Shown here: positions 1 through 37,834 of the stretch, piece by piece
How positions within the stretch are numbered: position 1 is the stretch's first letter
Layout of the letters: the number at the start of each line of letters is the position of its first letter
Origin: a virus
Reading direction: 5' to 3' (one strand)
Virus record (IMG/VR): IMGVR_UViG_3300036804_000178
Location: 1 to 37,834 of that record
Length of the DNA stretch: 37,834 nucleotides
Notes under the pieces: model-generated
What the model saw: the letters and a program-made list of their open reading frames with translations, nothing else
The model's database searches: none
What the model was told of the DNA's origin: nothing
Made by a program: the position numbers and the translations under genes

Positions 1-127
1 GCAGGATCGGCGTGATGAGGCCCGACAACGCGTTCATCTGCGACAATTTCGCGCCGAGGGCAGCGGTCGTGCCTGCGCCCTGCGCTGCCTGCGCTTGGCC
101 GGCCTGCTGCATCGCTGGCCCCATGCC
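1..127. repeat. Terminal direct repeat (left copy), circular-closure overlap
   Basis: These 127 bases are identical to 37708-37834. They lie inside one reading frame that continues without a break from one end of the window to the other. The simplest reading is an assembly overlap of a circular (or terminally redundant, circularly permuted) phage genome, with 127 being a common assembler k-mer length. A true short terminal repeat is possible but less likely because it sits inside a gene. Confidence 0.95.
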
Positions 128-343
128 CCATGCGCCCTGCGGCGTGCCGGCGAGCAGCGCGTTGAACCGCCCCGGGTCGAGCGCGCCTGTATTGGGATCG
201 ATCGCCTGCTGGTAGGCATTCGCCTGGGCTTGCTGCGCCTGGAAATTGCGCAGCGCATTGACGTTGGCGAGCGACTGCGAAAACAGGTTCGGGTTCGCCG
301 ATGCCGGGTTGGCAAAGACCTGCTCGAGGGCGCCCGCGCTCAT
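1..343 (-). CDS. Large ejection/internal virion protein, N-terminal part (runs across the circle join)
   Basis: This is the first part of a protein of about 676 residues that continues at 37834 and ends at 36020 once the circle is closed. It starts with ATG at 343 (MSAGALEQVFANP), sharing one base with the stop of the upstream gene (TGATG). The N-terminal region is rich in Gln, Ala and Asn (NFQAQQAQANAYQQ), typical of internal virion proteins. It lies between two putative ejection proteins, in the position of P22 gp20 within the P22 gp7-gp20-gp16 order. Position and composition suggest a DNA ejection (pilot) protein; no catalytic domain was recognised. The reading frame is seen directly; the role is inferred from order. 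Confidence 0.75.
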   Translation of the reverse strand, partial: MSAGALEQVFANPASANPNLFSQSLANVNALRNFQAQQAQANAYQQAIDPNTGALDPGRFNALLAGTPQGAWGMGPAMQQAGQAQAAQGAGTTAALGAKLSQMNALSGLITPIL

Positions 344-678
344 CAGCCAATCCCCCGATGCCGCCTGCGCGCAACTGCAGGAATGCTGGCGATCGCGTGT
401 ACGGGATGCATCAGCCCGAGGTTCGCGGCGTGCCAGGCGTCGCGCACCGTCGCCAGCGCGTGGTCCGGATGGATGTCAGGATGGCGGCTGCGCAACAGGC
501 GGTAAGCGTCACGCACGAAGCCCGCGGCCTTTGGATCGTCGAACGCGTCGCCCATCCTCGCGTGCAACCCCTCGTGCTGGCTCTTATCGAAGTCTGCTTT
601 CGGCACCGGCACGCGCGCGGAGATGTGCTCTGGCTCGGGATCTGCAGCAGCAGCCTGTCCGAGGGCGCCTGCGCTCAT
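343..678 (-). CDS. Small protein between ejection genes
   Basis: A 111-residue protein of unknown function. ATG at 678 is chosen because it overlaps the upstream stop as ATGA; an in-frame GTG at 684 is also possible. The start region (MSAGALGQAAAADP) closely resembles that of the next gene (MSAGALEQVFANP). The middle holds a run of short helices rich in His and Asp (RMGDAFDDPKAAGFVRDAYRL, HPDIHPDHALATVRDAWHAA). No membrane segment or enzyme motif is seen. Tight coupling on both sides to ejection-type proteins makes a virion or virion-assembly role likely, but this is inferred only from position. Confidence 0.7.
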   Translation of the reverse strand: MSAGALGQAAAADPEPEHISARVPVPKADFDKSQHEGLHARMGDAFDDPKAAGFVRDAYRLLRSRHPDIHPDHALATVRDAWHAANLGLMHPVHAIASIPAVARRRHRGIG

Positions 679-1391
679 GTCCACCCGCTCTCGCCTGTGT
701 TGATCGCCGGGTTGCTGGCAGCGGCGGCACTGATCGTTGAGCCAGTGCCGCTGCTGCCCATCAGCGCATTCATGATGTAGGGGTTGCTGGAGAGGTTGGT
801 GAGCGAGTTGGTCGCCCCCGCGACGCCAGACCCTGTCACCCCCGCCGAGGCTGCCTGTGCCTGGCCGATGCTCGCCGCCGTGTTGGCGACGTTAGATCCC
901 GCACCCACTGCCGCGTTGGCGCCGATGCCGGTCAGCTGTGAGAGCATGTTGTAGCGGTTGTTCTGGTTCGCCCAGTAGTCGTTGAAGTAGTTCTGGTAAT
1001 TGCTCTGCGCGGCGCCCGTGGCGTAGTTCGCCGCCCCCATCAGGGCTGCGCCCGAGACGCCGAGGCCACGAGCCGCGGCGGCGTTCTGCGTGCTCAGCAG
1101 CCCCTGCTGCAGCGTGAACTGGTAGCCGGGCATATTGGCGATCTGGCTGAGATCGGTCGGTGCCGGCTGCCCGAGCGCGCCAGACTGTAGCTCGGCGGTC
1201 AGTTCGTTGCCTGCTGTCTGGCCCATCGTGGAGTAGGGCTGCGCCATCGCCTGCTCGGTCGAGAGCGCCTGCTGGTTAGTTTGTGCCGCCGCCTGCTGGC
1301 CTGACGACGAGATCAGCGCGCCACCGATCGAGCCAGCGGCGCCGACTCCGGCAGCGGCTATCCCGGCGGTTGCTGCTGCTCCGAGACCCAT
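675..1391 (-). CDS. Gly/Ala-rich DNA ejection protein (P22 gp7-like position; often named DNA transfer protein)
   Basis: A 238-residue protein rich in Ala, Gly, Asn and Gln, with a hydrophobic Gly/Ala N-terminus (residues 1-30) that could insert in a membrane. The middle carries the pattern MPGYQFTLQQGLLSTQNAAAARG followed by SGAALMGAANYATG and NYQNYFNDYW, which I recognise from a widespread family of podophage and lambdoid proteins annotated as DNA transfer or tail-associated. Such proteins are packed in the capsid and released with DNA into the cell envelope. It overlaps the downstream gene by four bases and its start at 1391 abuts the stop of the sulfotransferase-GNAT gene. Family likeness is strong; the ejection role is family knowledge. 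Confidence 0.8.
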   Translation of the reverse strand: MGLGAAATAGIAAAGVGAAGSIGGALISSSGQQAAAQTNQQALSTEQAMAQPYSTMGQTAGNELTAELQSGALGQPAPTDLSQIANMPGYQFTLQQGLLSTQNAAAARGLGVSGAALMGAANYATGAAQSNYQNYFNDYWANQNNRYNMLSQLTGIGANAAVGAGSNVANTAASIGQAQAASAGVTGSGVAGATNSLTNLSSNPYIMNALMGSSGTGSTISAAAASNPAINTGESGWT

Positions 1392-2461
1392 CAGGCTGCC
1401 TCCAACCGATAGAGCGTGCCGATCTCTTCGGCGCCGAGACGGCGGTAATAGGCGCCGAGCCGCGGACCGAGGCCCCGGTTGCCGGTGCGCATGTAGATCT
1501 GATCAACGCCTCTCGCACGCAGCGCCTCGTTCGCCGCGCGCTGCAGCCGCATGCCGAGGTTGCGGATTTCGGGCGAGGCAAAGAAGATCGTGTGCTGCGC
1601 TTCGGTGAGGTCGGGACTGTCGAACGACGGCGCGACGATGGAGAGCAAGTAGCCGAACATGCGCCCGTTGCAGCGCGCCGTCATGATCTGCAGCGCGCCG
1701 ATCTCGTAGAGCGTCTTGAGCAGCGGCAGGTTCTTGCGCTGCCAGTCGTCGGGTGCCTGGTCGGTCTGGATCAGATGCTCGGCAAACAACGCGCGGGCCT
1801 CGAGATGGGCGACGAACGTCTCGCACTGGAAGGTCACGCCGTCACCAGCGTCCACAGACACGGGCTGCATCGCCTGCACGATGCGGTGCCGCACCGTCTT
1901 GCCGAGCTTGTCGAGCTGCGGCTTGTGCGCCGTCATGTAACGGAACAGCGCCGGTACATCGATCTGCAGATTGAGGCCCGCATAGCCCTGCCACCACAGC
2001 GGATCATGCCGGTACGGCAGACAGTGCTCAAAGAGCCGCGCGCAGCCTTCCTCGGTCGCAAGGTCGCGGTAGCTGACCGACAGCACGCCGGGTACGCGTG
2101 CTTCGACCTGGTCGAGCTTGTGGTCGAGGTAATGCAGGTGCCGCTCGAGCTTGTCCGCATCGAACGCGACGGGCACCCCCAGCAGTAGGGAAGCGAGGCT
2201 CTCCTCGACCGGACGGCGGATGACGGCAACGCGCGCATCGGGGCGCACCTTCAGCAGGTAGCGCCAGAACGGCGCGGCACAGGTCTCGATGGTACCGGTC
2301 GCGGGCATCGAGAGCCACGAGCGGATGTCCTCGAGGCTGCGCAGATGGCGCACCTCCTCGTGGCCGCAGATCCAGCCGTTGTAGGAGAGAAAGCGACTGC
2401 ACCAGTAGGTGCGGCTGCGCGGCAGCGCGAAGATCACGAAGGGAGGTGCAGTGCCGCTCAT
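1391..2461 (-). CDS. Two-domain protein: sulfotransferase-like P-loop domain fused to GNAT-like acetyltransferase domain
   Basis: A 356-residue protein; ATG at 2461 overlaps the upstream stop as ATGA. Residues 7-30 (IFALPRSRTYWCSR) match the 5'-phosphosulfate-binding loop of sulfotransferases, and VIRRPVEESLASL at 80-92 matches their second PAPS contact (R...S). Residues about 210-356 look like a GNAT fold: a conserved strand pair around GRMFGYLLSIV (266-276), a helix at NLGMRLQRAANEALRARG, then YMRTGNRGLGPRLGAYYRRLGAEE, where GNATs place the last strand and helix. It sits inside the neck/ejection operon, where T7-like phages place gp13-type proteins that also have a GNAT-like fold. It may be a virion protein or modify a host or virion product. 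The substrate is unknown, and the fusion is unusual. Confidence 0.72.
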   Translation of the reverse strand: MSGTAPPFVIFALPRSRTYWCSRFLSYNGWICGHEEVRHLRSLEDIRSWLSMPATGTIETCAAPFWRYLLKVRPDARVAVIRRPVEESLASLLLGVPVAFDADKLERHLHYLDHKLDQVEARVPGVLSVSYRDLATEEGCARLFEHCLPYRHDPLWWQGYAGLNLQIDVPALFRYMTAHKPQLDKLGKTVRHRIVQAMQPVSVDAGDGVTFQCETFVAHLEARALFAEHLIQTDQAPDDWQRKNLPLLKTLYEIGALQIMTARCNGRMFGYLLSIVAPSFDSPDLTEAQHTIFFASPEIRNLGMRLQRAANEALRARGVDQIYMRTGNRGLGPRLGAYYRRLGAEEIGTLYRLEAA

Positions 2462-2709
2462 GCGGGAGGAGTTCCTGCGGCGCTCTGCAACGTCGTCACC
2501 TGCGTCTGCAGCGCCGAAACCTGCTGCTGCAGCGCATTGATGTTGTTGAGCAGCGAGAACAGGAAGCGGAAGGCAACGGGGCTCAGCGTGCCGTCCGGCG
2601 ACACGAATGGGCTGATCGGCGAGATCATGCCCTGGCTGGCATACATGCCGCCGAGCTGCGTGGTGAGCGGAATGCCGGAGCGCGGTACGATGGGCGTCGT
2701 GCCGCTCAT
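2458..2709 (-). CDS. Small coiled-coil virion-associated protein
   Basis: An 83-residue protein starting with ATG at 2709 in an ATGA overlap. The N-terminus (MSGTTPIVPRSGIPLTT) resembles those of the coat protein and tail fibre. The segment SPDGTLSPVAFRFLFSLLNN is followed by a clear coiled coil with leucine/valine heptads (INALQQQVSALQTQVTTLQ, residues about 57-75). Short phage proteins of this build usually form trimers and sit at the tail or fibre attachment. It is translationally coupled on both sides. The exact role is not known; a tail adaptor or chaperone fits best. Confidence 0.7.
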   Translation of the reverse strand: MSGTTPIVPRSGIPLTTQLGGMYASQGMISPISPFVSPDGTLSPVAFRFLFSLLNNINALQQQVSALQTQVTTLQSAAGTPPA

Positions 2710-2978
2710 GTGCAATCACCCTGCAGCATGCACTCGCCGTCGTTGTTCATCACGCGCCAGTAGGTCGCGCGCTCCGGCAGCACCGGCTCGTCGCCGTAGA
2801 AGATGCGATTGAAAAAGCCCTCCGGCAGGCTTTCCGCCATGACCCTGGCGCCATTGGCCTGTGCGTCGCACGTCGCCGGCATCACGCCATCGAAGAACGC
2901 CAGCGACGCGAGGCTGCCCGCGTGCCGCTCCATTTCGCGCACCAGACGTCGCTGCAGAGAGAGGCTGTGCATGATCAT
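2706..2978 (-). CDS. Conserved phage protein of the tail operon, unknown function
   Basis: A 90-residue protein; ATG at 2978 overlaps the stop of the gp10-like gene as ATGA, which rejects the longer open frame upstream. The N-terminal helix (LQRRLVREMERHAGSLASLAFFDG) is followed by a compact domain with three cysteines (C37, C83, C89). The pattern of a start helix, a DG..P..CD turn and a final YWR...DG strand recalls small structural proteins in other tailed phages, but I cannot name a family. Its place directly after the tail hub gene suggests a virion or assembly role. Confidence 0.65.
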   Translation of the reverse strand: MIMHSLSLQRRLVREMERHAGSLASLAFFDGVMPATCDAQANGARVMAESLPEGFFNRIFYGDEPVLPERATYWRVMNNDGECMLQGDCT

Positions 2979-4435
2979 GTCGCGCTCTTCACCACGTCGA
3001 TCCAGGCGCCGTTGAGCGTCGCCTCCCCCTGGCCCGACCACGTCAGGCGGAATACGCGGTCGCGCGCATAGCCGAGCCGGCGCCACTGGTATTGTGAGAT
3101 CGGTACCGACCAGGGATTGCTCTGCGCATCTTGCGTCAGCGGCGTGCCGAACGTGTTGCCGCCGTCGTCGGACCAGTCGAGCGTGATGCCGTCGGGCGAC
3201 AGCTGGCTGCCGTCGATCGCCGCGGTGAACCGGGGATAATGCACGCGGTTGCCGTCGTCGACGCTGTGCGGCCATGCGCGCTGGCGGATGATCGTGGTGC
3301 CCGCGTCGGTGTAGACCCGCGGGTGGATCTGCAGGATGCGCGGCCCGGTGCGGTCGCCGGCCAGCACCATGTTCTCGAAGGGGATCACCTGGGAAACTCC
3401 GGAGAGCCCGGCTGTGCAGTAAGGCAGCCAGGGCGTCGAGAGGTCGCCGTAAGTACGCTTGTGCCACATCTGCGTCGACGCATCGAACGCCCACCACGCG
3501 TTACCGGACGGGAAATAGATGCCAACCGTCTCGTGGCCGCCGATCTGGTAGGCCATGCCGATCGCGTCAGCGAGCGTGGGATAGGTGCTCCACTCGTTCT
3601 CGACGGCGAAGTTGGACACGCGTTGCGCGCCGAAGCCCTGCCCGCGCATCATCATGTTGCGACCCCAGCGGTCCTGGCTGAGCCAGTAGAGCGCGTTGTC
3701 TGCGATCACCACGCACATGAAGGAGACGCAGCCCTGCTGGAGGATGGAGGAGGGCATGCGCTGCCAGGGGAAGTCCGGCGCGCCTGAGTTGAACCAGATC
3801 TCCGCAGTCGAGTTGCCAAGGAGCCAGATGTTGTCGTGGAGAGCCGCGACGCAGACGAGATAATCGTTCCAACCTTCCTTGCCGGCGAAGTAGAGCGGGT
3901 TAAACGGTGTCAGCGCGTTGGATGTGGTTGTGTAGAAGGTCGGCGTGCCGGGCCAGTTGAAGATCAGGAATGTATCGATGTAGTCGACGCGCGAGCTGCC
4001 GTAGAATGCCGGGTCGCTGATCGGCTGCAGGCTGCCAGCCGTGAGGGCGGCAAGCGGCGCGTAGTAGCCGTTGGCCGTGCCGTCGACCAGCACCACATCC
4101 GTTTGATTGTCGCAGATCGACACGGGATAGCCGCTGTTGGAAGCGAGCGTGCCGAGCAGCACGTAGTCGCTATTGCCGCCGCCGTTCCACTTGATCACGG
4201 ACTGGCCGATGACCGCGATCACCGCGCCATTGGAAGCCTGATAGATGCCGCGCACGTAGCCCGAGAAAGTGCCGGTGTAGTCCGACTGCACGTAAAGCCC
4301 CGGCGCGGGATAATGCGAGACCGGGAACGGCGCGTCTTTCGGGTTCGGTTCCGGATATAAATTCACACAGGATTGAGCATTCGCTATAAGTCCCCTGGCC
4401 TCATACGCCCCCTGAATTAGTGGGAGTTGTGCCAT
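2975..4435 (-). CDS. P22 gp10-like tail hub / packaged DNA stabilisation protein
   Basis: A 486-residue protein close in length to P22 gp10 (472). The chosen ATG at 4435 gives MAQLPLIQGAYEARGLIANAQ, the characteristic beginning of this family (short strand, then SCVNLYPE and a YPAPGL turn). The body is a beta-rich repeat (propeller-like) sequence with many Trp, Tyr and Gly. In P22 this protein forms the hexameric tail hub under the portal/gp4 ring and keeps packaged DNA from leaking. Its place after a gp4-like gene supports the call. The open frame extends 33 codons upstream, but those residues are not family-like. The 133 bp before it (4436-4568) is one of the few gaps in this operon. Confidence 0.85.
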   Translation of the reverse strand: MAQLPLIQGAYEARGLIANAQSCVNLYPEPNPKDAPFPVSHYPAPGLYVQSDYTGTFSGYVRGIYQASNGAVIAVIGQSVIKWNGGGNSDYVLLGTLASNSGYPVSICDNQTDVVLVDGTANGYYAPLAALTAGSLQPISDPAFYGSSRVDYIDTFLIFNWPGTPTFYTTTSNALTPFNPLYFAGKEGWNDYLVCVAALHDNIWLLGNSTAEIWFNSGAPDFPWQRMPSSILQQGCVSFMCVVIADNALYWLSQDRWGRNMMMRGQGFGAQRVSNFAVENEWSTYPTLADAIGMAYQIGGHETVGIYFPSGNAWWAFDASTQMWHKRTYGDLSTPWLPYCTAGLSGVSQVIPFENMVLAGDRTGPRILQIHPRVYTDAGTTIIRQRAWPHSVDDGNRVHYPRFTAAIDGSQLSPDGITLDWSDDGGNTFGTPLTQDAQSNPWSVPISQYQWRRLGYARDRVFRLTWSGQGEATLNGAWIDVVKSAT

Positions 4436-4568
4436 TACGCTGCCACTCTCGATACGGACGCCGGCATAACCAGTAGCGGACGCGCGAAGACTTGATGTGG
4501 TCGAGGCGGAGTGCCGTCCACCTGCCAAATGCACGGCAAGTCAAATCTTCTGCCATGCATCAACCTTA

Positions 4569-5213
4569 TCACTTTCCGGTCTCCTCTGGCAGCCGCGCCT
4601 CGATTTCCCTGATGCGCTGCAGCAGATGACCGATCGTTGACAGCGGCGCATATTCCATGCGGTTGGCGAGGCGGTCGTGACCGAGTGCGAGCTTGCGCAA
4701 GCCGGCTACCTCCTGACGCAACGCAACTGCCTGGACCATCGCGATATGGGCTTTCTGCGCAACGCCGGCACAGTCGTCCGCCAGGGCCTGGTGATCTGCC
4801 TGCATGGCATACTCTGGTGCCTGCTCCAGACGCTGCACGCGGCGCACTACGTCGGCATGCAAGGCAAGCGCCTCAGCGTGCGCCTCTTGCAGCGCATCCG
4901 CCTTCGCCGCCAGGGGCCCCCTGATCTCTAGCATCAACTGCATCAGCGCGGCGACGTGTGCGAGCGGCGCCCACTCTTTCTCGTTGCGCTGGCGCTCGTG
5001 CATCGCCAGCATGCGCTCGATCGCATCAAGGCGCGTTGCGTGCGCCGTAAGCTTCACTTCATTGCCGACGCCTGCGGGGTCCGGCGTGAGAGCCGCGTGC
5101 ATGGCGATCTCGACGGCGCCCTGCAACAGTGCGAAGCCCTTGTTGAGATCGGCGGCAGAGAGCGGCTGGCCCTTCTTGAACTCAGGAAGCCGGAGGTCGG
5201 GGAGGTGGCTCAT
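4569..5213 (-). CDS. Helical coiled-coil protein between gp4-like and gp10-like genes
   Basis: A 214-residue, largely alpha-helical protein with long amphipathic stretches (residues 55-75, 95-135, 150-200) and little Cys or Trp. The N-terminus (LPEFKKGQPLSAADLNKGF) matches a phrase (F..G..L(S/T)A.DLN) common at the start of phage neck and fibre proteins. The Shine-Dalgarno sequence GAGGTG overlaps the stop of the gp4-like gene. P22 encodes its trimeric tail needle (gp26) after gp10, whereas this gene comes before gp10; it could be a needle-like or fibre-base protein, or an assembly factor. No enzyme motif is seen. The 133-bp gap after it may hold an unrecognised control signal. Confidence 0.65.
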   Translation of the reverse strand: MSHLPDLRLPEFKKGQPLSAADLNKGFALLQGAVEIAMHAALTPDPAGVGNEVKLTAHATRLDAIERMLAMHERQRNEKEWAPLAHVAALMQLMLEIRGPLAAKADALQEAHAEALALHADVVRRVQRLEQAPEYAMQADHQALADDCAGVAQKAHIAMVQAVALRQEVAGLRKLALGHDRLANRMEYAPLSTIGHLLQRIREIEARLPEETGK

Positions 5214-5219
5214 GGCACC

Positions 5220-6038
5220 TCACGACAGCACTGTGGTCGGGATACCGGCTGCCAGTTCCGGGTAAAAGCCGCCCATCGGATTTTTCATCCTGCCGCGGCC
5301 GCGCAATGCAGATGGCATGCGCAAGGGCTGCAACGCGAAGTTCACTTTCCGAAGCGTGTTGAGGCTCGCGCGTGCTGCAGCGGCGACGCCCTGATTGACC
5401 GGCAAGCCGTAGTTGGTGATCAGGATGAGCGCGAGGTTGTACATGATCGCCAGTTGCGTCTCTGCCGGCAGCAGCGTGTCAAAATCGATCGACAGCGCCT
5501 CTTCCGACGCCATGTCGATCGCCTGCTGAAAGCCGATGTAGAGCGAAAAGAGCGGCTGCATCGGGATCGGCCAGATGTAGAGCGTCCCGTACGGCACCGT
5601 CGGATCGTAGTAGATGAGGCTCGGCCACGACGTCAGGCTCTTGAGGGCGAGCTGGTCGAACTGCTGGCGGCTCTCCAGCACCTGCATCGGGAAGTCGATC
5701 GGGAAGGAATTAGGCCCGCTGCCGACCGCCTGGCGCAGGTAGCAGGACTGCACGTTCGCCGGACGGTAGTTGCCGTGGGTAACGACGGCAGGAGGGGCCG
5801 GCGGCGTGGTGAAGCCCGGCGGCGTTTCGGGGCCAACGGTGTAAGTCGGAATGCCCGGCGGCACCGGAAACATGACGTTGTCGAGGCGGAACACGAGCCA
5901 GCGCGCCTGGCGCCACTGCATCAGCATGAGCGTCAGCAGCGCCTGCGCGTCCGCCTGGTCCTGCGGCAGCGCGGTCTGGCCGACGCCGAGGATGCCCGAC
6001 GCGCGCTGCGCCATGCCGATAATCGTGCTGACCTGCAT
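5220..6038 (-). CDS. P22 gp4-like head completion / tail accessory factor
   Basis: A 272-residue protein starting at ATG 6038 in a TGATG overlap. The N-terminal pattern (AQRASGILGVGQTALPQDQADAQ, then LLTLMLMQWRQARW) is the hallmark of the gp4 / head-to-tail adaptor group: helices that dock on the portal. The second half has the YYDPTVPYGTLYIWPIP strand pair and a final helical segment (LPAETQLAIMYNLALILITNYG), also typical. P22 gp4 (166 residues) binds the portal and is the platform for gp10; this version is longer, with a Pro-rich insert (residues 65-95). Order coat, small genes, gp4, gp10 supports the call. Confidence 0.8.
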   Translation of the reverse strand: MQVSTIIGMAQRASGILGVGQTALPQDQADAQALLTLMLMQWRQARWLVFRLDNVMFPVPPGIPTYTVGPETPPGFTTPPAPPAVVTHGNYRPANVQSCYLRQAVGSGPNSFPIDFPMQVLESRQQFDQLALKSLTSWPSLIYYDPTVPYGTLYIWPIPMQPLFSLYIGFQQAIDMASEEALSIDFDTLLPAETQLAIMYNLALILITNYGLPVNQGVAAAARASLNTLRKVNFALQPLRMPSALRGRGRMKNPMGGFYPELAAGIPTTVLS

Positions 6039-6283
6039 CAGCGCTCCTGGTCCTGGATGGTGCGGATGCCGCGCTTGATGTCGCCGCGGTACTCCCCGGT
6101 GCGCCCGAAGGTGCCGCAGTCGGAGGGCGGGCGGTCCATGTCCTTCGCACCGGGCAGCCCTTCGTCGCCCGGGCCAGCGTCGTAGCGTCCGCCGCCTTTG
6201 CGCTGCGTCTCGCTGCGCTCGATGTGCTCGGACTGACGCGTCCGTGTGCCCCACTCGCCGCGCCGCTCGCTTTCTCGTGCCAT
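6038..6283 (-). CDS. Small highly charged protein, unknown
   Basis: An 81-residue protein packed with Arg, Glu, Asp and Gly and with almost no hydrophobic core, so likely disordered. It begins directly after the stop of the upstream gene (stop 6284, ATG 6283) and ends in a TGATG overlap with the gp4-like gene, so it is almost surely translated. The segment RPPSDCGTFGRTGEYRGDIKRG near the C-terminus looks like a structured tail. No family was recognised. Its place among coat and neck genes suggests a minor head or assembly factor. Confidence 0.6.
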   Translation of the reverse strand: MARESERRGEWGTRTRQSEHIERSETQRKGGGRYDAGPGDEGLPGAKDMDRPPSDCGTFGRTGEYRGDIKRGIRTIQDQER

Positions 6284-6655
6284 CTACTTTCTCCCCTTGA
6301 GAGGTGCGGCTGCCTCGGCCTGCGTCATTTCGCCCCCGGGCAGCACGCCGCCTTCCTTCTCCGCCATGAACGCGATCAGCGCCTGTGACAGCGCCTTGGT
6401 GAAGCCCCGCTCGTCGAGCACCCGCTCGAGCACGCTGCGCAGCAGGAGGGTCGCCGGATCGTTGCCCGACATGGTCGGCGACGGCGTCGGCGGTCGCGCG
6501 CGGTGCGCCTCAGTCGGGCGCTGCCCCCAGCCCTGCAGGTGAAGGACGTTCTCTTTCGCCGCGTCCTCTACGACCTGCGAGCGCCCGTCCGGATGATACA
6601 CCATCCGCGGGTAGTCGTTGCGGCCTGCGTTGCCGGGGGTGACCGATGCACTCAT
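6284..6655 (-). CDS. Conserved head-neck region protein with DYPRMVYHPDG motif
   Basis: A 123-residue protein. The N-terminal part (NDYPRMVYHPDGRSQVVED, ending at GWGQRP near residue 47) is a motif I recognise from many phage proteins encoded near coat and neck genes; a related DYPRLVF phrase occurs near the N-terminus of the tail fibre of this phage. The C-terminal half is helical with acidic and hydrophobic residues (LLLRSVLERVLDERGFTKAL). It is coupled at its start to the homing-type nuclease gene (ATGA). Function unknown; a head-tail or decoration role is inferred. Confidence 0.65.
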   Translation of the reverse strand: MSASVTPGNAGRNDYPRMVYHPDGRSQVVEDAAKENVLHLQGWGQRPTEAHRARPPTPSPTMSGNDPATLLLRSVLERVLDERGFTKALSQALIAFMAEKEGGVLPGGEMTQAEAAAPLKGRK

Positions 6656-7284
6656 GGCATATCCGGCCGAATAGGCCGCGCTGGTAGAAGCAAACGACGT
6701 TCCGGCCAGCCGTATCTAATGCGCGAGAAGATCGTTGTTCGGCTCAGCCCAAACAGTTCAGCAGCTTTCGTAACGCTCATTTTGCCCTCCGGCGTGTCAA
6801 TAAGTCGTGCCGTTCGTCTGTTGCCGGCCTGCTCTTTCCGCGTCGCCCAACGACAGTTGGACGGTCTGTAGCCATCGTTGACGTTGATCCTCTCGAGCGT
6901 GAGACCTTCGCGCCAGGTCGGTCCCATGTCGGTCCAGAAGCGTTCGAAGCTGCTCCAACGCTTGCAGATCTTGATGCCGCGACCACCATACAAGTGGTAG
7001 CTGTCCGTGCCGGGCTTCTCGCAGCGCACCTTCATATGCACCCACGAGCGATAGGCCGAATGCCGGGCCATGCCGTGGACTTCGTTGCGTTTGCTCGCCG
7101 CCTCGCGCATCAGACAGCCACAGCTTCGGGAGCCGCCTCGCTTGAGGTCGCCCCCAAATACTGCGCGCTTCGTCCCGCAATCGCAGACGCAATGCCAGTA
7201 AAGCATTTTGCCCACTTGATGAGACAGCCCAACGACGGCCCACCGGGAGAAACGCTTGCCCGCAAGGTCGATAATCTGTGCCAC
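6652..7284 (-). CDS. Free-standing homing-type endonuclease (SCGCL/AP2-HNH group) with C-terminal HTH
   Basis: A 210-residue protein with a GTG start at 7284 preceded by GAGGGAAG. The N-terminal domain carries DLAGKRFSRWAVVG, then CVCDCGTKRAV and SRSCGCL, the zinc-type repeat of phage homing proteins. The middle holds YGGRGIKICKRWSSFERF, MGP, and LERINVNDGYRPSNCRWAT, the DNA-cleaving/binding core of this family. The C-terminal 40 residues (MSVTKAAELFGLSRTTIFSRI) form a helix-turn-helix like those of NUMOD domains. Such genes are mobile and usually dispensable; here it is inserted between the coat gene and the next neck gene, and it keeps coupling through an ATGA overlap. Family assignment is by motif recognition. 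Confidence 0.82.
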   Translation of the reverse strand: MAQIIDLAGKRFSRWAVVGLSHQVGKMLYWHCVCDCGTKRAVFGGDLKRGGSRSCGCLMREAASKRNEVHGMARHSAYRSWVHMKVRCEKPGTDSYHLYGGRGIKICKRWSSFERFWTDMGPTWREGLTLERINVNDGYRPSNCRWATRKEQAGNRRTARLIDTPEGKMSVTKAAELFGLSRTTIFSRIRYGWPERRLLLPARPIRPDMP

Positions 7285-7338
7285 CAGCTTCCCTCGCTCC
7301 CGCAGAGCAAGAATAGCTGAGTGAGGAGTGATGATCTA

Positions 7339-8586
7339 TCATATTACGTCAGGCACGATGACGCACCACTCGGGCCGCACCATGAGCGAGCCGAAGAGGA
7401 TGTCGAGGCGGGTGATGAACTGATCGGACAGCACGGCGTAGTCGGTGATCATGCGCAGGCTGATGCCGTCGTAGGTCTCGCGTGCAACCTCATGCACGCC
7501 GCGCGGCAGCTCCAGCTCGGCGGTCGCCATCGTCACCGCCTCGGCGTAGTAGGCGAAGTTGCGGCGATAGACGGAAGATGCAGGCGTCACCACGGAGATT
7601 GCTGCGCCGTTCGCGGGACTTACATCCACCGTCTGGAACGGCACCGGGTTCCACGCGGGCGGCGGGCTGGCGTTGGTCGCGCCCGGCGTGATCGGCGGAT
7701 AGATCGGGATGCTGGTAGCCCCTGCGGCAACGTTGGCGGTGACGCAGAACTGGCAGAGCGTGTTGTTACTCTGATTCGTCACCCGGTTGACGCTGTTGAC
7801 GCCTGCTATGGTGATGATGTCGCCGGCAACCAGCGGCCCTGCAAGCGCTGTCGTGGTCAGCGCTGCACCGGTCTGGTTGGCGCCAGCGACGGTCGGCGCG
7901 GTGCCATAAGCCCCTGTTACGTGGTTGATGACGGTCTGGTCCATTCCCCAGTCGAACCCGAGCGTGTCGACTGTGATAGTGCCGCGGATATACTGGTCGG
8001 AGATCTTCACCTGCGGGTTGAACAGGCCCATCAGGCCGGTGACGGTGCGTGCCTGTGTCATCGGATCGAGCACGATGAAGCGGTCGTTGCGCGGCGCACC
8101 GTTCTGATCAAGCAATGCGCCGGCAGCAAGCCACGTGCCGGCAGTCGGGCTGATCATGTTGCTCGACGTATCGGTGTTCTGCGCAAAGTTGGAGGCGCTG
8201 TTGATGTTCTGCATGATGGCGGTGGCGACGCCGCCTGCCAGCTTGTTAACCGCTGGTGCCAGGATGCGCTGCGAGTAGTCGTCGAGAGAGAGCGCACGGT
8301 CTGCGGACGAGAACGACACGTCGACGCCCATCTGGGTGGCGAGGACGAGCGTTGTCATCTGCTCGTTGGTGCCTTGCGGCACGGCTGTCGGCCCGGTGCG
8401 CAGCACGTAATCGTTGGGCAGCCTGATGCGCAGCTGCTGGCCGATCTTGGCGCCCGAGCGACCGAATTCTGAGTCATACTGACGACCGATCGTGCGCAGG
8501 AACCAGTTGGAGTTACGGAAGAGGCGAACGGCCTCCCGCGTAATCATGTCGATGGTGAGCAGGGCGTTGCCTGTTGTGCCGCTCAT
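7339..8586 (-). CDS. Major capsid protein (P22 gp5-like)
   Basis: A 415-residue protein (P22 coat is 430). ATG at 8586 follows a strong ribosome site (GGGGAGG). The N-terminus (LLTIDMITREAVRLFRN) and the phrase MGVDVSFSSADRALSLDDYSQR followed by the long helix APAVNKLAGGVATAIMQNI match the N-arm and spine helix of the HK97 fold in P22-type coats. The phrase GPLVAGDIITIAGVNSVNR matches the P22 insertion domain region (MKRGDKISFAGVKFL). It lies directly after the scaffold gene. It assembles into the procapsid with the scaffold and is likely the most highly made late protein. A 347-bp leader with tandem repeats precedes it. Confidence 0.9.
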   Translation of the reverse strand: MSGTTGNALLTIDMITREAVRLFRNSNWFLRTIGRQYDSEFGRSGAKIGQQLRIRLPNDYVLRTGPTAVPQGTNEQMTTLVLATQMGVDVSFSSADRALSLDDYSQRILAPAVNKLAGGVATAIMQNINSASNFAQNTDTSSNMISPTAGTWLAAGALLDQNGAPRNDRFIVLDPMTQARTVTGLMGLFNPQVKISDQYIRGTITVDTLGFDWGMDQTVINHVTGAYGTAPTVAGANQTGAALTTTALAGPLVAGDIITIAGVNSVNRVTNQSNNTLCQFCVTANVAAGATSIPIYPPITPGATNASPPPAWNPVPFQTVDVSPANGAAISVVTPASSVYRRNFAYYAEAVTMATAELELPRGVHEVARETYDGISLRMITDYAVLSDQFITRLDILFGSLMVRPEWCVIVPDVI

Positions 8587-8933
8587 GTGGCGCGCCTCCC
8601 CAGCATTCACGGGCGGCAGCCACAAGAAGGGCGCGCAGGCTCGTGATGCTATGTGATCCGGTTGACGGGATCAGCGCGTTTCGGAGCCCGCGCAGACGGC
8701 CAGCATCGCTTGACCGAGCGAAGAGCGGCGCCCTGTTTCGGAGCCGGGGGCGACGGGCCGACATCACCCTACCCGGGCGAAGACGGGCGCCCCTGTTTCG
8801 GAGCCGGGGGCGACGGGCCAGCATCCCTCGCGAACAGGCACGGGGCTTGCGGTGGAGAAGCGCAGTTGCCGCGCCTCCCCACGAGGGAAGGCGGCAACGC
8901 TAGTCCAGTTGTGTTCTCTCTGTAAAGCGCAAC
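8587..8933. promoter_or_regulatory. 347-bp untranslated region between scaffold and coat genes
   Basis: No convincing gene is seen on either strand; open frames here have skewed Arg-rich translations created by the repeats. It contains three imperfect copies of a 57-60 bp unit (listed separately) and ends with the coat ribosome site. It may hold a separate promoter, a terminator/antiterminator or an mRNA-stabilising leader that lets coat be made in excess over scaffold. This is the longest gene-free stretch in the lytic arm. Confidence 0.55.
8678..8819. repeat. Three tandem imperfect copies of a ~60-bp repeat before the coat gene
   Basis: The core GTTTCGGAGCC begins at 8678, 8735 and 8795. 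The second and third copies share 29 identical bases (8731-8759 and 8791-8819) exactly 60 bp apart; the first copy is diverged. Between cores are related segments (GGGCGAAGACGGGCG, GAGCGAAGAGCGGCG). On the minus strand each of the last two cores can fold into a short hairpin (CGCCC...GGGCG) around a CGGCTCCGAAACA loop. Not CRISPR: the spacing unit is not made of unrelated spacers. Confidence 0.85.
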
Positions 8934-9791
8934 CTAACGCGAGATGCGGCTGCCAAGGCGCTCCTCGCGGTCGCGCGTGCGGATGAACTCCGCCATCGAC
9001 ATCTGGTTGAGCGGACGTGCAGGCGCTCGGGGATGCCCCCCGATCGGGGCACGCGGCTCCGGTGCCTGGGTCGCAGCCGGGGGCGGCATCGGCGGCGCTG
9101 CAGGGGTGCCGTTGGCCGCATGGCCTCCGAGCGAGAGGCGCGCCAGTTCCACCGCCATCGCCATCGGCGGCAGCGAGAGGATGCGGGATGCGTTCTCCAT
9201 GTCGCCGGCCAGCGCGCGGTAGACCTTGTGCCCGTCCGGCAGGTTGGTGATCGCGGCGAGCGCGTCGGGCCGGTTGCCAAAGCCTACGGCGTTGAGGCTT
9301 CTGACCGCCTCGTCCATGCCCTCGCCGAACTCCTGGCGCCCCTTGGTGTAGAGGTCGTTGCAGGCGGCGTTGAACTGACGCTGGCGCTCCTCCTGGCGCA
9401 CCTGCTCGCGCGCTTGCTCGAGCGTATCGGGCTGCGCCGGTTGTCCCTGGTAGCTCTGCGGCTGCTGGCGCTGGCGTTCGTACTCGGCAAGCCGGCGCTC
9501 GGCCTCTTCGGCCCTGAGCCGCGCTTCGAACTTCTCCCGCGTCAGCCGGTCCAGCCGGCCCTTGAGGTCGGTCGAGAGCTGCTCCGGCTCAGGGGGTGCC
9601 TCGCGCGGCGCCTCTGCGGGGGCCTGGAGCGGCTCCTGCTCGGGAGGGAGGCCAGCAGCAGGCGCTGCCGCGGCGGGCGGTGGCGGCTCCGGCGGCGGCG
9701 CTGGCGTGGGACGTGGGGGCGGCGGCGGCGGGATTGCTGTTTCCGGCTCCCCGCCCAATGGCGGTGCGTCCTGGCGGATGCGGCCACTCAT
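8934..9791 (-). CDS. Scaffold protein
   Basis: A 285-residue hydrophilic protein directly upstream of the coat gene, similar in length to P22 gp8 (303). Residues 15-75 are almost pure Pro/Ala/Glu (disordered). Residues 75-150 are a strongly charged helix/coiled coil (LTREKFEARLRAEEAERRLA onward, REQVRQEERQRQF). The C-terminal end is basic (FIRTRDREERLGSRISR), as expected for the coat-binding helix-loop-helix of scaffolds. ATG at 9791 has a GAGGAG ribosome site. The protein should guide procapsid assembly and leave before packaging. Identification rests on position, build and charge pattern, not on a diagnostic motif. Confidence 0.75.
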   Translation of the reverse strand: MSGRIRQDAPPLGGEPETAIPPPPPPRPTPAPPPEPPPPAAAAPAAGLPPEQEPLQAPAEAPREAPPEPEQLSTDLKGRLDRLTREKFEARLRAEEAERRLAEYERQRQQPQSYQGQPAQPDTLEQAREQVRQEERQRQFNAACNDLYTKGRQEFGEGMDEAVRSLNAVGFGNRPDALAAITNLPDGHKVYRALAGDMENASRILSLPPMAMAVELARLSLGGHAANGTPAAPPMPPPAATQAPEPRAPIGGHPRAPARPLNQMSMAEFIRTRDREERLGSRISR

Positions 9792-9813
9792 GACGGTTGC
9801 TCCTCATCGGTGC

Positions 9814-10134
9814 TCACATGTAGGGCACCTCTTGCTGCGGCGGCTGCTGCATCATCATCAGCGCCATCGGGTTGTCGTTCTGGTCGGGCGCCATCAGCGG
9901 GTTGCGCTGCGTCTCGTAGCCCAGCAACTGCTGCCAGAACGCCGGAGCGGCCTGCTGCGGCAGTTGGAACTGCGGCAGGTCAGCCTGCAGCGGCGCCGGC
10001 ACCGCAACGCGCTGCATCGGCGCGCGGCGCAGATTCTGCTCGCTGGAGAGGCGCTGCAGGTACTGCACGAAGGGCGACGCCTGCTGCTGGCTCTGCGCAG
10101 GGGCTGCCGTTGCGTCGAGTGCTCCCGCGGCCAT
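9814..10134 (-). CDS. Small Gln/Pro/Met-rich head-region protein
   Basis: A 106-residue protein; ATG at 10134 overlaps the upstream stop as TGATG. Composition is unusual: many Gln, Pro, Ala and Met (LMAPDQNDNPMALMMMQQPP near the end). The start (MAAGALDATAAP) resembles the MSAGAL starts of two ejection-region proteins. No family recognised. It lies between portal and scaffold in a run of small proteins; a minor head protein or assembly factor is inferred. Confidence 0.6.
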   Translation of the reverse strand: MAAGALDATAAPAQSQQQASPFVQYLQRLSSEQNLRRAPMQRVAVPAPLQADLPQFQLPQQAAPAFWQQLLGYETQRNPLMAPDQNDNPMALMMMQQPPQQEVPYM

Positions 10135-10766
10135 CAGCCGGTCGGCCCTGTCATCCAGTTGCCCGTAGCCATCTGCTGCTGCTGGCCCGGCGTCCCCCCG
10201 TACATCCCCGTATTGACCACGTTGGCAATGGACATCGGCAGATTCTCGCTCTGGCTTGGCGACAGCCCGAAATACTGCGTCAGTGCCTGCTCTTCCGGCG
10301 TCAGGTTGCCGGTCAGGTAGCCCTGCGCATTGACCGTCGCATAAGGGCTGCCGGGGGTCGTGACAGCCTCGTTGGTGTAGGTCGGCGTCGTGGTACCCTG
10401 GCCCATCTGGTTGAGGATCAGGCTGTAGTAGGGGTTGGACGGGTTGGCCCCGGCCAGCGGGCTCGCCTCGATGTTGTTGGAGAGCGTCAGCGGGTTGGAC
10501 GAGGGCGTGATCCCGAGCGCCGACAGCCCTGACGCAGCAGCCCCGCCCGGCGCGCCCTGCCCGGTGAGCCAGGGGATCGTGGGCGAGAACGCCGAGCCGG
10601 TCTGCACCAGCTGGTTCGTGGTCGTTGCCTGATTCGCCGGATTGCTGCCCTGCCCCGCACCAGTGAAATAGCCCTGCCACTGCTGCAGCTGCTGCGGCGT
10701 CAACGCACTGTATTGCTGGCCAACTCCAGTTCCCGCAAACCCAGCAGTGGGATCAGCCGCGGCCAT
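10134..10766 (-). CDS. Gly/Asn/Thr-rich protein between portal and scaffold
   Basis: A 210-residue low-complexity protein rich in Gly, Ala, Asn, Thr, Gln and Tyr, without Cys, with no clear membrane segment. Phrases such as ALTPQQLQQWQGYFTG, SNPYYSLILNQMGQG and LTPEEQALTQYFGLSPSQ suggest short amphipathic helices separated by flexible loops, a build shared with internal virion proteins. It starts one base after the stop of the upstream gene and is coupled to the 106-residue gene. No family name can be given; an internal or minor capsid protein is inferred from place and composition. Confidence 0.65.
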   Translation of the reverse strand: MAAADPTAGFAGTGVGQQYSALTPQQLQQWQGYFTGAGQGSNPANQATTTNQLVQTGSAFSPTIPWLTGQGAPGGAAASGLSALGITPSSNPLTLSNNIEASPLAGANPSNPYYSLILNQMGQGTTTPTYTNEAVTTPGSPYATVNAQGYLTGNLTPEEQALTQYFGLSPSQSENLPMSIANVVNTGMYGGTPGQQQQMATGNWMTGPTG

Positions 10767-10767
10767 C

Positions 10768-11037
10768 TCAGCCGAAGATGTAGCGATACAGCGTCGCCGC
10801 CACGTTAGAGGTCACCGTAATCCCGTCCGAGACGATGAACATGGCCGGGGCTGCTGCTCCCGCGCCTGGAGGCTGCGCCTGGAAGACTGCCGTCCCACCG
10901 CCGTCAACCGCCGTGCCAACAGCGAGCCACAGCCCCTTCGGCACGATCGAGCCGGCAGCGACCGTGACGGGGCTGGTGTAGACGATGCCGCCGACGACGT
11001 TGCCGTGCGACACGCCTGGGGTGAGTGTTGTGCTCAT
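10768..11037 (-). CDS. Small beta-rich protein downstream of portal (possible decoration protein)
   Basis: An 89-residue protein with a strong ribosome site (GGGAGGAA) before ATG 11037. The sequence is all short strands and Gly turns (VGGIVYTSPVTVAAGSIVPKG, LWLAVGTAVDG, DGITVTSNVAATLYRYIFG), fitting a small beta-sandwich or barrel. It begins MSTTLTPG, like several other structural proteins here. A decoration, spike-base or head-fibre role would fit, but I recognise no family. Confidence 0.6.
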   Translation of the reverse strand: MSTTLTPGVSHGNVVGGIVYTSPVTVAAGSIVPKGLWLAVGTAVDGGGTAVFQAQPPGAGAAAPAMFIVSDGITVTSNVAATLYRYIFG

Positions 11038-11062
11038 GTGACGTTCCTCCCTGTTTGCTCGC

Positions 11063-13462
11063 TCATGGTCTCGGGCCGGTCACGCCGCGGAACGGCGGGG
11101 CGCCGGGTGGTCGCTGGATCGGCGGACGCTGGGGCGAGAGCGACGCCATCTGGCCGCCGGTCAGTGCGGACGGTATCTGCGGCTGCCCCGCTCCGTTGAC
11201 CGGCGGGGGCGGTCCCGGCCCCTGCATCACGTTCTGCTGCTGCATCCTCTGCAGGTCGCCCATCGCCGCGTTGGAGACCGGCGCCATGCCGCTCTGCTTC
11301 AGCGCGTCCTGCACCATCTGGCCGATCAGCAGGCGCACCTCGGTCGCGTCGGCATACGGGCTGTCGGTATCCTTCATCGACAGCAGCGTACCAAGGCGCT
11401 TGGTGGTCGCCTCGTAGGCGTCGATGTCCTTTTGCTCGTCCTTGCCCTTGACCTTCATCTCGGCGACCGCCAGGCGCTCTGAAAGCAGCGCGACGTGCGC
11501 CTGCGCGCCCTGCAGTTGCTGCTGCATGGCCTGCTCCTGCGGCGTCGGACCGGTGCCCAGCGCCTGCGGCGGCACGAGGCGCTGCAGCCGCTCCGCCAGC
11601 TCCTCGGCCATCGGGAAGTCGGCTGCCTTGAACAAGAGGTCGCCGGCGACGTTCATCACCTGCGGCGCGGTGGCGATGATCTGGTGGAACGCCTCGAACG
11701 CTTGCTGCCGCTTGGTGGCGTAGGCCGGCCCCACGTCCGCCTGCACCTCGTACTTGCCCACAGTAGGGTTGAAGATGCGCGTCACGCTGGCGGTCAGCGC
11801 CTGCTGCGGCGTCGGCGGCGTGAGACCGCCTGCGGCCTGCGCCTGCGCCGGGTTGGGCACGTGCTGCAGCGCCTGGCGCTGGGTCGGGTCTAAGACCACG
11901 CGGTCGACGCTGCCATCTGGCGCAAGGATCTGCATAATGCGCCGCGTGTCATAGATCTTCGGGATGAGGTCGAGCAGGATGCGCCCGGTGAAGCGGATCG
12001 CGATCGCCAGGTTGTCGACGTAGTGATACGTGCTGTTGTCGCCCTGCCGCTGGCGCAGCGCGATCGCCTTGCCCGACTGCTCCGCCGGCTGCGGCTGGCC
12101 CATCGAGGGCTGGTACTGACCGCTGACCATGGCCATCTCGGACTGCGCGATCTGCATGCCCTGGATGTAGGCCTGCGGCATCTGCGGCGGCTGCTGGCGC
12201 TGCGGTGGCGGCAGCGGCTGGCCCTGATCATCACGCGCGTTATAGGGCAGCACGCTGTGGTTCTCGGTGTTCGCCGTGTCCCAGTAGCCCTGGAACGTCT
12301 CGATCGATTCCGCCGCGGCGACGTACGGGGTTTTGGATTGCAGCGCTACGCTCTCAACGCCGCTCGAGGTCCAGAAGTTATATATGCGCTGTGGATCTTT
12401 AAGGGCGCGCACATGGCCTTTGCGCTCGAGCTGGCCGTTGATGACCGTCTCCTCGCCCACCACGCGCACTAGCGGGATGTAGCGCCCCGGCCAGCGTGCC
12501 CTATCGACGATCTCCCCTCCCACGATCTTGAACCACTCGATGCGGTCCTCGCGCAGCGTGCGCTTACGTAAGCTCGCCGCGCGCATCTGCGCTAAGGCCT
12601 CGCCGCCCTCGACCTCGCTTTCGCGCATTGTCGAGCCGTCCATCAGCAGATGCAGCGTGTCGTCGCGCAGCGAGCGGCGGTAATACTCGGCGACCCTGAC
12701 GTGGTCCTCGGTCAGCCAGCCGCCGGGGATGACCTGGCCGGCGAACGTCGCCTGCGGAATGCGGTCTTTGTACTCGGGATACTTAGCTTCGAATATCTCA
12801 CGCGTGACGTCATCGACAACGAAGGCATAGAGCGCGTCGGAGCCGTCGACCTCCTGGATGTCGGGGTCCATGTAGACCGAGAGCGCGTCGCCGATGCGCT
12901 GGATGCGGCAGCCGATCTCGAATGCGTCGGGGCTTTCGTACTGCGTAATGACGCGCCACCAGCCGATGCCGCCCTGCACCTGGTGCTCGGTCGCCGTGTC
13001 GTACGCCACCTGCGCGCTGGAGATGTACTCGATGTGGCGGATGACGCCCTCGTAGACGTCGGCGCTGGCCTTGGTCGCCTCATCGCTCACCGGGTTGATG
13101 CGGATTTGCGGCTTGTTCTGCTTCGCGTCGTTGATCACCTGCAAGCAGTGCTGCCGGGTCTTGTTCACCGTCAGGCTGGGCCGGCGCGCCGCGTCGCGGT
13201 CGGCAAACATCGTGTCGGGCCACTGCCAGTGGTTGTCGCTGTCGCCGTTGGCGAACTTCACGTCGTCGGTGAACGCGCTGCGAAAGCGGCCTTCCCAATC
13301 GATGACGCGGCGGAAGCGCTCGCGCACCTCGAACAGCGTATCCTCGTCGGTCTCCTCGCGGTCGTCGCTGCGCTCGCGTTCACGCTCGCCGAAGCGGGGC
13401 CGGGGCTCGCTGCGGTTCGCCGTGCTGCGCATGTCGATATAGGCGTTGGCGAGGTCGCTCAT
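11063..13462 (-). CDS. Portal protein (P22 gp1-like)
   Basis: A 799-residue protein (P22 portal 725). The N-terminal third has the features of P22-type portals: a charged start, FRRVIDWEGRFRSAFTDDVKFANGD, NHWQWPD, the phrase RPSLTVNKTRQHCLQVINDAKQNKPQIRINP, and the YDTATEHQVQGGIGWWRVIT segment. The clip/stem/crown region runs through VIPGGWLTEDHVRVAEYYRR and the long C-terminal helices (QQLQGAQAHVALLSERLAV). A Gln/Pro-rich C-terminus ends the protein. It forms the dodecameric DNA channel at one vertex, binding terminase, then the gp4- and gp10-like proteins. ATG at 13462 overlaps the upstream stop (ATGA). Confidence 0.92.
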   Translation of the reverse strand: MSDLANAYIDMRSTANRSEPRPRFGERERERSDDREETDEDTLFEVRERFRRVIDWEGRFRSAFTDDVKFANGDSDNHWQWPDTMFADRDAARRPSLTVNKTRQHCLQVINDAKQNKPQIRINPVSDEATKASADVYEGVIRHIEYISSAQVAYDTATEHQVQGGIGWWRVITQYESPDAFEIGCRIQRIGDALSVYMDPDIQEVDGSDALYAFVVDDVTREIFEAKYPEYKDRIPQATFAGQVIPGGWLTEDHVRVAEYYRRSLRDDTLHLLMDGSTMRESEVEGGEALAQMRAASLRKRTLREDRIEWFKIVGGEIVDRARWPGRYIPLVRVVGEETVINGQLERKGHVRALKDPQRIYNFWTSSGVESVALQSKTPYVAAAESIETFQGYWDTANTENHSVLPYNARDDQGQPLPPPQRQQPPQMPQAYIQGMQIAQSEMAMVSGQYQPSMGQPQPAEQSGKAIALRQRQGDNSTYHYVDNLAIAIRFTGRILLDLIPKIYDTRRIMQILAPDGSVDRVVLDPTQRQALQHVPNPAQAQAAGGLTPPTPQQALTASVTRIFNPTVGKYEVQADVGPAYATKRQQAFEAFHQIIATAPQVMNVAGDLLFKAADFPMAEELAERLQRLVPPQALGTGPTPQEQAMQQQLQGAQAHVALLSERLAVAEMKVKGKDEQKDIDAYEATTKRLGTLLSMKDTDSPYADATEVRLLIGQMVQDALKQSGMAPVSNAAMGDLQRMQQQNVMQGPGPPPPVNGAGQPQIPSALTGGQMASLSPQRPPIQRPPGAPPFRGVTGPRP

Positions 13463-13710
13463 GCTATCGGGCCGTTCTCAAGCAGCGCGGTTAGAAAACT
13501 ATGAAGAAACCTAACATCTTCAAAAGTGAGGTCTACACTGTCCGCCCAAGGATCGCTCTCACGGGGCGCCATTGGATCGCTCTGCAAAAATATGGAAACT
13601 GGACGGTCAAGCCCCGGATCGGAATATAACACGGCCACCAGCTGAGCCCTGTTACCGTCACCGTCAGGCACATGCAGCACAAACTTAGGACCGTCGAATG
13701 AGACGCTCAT
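13459..13710 (-). CDS. Small acidic protein before portal, unknown
   Basis: An 83-residue acidic protein with overlapping ATGA junctions on both sides. It has a beta-rich first half (FDGPKFVLHVPDGDGNRAQL) and a helical end (FEDVRFLHSFLTALLENG). No family recognised and no membrane segment. It is part of the accessory block between terminase and portal. The nearby coupling indicates expression with the late genes. Confidence 0.6.
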   Translation of the reverse strand: MSVSFDGPKFVLHVPDGDGNRAQLVAVLYSDPGLDRPVSIFLQSDPMAPRESDPWADSVDLTFEDVRFLHSFLTALLENGPIA

Positions 13711-14180
13711 GCCGCGGCCTCGGCAGCATAGCGCTCGACGTATGCCGCCATCGCGCGCAGTCGCTCAGGGTCATCGCCAGCAAGTCCCAGCGCCGAGTTG
13801 CACTTGGCACAGAGCAGCCCACGGATGCGCCCTGTTGTATGGCAATGATCAATGACGCGCCCCTTGCCGAGACCCAGGTCGGCTACGCAGATCGCGCACC
13901 TGTTCTTCTGCGCCGCAACCATCGCGGCGAAAGTCTCGTCAGTGAGACCATATTTGCGAGCGCGGTGCTCCCGCGCAAATCGTGCCACATTATCTGCCTT
14001 GGTAGCCCGATAATGTTTTTTGCTTCTTGCCGCATTACAGTCTCGGCACTGTGACGCAAGGCCGTCCTTCGTGTTGCGCGCCACGGAGAATTGCTCCGCA
14101 GGCAAGCGCCGCTCACACAAGCTGCATGTCCGCAGGGTCTCGGGAAACAACGTCAACCGCTCGCGTGAAATCCGTTTCAT
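13707..14180 (-). CDS. Endonuclease VII-like HNH nuclease with N-terminal zinc ribbon
   Basis: A 157-residue protein. N-terminal residues 19-48 form a zinc ribbon (C19-x2-C22 ... C45-x2-C48). The C-terminal domain matches phage recombination endonuclease VII: YGLTDETFAAMVAAQ (77-91), C95-x2-C98, VIDHCHTTGRIRGLLC with the catalytic D111-H112, then C124-x2-C127-N128 and LGLAGDDPERLRAMAAYV. T4 endonuclease VII resolves branched DNA before and during packaging; similar proteins also act as homing-type nicking enzymes. Its location next to terminase and portal fits clearing of branched DNA for packaging, but mobile insertion is also possible. A second, diverged copy lies at 28066-28554. Confidence 0.88.
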   Translation of the reverse strand: MKRISRERLTLFPETLRTCSLCERRLPAEQFSVARNTKDGLASQCRDCNAARSKKHYRATKADNVARFAREHRARKYGLTDETFAAMVAAQKNRCAICVADLGLGKGRVIDHCHTTGRIRGLLCAKCNSALGLAGDDPERLRAMAAYVERYAAEAAA

Positions 14181-14584
14181 GCTGCAATCCGCAATGCATT
14201 CGTATTGAAGCCGTAAAAAGGCTGAATGTCACCAATCCGATAATCACATGTAAGTTCCTCACCGGCTTCGATGTCTCTCAGGGCATCATGCGTTAATTGC
14301 GGGTCAAAGAGAGGCGCTTTGACTGCAACATTGGGATCATCAAGGTGGTTCATAAATCGGGCATCGTCCGAACATAGTATGTAATACCCCGTCGACGGGC
14401 ACTGCTGCGCGTATTTGTCCAAGAACTCCGCATTGCACATCTCGGCGCAGAAGCTCGGGGGCAGCATGACGTCGAAGCAGGGCATAAAGCGCCAAATAGG
14501 CGTCCCAGCTGCGATGCGCTCCACGGCAAAGCAACCGATTCCCTCGATCGGCGACGGGCGGAGCAGGGTGCGCACCAGCAGCAT
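14177..14584 (-). CDS. SET-domain protein (putative protein lysine methyltransferase)
   Basis: A 135-residue single-domain SET protein; ATG at 14584 overlaps the upstream stop (TGATG), so the longer frame is rejected. Seen motifs in order: the N-terminal SET strand with EGIGCFAVERIAAGTPIWRF (14-33), the cofactor/catalytic RFMNHLDDPN (76-85, the NH..N signature), and IEAGEELTCDYR (105-116), where Y115 is the catalytic tyrosine. These are the residues that bind S-adenosylmethionine and the target lysine channel. There is no pre-SET zinc region. It is coupled to the zinc-binding protein upstream and the endonuclease VII gene downstream. Such proteins occur in some alphaproteobacterial phages; the target is unknown. 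Confidence 0.85.
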   Translation of the reverse strand: MLLVRTLLRPSPIEGIGCFAVERIAAGTPIWRFMPCFDVMLPPSFCAEMCNAEFLDKYAQQCPSTGYYILCSDDARFMNHLDDPNVAVKAPLFDPQLTHDALRDIEAGEELTCDYRIGDIQPFYGFNTNALRIAA

Positions 14585-14928
14585 CAGGCGCTGCCCTGCG
14601 GCGGGGCGAACGTGAGGTGCGCGTGCTGCGCGGCCAGCTCGGTAAGCTCGAGGCGGTTGTGACGGTTGCCGCAGCGGCGGCAGATCACGCCGGCACCCCA
14701 GCCGCGGGCCGACGTGTTGCACACCAGCGCCATGTAGGCCGGGCGGTGCGCGATCTCGCTGTCGCAGATGATGCAGTGCACCTTGTGCGTGCGCATCAGG
14801 TCGTGCGTATGAACGACGGCGCAGATGGCATAGCGCTGCTCCTCGGTGCCGTCAGGACCGAACGCCTTGCCGATCGCGGCCTGCAGTTCGCGCCGTGTGT
14901 GCAGGATCGCGTGGTAGGGACCGGTCAT
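14584..14928 (-). CDS. Small zinc-binding protein
   Basis: A 114-residue protein. ATG at 14928 overlaps the stop of the 66-residue gene (ATGA). Two CxxC pairs (CIIC near residue 52 and CRRC near residue 83) flank a short strand region (YMALVCNTSARGWGAGVI), making a treble-clef or ribbon-like zinc site. The N-terminal half is helical (ILHTRRELQAAIGKAFGP, then EQRYAICAVVHTHDLM). It could bind DNA, RNA or a protein partner. It sits between terminase and the SET gene, with TGATG coupling to the latter, so the two may act together; this is inference. Confidence 0.62.
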   Translation of the reverse strand: MTGPYHAILHTRRELQAAIGKAFGPDGTEEQRYAICAVVHTHDLMRTHKVHCIICDSEIAHRPAYMALVCNTSARGWGAGVICRRCGNRHNRLELTELAAQHAHLTFAPPQGSA

Positions 14929-15125
14929 GCCCCGAGCCGCTTCTGCAGCTCGGCGTGGATGCGGTCCATCTCGGCCTCGAGCCACAAGAGGCCGCGGTGC
15001 GGCGCCTGCTTGCGGGCCTCGCGCAGCCTGCCGTAGGCCCAGGTGAGCTGGTTGAGCATAGTCGCATCGCTCGTCACCACAGGCCGCGTCATCTCGGTGT
15101 CGATGTCGTAGATGTCCACGCTCAT
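14925..15125 (-). CDS. Small helical protein after terminase
   Basis: A 66-residue protein coupled by ATGA overlaps to terminase upstream and to the zinc protein downstream. It has an acidic N-terminus (MSVDIYDIDTEM) and one long amphipathic helix pair (TMLNQLTWAYGRLREARK, LEAEMDRIHAELQKRLG). I recognise no family. Small helical proteins in this place may help packaging, but nothing proves it. Confidence 0.6.
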   Translation of the reverse strand: MSVDIYDIDTEMTRPVVTSDATMLNQLTWAYGRLREARKQAPHRGLLWLEAEMDRIHAELQKRLGA

Positions 15126-16417
15126 GCCCCGAGCCAGCCCTGGCCGCGCAGGGGCGGCGTCGAACGCCGCGGCGGGATCTTGGAGGGGTAGGAGGCGCGA
15201 CGGGCCTCCTGCATCGCTACAGCGACGTAGCGCAGCGCGTCGGAGCCGTGGCTGGCGGCGTCGTGGAGCGGATTACGGCTGAACTGTCCAGACGTTGGAT
15301 CGACATCGTAGCGATAATGCCGCAGCGCCTGCAGACCGTCTGCACATCGATCGCGATCAAACCATAGGGTCGGGAAGAGCGTGCGCGCTGCGTTAATGCC
15401 ATCGTGGACTGACAGGCGGGGCACGATACGAACACGCCAGCCAGCACTTCTTGCCATTTCCTCAATGCTGCGCCCTGTGCCAAGCGATTTTGCTGTCGCG
15501 TCATGGGGCAACCACATGGTGTGATAGGTGTAAGCGCGGCGCTGCAGCTCCTGCATGTAGTCTGCGAAGGGTCGCTGACTGTCCTGCAGGTAGTCGACGC
15601 AGCGCACCTCGCCGGCAATGTGCTGCACGCACCAGATCGCTGTCGTGTCAGACCAGCCGAGGTCGAAGTAGACGTTGACGGGCTTGGTGGGATCGTACGC
15701 CACCGGGCCGATGCGGCCCTCCTCCTGCGCCTCGCGTAGCTCCTTCGCGTAGATCGCGCCGTCAAGCGTGTAGCGGCAGTGGCCGCCGTAGATGTGCGCG
15801 TAGGCGTCGGGGTCTTTCGCCTGGAGGTCGAGCATCTCCTTGCGCAGCACCTCGGGGAAGAAAGGGTTATCGCGCCAGGTGACGTGACGTACGACAGCAT
15901 CTGCGGGGGGCGAGACGACGAAGCGCTGGTATGTGTTGTCGGTGTCCAGCTCGGGGTTGAACGATACCCAGATCTCGCTGTTGTCCTTGCGGATGCTGGG
16001 GATCAGCACTTCCCAGCTGCGGTTGAGGACGGTGGCGGCCTCCTCGACCCAGCAGATGTCGACGCCCTCGAGGCTGCGCACCTTCTGCACGTTCTGCCGC
16101 ATGCCGGCGTAGATGAACTCGCTGCCGTTGGCGTGACGGATACCTGATTCGCCGATGATGAACTGATCGTCGCGCTCGAGGCCGAGGGCGCGGATGCGGG
16201 TGGCGAGCAGCTCGTGCACGCTCTCGCGGATGGAGTTCATGCTTTCGCGGGCGCAGAGCACGCGCAGCGGCTTCTCGGCGCAACGGATGGCAAGGACGGT
16301 GGCGAAGGACCAGGACTTGGCGCTGCCTCTGCCGCCGTGGAAGACCTTGTAGCGATGCGGATCGAGCAGCGGGCCGAACGCTTCGGGTATGTCGACGCGG
16401 ACGAAGGTGCCCGGCAT
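15122..16417 (-). CDS. terL: Terminase large subunit (packaging ATPase/nuclease)
   Basis: A 431-residue protein of the usual terminase length. The ATPase domain has Walker A GGRGSAKS (28-35), an arginine-rich following strand (VLCARESMNSIRESV), and Walker B VDICWVEEA (119-127) with the catalytic Glu after the Asp. The motif WVSFNPELDTD follows (coupling). The C-terminal RNase H-like nuclease has the first Asp in VYFDLGWSDTTAIW (near 250) and the last acidic cluster in HDAASHGSDALRYVAVAM (near 387-404). It cuts and pumps DNA through the portal. It follows terS (TGATG overlap). It belongs to the Terminase_3 style; whether headful (pac) cutting is used is not seen. Confidence 0.95.
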   Translation of the reverse strand: MPGTFVRVDIPEAFGPLLDPHRYKVFHGGRGSAKSWSFATVLAIRCAEKPLRVLCARESMNSIRESVHELLATRIRALGLERDDQFIIGESGIRHANGSEFIYAGMRQNVQKVRSLEGVDICWVEEAATVLNRSWEVLIPSIRKDNSEIWVSFNPELDTDNTYQRFVVSPPADAVVRHVTWRDNPFFPEVLRKEMLDLQAKDPDAYAHIYGGHCRYTLDGAIYAKELREAQEEGRIGPVAYDPTKPVNVYFDLGWSDTTAIWCVQHIAGEVRCVDYLQDSQRPFADYMQELQRRAYTYHTMWLPHDATAKSLGTGRSIEEMARSAGWRVRIVPRLSVHDGINAARTLFPTLWFDRDRCADGLQALRHYRYDVDPTSGQFSRNPLHDAASHGSDALRYVAVAMQEARRASYPSKIPPRRSTPPLRGQGWLGA

Positions 16418-16770
16418 CAGTCGTTGCCCGTGCCGAGGGTGAGCGTGCGTATCGAGAGGGTCGGCGCGTCCTGGCGCTCGTCGCGGACGAGGTGGACGAC
16501 GATGCCTGCGAAGCGGTCGGTGGCAAGCGCCTTGAGGGCGTCGGTGCCAGCGTCAGGGATCACCTTGTCGATGATGGCGATCGCCGCCTTGAGCCGATGA
16601 ACCGTCTCCTCGTTGTCGTCCTCGAGCACGCGCTGGCAGTATTCGACAGCCTTCGGGCTGAGCTTGCGCACCTCGCGGATGGCGCGGTCGACATCCCTCG
16701 ATCGCCTGGGCGTCTGATGCCCTGGCCGGAAACTCTTGAGATTGGCGAGGCTGGCCGCGGCGACGGTCAT
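16417..16770 (-). CDS. terS: Terminase small subunit
   Basis: A 117-residue protein directly before and overlapping terL (TGATG). After a flexible N-terminus with FRPGHQTPRRSR (basic, DNA-contacting type), residues 25-85 are helical (VDRAIREVRKLSPKAVEYCQ, then ETVHRLKAAIAIIDKVIPDAG), a pattern seen in phage and phage-like small terminase proteins. The end is a short strand region. It should recognise the packaging start site and stimulate terL. Assignment is by position and the helix pattern; no classical terS motif is certain. Confidence 0.7.
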   Translation of the reverse strand: MTVAAASLANLKSFRPGHQTPRRSRDVDRAIREVRKLSPKAVEYCQRVLEDDNEETVHRLKAAIAIIDKVIPDAGTDALKALATDRFAGIVVHLVRDERQDAPTLSIRTLTLGTGND

Positions 16771-16785
16771 CTGGACTTGCGAATA

Positions 16786-16953
16786 TCAGCGACCGCGCGC
16801 CACGCGGCGTGCTTCGGACATCGCGATGGCCTTGGCCTGTGCTGGTTCAGAGACTTTCGGGCCTTTCTTACTGCCCGACCTCAAGGAGCCACGCGAGAAT
16901 TCCCGCATGACGCGTGCGGCTTTTGCCGCACCTTTGGGTGTGCCCTTTGCCAT
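16786..16953 (-). CDS. Small basic protein, DUF6496-like
   Basis: A 55-residue protein too short for usual gene finders. GGAGG lies five bases before ATG 16953. The sequence has the small-family pattern: MREFSRGSLRSGSKKGPKV followed by AQAKAIAMSEARR (residues 16-50), which I recognise as a common phage mini-protein (DUF6496-type, usual form M.EFK.G.L.SGS...V..R.QAIAIALSEA). Very basic; function unknown, perhaps DNA-binding or head-associated. It lies 15 bp upstream of terS, so it leads the packaging genes. A GC-rich hairpin lies just before its ribosome site. Confidence 0.8.
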   Translation of the reverse strand: MAKGTPKGAAKAARVMREFSRGSLRSGSKKGPKVSEPAQAKAIAMSEARRVARGR

Positions 16954-16972
16954 GCATGCCTCCGCGAGAGAG

Positions 16973-16995
16973 GGGCGGCGCTAGAGACGCCGCCC
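16973..16995 (-). terminator. GC-rich hairpin between membrane gene and packaging operon
   Basis: Perfect 8-bp inverted repeat (GGGCGGCG / CGCCGCCC) around a 7-base loop. No run of T follows in the minus direction, so it is not a classic intrinsic terminator; it could be an attenuator, an mRNA end-protecting hairpin, or a processing site at the early/late boundary. Confidence 0.5.
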
Positions 16996-17009
16996 TAGAG
17001 AACGGGGCA

Positions 17010-17021
17010 ATGCAATTGCAT
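17010..17021. promoter_or_regulatory. Perfect 12-bp palindrome ATGCAATTGCAT
   Basis: A perfect AT-rich palindrome in otherwise GC-rich DNA, between the small membrane gene and the terminase operon, flanked on both sides by GGGGC-type bases (CGGGGCA and GCGGGGC). It could be an operator for a late regulator. No clear -35/-10 pair was found beside it. Confidence 0.4.
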
Positions 17022-17069
17022 AGCGGGGCGCAGGTTAGGGAATGTTGGAGGAACCCGCAACCGCTGGTT

Positions 17070-17288
17070 TCAGTTGAGCGGGACTTCGCCCATCAGCCTG
17101 TCACCGGCAGCCTTCAGCGCTGCGGTCCATTGCTGGAGTTGGTCGACCTTCACTGCCGCCTCGGCGTTCTGGCGGATGGCCTCGGCGTTCTGGCGGATGA
17201 TGCGGCGCAGCAAGCGCCAGTTGAGCCACAGCAGCGTGGTGGTGAAGGTGGCGAGGAAGACGTTGAGGGGGAGGAGCCACTGCTGCAT
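17070..17288 (-). CDS. Small single-span membrane protein with heptad-repeat tail
   Basis: A 72-residue protein; ATG at 17288 chosen because AAAGGCGG lies before it (an upstream ATG ten codons earlier has no better site). One hydrophobic segment (WLLPLNVFLATFTTTLLWLNW, residues 3-23) is followed by basic residues (RLLRRIIR), so the C-terminus should be cytoplasmic. The tail is an amphipathic helix. A 21-bp tandem duplication in the DNA (about 17158-17199) encodes two copies of IRQNAEA-like heptads. It could be a holin-like or inner-membrane protein; lysis genes lie elsewhere, so function is open. Confidence 0.62.
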   Translation of the reverse strand: MQQWLLPLNVFLATFTTTLLWLNWRLLRRIIRQNAEAIRQNAEAAVKVDQLQQWTAALKAAGDRLMGEVPLN

Positions 17289-17325
17289 CGCGCCGCCTTT
17301 TTGCTGTCTGAGGGACACCCTCCGG

Positions 17326-17467
17326 CGGGACAGGACACCGGGACCGGGACACGGGACACTCCTAAAGGAGTGTGTCCCGTCTGTCCCGTCTCGGTAGGTG
17401 TCCGCCTGTCCCGTTTGTCCCGCCTGTCCCGTAGGTGTCCCGGTAAGTGTCCCGGTTAGCTGTCCCG
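17326..17467. repeat. TGTCCCG repeat array (11 copies), possible replication origin or control site
   Basis: Eight direct copies of TGTCCCG start at 17373, 17382, 17407, 17416, 17425, 17436, 17448 and 17461; three inverted copies (CGGGACA) start at 17326, 17345 and 17352. Spacing is mainly 9-13 bp, with a 9-bp period in the middle. At the switch of direction the sequence forms a hairpin (CGGGACAC...TCCT, then AGGAGTG...TCCCG with a 2-base bulge) around 17352-17379. The array fills the gap after the primase-helicase gene and its last copy enters the end of that gene. Iteron-like origin, regulator site or recombination hot spot are the main options. Confidence 0.85.
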
Positions 17468-19507
17468 CTCGGCGTCCCGGCTGACGAGCCAGACCAGATC
17501 GTCGCGCTGCGTGATCAGGGTTGCAGCCAACAGGCGAGCTGCAGCGCGTTGAAAAGCCTTCTTGTTTCCCTCCGCCGTGCCACCGTTAAGCTGGTAGAAC
17601 TCCGCACGCCAGACCGAAGCAGCCACTGCGACGGTGCTTGCCGGGTAATCGGGGAGGGGCGGCAGTAGCGCGCCGGCCTTCCCCAGCGCGATCTTGAGCG
17701 AACGCACGCCAACCGCTTCAGCAGGGGACAGCTTCCGGCCTAGCACTGCGCCACGCTGCCCGGTCGCGCCCTCGATCACGACACAGGAGGACGCCGGTTG
17801 CCCTTCGGGGTCGACGCCGAGGTCGATCACCTCAAGGTCGAAGGAGTGGGGGTCGGTCTCGGCGTCATCCTTCGCGTACTCGATCTGCCAGTAGCGTGTC
17901 GCTTCGTCGCGCCAAACGTGAATGACGCTATCCGAGCCGGCGATCAGCGAGACGCTGCCGGCTGGCGTGCCGCCTGACTTGATCTCGTGATGCACCGCAG
18001 CGACGGCGATGCCGCGGTCGGCGATCTGCGACAGCGTGGCAAGATAGGCGTTCATGTGGTCGGAAGCGTTGACGTTGCCGGAGCCGAAGCTGCGGAACAC
18101 CGTGTCGATGATGATCGCGACAGGCGTCACGCCGCGAGCTTTCAGATCAGCCAAAGCAGCCAGGATGGCGTCAGGATTGGGCGCGAACACGCGGCCCATG
18201 CTGTCGGCGCAGATCAGCGCGGGGCGCCCGGTGGCCAGGACGAAATCGCGCGGGAAGGTCCGGCTTGTCCAGCCGTAGTGCGCCGCAGCGGCGCGCAGGC
18301 GCTTCCAGAAGCCGGCGTGGCCCTCGCAGGCGACGTAGAGCACCGGGCCGTTGACGAGGATGCGGTGCCCCATCCAACTGTCCCAGCCTGCTGCTACGGC
18401 GAGCGCCAAGTCGGTGGTGAGGAACGACTTGCCGCTCTTCGGCGCGCCGTAGAACAACGTGACAGACCGGCGGTACAGGATGCCCTGCACGACCGTCTGC
18501 GCTGGTAATGCCTCGGCGGCGGCGAACCCCTGGCGCAGCGTCAGGACTGGCGGCTGCCCGTCGTCCGGCGCTGGGGGGGGCTCCTGCACAGGCTCAGGCT
18601 CGGGCTGCGGTTCCGGCGCCTCCTCCGGCTCACGCATCTCCCAGGCCTGTTTGGCCAGCCGAAATAACGTGCCGGCCCCGATCTTTGTCGGGGGACTGCC
18701 TCGGTAATGCTCCCAGCGCCCGCGCGTTTCCACCGCGTCGTACGCAGGATGGCGCCCCGACCACGCGTCGAAGGCGGCAAAGCCGAGATCGCTGCCGCCG
18801 GTCGCGGCCCAGGCTGCCATGCCGATCCGGTTCCACGCCTCCCAGTCCGCCGGCTCGCCGCCGTTCGGGATGACGTTCAGCGCTGCAGCCACCCGCAGCG
18901 GATCCGCCTGCGGGCTTGCCGGCGCGTGGTCCTCGCCGTTTTCGTAGCTCGGCGCCTCGGCCCCGATCAGCGGCGCGCAGGCTGCCAGGAACGCCCGCAG
19001 CTGCACCTCGGTGACCACGGGCAGGTCAGCCAGGGCGACATCGCCTGGCGCCTCCGGCAGCCACTCCAGTTCGGCGCCCGAGGGATGCCAGCCAAAGGCA
19101 ACGAACTGCTGCCCAAGGCCGAGCACCTCGATCTTGCCCAGCCGTCCGGCCAGCACGATCTTGCGCGGCGCCCCGTCCGCGGCACGATAGAGCGCTAGGA
19201 ACCGCGCAGAGTTGCGCCGCCAACGGCAAGGCGCGTCCCCCAGCATCGAGACGGCCAGGTCGCGGCACTGTCCCGCCACGCCGTCGTCGTCGATGTCGAA
19301 GTCGACCGCGCGCAGCCCGTCGCACAGGATGCCGGTGTTCAGCGCATGGGGGACGGCGCCGAGCCGTACGCACTCGGGCGGGTCTTGCCTGGCGCTCTCT
19401 CCCCACTCGCGGGCCAGCGGGCGCTTGTCGCGGCTCAGGACGGCGACGGGGCGGAAACCGGCATCCCAGAGGCGCGACCGTAAGGTGCTTACTTCCGCGG
19501 TGTGCAT
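17456..19507 (-). CDS. Primase-polymerase / RepA-type helicase fusion (replication protein)
   Basis: A 683-residue protein. Residues 1-180 are a prim-pol domain: catalytic acidic motif DFDIDD (69-74) and LGQQFVAFGWHPSG (130-143), the family signature. Residues about 205-290 match a PriCT-type linker (DWEAWNRIGMAAWAATGG, FDAWS...YD, GAGTLF). After a Pro/Glu linker, residues 320-560 are a RecA/RepA-like ATPase: Walker A GAPKSGKS (354-361), ACEG (393-396), Walker B IIIDT (465-469), and AVHHEIKSG further on. The protein should make primers and unwind DNA at the origin. A TGTCCCG array follows the gene. Confidence 0.9.
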   Translation of the reverse strand: MHTAEVSTLRSRLWDAGFRPVAVLSRDKRPLAREWGESARQDPPECVRLGAVPHALNTGILCDGLRAVDFDIDDDGVAGQCRDLAVSMLGDAPCRWRRNSARFLALYRAADGAPRKIVLAGRLGKIEVLGLGQQFVAFGWHPSGAELEWLPEAPGDVALADLPVVTEVQLRAFLAACAPLIGAEAPSYENGEDHAPASPQADPLRVAAALNVIPNGGEPADWEAWNRIGMAAWAATGGSDLGFAAFDAWSGRHPAYDAVETRGRWEHYRGSPPTKIGAGTLFRLAKQAWEMREPEEAPEPQPEPEPVQEPPPAPDDGQPPVLTLRQGFAAAEALPAQTVVQGILYRRSVTLFYGAPKSGKSFLTTDLALAVAAGWDSWMGHRILVNGPVLYVACEGHAGFWKRLRAAAAHYGWTSRTFPRDFVLATGRPALICADSMGRVFAPNPDAILAALADLKARGVTPVAIIIDTVFRSFGSGNVNASDHMNAYLATLSQIADRGIAVAAVHHEIKSGGTPAGSVSLIAGSDSVIHVWRDEATRYWQIEYAKDDAETDPHSFDLEVIDLGVDPEGQPASSCVVIEGATGQRGAVLGRKLSPAEAVGVRSLKIALGKAGALLPPLPDYPASTVAVAASVWRAEFYQLNGGTAEGNKKAFQRAAARLLAATLITQRDDLVWLVSRDAERDS

Positions 19508-19513
19508 GTCATC

Positions 19514-19990
19514 TCACGCCGCACCCCTTCGTGGCCCGAACAGTCGTACCGTTTCAGCCCTCAGCGCGTCGCAATGCTTCGACGCAGCGCTTGAGACGTG
19601 CTGTAGCCGATCGATGTTAAACCAGCGGTCTGCCTCGCTCAGATTGTCGCGCAGGACGTATTCAGGTTCAGCCCAACTGCCGTCTAGGTTGCGCCGCGGC
19701 CTCCGCGGATAACGGTCCTGCAACGTTTCGCTGAACAGTTCCGTCTGTCCCGCTAGGTAAGCCTGTGCCCGTGCGTCAGGGTCATATTTCCCCCTTAGAC
19801 GCTCACGTGCGAGCTGCAGCATGTGCTGGTAGCAGCCGTAATAGCCGGCGTTGTGCAGCGTGTAGCTAAAGCGGATGATCTTCATGGCACCCGCTGCGAT
19901 CGTGTCGGGCGCTATGGAAGTCGCTGCCTTGTTCAGATCGATCATGCGCGCAATGGCGTCTGACAAGGCGTCTCGGTCGCGCTTGCTCAT
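19514..19990 (-). CDS. Replication-arm protein of unknown function
   Basis: A 158-residue protein. ATG at 19990 overlaps the upstream stop (ATGA). The N-terminal half is helical and charged (SKRDRDALSDAIARMIDLNKA), then a Tyr-rich segment (FSYTLHNAGYYGCYQHMLQLARERL), a basic stretch (DRYPRRPRRN), and a helical C-terminus. No family recognised. It precedes the primase-helicase by six bases, so it may assist replication. Confidence 0.6.
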   Translation of the reverse strand: MSKRDRDALSDAIARMIDLNKAATSIAPDTIAAGAMKIIRFSYTLHNAGYYGCYQHMLQLARERLRGKYDPDARAQAYLAGQTELFSETLQDRYPRRPRRNLDGSWAEPEYVLRDNLSEADRWFNIDRLQHVSSAASKHCDALRAETVRLFGPRRGAA

Positions 19991-20580
19991 TTGATCCTCC
20001 CCAACCATGCGGCGACGACAGGCGCGAGACGCCGCGTTGTTTCATTCATGTGCTCCAGCATGGTGGACAGCACTTCTTCGGGCTCGCGTGTCAGAAGCCC
20101 GTCGCGCTCGAAATCCTGCAGGCGCCCCCACAGCCACAGTGCGCCGTCATCAACCCGCATAGGGGGCGCCGGGCCCCGCTCACGGGCCTCCTGCCGCTCA
20201 AGCAGTCCGGTCGTGGTGGGGCGCCACATCGGATCGGCAAGGTCTGCTTCGAACTGCTTGTGTGGGATGGCAGCAAGGCGCTGCCATTGTGAGGACTGGT
20301 CGCCGGAGATGTTCATGTCGCGAAGTTTCAAGTTCGAACCAGCCGAACTTGATCGGCGGTCGCCCCCATGCTCCACTTGGCTAGCCAGCAGTTCGCCGCA
20401 CTTGCGCTCCGCGCGTACCCTGATCTCGATCGCCTGCCGCTCTGCGTCGGTGTTCTGCGCCTGGCGGGCGTACATCTCGATCGCTCGCGCCTTGTCACGG
20501 ATGTCCTTGACCTCATCCACCGCGTGTGCCGCCTCGATGGCCCGGCACATTGCGTCGTAGCGCACCAGTTCGGTCGTCAT
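19987..20580 (-). CDS. Conserved phage/plasmid replication-arm protein
   Basis: A 197-residue protein from ATG 20580. Residues 5-65 carry a phrase I have seen in many alphaproteobacterial phage proteins: VRYDAMCRAIEAAHAVDEV, KDIRDKARAIEMYARQA, ERQAIEIRVRAERKCGELLA. A short linker with HGGDRRSS follows, then a region (DMNISGDQSSQWQRLAAIP) resembling the ParB-like DNA-binding helices of such proteins, and a charged C-terminus. It may be a DNA-binding cofactor of replication or partition. Name and exact role are unknown. Confidence 0.65.
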   Translation of the reverse strand: MTTELVRYDAMCRAIEAAHAVDEVKDIRDKARAIEMYARQAQNTDAERQAIEIRVRAERKCGELLASQVEHGGDRRSSSAGSNLKLRDMNISGDQSSQWQRLAAIPHKQFEADLADPMWRPTTTGLLERQEARERGPAPPMRVDDGALWLWGRLQDFERDGLLTREPEEVLSTMLEHMNETTRRLAPVVAAWLGRIK

Positions 20581-20585
20581 GGCGC

Positions 20586-20825
20586 TCACCACCCGACGCC
20601 GCAGCTCTGCGCCATCGCGCGAAGCACCGCCTCGTCCAGGAGCGAGATGCACTCGGCCTCGGCCATCTCGGCGAGCCACGCGGCGACGGTGGCGCTCTTG
20701 GGCGCCCGCTTGTGCGCCAGCAGATCGCGGGCGACCGCGCGGTGGCAGCGTGCCTTGCGGCGAGGGCGCGTGCCCGCTAGCCTCTGCATGCTCTCGTCGC
20801 TGAGATCATGTTGTTGTCTGGGCAC
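20586..20825 (-). CDS. Small Ala/Arg-rich protein
   Basis: Likely 79 residues from GTG 20825, five bases after the stop of the VRR-NUC gene; ATG at 20789 (67 residues) is the alternative. Neither has a clear ribosome site. The part common to both is basic then helical (RRKARCHRAVARDLLAHKR, SATVAAWLAEMAEAECISLL). No family recognised. Start uncertain, existence fairly likely because the frame fills the gap between two coupled genes. Confidence 0.5.
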   Translation of the reverse strand: MPRQQHDLSDESMQRLAGTRPRRKARCHRAVARDLLAHKRAPKSATVAAWLAEMAEAECISLLDEAVLRAMAQSCGVGW

Positions 20826-20829
20826 TGGA

Positions 20830-21249
20830 TCATGCCGCCAGCGTGGTCCGGTGCGCCCGCGGGATGCCCCAGGTATCCAGGAGCGCGAGCACGTCCTCCA
20901 CACGCTCCGCGGTGCCGATCGCCGAGCCGGCAGCCGCCAGCACCGGCAACAGCCACTGCTGCGGCGGCGACAGCACGCCAGCCCCGGCCCGCTTGATCTC
21001 GATGAAAAACGTCTTGCCGCGGTGCAGCAGAAATAAATCCGGCACGCCTGCAATTACGCCTCTGGCGACGCGTGTGCCTGGGACACCGGCAAAATCCGCG
21101 ACATCCACGCACCACCACACGACGCCCTTGGGCGACAGTCGACCAGGTGCTGCGATCTCAAGCCCGAGCATGCGGCAGATCGCCGCCTGCGTCTGGTGCT
21201 CCAATGGAGCTGGGGCCGTCAGACGCAGCCTAGGCGCGCGTCCCCCCAT
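20830..21249 (-). CDS. VRR-NUC domain nuclease
   Basis: A 139-residue single-domain nuclease. The core RGVIAGVPDLFLLHRGKTFFIEIKRAG (residues about 64-90) gives the PD-(D/E)xK active site: D in GVPD, E and K in EIK. LSPPQQWLLPVLAAAG follows, as in other VRR-NUC proteins, with helix EHQTQAAICRMLGLE at the front. The family includes virus-type repair/replication nucleases that act on branched DNA or as RecT-partner enzymes. It is the second gene after the Cro-like gene, thus an early gene. Confidence 0.85.
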   Translation of the reverse strand: MGGRAPRLRLTAPAPLEHQTQAAICRMLGLEIAAPGRLSPKGVVWWCVDVADFAGVPGTRVARGVIAGVPDLFLLHRGKTFFIEIKRAGAGVLSPPQQWLLPVLAAAGSAIGTAERVEDVLALLDTWGIPRAHRTTLAA

Positions 21250-21255
21250 GGCACA

Positions 21256-21522
21256 TCAGATCCTCCCGGCAGACGGCTCATCTGGATTTCGCCTTGCGCG
21301 TCTGGGTGAGTGTGTCAGGGTGGCGAACGCGGGCGAATCAGGCGGCAAATGGAGGTCGGGTCTCAAACGATGGCGGGGAATGCCGACGATCCGTTCGATC
21401 TCGACCACCCGTTCAGCGGGGACGCGCTCCCACATCGAGACAGCGCTTTGCGAGATCCCCAGCTCGGCGGCGATCTTGCTGATCAGCCCGCGCTGAGCGC
21501 GGATCAGGGCCATACCATTCAT
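21256..21522 (-). CDS. Cro / YdaS-like early regulator
   Basis: An 88-residue protein from ATG 21522 (ATG at 21513 also possible). Residues about 5-60 match the YdaS/Cro-type helix-turn-helix group: IRAQRGLISKIAAELGISQS, AVSMWERVPAERVVEIERI, GIPRHRLRPDLH. The end is basic and Pro-rich. It is divergent from the CI-like gene and is first in the leftward early operon. A promoter (TTGACT, 18 bp, TTATAT) places the likely mRNA start within a few bases of its ATG, so it may be leaderless. Cro-like role is inferred. Confidence 0.78.
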   Translation of the reverse strand: MNGMALIRAQRGLISKIAAELGISQSAVSMWERVPAERVVEIERIVGIPRHRLRPDLHLPPDSPAFATLTHSPRRARRNPDEPSAGRI

Positions 21523-21529
21523 ATTCGTG

Positions 21530-21553
21530 ATATAAGCCCAGACCATATAAGCC
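21530..21553. repeat. Two direct ATATAAGCC repeats (operator-like) in the Cro/CI control region
   Basis: ATATAAGCC occurs at 21530-21538 and again at 21545-21553, 15 bp apart. The copies lie over the leftward -10 and spacer, and each contains a possible rightward -10 (TATAAG). Likely binding sites of the CI-like or Cro-like protein; the function is inferred. Confidence 0.55.
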
Positions 21554-21559
21554 AGTCAA
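21530..21559 (-). promoter_or_regulatory. Leftward early promoter for the Cro-like operon
   Basis: On the minus strand, TTGACT (21559-21554) and TTATAT (21535-21530) are separated by 18 bp; TTGACT matches the consensus at five of six bases. The expected start of transcription falls near 21523, at or next to the Cro-like ATG (21522). The promoter overlaps two direct copies of ATATAAGCC, which are TATAAG-type -10 boxes on the plus strand, so the two divergent promoters share DNA. Confidence 0.6.
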
Positions 21560-21564
21560 CTAAT

Positions 21565-21939
21565 ATGCCAGCGCCTCATGATGGCACGGTTCATCATGAG
21601 CTTATGGATCTAGGCACCCGAATCCGTAACGCTCGCAGCCGCGCTCGCCTCACTCAGATCGACCTGGCGAAGCAGCTGCGCGTCAATCAGAGCGCCATCT
21701 CCCAATGGGAGTCCGGCAAGATACAGCCAGACCTAGAGAACCGGATACGCCTATCCGAAGTGCTCAAGATCCCGCTCGCCGAGATCTTACCGGAAGCCGG
21801 GCATATTTCCGACGACCTTTGGACTGATCCTCGAGTGCGCCAATTAGTAAACAACTACGCGCAACTGCCTCCCGCAGTACAGACAGCCGTACAGCTGCAC
21901 GTGCTGAGCCTGCTGGAGGCCATTCGCCGCGGCCATTAG
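21565..21939 (+). CDS. CI-like repressor without peptidase domain
   Basis: A 124-residue protein from ATG 21565 (or 111 from ATG 21604). Residues about 15-70 are a clear XRE-type HTH: IRNARSRARLTQIDLAKQL, RVNQSAISQWESGKIQPD, LENRIRLSEVLKIPLAEIL. The C-terminal part is short and helical (LPPAVQTAVQLHVLSLLEAI) and carries no LexA/S24 peptidase residues, so it should not be self-cleaved after RecA activation. It is divergent from the Cro-like gene and should hold lysogeny. No clear ribosome site precedes either start. A 26-bp inverted repeat lies between the two candidate starts. A different way of induction, for example an antirepressor, is expected. Confidence 0.8.
   Translation: MPAPHDGTVHHELMDLGTRIRNARSRARLTQIDLAKQLRVNQSAISQWESGKIQPDLENRIRLSEVLKIPLAEILPEAGHISDDLWTDPRVRQLVNNYAQLPPAVQTAVQLHVLSLLEAIRRGH
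21575..21600. promoter_or_regulatory. 26-bp perfect inverted repeat, operator or mRNA hairpin at the repressor start
   Basis: The arms CTCATGATG (21575-21583) and CATCATGAG (21592-21600) are perfect 9-bp inverted repeats around 8 bases. It ends three bases before ATG 21604. If the repressor starts at 21604 it is a leader operator or a hairpin that hides the start; if it starts at 21565 it lies inside the coding region. A dimeric HTH protein could bind it. Confidence 0.6.
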
Positions 21940-22126
21940 GCATTTCGTCGGCAAGCCCCAATAGCTGCTCGGTCGCGTAATCCAGCCCATATATGAGGCG
22001 ACCGGATAGCTCGAATATTCTGGCTTGCGTCTCAGCATCAGTCCAGCTTATATTGGTCTCGCCGTATTGGAGACCCCGATGCACGTTATCCACCGCAGCG
22101 CCCCCCGCGTTCCCTGTTTGAACCAT
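21764..22126 (-). CDS. Possible antisense gene overlapping the repressor end (doubtful)
   Basis: An open frame of 120 codons on the opposite strand. The part outside the repressor gene (22126 to 21940) has a protein-like composition (ETNISWTDAETQARIFELSG, LIYGLDYATEQLLGLADEMP), and a GTG start at 22093 is also possible. The remaining part is antisense to the repressor C-terminus, which is the stronger gene. No ribosome site or family likeness was found. It would fill the otherwise empty 21940-22126 stretch. Listed with low confidence. Confidence 0.28.
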   Translation of the reverse strand: MVQTGNAGGAAVDNVHRGLQYGETNISWTDAETQARIFELSGRLIYGLDYATEQLLGLADEMPNGRGEWPPAGSARAAVRLSVLREAVARSCLLIGALEDQSKGRRKYARLPVRSRRAGS

Positions 22127-22160
22127 AGCACCGACCGCGGCGAGACGTCGTCAATAGGCG

Positions 22161-22262
22161 AGTTGCATAACGATAACGCAACGGCCAGCCAAGGTTGCGC
22201 AAATGTGGCGCCCCTTACTGCGGCACGCAACGGCCCATCTATTGCTGCGCGCACAGGTTGCG
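22161..22262. promoter_or_regulatory. Interleaved short repeats before the rightward recombination operon
   Basis: The gene-poor stretch 21940-22266 (327 bp between the repressor and the next plus-strand gene) contains GCAACGGCC twice (22177, 22226) and AGGTTGCGC twice (22191, 22254), plus GTTGC/GCAAC as an inverted pair around 22161-22181. GTTGC and GCAAC are complements, so all these are variations of one half-site. This looks like a regulator-binding region for the rightward operon. No good -35/-10 pair could be fixed. Confidence 0.5.
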
Positions 22263-22266
22263 CGCC

Positions 22267-22470
22267 GTGATCAGCCAGGATCTCGCATCCCTCGCCGCTT
22301 ACCTCGAGGGCCGCGCTAACCGCGACGAGCCGCTCGACCGTGCCGAGCTGCGCCAGATCGCCGGCATCCTCTACGGGATGTTGACGTCTGTCAGGGCGAT
22401 GGAGAACCGCCCCGTACCCGCCAACTGGCGCGTCATCACCAACCCACAGCCCCCAGGAAATGCAGCATGA
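22267..22470 (+). CDS. Small helical protein, first gene of the recombination operon
   Basis: A 67-residue protein from GTG 22267 (an ATG in the same frame at 22195 gives an unlikely Cys-rich start). It is helical: LASLAAYLEGRANRDEPLDR, AELRQIAGILYGMLTSVRAM, then a short tail. Its stop overlaps the next ATG (ATGA). No family recognised. The weak ribosome site makes the start uncertain. Confidence 0.55.
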   Translation: MISQDLASLAAYLEGRANRDEPLDRAELRQIAGILYGMLTSVRAMENRPVPANWRVITNPQPPGNAA

Positions 22471-22961
22471 GCGCCACTGAAACCCTCGCACGCCCGCACG
22501 AGCGCCGGGCGTCGGTGACGCTGCGCGAGGAAGCGCTCCTGCGCTACGACCCGCTCCGCACCGCCGTCGCCGAGGCTGCCAAGGCGGTGACGCGGCTCCG
22601 CCAGGACGGCGACGACATCGTCGTGGCCATGGCCAGCGTCAACGTCCTCTCGCTCGCCGCCGAAGCGATCGCAGCAGCCGCCGAAGACCTGCACAAGACA
22701 GCCGACGCGGCGCTGGTGCGTGCGATGGAAACGAGCGGCTGCACCAGCATCTTCAGCGCCAACCTCAACGTCTCGCTCGTGCAAGGCCTCGCCAGCGTCG
22801 ACGTGACCGACCGCGCCGCGGTGCCGCCGGAGCTCTGGACGACGCCCGAGGCGCGGCCCGACCTCACCAAGGTCCGCAGCTGGCTCAAGCGGCAGAGCGG
22901 CACCGTGAACTGGGCCCGGCTCATCCCCGGCAAGCCCCATCTCAGGAGGACCGCGGCATGA
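22467..22961 (+). CDS. RecT-partner region protein, possibly Gp157-like
   Basis: A 164-residue protein. The N-terminal half is helical (RTAVAEAAKAVTRLRQDG, SLAAEAIAAAAEDLHKTADA). The C-terminal half has phrases seen in phage proteins of the Gp157 type: SLVQGLASVDVTDRAAVP, RPDLTKVRSWLKRQSGTVNW (the pattern V.V.D..(V/A)P...PD...(I/V)...LK). Gp157-like proteins are encoded with RecT/Erf annealing proteins and single-stranded DNA proteins. It overlaps both neighbours (ATGA). Family call is tentative. Confidence 0.55.
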   Translation: MSATETLARPHERRASVTLREEALLRYDPLRTAVAEAAKAVTRLRQDGDDIVVAMASVNVLSLAAEAIAAAAEDLHKTADAALVRAMETSGCTSIFSANLNVSLVQGLASVDVTDRAAVPPELWTTPEARPDLTKVRSWLKRQSGTVNWARLIPGKPHLRRTAA

Positions 22962-23869
22962 ACGCGATCACGCCGATCGAGCCGAACGCTCTCGTGCCGC
23001 GCGACATGGATCAGGCGATCCGCCTCGCGCAGGCGATGGCGTCTGCCAAGCTGGTGCCGAAGCATCTGCAGAACGACGTCGGCACCTGCCTGATGGTCGT
23101 GGAGCAGGCGCTGCGCTGGCGCATGTCACCGTTCGCTGTCGCGCAGTGCACGTCGAACATCGGCGGGAAACTGATGTTTGAAGGGAAGCTGGTTGCGGCA
23201 GCTGTTGAAAGCAGCGGCGCGATCGAGGGAGGCTTCGATTACGACTTCAAAGGCGACGGCAACGACCGCAAGGTGACGATCAGTGCGCGGCGCACCGGCG
23301 AGACCAACCCGCGGCAACTCACCGTGCGCCTGGGCGACGTCAAGACCACGAACGAGTTCTGGACCAAGCAGCCCGACCAGCAGCTGGTCTACTCGTCGAC
23401 GCGGGCCTGGGCGCGACGCTGGACGCCCTCTGTCATCCTCGGCGTCTACGCGCCGGAGGAGTTCGGCAAGGGCGCTGACAAGCATACAGGGCCGACGCTG
23501 GAGGGGGAGGCGGTGTCGTCACCGAGCCACGAGCCGGTGCTGCCAACCACCGCCGCAACGCCAGCGCCCGCGCGCAGCGGTCCTGCGCCTCAGGCGGAGG
23601 CGCCTCCTCCTCCTCCGCCACCAGAGCAGCCTAAGCGCACGATCGGCGAATGGCTCGACGATTTCGAGACCACGCTCGACGGCGTGCAGAGCGACGACGA
23701 AATGCGCACGCTGCTCGAGAGCCGCCAGATCAACGCGGCCCTGCAGGCGCTCAAGAACGGCGCGCTGGATCGCCTGCACGAGATGATCGAGACCGCGAAG
23801 GAGCGGCTGCAGGCCCGCGCGGACGACGCCGCAGAGGCGGCTGTAGAGCCGGAGATGTCGCTGCCGTGA
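22958..23869 (+). CDS. RecT-family single-strand annealing protein
   Basis: A 303-residue protein. Residues about 20-170 match RecT: LAQAMASAKLVPKHLQND, LRWRMSPFAVAQCTSNIGGK, MFEGKLVAAAVESSG, then QLVYSSTRAWARRWTPSVILGVYAPEEF. The remainder is a Pro-rich linker (a run of Pro near residue 215) and an acidic helical C-terminus (EWLDDFETTLDGVQSDDEM), which could bind a partner such as host SSB. RecT anneals complementary single strands during phage recombination. No adjacent exonuclease is seen on this strand; the VRR-NUC gene on the other arm is a candidate partner. Overlaps are ATGA (start) and GTGA (end). Confidence 0.85.
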   Translation: MNAITPIEPNALVPRDMDQAIRLAQAMASAKLVPKHLQNDVGTCLMVVEQALRWRMSPFAVAQCTSNIGGKLMFEGKLVAAAVESSGAIEGGFDYDFKGDGNDRKVTISARRTGETNPRQLTVRLGDVKTTNEFWTKQPDQQLVYSSTRAWARRWTPSVILGVYAPEEFGKGADKHTGPTLEGEAVSSPSHEPVLPTTAATPAPARSGPAPQAEAPPPPPPPEQPKRTIGEWLDDFETTLDGVQSDDEMRTLLESRQINAALQALKNGALDRLHEMIETAKERLQARADDAAEAAVEPEMSLP

Positions 23870-24315
23870 GAGATCTGCACCTGCTCGATGCCTACCGCCT
23901 GACCGATCGCGATACCATCGCGTGGTTCGGCAGCGTCGGCGACCGCGAGACTGGAGCCTTCATGGTCCCATCGCCCATCGATCGCGCGCCGATGGTGATC
24001 ATTGCCTCTGCTGGGTTCAACTGGGACCACGTCTCTGTCAGCCGGCGCAACCGCGCGCCGAACCAGCGCGAGCTAGACTACGTCTTCCGGCTGTTCTTCA
24101 ACGATGACGAGACCGCGGTGCAGTACTTCGTGCCGCGCTCACAGCATGTAAACAACAGCGAGAACTGCCTGCATCTCTGGCGCCCGCACCACCTGACGAT
24201 GCCGCAGCCACGCTCCGAGCTGGTTGGCATCGGCACCGAACCGGTGCGGAATGCAGCCGAGGCGCGGAAGCTTAGGGACGAAGCAATGCAGCGCATGCGC
24301 AGCGAGACACTATGA
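23866..24315 (+). CDS. DUF7694-like protein
   Basis: A 149-residue protein starting with GTG at 23866 in a GTGA overlap with recT; the longer upstream frame is a shadow of recT. The core FNWDHVSVSRRNRAPNQREL, VFRLFFNDDETAVQYFVPRS, NNSENCLHLWRPHHLTMPQP is a pattern I recognise as DUF7694 (WDHVSVS...R.P...E...D..F...E.VVQ.H......N....LHLWRP). These are small proteins, often near recombination genes in alphaproteobacterial phages. The His-rich core might bind metal, but function is unknown. Confidence 0.75.
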   Translation: MRDLHLLDAYRLTDRDTIAWFGSVGDRETGAFMVPSPIDRAPMVIIASAGFNWDHVSVSRRNRAPNQRELDYVFRLFFNDDETAVQYFVPRSQHVNNSENCLHLWRPHHLTMPQPRSELVGIGTEPVRNAAEARKLRDEAMQRMRSETL

Positions 24316-24584
24316 CCGAGCCTGCAGCCCAATTTGCCGGCCAGCACATCGGCGACGGCGTCTATGCCCGCTGGGACGGCTTTCACATCTGGCTCGAGAC
24401 GCTGTACGAGAACGACACGCGGCACGTCATCGCGCTGGAGCCTGACGGGATCAGCGGGCTGGTGCGGTATATCTCCGAACTGCGCAAGCGCTTTCCCACC
24501 GCGCCTGTGCCGGCGTGGGAGACGCTGCGGGCTAGCGTGAAGCGCGAGGATCTGCGGAGCGATCTGCCGAAACATCCGACATGA
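24312..24584 (+). CDS. Conserved small phage protein (IGDGVYARWDGFHIWLE family)
   Basis: A 90-residue protein with ATGA overlaps at both ends. The phrase HIGDGVYARWDGFHIWLETL, then RHVIALEPDGISGLVRYISE, is one I have seen in many short phage proteins. A beta-hairpin domain is likely (alternating strands in the first 45 residues) with a helical end. Function unknown; expressed with the recombination genes. Confidence 0.7.
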   Translation: MTEPAAQFAGQHIGDGVYARWDGFHIWLETLYENDTRHVIALEPDGISGLVRYISELRKRFPTAPVPAWETLRASVKREDLRSDLPKHPT

Positions 24585-24712
24585 GCGAGAGCGAGCCATA
24601 CCTAATCTGGTCAAACGAACACGGTGCATGGTGGCGCTACGGACGCGAGGGCTATACGCGCAGCCTCATTCTAGCAGGCCGCTATACGCGGCAAGAGGCG
24701 ATCGAGATATGA
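24581..24712 (+). CDS. Mini-protein of the IWSNEHGAWWR family
   Basis: A 43-residue protein; its ATG overlaps the stop of the gene before (ATGA) and its stop overlaps the next ATG. The sequence LIWSNEHGAWWRYGREGYTR, then AGRYTRQEAIEI, is a known small phage protein family (usual form IWSNEHGAWWR....GYT....AGRYSREEA). Function unknown. Confidence 0.75.
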   Translation: MSESEPYLIWSNEHGAWWRYGREGYTRSLILAGRYTRQEAIEI

Positions 24713-24777
24713 TGGTGATGGTTGCAGAGTACGACAGGAAATATCCCAACCGTTCGAAGCCAGAGCCGTGGGAGTGA
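24709..24777 (+). CDS. Tiny ORF (22 aa) in the small-gene run
   Basis: ATG at 24709 overlaps the previous stop (ATGA); MMVMVAEYDRKYPNRSKPEP and two more residues follow. It is too short to judge, but its coupling is the same as in the other genes here. Confidence 0.35.
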   Translation: MMVMVAEYDRKYPNRSKPEPWE

Positions 24778-24792
24778 CCACAGGAGGCGCCG

Positions 24793-24990
24793 ATGCCTGA
24801 CGAACCGAATGCAGCGCTGGCGGCATTGCCGGCCTCCGAGCGGCTGGCCAAGGCGGTGCTGCTGTTCCTGCGCGGAGGGCCGTGGTTGCCGGAGGATCAG
24901 GCGATCTGGTGTGCGCTGACCGGCTCGCCGCTGGCGACCACGCGCACGCTCGGCGATCTCGCACGACAGGTGGAGGCGCGGCATGAGTGA
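24793..24990 (+). CDS. Small helical protein
   Basis: A 65-residue protein with one of the best ribosome sites of the window (AGGAGG eight bases before ATG). Helical pattern (AALAALPASERLAKAVLLFL) followed by a WLPEDQAIWCALTG turn and a final helix. It resembles DNA-binding or helix-hairpin mini-proteins but no family can be named. The next gene begins eight bases before its stop. Confidence 0.6.
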   Translation: MPDEPNAALAALPASERLAKAVLLFLRGGPWLPEDQAIWCALTGSPLATTRTLGDLARQVEARHE

Positions 24991-25333
24991 TCCGGACGTG
25001 GTGAAGGAGATAACGGACGATCTGATCACCCTAGCGCGGTTCCAGCTTGAGCCAGCGGTCATTGCCGAGCGATTCGCCCAACTGATGACGCGCGCCCGCG
25101 ATGAGATCGTAGCGTTGCGGGTTCAGCAATCGCAAGAGGAAGCGGCATTCATAAGCGACATTGGTCGTATCAGCATCAGCATCAAACGTGCGATAGATGA
25201 GGCGATGTTTGTGGCAACGCCGCGCATCCGCGCCGAGGTGCTAGAGCAAGCGGCGCGTATCGCCGAGTGCGGCGGTGGCGCTGTTGGTGCCAGTATCGCG
25301 AAATCCATCCGCGCGCTGAAGGACAAGCCATGA
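24983..25333 (+). CDS. Helical protein, unknown
   Basis: A 116-residue protein, helical over most of its length (VVKEITDDLITLARFQ, ERFAQLMTRARDEIVALRVQ, SDIGRISISIKRAIDEAMF). The C-terminal part contains EQAARIAECGGGAVGASIAKSIRAL, a phrase shared in style with the next gene. Phage proteins with E.AA...E......IA..IR.L are common small helper proteins. Function unknown. Overlaps: 8 bases at start, ATGA at end. Confidence 0.6.
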   Translation: MSDPDVVKEITDDLITLARFQLEPAVIAERFAQLMTRARDEIVALRVQQSQEEAAFISDIGRISISIKRAIDEAMFVATPRIRAEVLEQAARIAECGGGAVGASIAKSIRALKDKP

Positions 25334-25623
25334 GTGAGGGACCAAATTGCAGCACTGACACGCTGGTCTGTCCGTATGCCGACTGGGCGCGCAAGGAGAT
25401 CGTGGCGTTGCAGAGCATCCTCCGTGCGCTGAAGCATCCGCGCAGTGGGGCATATGCCCTAGGCCGCGCCGAGGCGTTGGAGGAGGCGGCGCGGGAATGC
25501 GAGGCCGTGAGTAAGATGCCACCGCCCACCGAGAACGAACACGTCGGCTACGAGATCGTGCGAGTTACCGCCGAGCAGTGCGCCGATCGCATCCGCGCAC
25601 TGAGGGACAAACGCGATGACTAA
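25330..25623 (+). CDS. Small helical protein related in style to its neighbour
   Basis: A 97-residue protein; the ATG at 25330 overlaps the previous stop (ATGA), rejecting the longer frame. The second half (GRAEALEEAARECEAVSKMP, then VTAEQCADRIRALRDK) has the E.AA.ECE.......CA..IRAL pattern seen in many phage ORFs. Together with the gene before it (which ends IAKSIRALKDKP) it may derive from an old duplication. Function unknown. Confidence 0.62.
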   Translation: MSEGPNCSTDTLVCPYADWARKEIVALQSILRALKHPRSGAYALGRAEALEEAARECEAVSKMPPPTENEHVGYEIVRVTAEQCADRIRALRDKRDD

Positions 25624-25813
25624 GCCGCAGCGAGTTGGCAACGGCCCTCAGCCGATCTGTGCCGGTTGTGGTCGGCTCAATAATCGGTGGCATCCGTTCT
25701 GCCTTAAATGCGCCCAGAGTTTTGAAGGTGCAGCATGGCCAGAAGAAAAGCAGACCGCCGCTGACAGGGCATATCTCCAATGGAAACGCTCACGTGACAA
25801 GCGCGATGAGTGA
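25616..25813 (+). CDS. Zinc-ribbon mini-protein
   Basis: A 65-residue basic protein with two CxxC pairs (CAGC at 15-18, CLKC at 29-32), consistent with one zinc ribbon, and an acidic/basic tail. It overlaps the previous gene by 8 bases and the tiny ORF by 8. Could bind nucleic acid; function unknown. Confidence 0.6.
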   Translation: MTKPQRVGNGPQPICAGCGRLNNRWHPFCLKCAQSFEGAAWPEEKQTAADRAYLQWKRSRDKRDE

Positions 25814-25868
25814 GGCGCGCTGGCTCGACCCCGAAGCGGCAGCGCGGCATGCTGAGAGCCGGACATGA
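25806..25868 (+). CDS. Tiny ORF (20 aa), WLDPEAAARHA fragment
   Basis: ATG at 25806 overlaps the previous gene and its stop overlaps the excisionase ATG (ATGA). The peptide ARWLDPEAAARHAESR looks like the first helix of an excisionase-type HTH (WLTPEEAARHAGVS). It may be a leader peptide that couples translation, or a remnant of an earlier excisionase gene. Confidence 0.35.
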   Translation: MSEARWLDPEAAARHAESRT

Positions 25869-26164
25869 AGATTGAGCCCCGCCTCTCCGTCGCCCAGATA
25901 GCAGCCATGTGGGGCGTATCGCGTCAGCACGTCTATACCCTGATTGACCGGGGAGACTTGCGCGCTGTCCGCATCGGCTCCCTTATCCGAATCCGGCCCG
26001 AGGATGTAGCCGAGTTTGAGGCATGTCACGTCCAAGAGCAGAGCGGCCAACCTTCTCGCTCGCCAGCCGAGGCGGTTGGTTCTACGTCCAGTGGTGGGAA
26101 GCGGGTCGCGCCTTCCGGATATCTTGCCGGACTCAGATCCATGCAGAGGCACGACGCTTCCTAG
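25865..26164 (+). CDS. xis: Excisionase-type HTH protein
   Basis: A 99-residue protein. Residues 6-55 match the winged HTH of excisionases (MerR/HTH_17 group): LSVAQIAAMWGVSRQHVYTL, then DRGDLRAVRIGSLIRI and RPEDVAEFEA. It acts as a recombination directionality factor or a regulator. The rest is Ser/Gly-rich and lies in the same DNA as the start of the integrase gene, which begins at 26023, giving a 142-base overlap in another frame. Chosen start: ATGA overlap with the tiny ORF. Its role in excision is inferred from family and place. Confidence 0.75.
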   Translation: MKIEPRLSVAQIAAMWGVSRQHVYTLIDRGDLRAVRIGSLIRIRPEDVAEFEACHVQEQSGQPSRSPAEAVGSTSSGGKRVAPSGYLAGLRSMQRHDAS

Positions 26165-27129
26165 CTGAGTTCAAGGCAGGCCGCGACACGCCGGTTGCCC
26201 CCCGCAGCCCGACGGTAGGCCAGATCGTGGATGGATACCTCGCCGACCGAAAGGACAAGGTGCACAGCCGTTCGATCGAGTACGACTGCGCGGTGCTCAA
26301 GGTGGGTTTCGGTGACCTCCCGGTCGACCTCCTGGCTGACGAACAGGTCAGAGCCTATGTCACGGCGCGACGCGCGGCAGGGGCAGGCGGTGCCCCCGCG
26401 AAGCACCGGAAGAAGCAGCGTGCGCTCTCCAACGGCACGCTGATCCGTGAGCTGGGCACGCTGCGCTCGGCGTTGGCCTGGGGGGTGCGGAAGAAGTGGA
26501 TTGCGGCAGCACCGTACGTAGAGCGTCCCGACGCACCCGCCCCCCGCGACCGCTGGCTGACGCGCGAGGAAGCCGACCAACTGCTGGCAGCAACGCGCGC
26601 CCTGCACGTGCGCCTGTTCGTGGCGCTCGCCCTCTACACCGCTGCCAGGACGGGGGCGCTCCTGTCGCTCACGTGGGCGCAGGTTGACTTAAAGCACAAT
26701 CTGATCGCGCTAGGCCGTGGGCGCGGCAAGAAGCGGCGAGCAACAGTGCCGATCATTCCGGAGTTGAAGACGGAACTTGAGACGGCGGCAGAGGCAGCGA
26801 CCTCCGATCATGTCATCGAACACGGCGGCGTTGCCGTCGCCTCAATCAAGACCGGGTTTCGCAATGCGGTCGGACGCGCCGGCCTCAAGGGCGTCACCCC
26901 GCACGTGCTGCGTCACACGGCTGCGACATGGATGGTGCAGAGCGGGGTGCCGCTGCCGATGGTGGCGGCGTATCTCGGCAACAGCGTGGAGATGGTGGAG
27001 CGGGTTTATGGGCACCATTCTCCCGAGTGGCTGCGCCGCGCGGCAGATGCTTTGGGGAGAAACCACATAGCGTTTCCTACGCCTTTGGCTGAGAAAACGC
27101 CTGTTGCAGATTTGGAGAAAACCAAGTAG
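26023..27129 (+). CDS. int: Tyrosine integrase
   Basis: A 368-residue tyrosine recombinase with an N-terminal arm-binding segment (GGWFYVQWWEAGRAFRIS), a core-binding domain (residues about 60-160) and a catalytic domain. Active-site residues seen: R209 in ARTGALLSLTW, K237/238 in GRGKKRRATVP, H294 and R297 in HVLRH, and the nucleophile Y329 in VERVYGHHS. The usual H/W site after the LG in AAYLGNSVEM is Asn320, an accepted variant (the HH at 331-332 is nearby). The gene ends six bases before a tRNA-Thr 3' fragment, the probable attP. It overlaps the excisionase gene. It inserts the phage into the host tRNA gene. Confidence 0.93.
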   Translation: MSRPRAERPTFSLASRGGWFYVQWWEAGRAFRISCRTQIHAEARRFLAEFKAGRDTPVAPRSPTVGQIVDGYLADRKDKVHSRSIEYDCAVLKVGFGDLPVDLLADEQVRAYVTARRAAGAGGAPAKHRKKQRALSNGTLIRELGTLRSALAWGVRKKWIAAAPYVERPDAPAPRDRWLTREEADQLLAATRALHVRLFVALALYTAARTGALLSLTWAQVDLKHNLIALGRGRGKKRRATVPIIPELKTELETAAEAATSDHVIEHGGVAVASIKTGFRNAVGRAGLKGVTPHVLRHTAATWMVQSGVPLPMVAAYLGNSVEMVERVYGHHSPEWLRRAADALGRNHIAFPTPLAEKTPVADLEKTK

Positions 27130-27134
27130 TTTCA

Positions 27135-27182
27135 TGGTGCTGCTGGTCAGGATTGAACTGACGACCTCCCCCTTACCAAGGG
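27135..27182 (-). other. attP: Probable attP core: 3' half of tRNA-Thr(GGT)
   Basis: On the minus strand this reads as the end of a tRNA-Thr: anticodon loop TTGGTAA (anticodon GGT) with its three inner stem pairs (CCC/GGG), variable bases AGGTC, a perfect T-arm (GTCAG, TTCAATC, CTGAC), the 3' acceptor strand CAGCAGC, discriminator A and CCA. The 5' half is missing, and sequence past the anticodon stem is not tRNA-like. Next to an integrase this is the typical phage copy of a tRNA target that restores the host gene after integration. Exact crossover bases are not known. Confidence 0.85.
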
Positions 27183-27290
27183 CTAGATTCATAGTCTAAC
27201 CGGCAGAATACCGTGGCCTGCGGTGTGGATTATGTCTGTATGTTCTCGCTTCAGGCTCCCCTTTCCTAGGCCAATGGATGAGGAAACGAG

Positions 27291-27761
27291 ATGCCGGGTT
27301 TTCTGCATGAGACGGCGATCCAAGCGCTGGAGAAACGCACCCCGGGTTTCAAGAGACGTGGTCTGATGCGGGAGATCAATCTCCTGACCAACGATGAGTT
27401 TCACGGTGCCTTGTGCCGATTCATCCCTGACGGCTTCCGGCTGTCACTCACCAAAGAGCAACTTCTCTTCGAGGACAAACTGCTCGTCGTAGATCTGTAC
27501 GAGGTAGAGCACGGCAAACCTGTCTCATCCAACAAGATGAAGAACATGCTTGAGTGGTACTACGAGATGGACTGCTGCCGAGCGTTCTATTGCAACCTGC
27601 ATCTGGTGGACAAATGGGGTGCTGAAAGGACATGCATCGACGACGAGATGATGCAGACGTACCTCCGGCAGCTCCTGATCGAAAAGCTGGGCGCGAAGGG
27701 CATTGCCTCTCTTGAGGCGGAGCGCCCGGACATGCTGCCGTACGTCGTGCGGAAAGATTAG
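27291..27761 (+). CDS. Accessory protein beyond attP, unknown
   Basis: A 156-residue protein; ATG follows AGGA seven bases before. Mixed alpha/beta sequence with phrases such as EDKLLVVDLYEVEHGKPVSS, MLEWYYEMDCCRAFYCNLHL, KWGAERTCIDDEMMQTYLRQ. The first resembles a nuclease- or enzyme-like strand (VDLYEVE) but no known motif is certain. Because it lies on the far side of attP, it would end up at the other end of the prophage from the integrase. A lysogenic conversion or anti-phage role is a possible guess only. Confidence 0.62.
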   Translation: MPGFLHETAIQALEKRTPGFKRRGLMREINLLTNDEFHGALCRFIPDGFRLSLTKEQLLFEDKLLVVDLYEVEHGKPVSSNKMKNMLEWYYEMDCCRAFYCNLHLVDKWGAERTCIDDEMMQTYLRQLLIEKLGAKGIASLEAERPDMLPYVVRKD

Positions 27762-27973
27762 CGCGCGTTCGGGCGCTTGCGGTATTCCGTGAGCCGCCCG
27801 GCGCGGCTGACGTCCTCCAGCGGTGGCCATTCGCGAGACCTCTGCCCCGTCGTGTCCCTGGCCGGCCACCTGTCATCCAGCTGCTCCTGCACGATGTCGC
27901 ACGCGCGGCGAAACTTCCGGTCGATCGGGTCGGTGGTGTCCCGCTTGTCGCGGTGCAAGCCATTGATTGCCAT
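27758..27973 (-). CDS. Small basic/acidic protein, unknown
   Basis: A 71-residue protein convergent with the gene before (stops overlap by four bases). GGGGAG lies before ATG 27973. It is charged (HRDKRDTTDPIDRKFRRACD) with a helical middle and a Pro/Arg tail. No family recognised. Together with the divergent endonuclease gene it forms a small accessory pair. Confidence 0.55.
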   Translation of the reverse strand: MAINGLHRDKRDTTDPIDRKFRRACDIVQEQLDDRWPARDTTGQRSREWPPLEDVSRAGRLTEYRKRPNAR

Positions 27974-27994
27974 GACTCTTCTCCCCTAGAATGC

Positions 27995-28030
27995 GGGACG
28001 ACAGCGGCTGTCAAGAGCCACTGTCGTCCC
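27995..28030. promoter_or_regulatory. Strong hairpin between divergent accessory genes
   Basis: Inverted repeat: GGGACGACAG (27995-28004) pairs with CTGTCGTCCC (28021-28030), then one C/A mismatch, four more pairs (GGCT/AGCC) and a six-base loop. No T run follows either way. On the minus strand the loop side includes TTGACA, a perfect -35 box, but the matching -10 is poor. It could be an operator, a leader hairpin or a bidirectional terminator. Confidence 0.6.
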
Positions 28031-28065
28031 TGACCACGATCCTTGCGCTGAAGGACCAATGGCTG

Positions 28066-28554
28066 ATGGCATATAAGGACAAAGCAAAAGAACTTGCGAC
28101 CTCCCGAGCATGGTGGGCCAAGCAGCCGGCAGAAAAGAAGGCCGAATACAAGCAACGATATCGCGCCAAGCAACTGGCATTAAGACCCCCGAAGCTGCCG
28201 AAATGCTGGAAGTTTAAAGGGCGCGAGACCGAGTATGGACGCGAGTGGCGGTTGGCACATCCTGAGCAAGTCGCCAAACGCAAGCTGCGCGAACGCGCCA
28301 ACCGGGAACTCCGCTACGCAAGTCTCGCTGGGCGTCCGAAGCCGGATGTTTGCGACATCTGCTTCAAGAAGATTGGCAACATCGTCTACGATCACTGCCA
28401 CAAGCGTGGCCATTTCCGTGGGTTCCTGTGCGACCGCTGCAATACCGTCCTCGGCCTCATGGAAGACAATGACACGTTGCTTGTCGCGATGGCCGCATAT
28501 CTCAAGCACAATCGGATAAACCATTCGGCCCAATTCGCACTGCCAGGGATTTAG
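28066..28554 (+). CDS. Second endonuclease VII-like HNH protein
   Basis: A 162-residue protein from ATG 28066; an in-frame ATG at 27991 would add 25 residues but runs through the hairpin, so the shorter start is preferred. The N-terminal half is very basic (AEYKQRYRAKQLALRPPKLPK, VAKRKLRERANREL). The C-terminal domain has C-x2-C (CDIC), IVYDHCHKRGHFRGFLC with D-H, then C-x2-C-N (CDRCN) and LGLMEDNDTLLVAMAAYLK, the endonuclease VII pattern. It lacks the first zinc ribbon of the 13.7-14.2 kb copy. Placed beyond attP, it is likely a mobile or accessory nuclease. Confidence 0.82.
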   Translation: MAYKDKAKELATSRAWWAKQPAEKKAEYKQRYRAKQLALRPPKLPKCWKFKGRETEYGREWRLAHPEQVAKRKLRERANRELRYASLAGRPKPDVCDICFKKIGNIVYDHCHKRGHFRGFLCDRCNTVLGLMEDNDTLLVAMAAYLKHNRINHSAQFALPGI

Positions 28555-28805
28555 CGCCGCGCGCCTTTGTCCACTTGTTTGCCTTTGGTCTGCTCGATGC
28601 CGGGGAACTTGCGTTTCACGGCAGCACGCACTTCGGTCTTGACCTTGGGAGACCCGAACTGGCTCGCCCGCTGCAGCGCCGATCTGGCGTGACTCTCATT
28701 TGGAATCGGATAGCCACCGCGCTTCGCTTTGCCCTCTCCGCGCGCAGGCACTGCAAAGTCCGAGCGAGGCAATTCTTTACGCTGTCGGGTTGTCAGCTTG
28801 GCCAC
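28551..28805 (-). CDS. Small basic protein, DUF6582-like
   Basis: An 84-residue protein starting with GTG 28805 (ribosome site GGAGG five bases upstream, inside the lysin gene). The sequence KLTTRQRKELPRSDFAVPAR, then YPIPNESHARSALQRASQFG, then KTEVRAAVKRKFPG, matches a common phage family (DUF6582-type: KLT..QR..LP.S.FA.P....YPIPD..HAR.AL..V.Q.G). It is the last gene of the leftward late operon; its stop overlaps the convergent endonuclease gene. Function unknown. Confidence 0.78.
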   Translation of the reverse strand: MAKLTTRQRKELPRSDFAVPARGEGKAKRGGYPIPNESHARSALQRASQFGSPKVKTEVRAAVKRKFPGIEQTKGKQVDKGARR

Positions 28806-29301
28806 TTGCACCTCCCATTATTGCGGCCTGGAACGGGATCTGCGCCAGGCGCTTGCTCCAGCCGCCGCCGAACGTCTTCCACGTGTCGAGGTTGGCCATC
28901 ATGTTAATGCGCGAAGCGTGCATCCCGACCAGCGCCGCCTGCGCCTTGTCGCCCGCGCAGGCTGCCAGCGCCGACAGCGTCTGCGGCCCGATCACACCAT
29001 CAGGCGTCACGCCCAGTGCCCCCTGCAGCCACTTGATGGCAGCGCCCACACCGTTATTCACAGCTGCGTCAAAGGCGACCAGCGCCAGCCCGGCGTCGGC
29101 GATGTCAAGACTAAGCTTGTCCCAGTAGTCGCGTTTGTAGATGGCCTCAGCGTCGGTCTCGGTGAGGTTGGCAATGTCGAGGTCGGGATACGAGCGTTTC
29201 GAAATACCGTACTTAGTCTCGCCACCGGGGTCGGCTGGATTATTGACGTAGCCGCCCTCGTGACCGACGACGATGGCGAAGGCCTGATCGAACGCGCTCA
29301 T
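28777..29301 (-). CDS. Endolysin, GH108-type muramidase with peptidoglycan-binding end
   Basis: A 174-residue enzyme. The N-terminal domain has the GH108 signature: IVVGHEGGYVNNPADPGGET with catalytic E15, then KYGISKRSYPDLDIANLTET and IYKRDYWDKL. The second half has the peptidoglycan-binding repeats (VAFDAAVNNGVGAAIKWLQG, TPDGVIGPQTLSALA) typical of this family. It cleaves cell-wall glycan for host lysis. No signal peptide is seen, so export through the holin is expected. It is coupled to the putative holin (TGATG) and overlaps the DUF6582-like gene. Confidence 0.92.
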   Translation of the reverse strand: MSAFDQAFAIVVGHEGGYVNNPADPGGETKYGISKRSYPDLDIANLTETDAEAIYKRDYWDKLSLDIADAGLALVAFDAAVNNGVGAAIKWLQGALGVTPDGVIGPQTLSALAACAGDKAQAALVGMHASRINMMANLDTWKTFGGGWSKRLAQIPFQAAIMGGASGQADNPTA

Positions 29302-29603
29302 TACGTTGGTCCTTTGTCAAGCGTTCCCGGCAATGCGCTACTGAACAGACGTTTCGAGCCGGCGATGAGCACGACGCCGCCGATCACCAGTATCTCGTCG
29401 AGAGACGAGGACAGCCCCGCGTCGCGACCGTAGTGCCAGCTGTCAAAGGTGCCGATGCCCATTGCCAGGACGCCGGCAACTGGCTCGCGCCACCAGTGCT
29501 TGAGATGCTCCCGCGCCGCCTCGATCGGCAGCACGACAGCAGGGTCGTCGGAGACGACCGGCTGTGCGGGAGGGGGCGCCACGGGCTGCTCGGCGTCGGT
29601 CAT
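29301..29603 (-). CDS. Putative holin
   Basis: A 100-residue protein directly before the endolysin (TGATG overlap). It has a Pro/Ala-rich soluble N-terminus (residues 1-35) and two modest hydrophobic stretches (PVAGVLAMGIGTFDSW and EILVIGGVVLIAGSKRL), giving one or two membrane spans and a basic end. Position and spans suggest a holin that controls endolysin release; motif evidence is lacking. Confidence 0.55.
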   Translation of the reverse strand: MTDAEQPVAPPPAQPVVSDDPAVVLPIEAAREHLKHWWREPVAGVLAMGIGTFDSWHYGRDAGLSSSLDEILVIGGVVLIAGSKRLFSSALPGTLDKGPT

Positions 29604-29620
29604 GCGTAGCCTCGGTCATG

Positions 29621-29815
29621 TCATGCTGGCACGGGATTAACCGGCCCGGTCCAACCTTCGGGCGCTGTGTTACCTGCGGCAACCCATGTCAGGAACGCCT
29701 GGTAGTCACTATTTTCCAGATTGCACGGGATATACGCGCCATCGGAACGTGCCAGCATGCCGACGGTCGAACCGAGGATCGGTGATTGGTACGTGTAGGA
29801 AAGTGTTGTTGACAT
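29621..29815 (-). CDS. Small tail-fibre-linked protein
   Basis: A 64-residue protein three bases after the tail fibre gene. The phrase DGAYIPCNLENSDYQAFLTW, then VAAGNTA, is shared with small XkdW- and fibre-associated proteins in other phages (IP.D..N.DYQ..L.W...GN). It begins MSTT like the fibre. Likely a fibre chaperone or attached subunit; exact role not known. Confidence 0.65.
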   Translation of the reverse strand: MSTTLSYTYQSPILGSTVGMLARSDGAYIPCNLENSDYQAFLTWVAAGNTAPEGWTGPVNPVPA

Positions 29816-29818
29816 GGC

Positions 29819-31813
29819 TCACAAATCCGCTGAAGCAGTCCAGGTGCCGCTTGCACCATAGCCGCCCGCTGCGGTGACTGTAAGGCTAGGAACCCAACCC
29901 CTAAGCTCCGCGGACCCCACCGTAAGGGCAGCCAAATTTGAGAAGCTCCAGCCCGGCAGCCCAACGGTCGGAACGGCGCGCAGGCTAGTGATAAATGGGA
30001 CGGTGGTGGTGAGGAGTGCCGTGGTGGTGGTTGCCCAGCCTCCTAAATAAGTAGGGGCCGTCTGATAGAACCGCTGGCATCGCGACAGCTCGATCGCCGT
30101 CGGCAGCGGTTGCCAGGGTGTCGCGACGGTGCCGAGTTGCAGTTGTAGCTGACCCAACGTGCCGCCAGTGAACTCGATAAAGGTGTTAGTATTCGCGGTA
30201 GCAGTGAACTGCACGGGAGATGCCGCATAAGTGCCGCCGCCGCTGGTTGTCGCGATGCGGCCTGTCGCCGTGCCAGTCCACGAAAGCGTATAGGTAGCGG
30301 TGATCAAGCTTCCTCCCTCGATCACCTGTTGCAGTGAGCCGGCTGTGATGGTGACGATGGTGCTCGCTGGCGACGCTACGAAGGTAGCCGTGCCCCCTGC
30401 GGCCGGGCCGCCCTTCCAGCGATCGAAACCATAGACGCCAGCCGTCAGTGCGGTCCCGCTCGCATAAGCCCGCTGATTAATCGTGAAGCCGCTGTTGTCG
30501 ACGTAATTCTGTGGGATGTAGGGCGCGACAGCAGCGGTCAGCTGCGTCTGTGTCACATACCCTGCCAGTACCGATGTCATCTGCTGGAGCGGCACTGCCT
30601 GAAGGTTTGCGGCGGCGTTCGCCGCCAGTGTCAGCGTCGCTGCCGAACCCATGGTGAGCGGGCCGGTCATGGTGACGCCGCCAGCGATCGGCACGTAGTT
30701 CGCGAGGCTGCTGTTGAGCTGCTGCAGCGGCACAGCCTGCAGCGCTGTCGATGCATTCCCGGCGAGGCTCAGGCTGCCGGTGAGGATGCCGCCAGCGAGC
30801 GGCAGCACGGGCACCCAAGAGCCGGTGCTGATGCCGACGCGGCCATAAGCCTGGCCGTCTGCCGGCGCCTCGGGGATACCGGCGGTTGCGACGAGCGACT
30901 GCACCTGCTGCAACGTGGTCGCCTGGGTCGGCTGCGACGCGTTGGCGTTGAGCAGCAGAGCGCCCGACATCTGACCGCCGGCCAGCGGCAGAAACAGCGC
31001 CTGCGCCTCCTCGAGCGACAGACCGCCGCCGTGGATGATCTGGAACTGCCCCGCGATGGCGCTGTAGATGACGGTGTCGCCGTTGAAGACCGTTTGTCCC
31101 TGCAGGCCGGGGATCGGCTGCGAGACGACAACGCCGCCGACCGTGCTGGTCGTGACGATCCATGTGAACCCGTTCTGGTGCGTCGCTGGCTGGGTGAGGT
31201 CGGGGGTGTTGGTGTCCGGCACCCATGTGCCCTGGTAGAGCGACGCCGCGGCGATCTGATTGAGCACCCACTGCGCAGGCGCGGCGCCGTTCGGCATGAC
31301 AGGCAGCGCGGGAAGGTTGGTGATCGCGTTGCCGCTCATGTTGATGGCGCCGAGCATGGTGCCACCAGCCAGCGGCAGGAACGTGCCCTCCTCCTCGGAG
31401 ATCGGCACCCACTGCCCGGTCTGCCTCGCCCAGGTCTGCCCCGTGGGCACGGGCGGGACTTCCGGTATTCCCGCCGTGGCGATCATAGCATCGACATACG
31501 CCATGGAGGCAGCCTGCGAGGGCTGCGTCGGGATGGTGGGCGAGAGGAAGAGCGGCCCGGTCATGGTCGAGCCGACCAGCAGGACAGCATTCTGCTGCAC
31601 CGCTGCGTTCGCAGCGTCCTGCACGTAAGGGGGCACGAGGCTCGGCAGCGCGCCCTCGACCGCCTCGATGACAGCTGGCTCGATCAGCTCGGCGAGCGGA
31701 ACGGTCTCGAAATAGGGCGCGGTGAAAACCAGCCGCGGGTAATCCTGCGAGTTAGGAACGCCGATCGCCGGGACCGGCCCTTGCGGTGCCTGCGGCGTGA
31801 CGGTCGTGCTCAT
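29819..31813 (-). CDS. Tail fibre protein
   Basis: A 664-residue protein. The N-terminus (SQDYPRLVFTAPYFETVPL) is a probable virion attachment segment. Five repeats follow, each near GGTM(L/T)GA(I/L) with LPLAGG in front: about residues 80, 140, 275, 340 and 375, then NLQAVPLQQ or TTLQQVQ links. These beta-helical repeats are typical of fibre shafts. The C-terminal half (YVDNSGFTINQRAYASGTAL, TAGVYGFDRWKGG) forms a receptor-binding or carbohydrate-binding head found in several fibres. It is coupled to a short coiled-coil gene upstream and followed by a small XkdW-like gene. It mediates host adsorption. Confidence 0.85.
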   Translation of the reverse strand: MSTTVTPQAPQGPVPAIGVPNSQDYPRLVFTAPYFETVPLAELIEPAVIEAVEGALPSLVPPYVQDAANAAVQQNAVLLVGSTMTGPLFLSPTIPTQPSQAASMAYVDAMIATAGIPEVPPVPTGQTWARQTGQWVPISEEEGTFLPLAGGTMLGAINMSGNAITNLPALPVMPNGAAPAQWVLNQIAAASLYQGTWVPDTNTPDLTQPATHQNGFTWIVTTSTVGGVVVSQPIPGLQGQTVFNGDTVIYSAIAGQFQIIHGGGLSLEEAQALFLPLAGGQMSGALLLNANASQPTQATTLQQVQSLVATAGIPEAPADGQAYGRVGISTGSWVPVLPLAGGILTGSLSLAGNASTALQAVPLQQLNSSLANYVPIAGGVTMTGPLTMGSAATLTLAANAAANLQAVPLQQMTSVLAGYVTQTQLTAAVAPYIPQNYVDNSGFTINQRAYASGTALTAGVYGFDRWKGGPAAGGTATFVASPASTIVTITAGSLQQVIEGGSLITATYTLSWTGTATGRIATTSGGGTYAASPVQFTATANTNTFIEFTGGTLGQLQLQLGTVATPWQPLPTAIELSRCQRFYQTAPTYLGGWATTTTALLTTTVPFITSLRAVPTVGLPGWSFSNLAALTVGSAELRGWVPSLTVTAAGGYGASGTWTASADL

Positions 31814-32031
31814 GCCGTGGTCCCCGATGAGCCACTGGCGGCATTCTCGAGCGCCGTGACGCGCGCCGCGAGCGCAGTGATCGACGCCGCGTTGGCGGTG
31901 ATCTGGGCCTGCAGGCCGGCGATGCTGACCGAATTGCCGAGCAGCGTGTCGACCGAAACCGGCACGTTCAGCGGTGCGGTGATAACCATCGGATCGGTGG
32001 CCGGATACTGCGTTGTGGTTCGTTCACTCAT
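31810..32031 (-). CDS. Short coiled-coil protein before the tail fibre
   Basis: A 73-residue protein, coupled to the fibre by an ATGA overlap. The C-terminal half is a heptad coiled coil (IAGLQAQITANAASITALAA, RVTALENAASG). The start is Ser/Thr/Pro rich. It may be a trimeric fibre-base or adaptor protein. The upstream 66-residue gene overlaps it by eight bases. Confidence 0.62.
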   Translation of the reverse strand: MSERTTTQYPATDPMVITAPLNVPVSVDTLLGNSVSIAGLQAQITANAASITALAARVTALENAASGSSGTTA

Positions 32032-32221
32032 GGCGCGTTTCCTCCCTGGCTGGCACGTGCTGTCGCGGCAGCAGCAGCATCTGCACCTTGCCGGCGACCG
32101 GGCTGGTCAGCTTGAGCGGCATGTGCGCCTCATAGAGCGCGGTCAGGATGACGCTCCACTCGTTGCGCGAGAGCGTGGCAGCGATCTGCTCTTGGCCTAT
32201 ACCGTCAAGCATCCCGCTCAT
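32024..32221 (-). CDS. Small protein at the head of the tail fibre operon
   Basis: A 65-residue protein from ATG 32221 (GGGGGG ribosome site); ATG 32233 is the alternative. It is helical (IGQEQIAATLSRNEWSVILT) with a basic C-terminus. The phrase LSRNEWSVILTALYEAHMPLK resembles small phage proteins near fibre genes. Function unknown. It is the first gene after the inserted plus-strand genes. Confidence 0.55.
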   Translation of the reverse strand: MSGMLDGIGQEQIAATLSRNEWSVILTALYEAHMPLKLTSPVAGKVQMLLLPRQHVPAREETRHE

Positions 32222-32253
32222 GCTGCCCCCCATAAGAAACCCCGCTCGATTGC

Positions 32254-32281
32254 TTGCTTTTTTTGAAGGTGCGCATTAGAT
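32254..32281 (+). promoter_or_regulatory. Weak candidate promoter for the plus-strand cassette
   Basis: TTGCTT (32254-32259), a 16-bp spacer that begins with a run of T, and TTAGAT (32276-32281). Both boxes match the consensus only partly. It lies in the 131-bp gap (32222-32352) between divergent genes. A run of seven T at 32258-32264 is in the same area. Confidence 0.3.
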
Positions 32282-32352
32282 GTAACGGAGCCGAGAGGCG
32301 GCGCGAACCGCCAGCTCGACTCCTCACCAAGTAGCCCATAGGAGGGGCCACA

Positions 32353-32592
32353 GTGGCTGATCCAAATATTAGTTCTGGCGTTCCACCTTGGGAACCACGT
32401 GTCGCGGTTCTCGAACAGATTGCGCGCGACACGCAGCGGTCGCTCGAACGCATCGAGCATGATCTGCGCGATCTGCGCGCCGACTTCCGCTGGGTGATGA
32501 CGATCATGCTCGCCGGCTTCGTGCTGACGCTCGGCGGCATTGGTGGCCTCGGGCTGGCGACGTTGCCTGCGCTCCACGCTCTGGGGCACTGA
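32353..32592 (+). CDS. Coiled-coil protein with C-terminal membrane span (XhlA-like)
   Basis: A 79-residue protein starting with GTG 32353 after a strong site (AGGAGG). A coiled coil (VAVLEQIARDTQRSLERIEH, DLRDLRADFRW, residues 17-47) precedes one hydrophobic span (VMTIMLAGFVLTLGGIGGLG, residues 48-67). This build is that of XhlA-type phage/prophage membrane proteins and of some spanin- or exclusion-type proteins. It is encoded on the strand opposite to the late genes, with its own ribosome site, so it may be expressed in the lysogen. Confidence 0.6.
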   Translation: MADPNISSGVPPWEPRVAVLEQIARDTQRSLERIEHDLRDLRADFRWVMTIMLAGFVLTLGGIGGLGLATLPALHALGH

Positions 32593-32595
32593 GCG

Positions 32596-33003
32596 ATGAA
32601 CACTTTTCACATCCTTACATTCGCCAGCCTCGTCTCGCTCGCTGCCTGCGGCATGCCGGGGACGCCCTTGCAGGGGCAGCTGCAGAGCACTGTGGGCAGC
32701 TGCAACGCTGGCAATACCGACGCTTGTGACGAAGTTCCGGACTTGCAGCAGCAGGTTCAGGAAGAGCGTGAGCGGCTCTTGACGCTGGGCACGATCTACG
32801 CGGCCTCGCAGCAGCAGGCGCCATCTTTCTATGTGCCGCCGCAGCCGACGGTTATCTACAGCGCACCACCATCCCCCATGCAGCCGTTGCAGCCGCTGTC
32901 GTCGTACGTGCCAGCTGCGACGGTGCCGCAGGTGCAACACTACCAGTCGCCAAATATGCCCGTCGTGCTGGTGCCGCTCGATAGCGGCTCTACCATTCGG
33001 TGA
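32596..33003 (+). CDS. Lipoprotein
   Basis: A 135-residue protein with a short signal peptide and a lipobox (LVSLAACG, Cys at residue 18), so it should be lipid-anchored after signal peptidase II. A Gln/Glu helix (DLQQQVQEERERLLTLGTIY) follows, then a Pro/Gln/Ser-rich extended part (YVPPQPTVIYSAPPSPMQPL). The Asp/Pro-rich tail would lie in the periplasm or on the outer membrane. It begins three bases after the stop of the preceding gene, so they form a unit. Outer-membrane exclusion, spanin-like or surface roles are all possible. Confidence 0.65.
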   Translation: MNTFHILTFASLVSLAACGMPGTPLQGQLQSTVGSCNAGNTDACDEVPDLQQQVQEERERLLTLGTIYAASQQQAPSFYVPPQPTVIYSAPPSPMQPLQPLSSYVPAATVPQVQHYQSPNMPVVLVPLDSGSTIR

Positions 33004-33076
33004 GAGCACCGCGCTCTGGGACATTAACAACATTCCGGTCATACTGCCCTCTCGGGCCGTATCCGGATCAGCAAAT

Positions 33077-33412
33077 ATGTGTGGCTCCATGTTGGACATC
33101 ATTCTCGGCATCTTCACAGCGTACCTCGGCGTCCTCGGCATATTCGCCGTGCTCGAGCTGATCGGTTTACCGCTTGAGTATGGAAGTCGCGGCTGGGATG
33201 CGGACGAGCGGCTCGTGGCGCGGTTCGGCCAGCCTGGCGATCTGGAAGCCTTGGATCGGTATGTCATGCCGGCTCCTGCAGAGCCCGAGCCATCGTCGCC
33301 GTTTGCCGAGGATACCAGCATGCTTGAGATCTTCGAGGCGATCCGCCACGGCGCGACCAACACGGCGTTCATGGCTGCCGACCCTGCTGCCCGGCCTGGG
33401 CGTTATCCCTGA
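33077..33412 (+). CDS. Small membrane protein
   Basis: A 111-residue protein from ATG 33077 (ATG 33089 also possible; no good ribosome site). One hydrophobic span (MLDIILGIFTAYLGVLGIFAVLEL, residues 5-28) is followed by an acidic soluble domain (GWDADERLVARFGQPGDLEA). It is the last gene of the plus-strand insert and overlaps the convergent end of the ejection gene by 44 bases. Function unknown. Confidence 0.5.
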   Translation: MCGSMLDIILGIFTAYLGVLGIFAVLELIGLPLEYGSRGWDADERLVARFGQPGDLEALDRYVMPAPAEPEPSSPFAEDTSMLEIFEAIRHGATNTAFMAADPAARPGRYP

Positions 33413-36020
33413 TGCGCTGCCCGGCCCAATAGCCGAGGAACCGCGGCAGCAACGGATTGCCGAACCGCTGCGCCTCCTCAAGCGTCCTCGAACCCAGCGT
33501 GCTGCCGAAGCGTGACGCACGTGCGCCGGCCAGCACCGCCGCTACCTCGGGGCCGTACTGGCTCAGGTATTCGTCGACGCGTTTCGGATCGAACTCATGC
33601 AGCGCGAAGCCAGTGCCTCCCACGCCGAGTGCGGTAAGCAACGGATGCGCCATGAGGAGGTTCTCTGCCGTTCCTGACGTCGCAACATCAGGCGTGCTGC
33701 CGATCAGCCCGGCGAGCTGCTGGATGCGCCGCAATCCTGCGGGATCAAAGCGGCGGAAACTGCGCCGGATATCCTGCGCGAGGCCGGGCAGCCGGATCTC
33801 CTCGGTACCGGTCAGGCCATGGCCGACCGCGCGCTCGATCGTCTTGCTGACCTTGTAGCCGTAGCGCGTGTCTCTGAACTGCTGGACGTCGCGCGGGGCA
33901 TTGCTGGGGTTGCGCTCCATAGCGCGGAACAGGATGCCGCGCAGGCGCTTGCCGTACTGCGCGATGTTGGAATCACCCATGCCCATCATGCGGTCGATCA
34001 CACCACCCTTGCGGATGAATTTCAGGAAGTCGTCACCTGAGATCTGGCCACCTCCCCGCCGCGCCATCGTCTCGATCTGGTGCTGCATCGCCTTCGACCA
34101 GCGCGATGCCGGCGTGTCCGGCACGCGCCCCAGCGGATCGTCGAACTGCCGCGCCCAGCCATTGAGATCGAATAGCTCGCGCTGGGTGGCAGGATCAGCG
34201 CGCAGCGACATACGCCTGGCGATCGCCTCCATGCGCTGGCCGATCTCGTTCTGGAACCTGCGCAACTGCGTCGCGTCGAAATGCCCCTCGCCGCCGACGC
34301 CCATGTCCTGGCGCAGCATCGTGGCGATCGCCTCGCGCTGGCGTGCAGCGAGCTTCGCCGCGCCCGACAGCGGCAGCAGCCGCGAGAGCTGCTCAAGGCG
34401 CTGGTAGGTGCCGCCCCTGATCTGGCCGAGCGAGAGCGGAATGCCGAGCCGGTCGGCGGTTCGTGTCACTGCCTCGCGTCCGCCGCGCAAGAGTGCCCCA
34501 GCGCCCGGCACCAGCACGTTGAGCGCAGCCCCGCCCAGCGCGCCCGTCGTACCGTAGCGGTCCTCTCCGGTGCCTCCTACCGTGAGCAGATCGGTGCCCC
34601 CTCCGGCGATGGCGCCCGCAGCGGCCCGTGGCAGCGCAAAGCGCCCGGCCCGTGCCAAGCGTCCTGCGCCCTGCAGGAAAGGCGCGGCAGCGGTATAGCC
34701 CTCTGCAGCCATCTCTATGGGCCGCAGCAGGGGGGCCGTGAGCAGCACGTTGCCGACGTTCTCGGCGACCTGCGCGGGACGGTCGGAGCCGTACTGCCGG
34801 CGATAGGCTGCTGTGTTCGCTGCAGTCTGCGCCTGCTCCGCGGCGATGTCAGGCGGAGGCGCGCCGCCCACCCAGTTGCCGAAGCGGTTGAGCGTCTGCT
34901 CGACGTTGCGGCCCGACTGCACCAGCCCGGCACCCAGCTCCTGCAGAAGCGGGACATTCATCAGGTAGTTGTTGGCCGGCGACGTGGGCGCGCCCTGCAT
35001 GCCCGGCGTCACCATCGCCTGAATCGGGTTGTAGACGTTGCGCTGCACGAAAGGCGGCATCCAGCTCGGCGCAGCAGGCATCGGTGCAGGAGGCGGAGCC
35101 GGGGCCCCAGGCGCAGGGGTTGGCGTCGGAGCCTGCGGCGCAGGGGCTGCTTGTGCCGGCGAGACCATCTGGACCGGCGGAATGGAGGGCGGCATCTGGG
35201 GAGGTGCCGCTGCGGGTTGTGCGGCGGCGACAGCCGGCGCGGGTGCGGTTGGCTCGGGAGGCGGGGGAGCCGCTGGGCCAGGAGCGCCCGTGCCGGCAGC
35301 GATGCCCACCTGGGGTGCGGCAGGAGCACTGGGAGGCGCCCCAAAGATGCCAGGAAGATGCTGTTCGGACAGCGCCGGGCCTGCAGCCGCAGCGGTCGCG
35401 GGAGGCGCCTTCTCGCCAAAGATCCCGGGCAGCTGGTCCGATGCGTGGACGCCGGGCGCAGTAACTGTGACGGAGATGCCGCCTTGTGCCGCGCTTCCCT
35501 CACCACCCTGCTTGCCCTGCGCCGACGTGCCGCCTGGCGGGTTATAGGTCTCGCTGCCCGGCTGGCCGGGGGGTGTTTGGGGACTGTAGGAGGGGCCGAC
35601 ATCGACCGACGCAGCCGGGGCCTCGGATGCCTGAGCGCTGCCGATCGGGTTGACGCTCTTGAACGCCGTCAGGATGCGTCCCGTGTAGCTCTGGCGCGGG
35701 TCGGAGGGCGCGCCGTTATAGAGCTGCAGCGCGGCGGGGACGTTGCCGCCGGTCTGCTGCAACAGATCGTGCAGATAGTGTGCGGCACCATACACCGATG
35801 AGTCCGAATTGCTGACATCGACGCCGTAGCGCTGCGCGGTCTGCGGCATAAACTGCATGATGCCCTGCGCGCCGGCAGCGGACGTGATGACGCGGCCCTG
35901 CGCGTCGAACGTGCGCCCCCCGCTTTCGACCGTAGCGACCGAGTGCAGCAGTGCGGGATCGACGTTCCACACTTGGCCTGCGTTGTTGAAGACGGTCGGG
36001 ATGCTGGTCGTCGTGCCCAT
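33369..36020 (-). CDS. Large ejection protein with lytic transglycosylase (SLT) domain, P22 gp16-like position
   Basis: An 883-residue protein. Residues 1-110 are a soluble lytic transglycosylase domain: VATVESGGRTF with catalytic E32, then GAQGIMQFMP (50-59) and YLHDLLQQTGGNVPAALQLYNGAP. A long Pro/Ala-rich linker (about 120-320) separates it from a helical C-terminal region (NVEQTLNRFGNWVGG to the end) with hydrophobic, possibly membrane-active segments (AAGAIAGGGTDLLTVGG). In podophages such proteins leave the virion with the DNA, cut the peptidoglycan and form a channel. It overlaps the upstream ejection gene (TGATG) and ends in the inserted plus-strand region. Confidence 0.85.
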   Translation of the reverse strand: MGTTTSIPTVFNNAGQVWNVDPALLHSVATVESGGRTFDAQGRVITSAAGAQGIMQFMPQTAQRYGVDVSNSDSSVYGAAHYLHDLLQQTGGNVPAALQLYNGAPSDPRQSYTGRILTAFKSVNPIGSAQASEAPAASVDVGPSYSPQTPPGQPGSETYNPPGGTSAQGKQGGEGSAAQGGISVTVTAPGVHASDQLPGIFGEKAPPATAAAAGPALSEQHLPGIFGAPPSAPAAPQVGIAAGTGAPGPAAPPPPEPTAPAPAVAAAQPAAAPPQMPPSIPPVQMVSPAQAAPAPQAPTPTPAPGAPAPPPAPMPAAPSWMPPFVQRNVYNPIQAMVTPGMQGAPTSPANNYLMNVPLLQELGAGLVQSGRNVEQTLNRFGNWVGGAPPPDIAAEQAQTAANTAAYRRQYGSDRPAQVAENVGNVLLTAPLLRPIEMAAEGYTAAAPFLQGAGRLARAGRFALPRAAAGAIAGGGTDLLTVGGTGEDRYGTTGALGGAALNVLVPGAGALLRGGREAVTRTADRLGIPLSLGQIRGGTYQRLEQLSRLLPLSGAAKLAARQREAIATMLRQDMGVGGEGHFDATQLRRFQNEIGQRMEAIARRMSLRADPATQRELFDLNGWARQFDDPLGRVPDTPASRWSKAMQHQIETMARRGGGQISGDDFLKFIRKGGVIDRMMGMGDSNIAQYGKRLRGILFRAMERNPSNAPRDVQQFRDTRYGYKVSKTIERAVGHGLTGTEEIRLPGLAQDIRRSFRRFDPAGLRRIQQLAGLIGSTPDVATSGTAENLLMAHPLLTALGVGGTGFALHEFDPKRVDEYLSQYGPEVAAVLAGARASRFGSTLGSRTLEEAQRFGNPLLPRFLGYWAGQRIRDNAQAGQQGRQP

Positions 36021-37834
36021 CAGACGCCGCCTGCGCCCGAGATGAAGCCAGTCGGGCTGACAGAGAGCCAGCCCATGCGCCGGGCATAGAGCACGTTCCT
36101 CGTGAACTGGTCGGCATCAGCCGGGCTGGCTGCTTTCATCTTCTGGCCGTAGTCCCGCTGCTCCTGCGGCGTCATGTCAGAGAGCCAGTAAACACGGGGA
36201 TCGAACTGACCTCCGGTCTGTGGGTCCGTGTCGTTGAAGGTCTGCTGCCACTGGCCGAACTGCGCCGGCCCCCAACCGGCTCGCTGCGCCTGGAGCCATG
36301 CGTTGTTCATCACCTGGATTGCGGTCTGATTGCCGGTCAGTGTGTGGATCAGAAGCCGGCGCCCCGCGTCTGACATCTCGACCGTTGGCGTCGAAGCCTC
36401 GGTCAGTTCTTGCCGCGCGTCAGTGATCGCCGACGAGTTGCCGAGCGCCTTGAGCGTTGTCTGGCCGAGCAGCGAGCTGTCTTTCTTGAACGCCTCACGC
36501 GCCTGCTGCGGGTCGGTGAAGTTATAGTCAGTCGTGTCGCCGAGGTGCAGGAACTGCACCACCTTATTGAGTGTCGAGGCGGTCTGCGCGCCGATGCCGC
36601 CCTGGAAGCCCGGCGTCGCCTCCTCGGCGCGCATATCTGCGAGGATCGCTTTGGTCTGCGGCACCTGCTGCACCTGCTGCTGCAGTGACGTCAGCTGCGC
36701 CTGCGACTGAGTGCCAGCCGCCGTCTGCTCGGCCTGCACTTGCGGTGCTGCCGTTACGCCGACGCCCCCGTAGATGCCGCCTGTGGGCGGCGGGGGCGGC
36801 GGCTGCGCCCACGCAGGCGTGCCACCCCCCGGAGCAGGAGAGGAAGCGCCAGCGGGCGCTGGCGGCGTTGTCGCGGGAGGCGCCGGGGTGCCGCCGCGGG
36901 GCGGCAGCTGCTCGGGCGTCACCGCCGTCTGCCAGTAGGGGCTGTTGGGCGGTGGCGCAGCGCCAGTGATCGGGCGCCCCGAGCTATCTACGCCACGGTA
37001 GTTCGGGTCCGGTTGTCCGTTCGGGAGAAAGCCTGGCGCTGGTGCGCCGCCCGCTGGGGCACCAGCAGGCGCTGGCAGCGGCGTGCCAGTGACCGGAGCG
37101 CCCGTGCCGGTGGCCCCCGCTGTAGCTCCCGTAGTGCGCGGCGTAGGCGCAGCCGTGCCGACTGCGGGTGTACCGGGATAGGCGCCGGTATAGCCCGGAC
37201 GGAAGGTGTTGTTGCTGTAAGGGCCGCTCGTGCTGGCAGGCGCTGTGTTGATGTTGGGATTGAGCTGCCGCATCGCCGGGTTGTTCGCCAGCAGCTGCAC
37301 CGCTTGCGCATGCGGCATCTGGATGATCTGGTTGTTGCCGATGTTCACATTGTCGATCGCCGTCGCCTCGCCCGGCGTCATCGTATACGGCACCGCCGCA
37401 CCCGGCCTCGGATAGCCAGGCAGATACGGGTTGCCCCCGACATAGAGCGTGCCGCCGCGGTAATTCACACCCGTCGAGGCCTGCGTCGTCGCCTCGTTCT
37501 GCTCTTTCGCGCTCTGGTTCATAAAAAACCAACCACGCGCCAGGTCGAGCGGATTCATCCCTGGCTGGTTGATCTGGCTGCGCGCCCAATCGGCTTCTAA
37601 TTGGTTGATAACCCCGCCCTTCAGGGCACTTGTCACGGCACCGTTCAGGTCATCAGCCGTAACGCCGCCAGTGGGATCAGCCTGCGTGGCGTTCTTTTCG
37701 CCCTGTAGCAGGATCGGCGTGATGAGGCCCGACAACGCGTTCATCTGCGACAATTTCGCGCCGAGGGCAGCGGTCGTGCCTGCGCCCTGCGCTGCCTGCG
37801 CTTGGCCGGCCTGCTGCATCGCTGGCCCCATGCC
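36020..37834 (-). CDS. Large ejection/internal virion protein, main part (continues at position 343)
   Basis: The body of the 676-residue protein whose start is at 343 after circle closure. It contains a Pro/Gly/Thr-rich linker (about residues 280-440 of the full protein; TPLPAPAGAPAGGAPAPG and similar), followed by a helical C-terminal part (QEQRDYGQKMKAASPADADQ, FTRNVLYARRMGWLS). A Tyr/Gly-rich patch (RGGTLYVGGNPYLPGYPRPG) lies near the front. No enzyme motif is seen. Its stop overlaps the start of the SLT ejection gene (TGATG). A role as an internal ejection protein is inferred from its place between the two other ejection proteins. Confidence 0.72.
   Translation of the reverse strand, partial: GMGPAMQQAGQAQAAQGAGTTAALGAKLSQMNALSGLITPILLQGEKNATQADPTGGVTADDLNGAVTSALKGGVINQLEADWARSQINQPGMNPLDLARGWFFMNQSAKEQNEATTQASTGVNYRGGTLYVGGNPYLPGYPRPGAAVPYTMTPGEATAIDNVNIGNNQIIQMPHAQAVQLLANNPAMRQLNPNINTAPASTSGPYSNNTFRPGYTGAYPGTPAVGTAAPTPRTTGATAGATGTGAPVTGTPLPAPAGAPAGGAPAPGFLPNGQPDPNYRGVDSSGRPITGAAPPPNSPYWQTAVTPEQLPPRGGTPAPPATTPPAPAGASSPAPGGGTPAWAQPPPPPPTGGIYGGVGVTAAPQVQAEQTAAGTQSQAQLTSLQQQVQQVPQTKAILADMRAEEATPGFQGGIGAQTASTLNKVVQFLHLGDTTDYNFTDPQQAREAFKKDSSLLGQTTLKALGNSSAITDARQELTEASTPTVEMSDAGRRLLIHTLTGNQTAIQVMNNAWLQAQRAGWGPAQFGQWQQTFNDTDPQTGGQFDPRVYWLSDMTPQEQRDYGQKMKAASPADADQFTRNVLYARRMGWLSVSPTGFISGAGGV
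37708..37834. repeat. Terminal direct repeat (right copy), circular-closure overlap
   Basis: Identical to 1-127. It permits the window to be closed to a circle of 37,707 bp, with the reading frame at 37831 continuing into 343. Confidence 0.95.

Follow-up and report, generated by a model that had tools for sequence, protein, structure and literature searches.

A gene of the DNA stretch analysed here (the window: positions 1 to 37,834, the full 37,834 nucleotides, of IMG/VR virus record IMGVR_UViG_3300036804_000178) encodes a sulfotransferase-type domain followed by a GNAT-fold domain, and is coupled to the gene of a DNA ejection protein. The fusion is real and conserved and, so far as the literature searched goes, undescribed: no account of a phage sulfotransferase-acetyltransferase fusion was found in that literature, which included few subscription journals. 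Its parts and its position (the slot directly before the ejection gene) are of known kinds, and within the same literature it is the combination that is new. Judging from position and by analogy, the protein probably has a part in building or arming the apparatus of injection. The specific reading we favour, which is tentative, is that of a two-domain late protein in which a PAPS-dependent sulfotransferase-type domain stands ahead of a slot GNAT, and which acts on the phage's own ejection apparatus.

The fusion gene, its operon and its relatives

The preliminary description of this DNA, made from the sequence alone, had placed the gene in a tail/ejection operon, and the ejection gene was indeed found directly downstream (Table 1). 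The ATG of the fusion overlaps the stop codon of the upstream gene by 4 nt (ATGA), and the ATG of the ejection gene overlaps the TGA stop of the fusion by 1 nt (TGATG). The start codon of the fusion is backed by its relatives, whose alignments begin at the same place. The late operon lies on the minus strand and passes through the ends of the record; its order is terminase, portal, scaffold, major head protein, adaptors, Hc3, two small proteins, the fusion and the PHROG 598 ejection protein, followed by a 113-aa protein, the 676-aa gp15-like protein, the 883-aa transglycosylase-domain protein and the tail fibre region. Since the ends of the record are identical over 127 bases (a direct repeat, 1-127 being the same as 37708-37834), the assembly looks circular, with a phage genome of roughly 37.7 kb. 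The phage is of the podovirus type, i.e. short-tailed.

Table 1. Coordinates of the fusion gene, its domains and the neighbouring late genes in the window
Feature	Coordinates	Strand	Remarks
Fused sulfotransferase-GNAT gene	1391..2461	minus	356 aa, ATG to TGA
N-terminal sulfotransferase-fold domain	1862..2461	minus	residues 1-200
Linker, low predicted confidence	1844..1861	minus	residues about 200-206
C-terminal GNAT domain	1394..1843	minus	residues 207-356; NGRMFGY hairpin, CoA-loop G303, Y339
PHROG 598 'DNA ejection' protein, P22 gp7-like	675..1391	minus	N-terminus MGLGA; gene directly after the fusion
84-aa protein	2458..2712	minus	C-terminal coiled-coil-like repeat; upstream of the fusion
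Head closure Hc3 (PHROG 578)	2975..4441	minus	role and operon order as P22 gp10
883-aa transglycosylase-domain internal virion protein, gp16-like	33369..36020	minus	
676-aa gp15-like protein	36020..37834, continued from window 343-1 across the circular junction	minus	

According to the preliminary description, no common phage protein was known with this pair of domains. For cultured phages this held, as no full-length match to the fusion was found in 50,697 records; among uncultured phages the fusion proved to be common. The search for the two-domain order in other phages, which that description had put forward as a check, returned 168 complete fused ORFs, corresponding to 97 distinct full-length proteins besides that of the window and to about 40 clusters at 70% identity. 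With 168 intact ORFs across many contigs, a frameshift, a misassembly or a wrong start was rejected as the origin of the fusion. The lowest identity to the window's protein was 44%, and the lowest for any pair was 35% per half. The distances between N-terminal halves correlated with those between C-terminal halves at 0.91 (the highest value in 500 permutations was 0.18), which indicates that the two halves have been inherited together. Median dN/dS over 394 pairs was 0.11 for the N-half and 0.065 for the C-half, values that denote purifying selection. In one scan, relatives were encoded in 150 IMG/VR stretches, whose hosts are mostly without assignment. Within the order to which Azospirillum rugosum belongs, 2 of 82 genomes also carry the fusion, apparently in prophages, and among 385 class-level genomes it was found in a single A. 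rugosum genome, already included in the order-level two. These counts, together with a GC3 of both halves equal to that of the phage core genes, led us to discard a recent capture from a bacterium.

Both halves have stand-alone relatives. Those of the N-half are encoded by Bradleyvirinae phages of Pseudomonas, between the DNA ligase and exonuclease genes; those of the C-half occur in PfAn1, in Zobellviridae and in phages like them, immediately ahead of the internal virion proteins, with some located elsewhere. By sequence comparison, the C-half of the fusion is homologous to the stand-alone slot GNATs, and the N-half has its homologue in a phage sulfotransferase-like protein that stands alone. 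Adjacent but separate N and C genes were absent from the loci examined, a sample skewed to the fused family, and three single-domain C matches (L199, L130 and L175) run into the edge of their sequence stretch.

Folds and ligand-site residues of the two halves

Both motifs quoted in the preliminary description, LPRSRTYW and VIRRPVEESLASL, lie in the 356-aa ORF (2461..1391, minus strand). The first of them, residues 13-20, resembles a 5′-phosphosulfate loop, and R83...S91 resembles a 3′-phosphate site; H34, E36, D45 and E59-T60 are conserved as well. Residues 8-160 matched PHROG 10855 (E = 7e-7), and relatives of the fusion matched Sulfotransfer_3 of Pfam (best 2.9e-7; 16 of the 29 members of the family alignment). 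By itself the window's protein stays under the Pfam cut-offs (Sulfotransfer_4, E = 0.2), so that the domain assignment rests on the relatives and on structure prediction. An AlphaFold2 model of the N-half alone (pLDDT 84.7, pTM 0.82) had as its best PDB match Cpz8 with PAP (Z = 11.1), with TPST1/2 (10.3), SgdX2 (10.3) and NDST1 (9.9) among further matches. P-loop kinases trail by about 1.5 Z (9.6 versus 11.1); as this margin is small, the sulfotransferase call leans also on the motifs and on Pfam. A P-loop kinase was judged the less likely identity on the grounds of these lower fold scores, by the same small margin, and of the lack of a GK[ST] Walker A motif.

When the 98 fused sequences were compared, P14, R17, W20, H34, D45, E59, T60, R83 and S91 were found in all of them, R15 and R82 in 97, and S16 in 95, such that the loop P14 R15 S16 (R17) T/S18 W20 is kept at 97-100%. 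This loop is of the sulfotransferase type (PKSGTTW / PRSGTT) except at position 17, where Gly is replaced by Arg. The predicted 3′-phosphate-binding Arg and Ser, R83 and S91 (98 of 98), are 8 residues apart, the same spacing as that of the corresponding pair in the 3′-phosphate site of SULT enzymes. The N-half is thereby predicted, from sequence and model together, to be a sulfotransferase-type P-loop fold with a putative PAPS site, in agreement with the sulfotransferase-like domain proposed earlier.

The GNAT outline perceived earlier in the C-terminal half was likewise borne out. Residues 225-353 matched the 'acetyltransferase' PHROG 1249 (E = 7.5e-9), relatives reached Acetyltransf_1 of Pfam at 2.5e-4, and the model of this half matched GNATs with a best Z of 15.6 (rmsd 2.3-2.7 over 131-144 residues; RimI, 15.2). 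Aligned with the PHROG 1249 slot GNATs, the C-half gave an hhalign probability of 99.2% (1.4e-19), and its profile matched the GNATs of PfAn1, VpV262, 275E43-1 and PM85 at 1e-8 to 1e-14; the PM85 gene lies outside the slot, upstream of the head-tail adaptor/portal gene. R263, G266, R267, M268, F269, Y271, G303, G332, R341 and G343 occur in 98 of the 98 fused sequences. The pyrophosphate loop reads (P/R)-G-L-G-(L/M)-(K/R) versus the canonical (Q/R)-x-x-G-x-(G/A): G303 is invariant, yet 80% of the sequences have P at the first position and 94% have K/R at the last. Given this degenerate loop, the use of acetyl-CoA is doubtful, and the C-half is classed as a GNAT-fold domain only.

AlphaFold2 modelling of the whole fusion, run from a 29-sequence alignment, gave a mean pLDDT of 86.8 and a pTM of 0.59, with a weak linker near residues 200-205, a result to be expected when the orientation of two domains to each other is uncertain. 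Sequence matches in the PDB to a designed helix bundle and to TnpB were short and were set aside as chance. Structure prediction, another check suggested in the preliminary description, thus recovered both folds, and the PAPS-site residues are near-invariant, though the GNAT loop is degenerate; the sulfotransferase half looks better preserved than the GNAT half.

The slot before the ejection gene

An ejection-protein profile identified the ejection protein directly downstream of the fusion in 75 of 84 loci; among the remaining ones, the four inspected have an Ala/Gly-rich protein of the MGLGA type at that place, and three are contig ends. The slot was also viewed in reverse, from 80 IMG/VR loci found via the ejection protein. 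It was occupied there by GNATs of the PHROG 1249 type (13 loci), a second GNAT family (17), a SET-domain protein (20), a 147-aa protein (21) and a few others. The SET-domain protein (L218:2057-2881 and 19 related loci; PF00856, E = 1.2e-8) is encoded directly before the ejection gene, and its N-terminal part is related to short tail-fibre/adhesin PHROGs. The 147-aa protein belongs to another lineage (L250:3550-3990 and 20 related loci) and matched PHROG 21390 and no enzyme. The second GNAT family matched P22 gp14 (1.1e-13), JC1 gp63 (5e-9) and Acetyltransf_3 of Pfam (6e-5); this profile link, made through the slot GNAT family of L220:3411-3878, suggests that P22 gp14 (DUF2824) is GNAT-like. 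Some slot GNATs are classed by PHROGs among morons (phrog_4470). In the Bcep22-like phage JC1, the second gene beyond the slot GNAT is annotated as PAPS reductase (gp65, L201:3868-4590), perhaps by coincidence; such a gene lies there in Bcep22-like phages and is another PAPS-linked one in this part of the operon.

The order of genes in P22 is head closure gp10, needle gp26, gp14, ejection gp7, gp20 and gp16, and the ejection profile finds P22 gp7 at 1.1e-5. Because the order is alike (Hc3-26-14-7-20-16) and gp7 is matched, the fusion can be said to occupy the position of P22 gene 14. The ejection proteins adjoining the fusion start with Met-Gly in 89 of the 91 cases in which the downstream gene is present, and those beside other slot proteins mostly with MP, MS, MT, MA or MV. 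The Met-Gly start may reflect nothing other than the common descent of one lineage. GNAT-fold acyltransferases are known to have N-terminal glycines among their targets and, as Met-Gly leaves such a glycine exposed, the GNAT half of the fusion may acylate it. A broader proposal, that the protein in the slot is devoted to modifying the ejection machinery post-translationally, by a chemistry that is lineage-specific (acyl for the GNATs, methyl for the SET protein, sulfo plus acyl for the fusion), with the GNAT half acylating the N-terminal Gly of its neighbour, is a long shot.

Possible roles and comparison with known systems

In the reading we favour, the GNAT half would, during assembly, bind the adjoining ejection protein (or a different partner inside the capsid) or modify it at its N-terminus. 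The sulfotransferase half would use PAPS as donor to place sulfuryl groups on a phage protein belonging to that complex; the fusion would act late, in the producing cell, and would not have to be packaged. Such late action on the ejection complex is suggested by the unvarying place of the gene, the annotation of P22 gp14 as a morphogenesis protein, the earlier suggestion concerning T7 gp13 (PMC6775973) and the absence of the JC1 GNAT from virions. The folds, the near-invariance of the PAPS-site residues, the coupling to the ejection gene and the stable co-inheritance of the halves are consistent with this assembly enzyme; the degenerate GNAT loop, R17 in place of Gly, the kinases close in Z and a slot role that goes by position speak against it.

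The location of the gene within the ejection-protein operon, coupled to the ejection gene, would also suit an enzyme that is itself packaged in the virion, ejected with the gp7/20/16-like proteins and active on host proteins or the cell envelope upon entry, and there are known precedents for packaged enzymes, T4 Alt among them. This possibility, in essence that of the preliminary description, seems unlikely to us: in JC1, the slot GNAT gp63 was absent from CsCl-purified virion proteins while its neighbour gp64 was present (PMC9144972), a weak absence, since gp63 is of the P22 gp14-like family and one proteome is concerned. The degenerate CoA loop might point instead to a structural morphogenesis factor, whose GNAT half would serve the ejection proteins as a chaperone or scaffold without catalysis, and whose sulfotransferase half would be an extra module for binding or regulation. 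Morphogenesis is also the annotation of P22 gp14, and the fact that unrelated proteins also fill the slot, one of them with no enzyme match, suggests a role in assembly over a single chemistry. However, the PAPS-site residues and R263, NGRMF, Q307 and R341 have been retained over deep divergence, which fits ligand sites, and we give this structural role a low probability. Quite improbable is a moron-type late enzyme of host takeover, which would modify a host surface polysaccharide or metabolite with no tie to ejection; the gene setting of the stand-alone N-half relatives in Bradleyvirinae and the phrog_4470 classification agree with it, but adjacency to the ejection gene is fixed over the roughly 40 clusters, unlike in typical morons, and no membrane segment or signal peptide was seen in the fusion by inspection.

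Through its domain with a conserved PAPS site, the fusion offers a chemical way in (by sulfation, intact mass or PAP binding) to the role of the slot proteins, which include the long-known P22 gp14 and T7 gp13, encoded beside ejection proteins. If the assembly-enzyme reading is true, the fusion would also link a phage sulfotransferase to virion morphogenesis.

Among known systems, the PHROG 1249-type slot GNATs (PfAn1, VpV262 ORFS) are homologous to the C-half and occupy the same slot by internal virion proteins, but, unlike the fusion, have no sulfotransferase half; that of VpV262 retains a canonical RxxGxA loop, whereas the loop of the fusion is degenerate. The cobavirus/SIO1 GNAT pc40 is alike by position, and the cobavirus authors had earlier likened their slot GNAT to T7 gp13 on the same basis (PMC6775973). 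T7 gp13 (PF11090, internal virion protein A), to whose kind the preliminary description ascribed a GNAT-like fold, matches PF11090/PHROG 308 only; it resembles the fusion in lying ahead of gp14-gp15-gp16. P22 gp14 (PF11039), annotated as 'head morphogenesis', has the same operon position, between the head closure/needle genes and gp7, but is a single-domain protein of 151 aa. Comparison of the C-half with T7 gp13 or P22 gp14, by sequence or by profile, detected no relation; homology to T7 gp13 is therefore unsupported by these comparisons, and the slot role is transferred by position only. Nor is JC1 gp63 homologous to the C-half, as it groups with the P22 gp14-like family. On the sulfotransferase side, the PHROG 10855 'hydrolase' proteins of Bradleyvirinae (Ab18 gp36, PaMx11) are homologous to the N-half (profile E = 3e-16), and both have the PRS-x-T-x-W loop and the R...S spacing of 8, but the former are stand-alone, are encoded away from the ejection genes, and read PRSATTW where the fusion reads PRSRTxW. 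TPST1/2, Cpz8, SgdX2 and NDST1 differ from the fusion in having Gly in the loop in place of its invariant Arg17, show about 11-17% identity and have no GNAT partner; the predicted fold, the PAPS loop and the 3′-phosphate-site pattern are what they have in common with the N-half.

Follow-up and report, generated by a model that had tools for sequence, protein, structure and literature searches.

Bacterial SET genes have already been reviewed (PMC3980110), and in the archaeon Methanosarcina the enzyme Go1-SET acts in vitro on MC1-alpha, a DNA-binding protein, which it methylates probably at Lys37 (PMC3980110, PMC6776556). In viruses, chlorovirus PBCV-1 vSET serves a eukaryotic host, with histone H3K27 as its target (PMC10117894). 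Methyl-lysines are also reported on the major capsid, portal and small terminase proteins of phages, some of them retained in free virions; the methylation is seen in virions and infected cells of phages with no known methyltransferase, so that host enzymes can methylate virion proteins (PMC13288928). No functional study of a phage SET protein was found in the literature searched. The window analysed here is a 37.8-kb viral sequence from IMG/VR (37,834 nucleotides) that carries a single SET gene (E 2.7e-14 in a scan of the whole record), located in the packaging region among the following features.

7339..8595, minus strand: P22-type coat protein, which fixes the phage type (Pfam P22_CoatProtein, 5.3e-34)
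11063..13462, minus strand: P22-like portal, bordering the accessory slot on the right (Pfam P22_portal, 2.6e-163)
13459..13710, minus strand: 83-aa protein, end of the low-GC block (GC3 0.52, lowest of 47 genes)
13459..14584, minus strand: low-GC block of SET, endonuclease VII and 83-aa genes (GC3 0.62, 0.66 and 0.52)
13707..14180, minus strand: endonuclease VII gene, downstream of SET (Pfam Endonuclease_7, 3.4e-22; PHROG 2633, 3.6e-39)
14177..14584, minus strand: predicted gene for a 135-aa SET-domain protein lysine methyltransferase (Pfam SET, E 1.1e-12; AlphaFold2 model; fold matches)
14240..14263, minus strand: GEELTCDY codons, residues 108–115, with the catalytic tyrosine Y115 (E110 and Y115 invariant in 74 relatives)
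14345..14359, minus strand: RFMNH codons, residues 76–80, SAM/active-site motif (R76, F77, N79 and H80 invariant in 74 relatives)
14584..14928, minus strand: 114-aa protein encoded upstream of SET, containing two CxxC pairs (TGATG overlap)
14925..15125, minus strand: 66-aa ORF between the terminase and the CxxC protein (GC3 0.93; overlaps both neighbours)
15122..16417, minus strand: large terminase subunit (TerL), left border of the accessory slot (Pfam Terminase_3, 1.8e-41)

The SET ORF extends from an ATG at 14584–14582 to a stop at 14179–14177. Pfam SET (PF00856) matches its product with 48.7 bits (cut-off 22.4), the alignment spanning residues 15–115 and covering 104 of the 105 profile positions, while PHROGs and NCBIfam return no match. 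Third codon positions are the most divergent (0.50–0.67) and synonymous sites are near saturation; thus the ORF is not a chance frame. The preliminary description, which had placed here a 135-residue SET protein with RFMNHLDDPN (residues 76–85) and GEELTCDY signatures, is borne out by both the ORF and the profile search. The stop of the CxxC-protein gene and the SET start share TGATG at 14586–14582, and similarly the SET stop and the start of the endonuclease VII gene share ATGA at 14180–14177. These overlaps suggest that translation of SET may be coupled to that of both neighbours and that the gene may be expressed as part of an operon.

The window protein retains every invariant column of a 74-sequence alignment built from relatives at genomic loci (S11, G17, D73, R76, F77, N79, H80, E110 and Y115). 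The NH motif is therefore intact and so is the catalytic tyrosine, as had been proposed. The AlphaFold2 model (mean pLDDT 85.3, pTM 0.78) shows an overall SET fold and superposes on solved SET enzymes with Z scores of 11–12, namely EZH2 (Z 11.9 over 116 residues, 2.6 Å), MLL1 (Z 11.5), chlorovirus vSET 3kma (Z 11.4 over 103 residues, 2.5 Å) and ASH1L; Foldseek also matches the model to SET folds. Among the three closest phage copies, those of the window and of the viral loci L194 and L012, dN is 0.33–0.43, and in both comparisons involving the window gene synonymous substitution has reached or nearly reached saturation. Judged from these substitutions, the phage copies are under purifying selection. 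The window SET is a real enzyme that is very likely active.

The portal, coat and terminase, together with an integrase, a repressor-like HTH gene and RecT, define the carrier as a P22-like podovirus, and the last three genes indicate that it is probably temperate. The position of SET between terminase and portal and the endonuclease VII that follows it agree with the preliminary description. The 'zinc protein' said to precede it was partly recovered: the 114-aa product does contain two CxxC pairs and its gene does overlap SET, but no family matches it in Pfam or PHROGs. It is weakly similar to proteins in the slots of L194 and L195. The 83-aa protein likewise has no Pfam or PHROGs match. Elsewhere in the window, low GC3 like that of the SET block is displayed by a second endonuclease VII gene (27991–28554, Pfam 2.4e-14) and by an HTH/endonuclease-like gene (6652–7284). 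An ORF at 1391–2719 shows by eye sulfotransferase-like (ALPRSRTYW) and acetyltransferase-like stretches, and Pfam returned no match for its 1391–2419 part.

The slot between TerL and portal holds five genes in the window. Among 69 distant relatives with both border genes, at about 50–57% TerL identity, the portal begins within about 40 bases of the TerL end in 66, and the other three have one extra gene or a gene-sized gap; the cultured relative PAE2 also has no SET in the slot. In six closer relatives with portals 65–73% identical (L194, L195, L197, L198, L205 and L206) the slot is filled with varied small genes, and only L194 has a SET gene there, 62% identical to that of the window and overlapping the next gene. 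No SET was found anywhere in the records of L195, L197, L198 and L206, nor by HMM scan in L205, a 4-kb fragment. One small protein with the pattern MWEDVY..DxMxRMxxDGWLYRN recurs in these slots (L194:4730-4897, L195:5237-5650, L198:4991-5434 and L205:2958-3263) and was not seen in that of the window. The large terminase of L194 (L194:1116-3506, 796 aa) carries, by eye, an intein-like insert directly after the Walker A motif, starting KCLVPGTRV and ending VTHNS.

The SET, endonuclease VII and 83-aa genes of the window form a block of foreign codon composition, with GC3 values of 0.52–0.66 against 0.82–0.93 for the packaging genes and a gene median of 0.79; the 66-aa and CxxC genes look native by composition. 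This low-GC block is probably a late acquisition. The L194 SET has a GC3 of 0.88, which is the composition of the L194 genome. Because SET is absent from the slot of most relatives and has foreign GC3, it is accessory and was recently acquired or exchanged in the window. It thus shares with morons both absence from the same locus in most relatives and foreign composition; membership of the strict moron class is not claimed, since the consensus scan found no promoter of its own for the gene. That scan revealed no promoter-like site on the SET coding strand, although its consensus may not be the host's.

Stand-alone SET relatives were detected by one motif scan on at least 156 contigs in a set of 84,980 species genomes of bacteria and archaea, including Hyphomicrobium, Inquilinus, Mesorhizobium, Gemmatimonadota, Patescibacteria, Verrucomicrobiota, Spirochaetes and Methanosarcina. 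The window protein aligns over its full length with these small bacterial and archaeal proteins, is up to 50% identical to bacterial ones (tblastn matches) and belongs to the same stand-alone family as two Methanosarcina SETs (L039 and L043). The view that SET enzymes are mostly eukaryotic, held in the preliminary description, is out of date, since stand-alone SETs are widespread in bacteria and archaea (PMC3980110) and scattered copies occur in phages. The commonest neighbour of the bacterial relatives is a second SET protein. In 16 bacterial or archaeal loci (L033, L065, L088, L098 and L104 among them) a second, longer SET protein lies near the stand-alone one; the pairs are often adjacent, convergent in Hyphomicrobium and on the same strand in some Patescibacteria, which suggests a paired system. 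A conserved bacterial neighbour as the substrate was rejected, the other recurrent neighbours reflecting local synteny, mostly of Hyphomicrobium and Mesorhizobium.

In phages, the motif scan returned 16 IMG/VR loci, and GenBank phages gave one clear match, in a 636-kb metagenomic phage. More divergent SET-like genes occur in Menderavirus ('similar to SET domain'), next to purM in cyanophages, and near terL in the environmental podovirus MW202744 (annotated vSET-like), and in BFVD several proteins of uncultured Caudovirales phages go under the name 'SET domain containing protein'. Phage copies, earlier described as few, are thus scattered and often unannotated, uncommon but not unknown. One and the same SET fragment, without the middle of the domain, occurs in two viral contigs of 65 and 436 kb (L005:8001-8189 and L006:8001-8189) and looks like a decayed gene, and one 307-kb phage contig (L021 record, G012) has two SET genes. 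Phage and cellular SETs are interleaved in a quick tree of 98 rows (10 label changes) and in a careful tree of 49 rows (8 label changes), where all phage rows were joined in none of 200 bootstrap trees examined. The starred branches, taken alone, may be compatible with a single origin of the phage genes.

The window SET groups with that of L194 (support 99/93), and L012 completes a three-member phage-only subclade (support 100/99) whose members share CDYRIGDxxPF, at the C-terminus in the window protein. A scan of IMG/VR for the trio found no further member. Alphaproteobacteria make up most of the neighbouring cellular group, whose placement is weakly supported (88/65). The L012 phage is unrelated to that of the window and has a Head-tail_con portal. 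Its TerL is divided into two ORFs, 587–1696 and 3032–3787, which align to residues 8–247 and 241–478 of the TerL of an EBPR podovirus, and the 1.3-kb insert that splits them (L012:1697-3031) carries SET together with small ORFs. An intron around this cassette was rejected, no Rfam match being found up to E 1. All three SET genes thus occupy the interval from the ATPase region of TerL to the portal, although the two backbones involved are unrelated. This placement, in three cases only, fits a packaging-linked role and is its best support. The new observation is a phage-only SET subclade in the packaging module of two unrelated backbones, its copies under purifying selection.

The reading preferred here, with a probability of roughly 0.55, is that the product is an active lysine N-methyltransferase of the stand-alone SET type, encoded by accessory cargo of the phage, and that it methylates a packaging-stage protein late in infection. 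The gene would have been acquired horizontally, its source being the small SET proteins of prokaryotes, and would have entered the variable TerL-portal slot together with the endonuclease VII and 83-aa genes. It would presumably be translated alongside the packaging genes late in infection, and its product would use S-adenosylmethionine to methylate lysines on a protein that is there when the DNA is packaged. The first choice of substrate would be a component of the packaging machinery or of the virion, for example the portal, and the second a host DNA-bound protein. The step from a late operon to a virion substrate, already taken in the preliminary description, is a plausible one. Portal residues K69, K502 and K570 are lysines only in the SET bearers (window and L194) and not in L195, L197, L198 or L206, and this count is the highest among all 15 two-versus-four splits, the others giving 0–1; with so few genomes and a post hoc comparison, these lysines are a lead and not evidence. 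No such lysines were found in coat and scaffold when the same relatives were compared. It is rather doubtful that methylation of a packaging or virion protein by a SET lineage specific to phages, for instance at portal lysines, forms a regulated step in assembly. Nor would a packaging role be general, because other phage SET lineages are found beside a DNA polymerase of family B, further replication-type genes or genes of the baseplate; different SETs may therefore have different targets.

The replication-type surroundings of those other lineages also favour a possible alternative, in which the enzyme would methylate a host protein, most likely a nucleoid-associated one, and so aid the takeover of DNA or transcription. 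The activity of Go1-SET on MC1-alpha (PMC3980110, PMC6776556) and the membership of L039 and L043 in the same family point the same way. The subclade of the window, however, resides in the packaging module, where it overlaps genes of that module, and a nucleoid protein gene was not seen among the recurrent neighbours of the bacterial relatives. Action on a host protein in the lysogen, as a lysogenic-conversion gene, would suit a phage with integrase, repressor-like HTH gene and RecT, but is very improbable for a SET that overlaps packaging-module genes on the late strand, where no promoter-like site was found with a consensus that may not be the host's.

The TerL-portal slot may simply tolerate insertions, and chance entry into such a permissive place, as transient cargo without benefit to the phage, would account for the foreign GC3, for the absence of SET from most relatives and for the low GC3 of the neighbouring endonuclease VII itself. 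This explanation is unlikely given the intact catalytic residues, the purifying selection between phage copies and the fact that SET recurs at this slot in L194 and within the same module of L012. If methylation of a packaging or virion protein is correct, the window would hold the first case in which a phage encodes a protein lysine methyltransferase that acts on its virion. Phage protein methylation is newly reported, with no phage enzyme to account for it (PMC13288928); where a phage keeps a compact lysine methyltransferase of its own in the packaging region, deletion of that one gene could test whether and why phages methylate proteins.

The architecture of the window protein is that of Go1-SET of Methanosarcina mazei (AAM32541) and the prokaryotic stand-alone SETs, a lone small SET domain. 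These relatives measure about 125–140 aa and have their N-terminal pattern and motifs in common with the window protein; the Methanosarcina relatives align with it over the full length, Go1-SET itself lying outside the comparison. Unlike Go1-SET, whose substrate MC1-alpha is an archaeal protein, the window protein falls in a phage-only clade with the C-terminal CDYRIGDxxPF. Chlorovirus vSET is similarly a small viral stand-alone SET of the same fold, but at 20% identity there is no sign of close kinship. The SET-like proteins of uncultured Caudovirales, cyanophages, Menderavirus and MW202744 are also borne by tailed phages. In contrast to the window SET, they are divergent in sequence, occupy other genomic contexts and are mostly unnamed.
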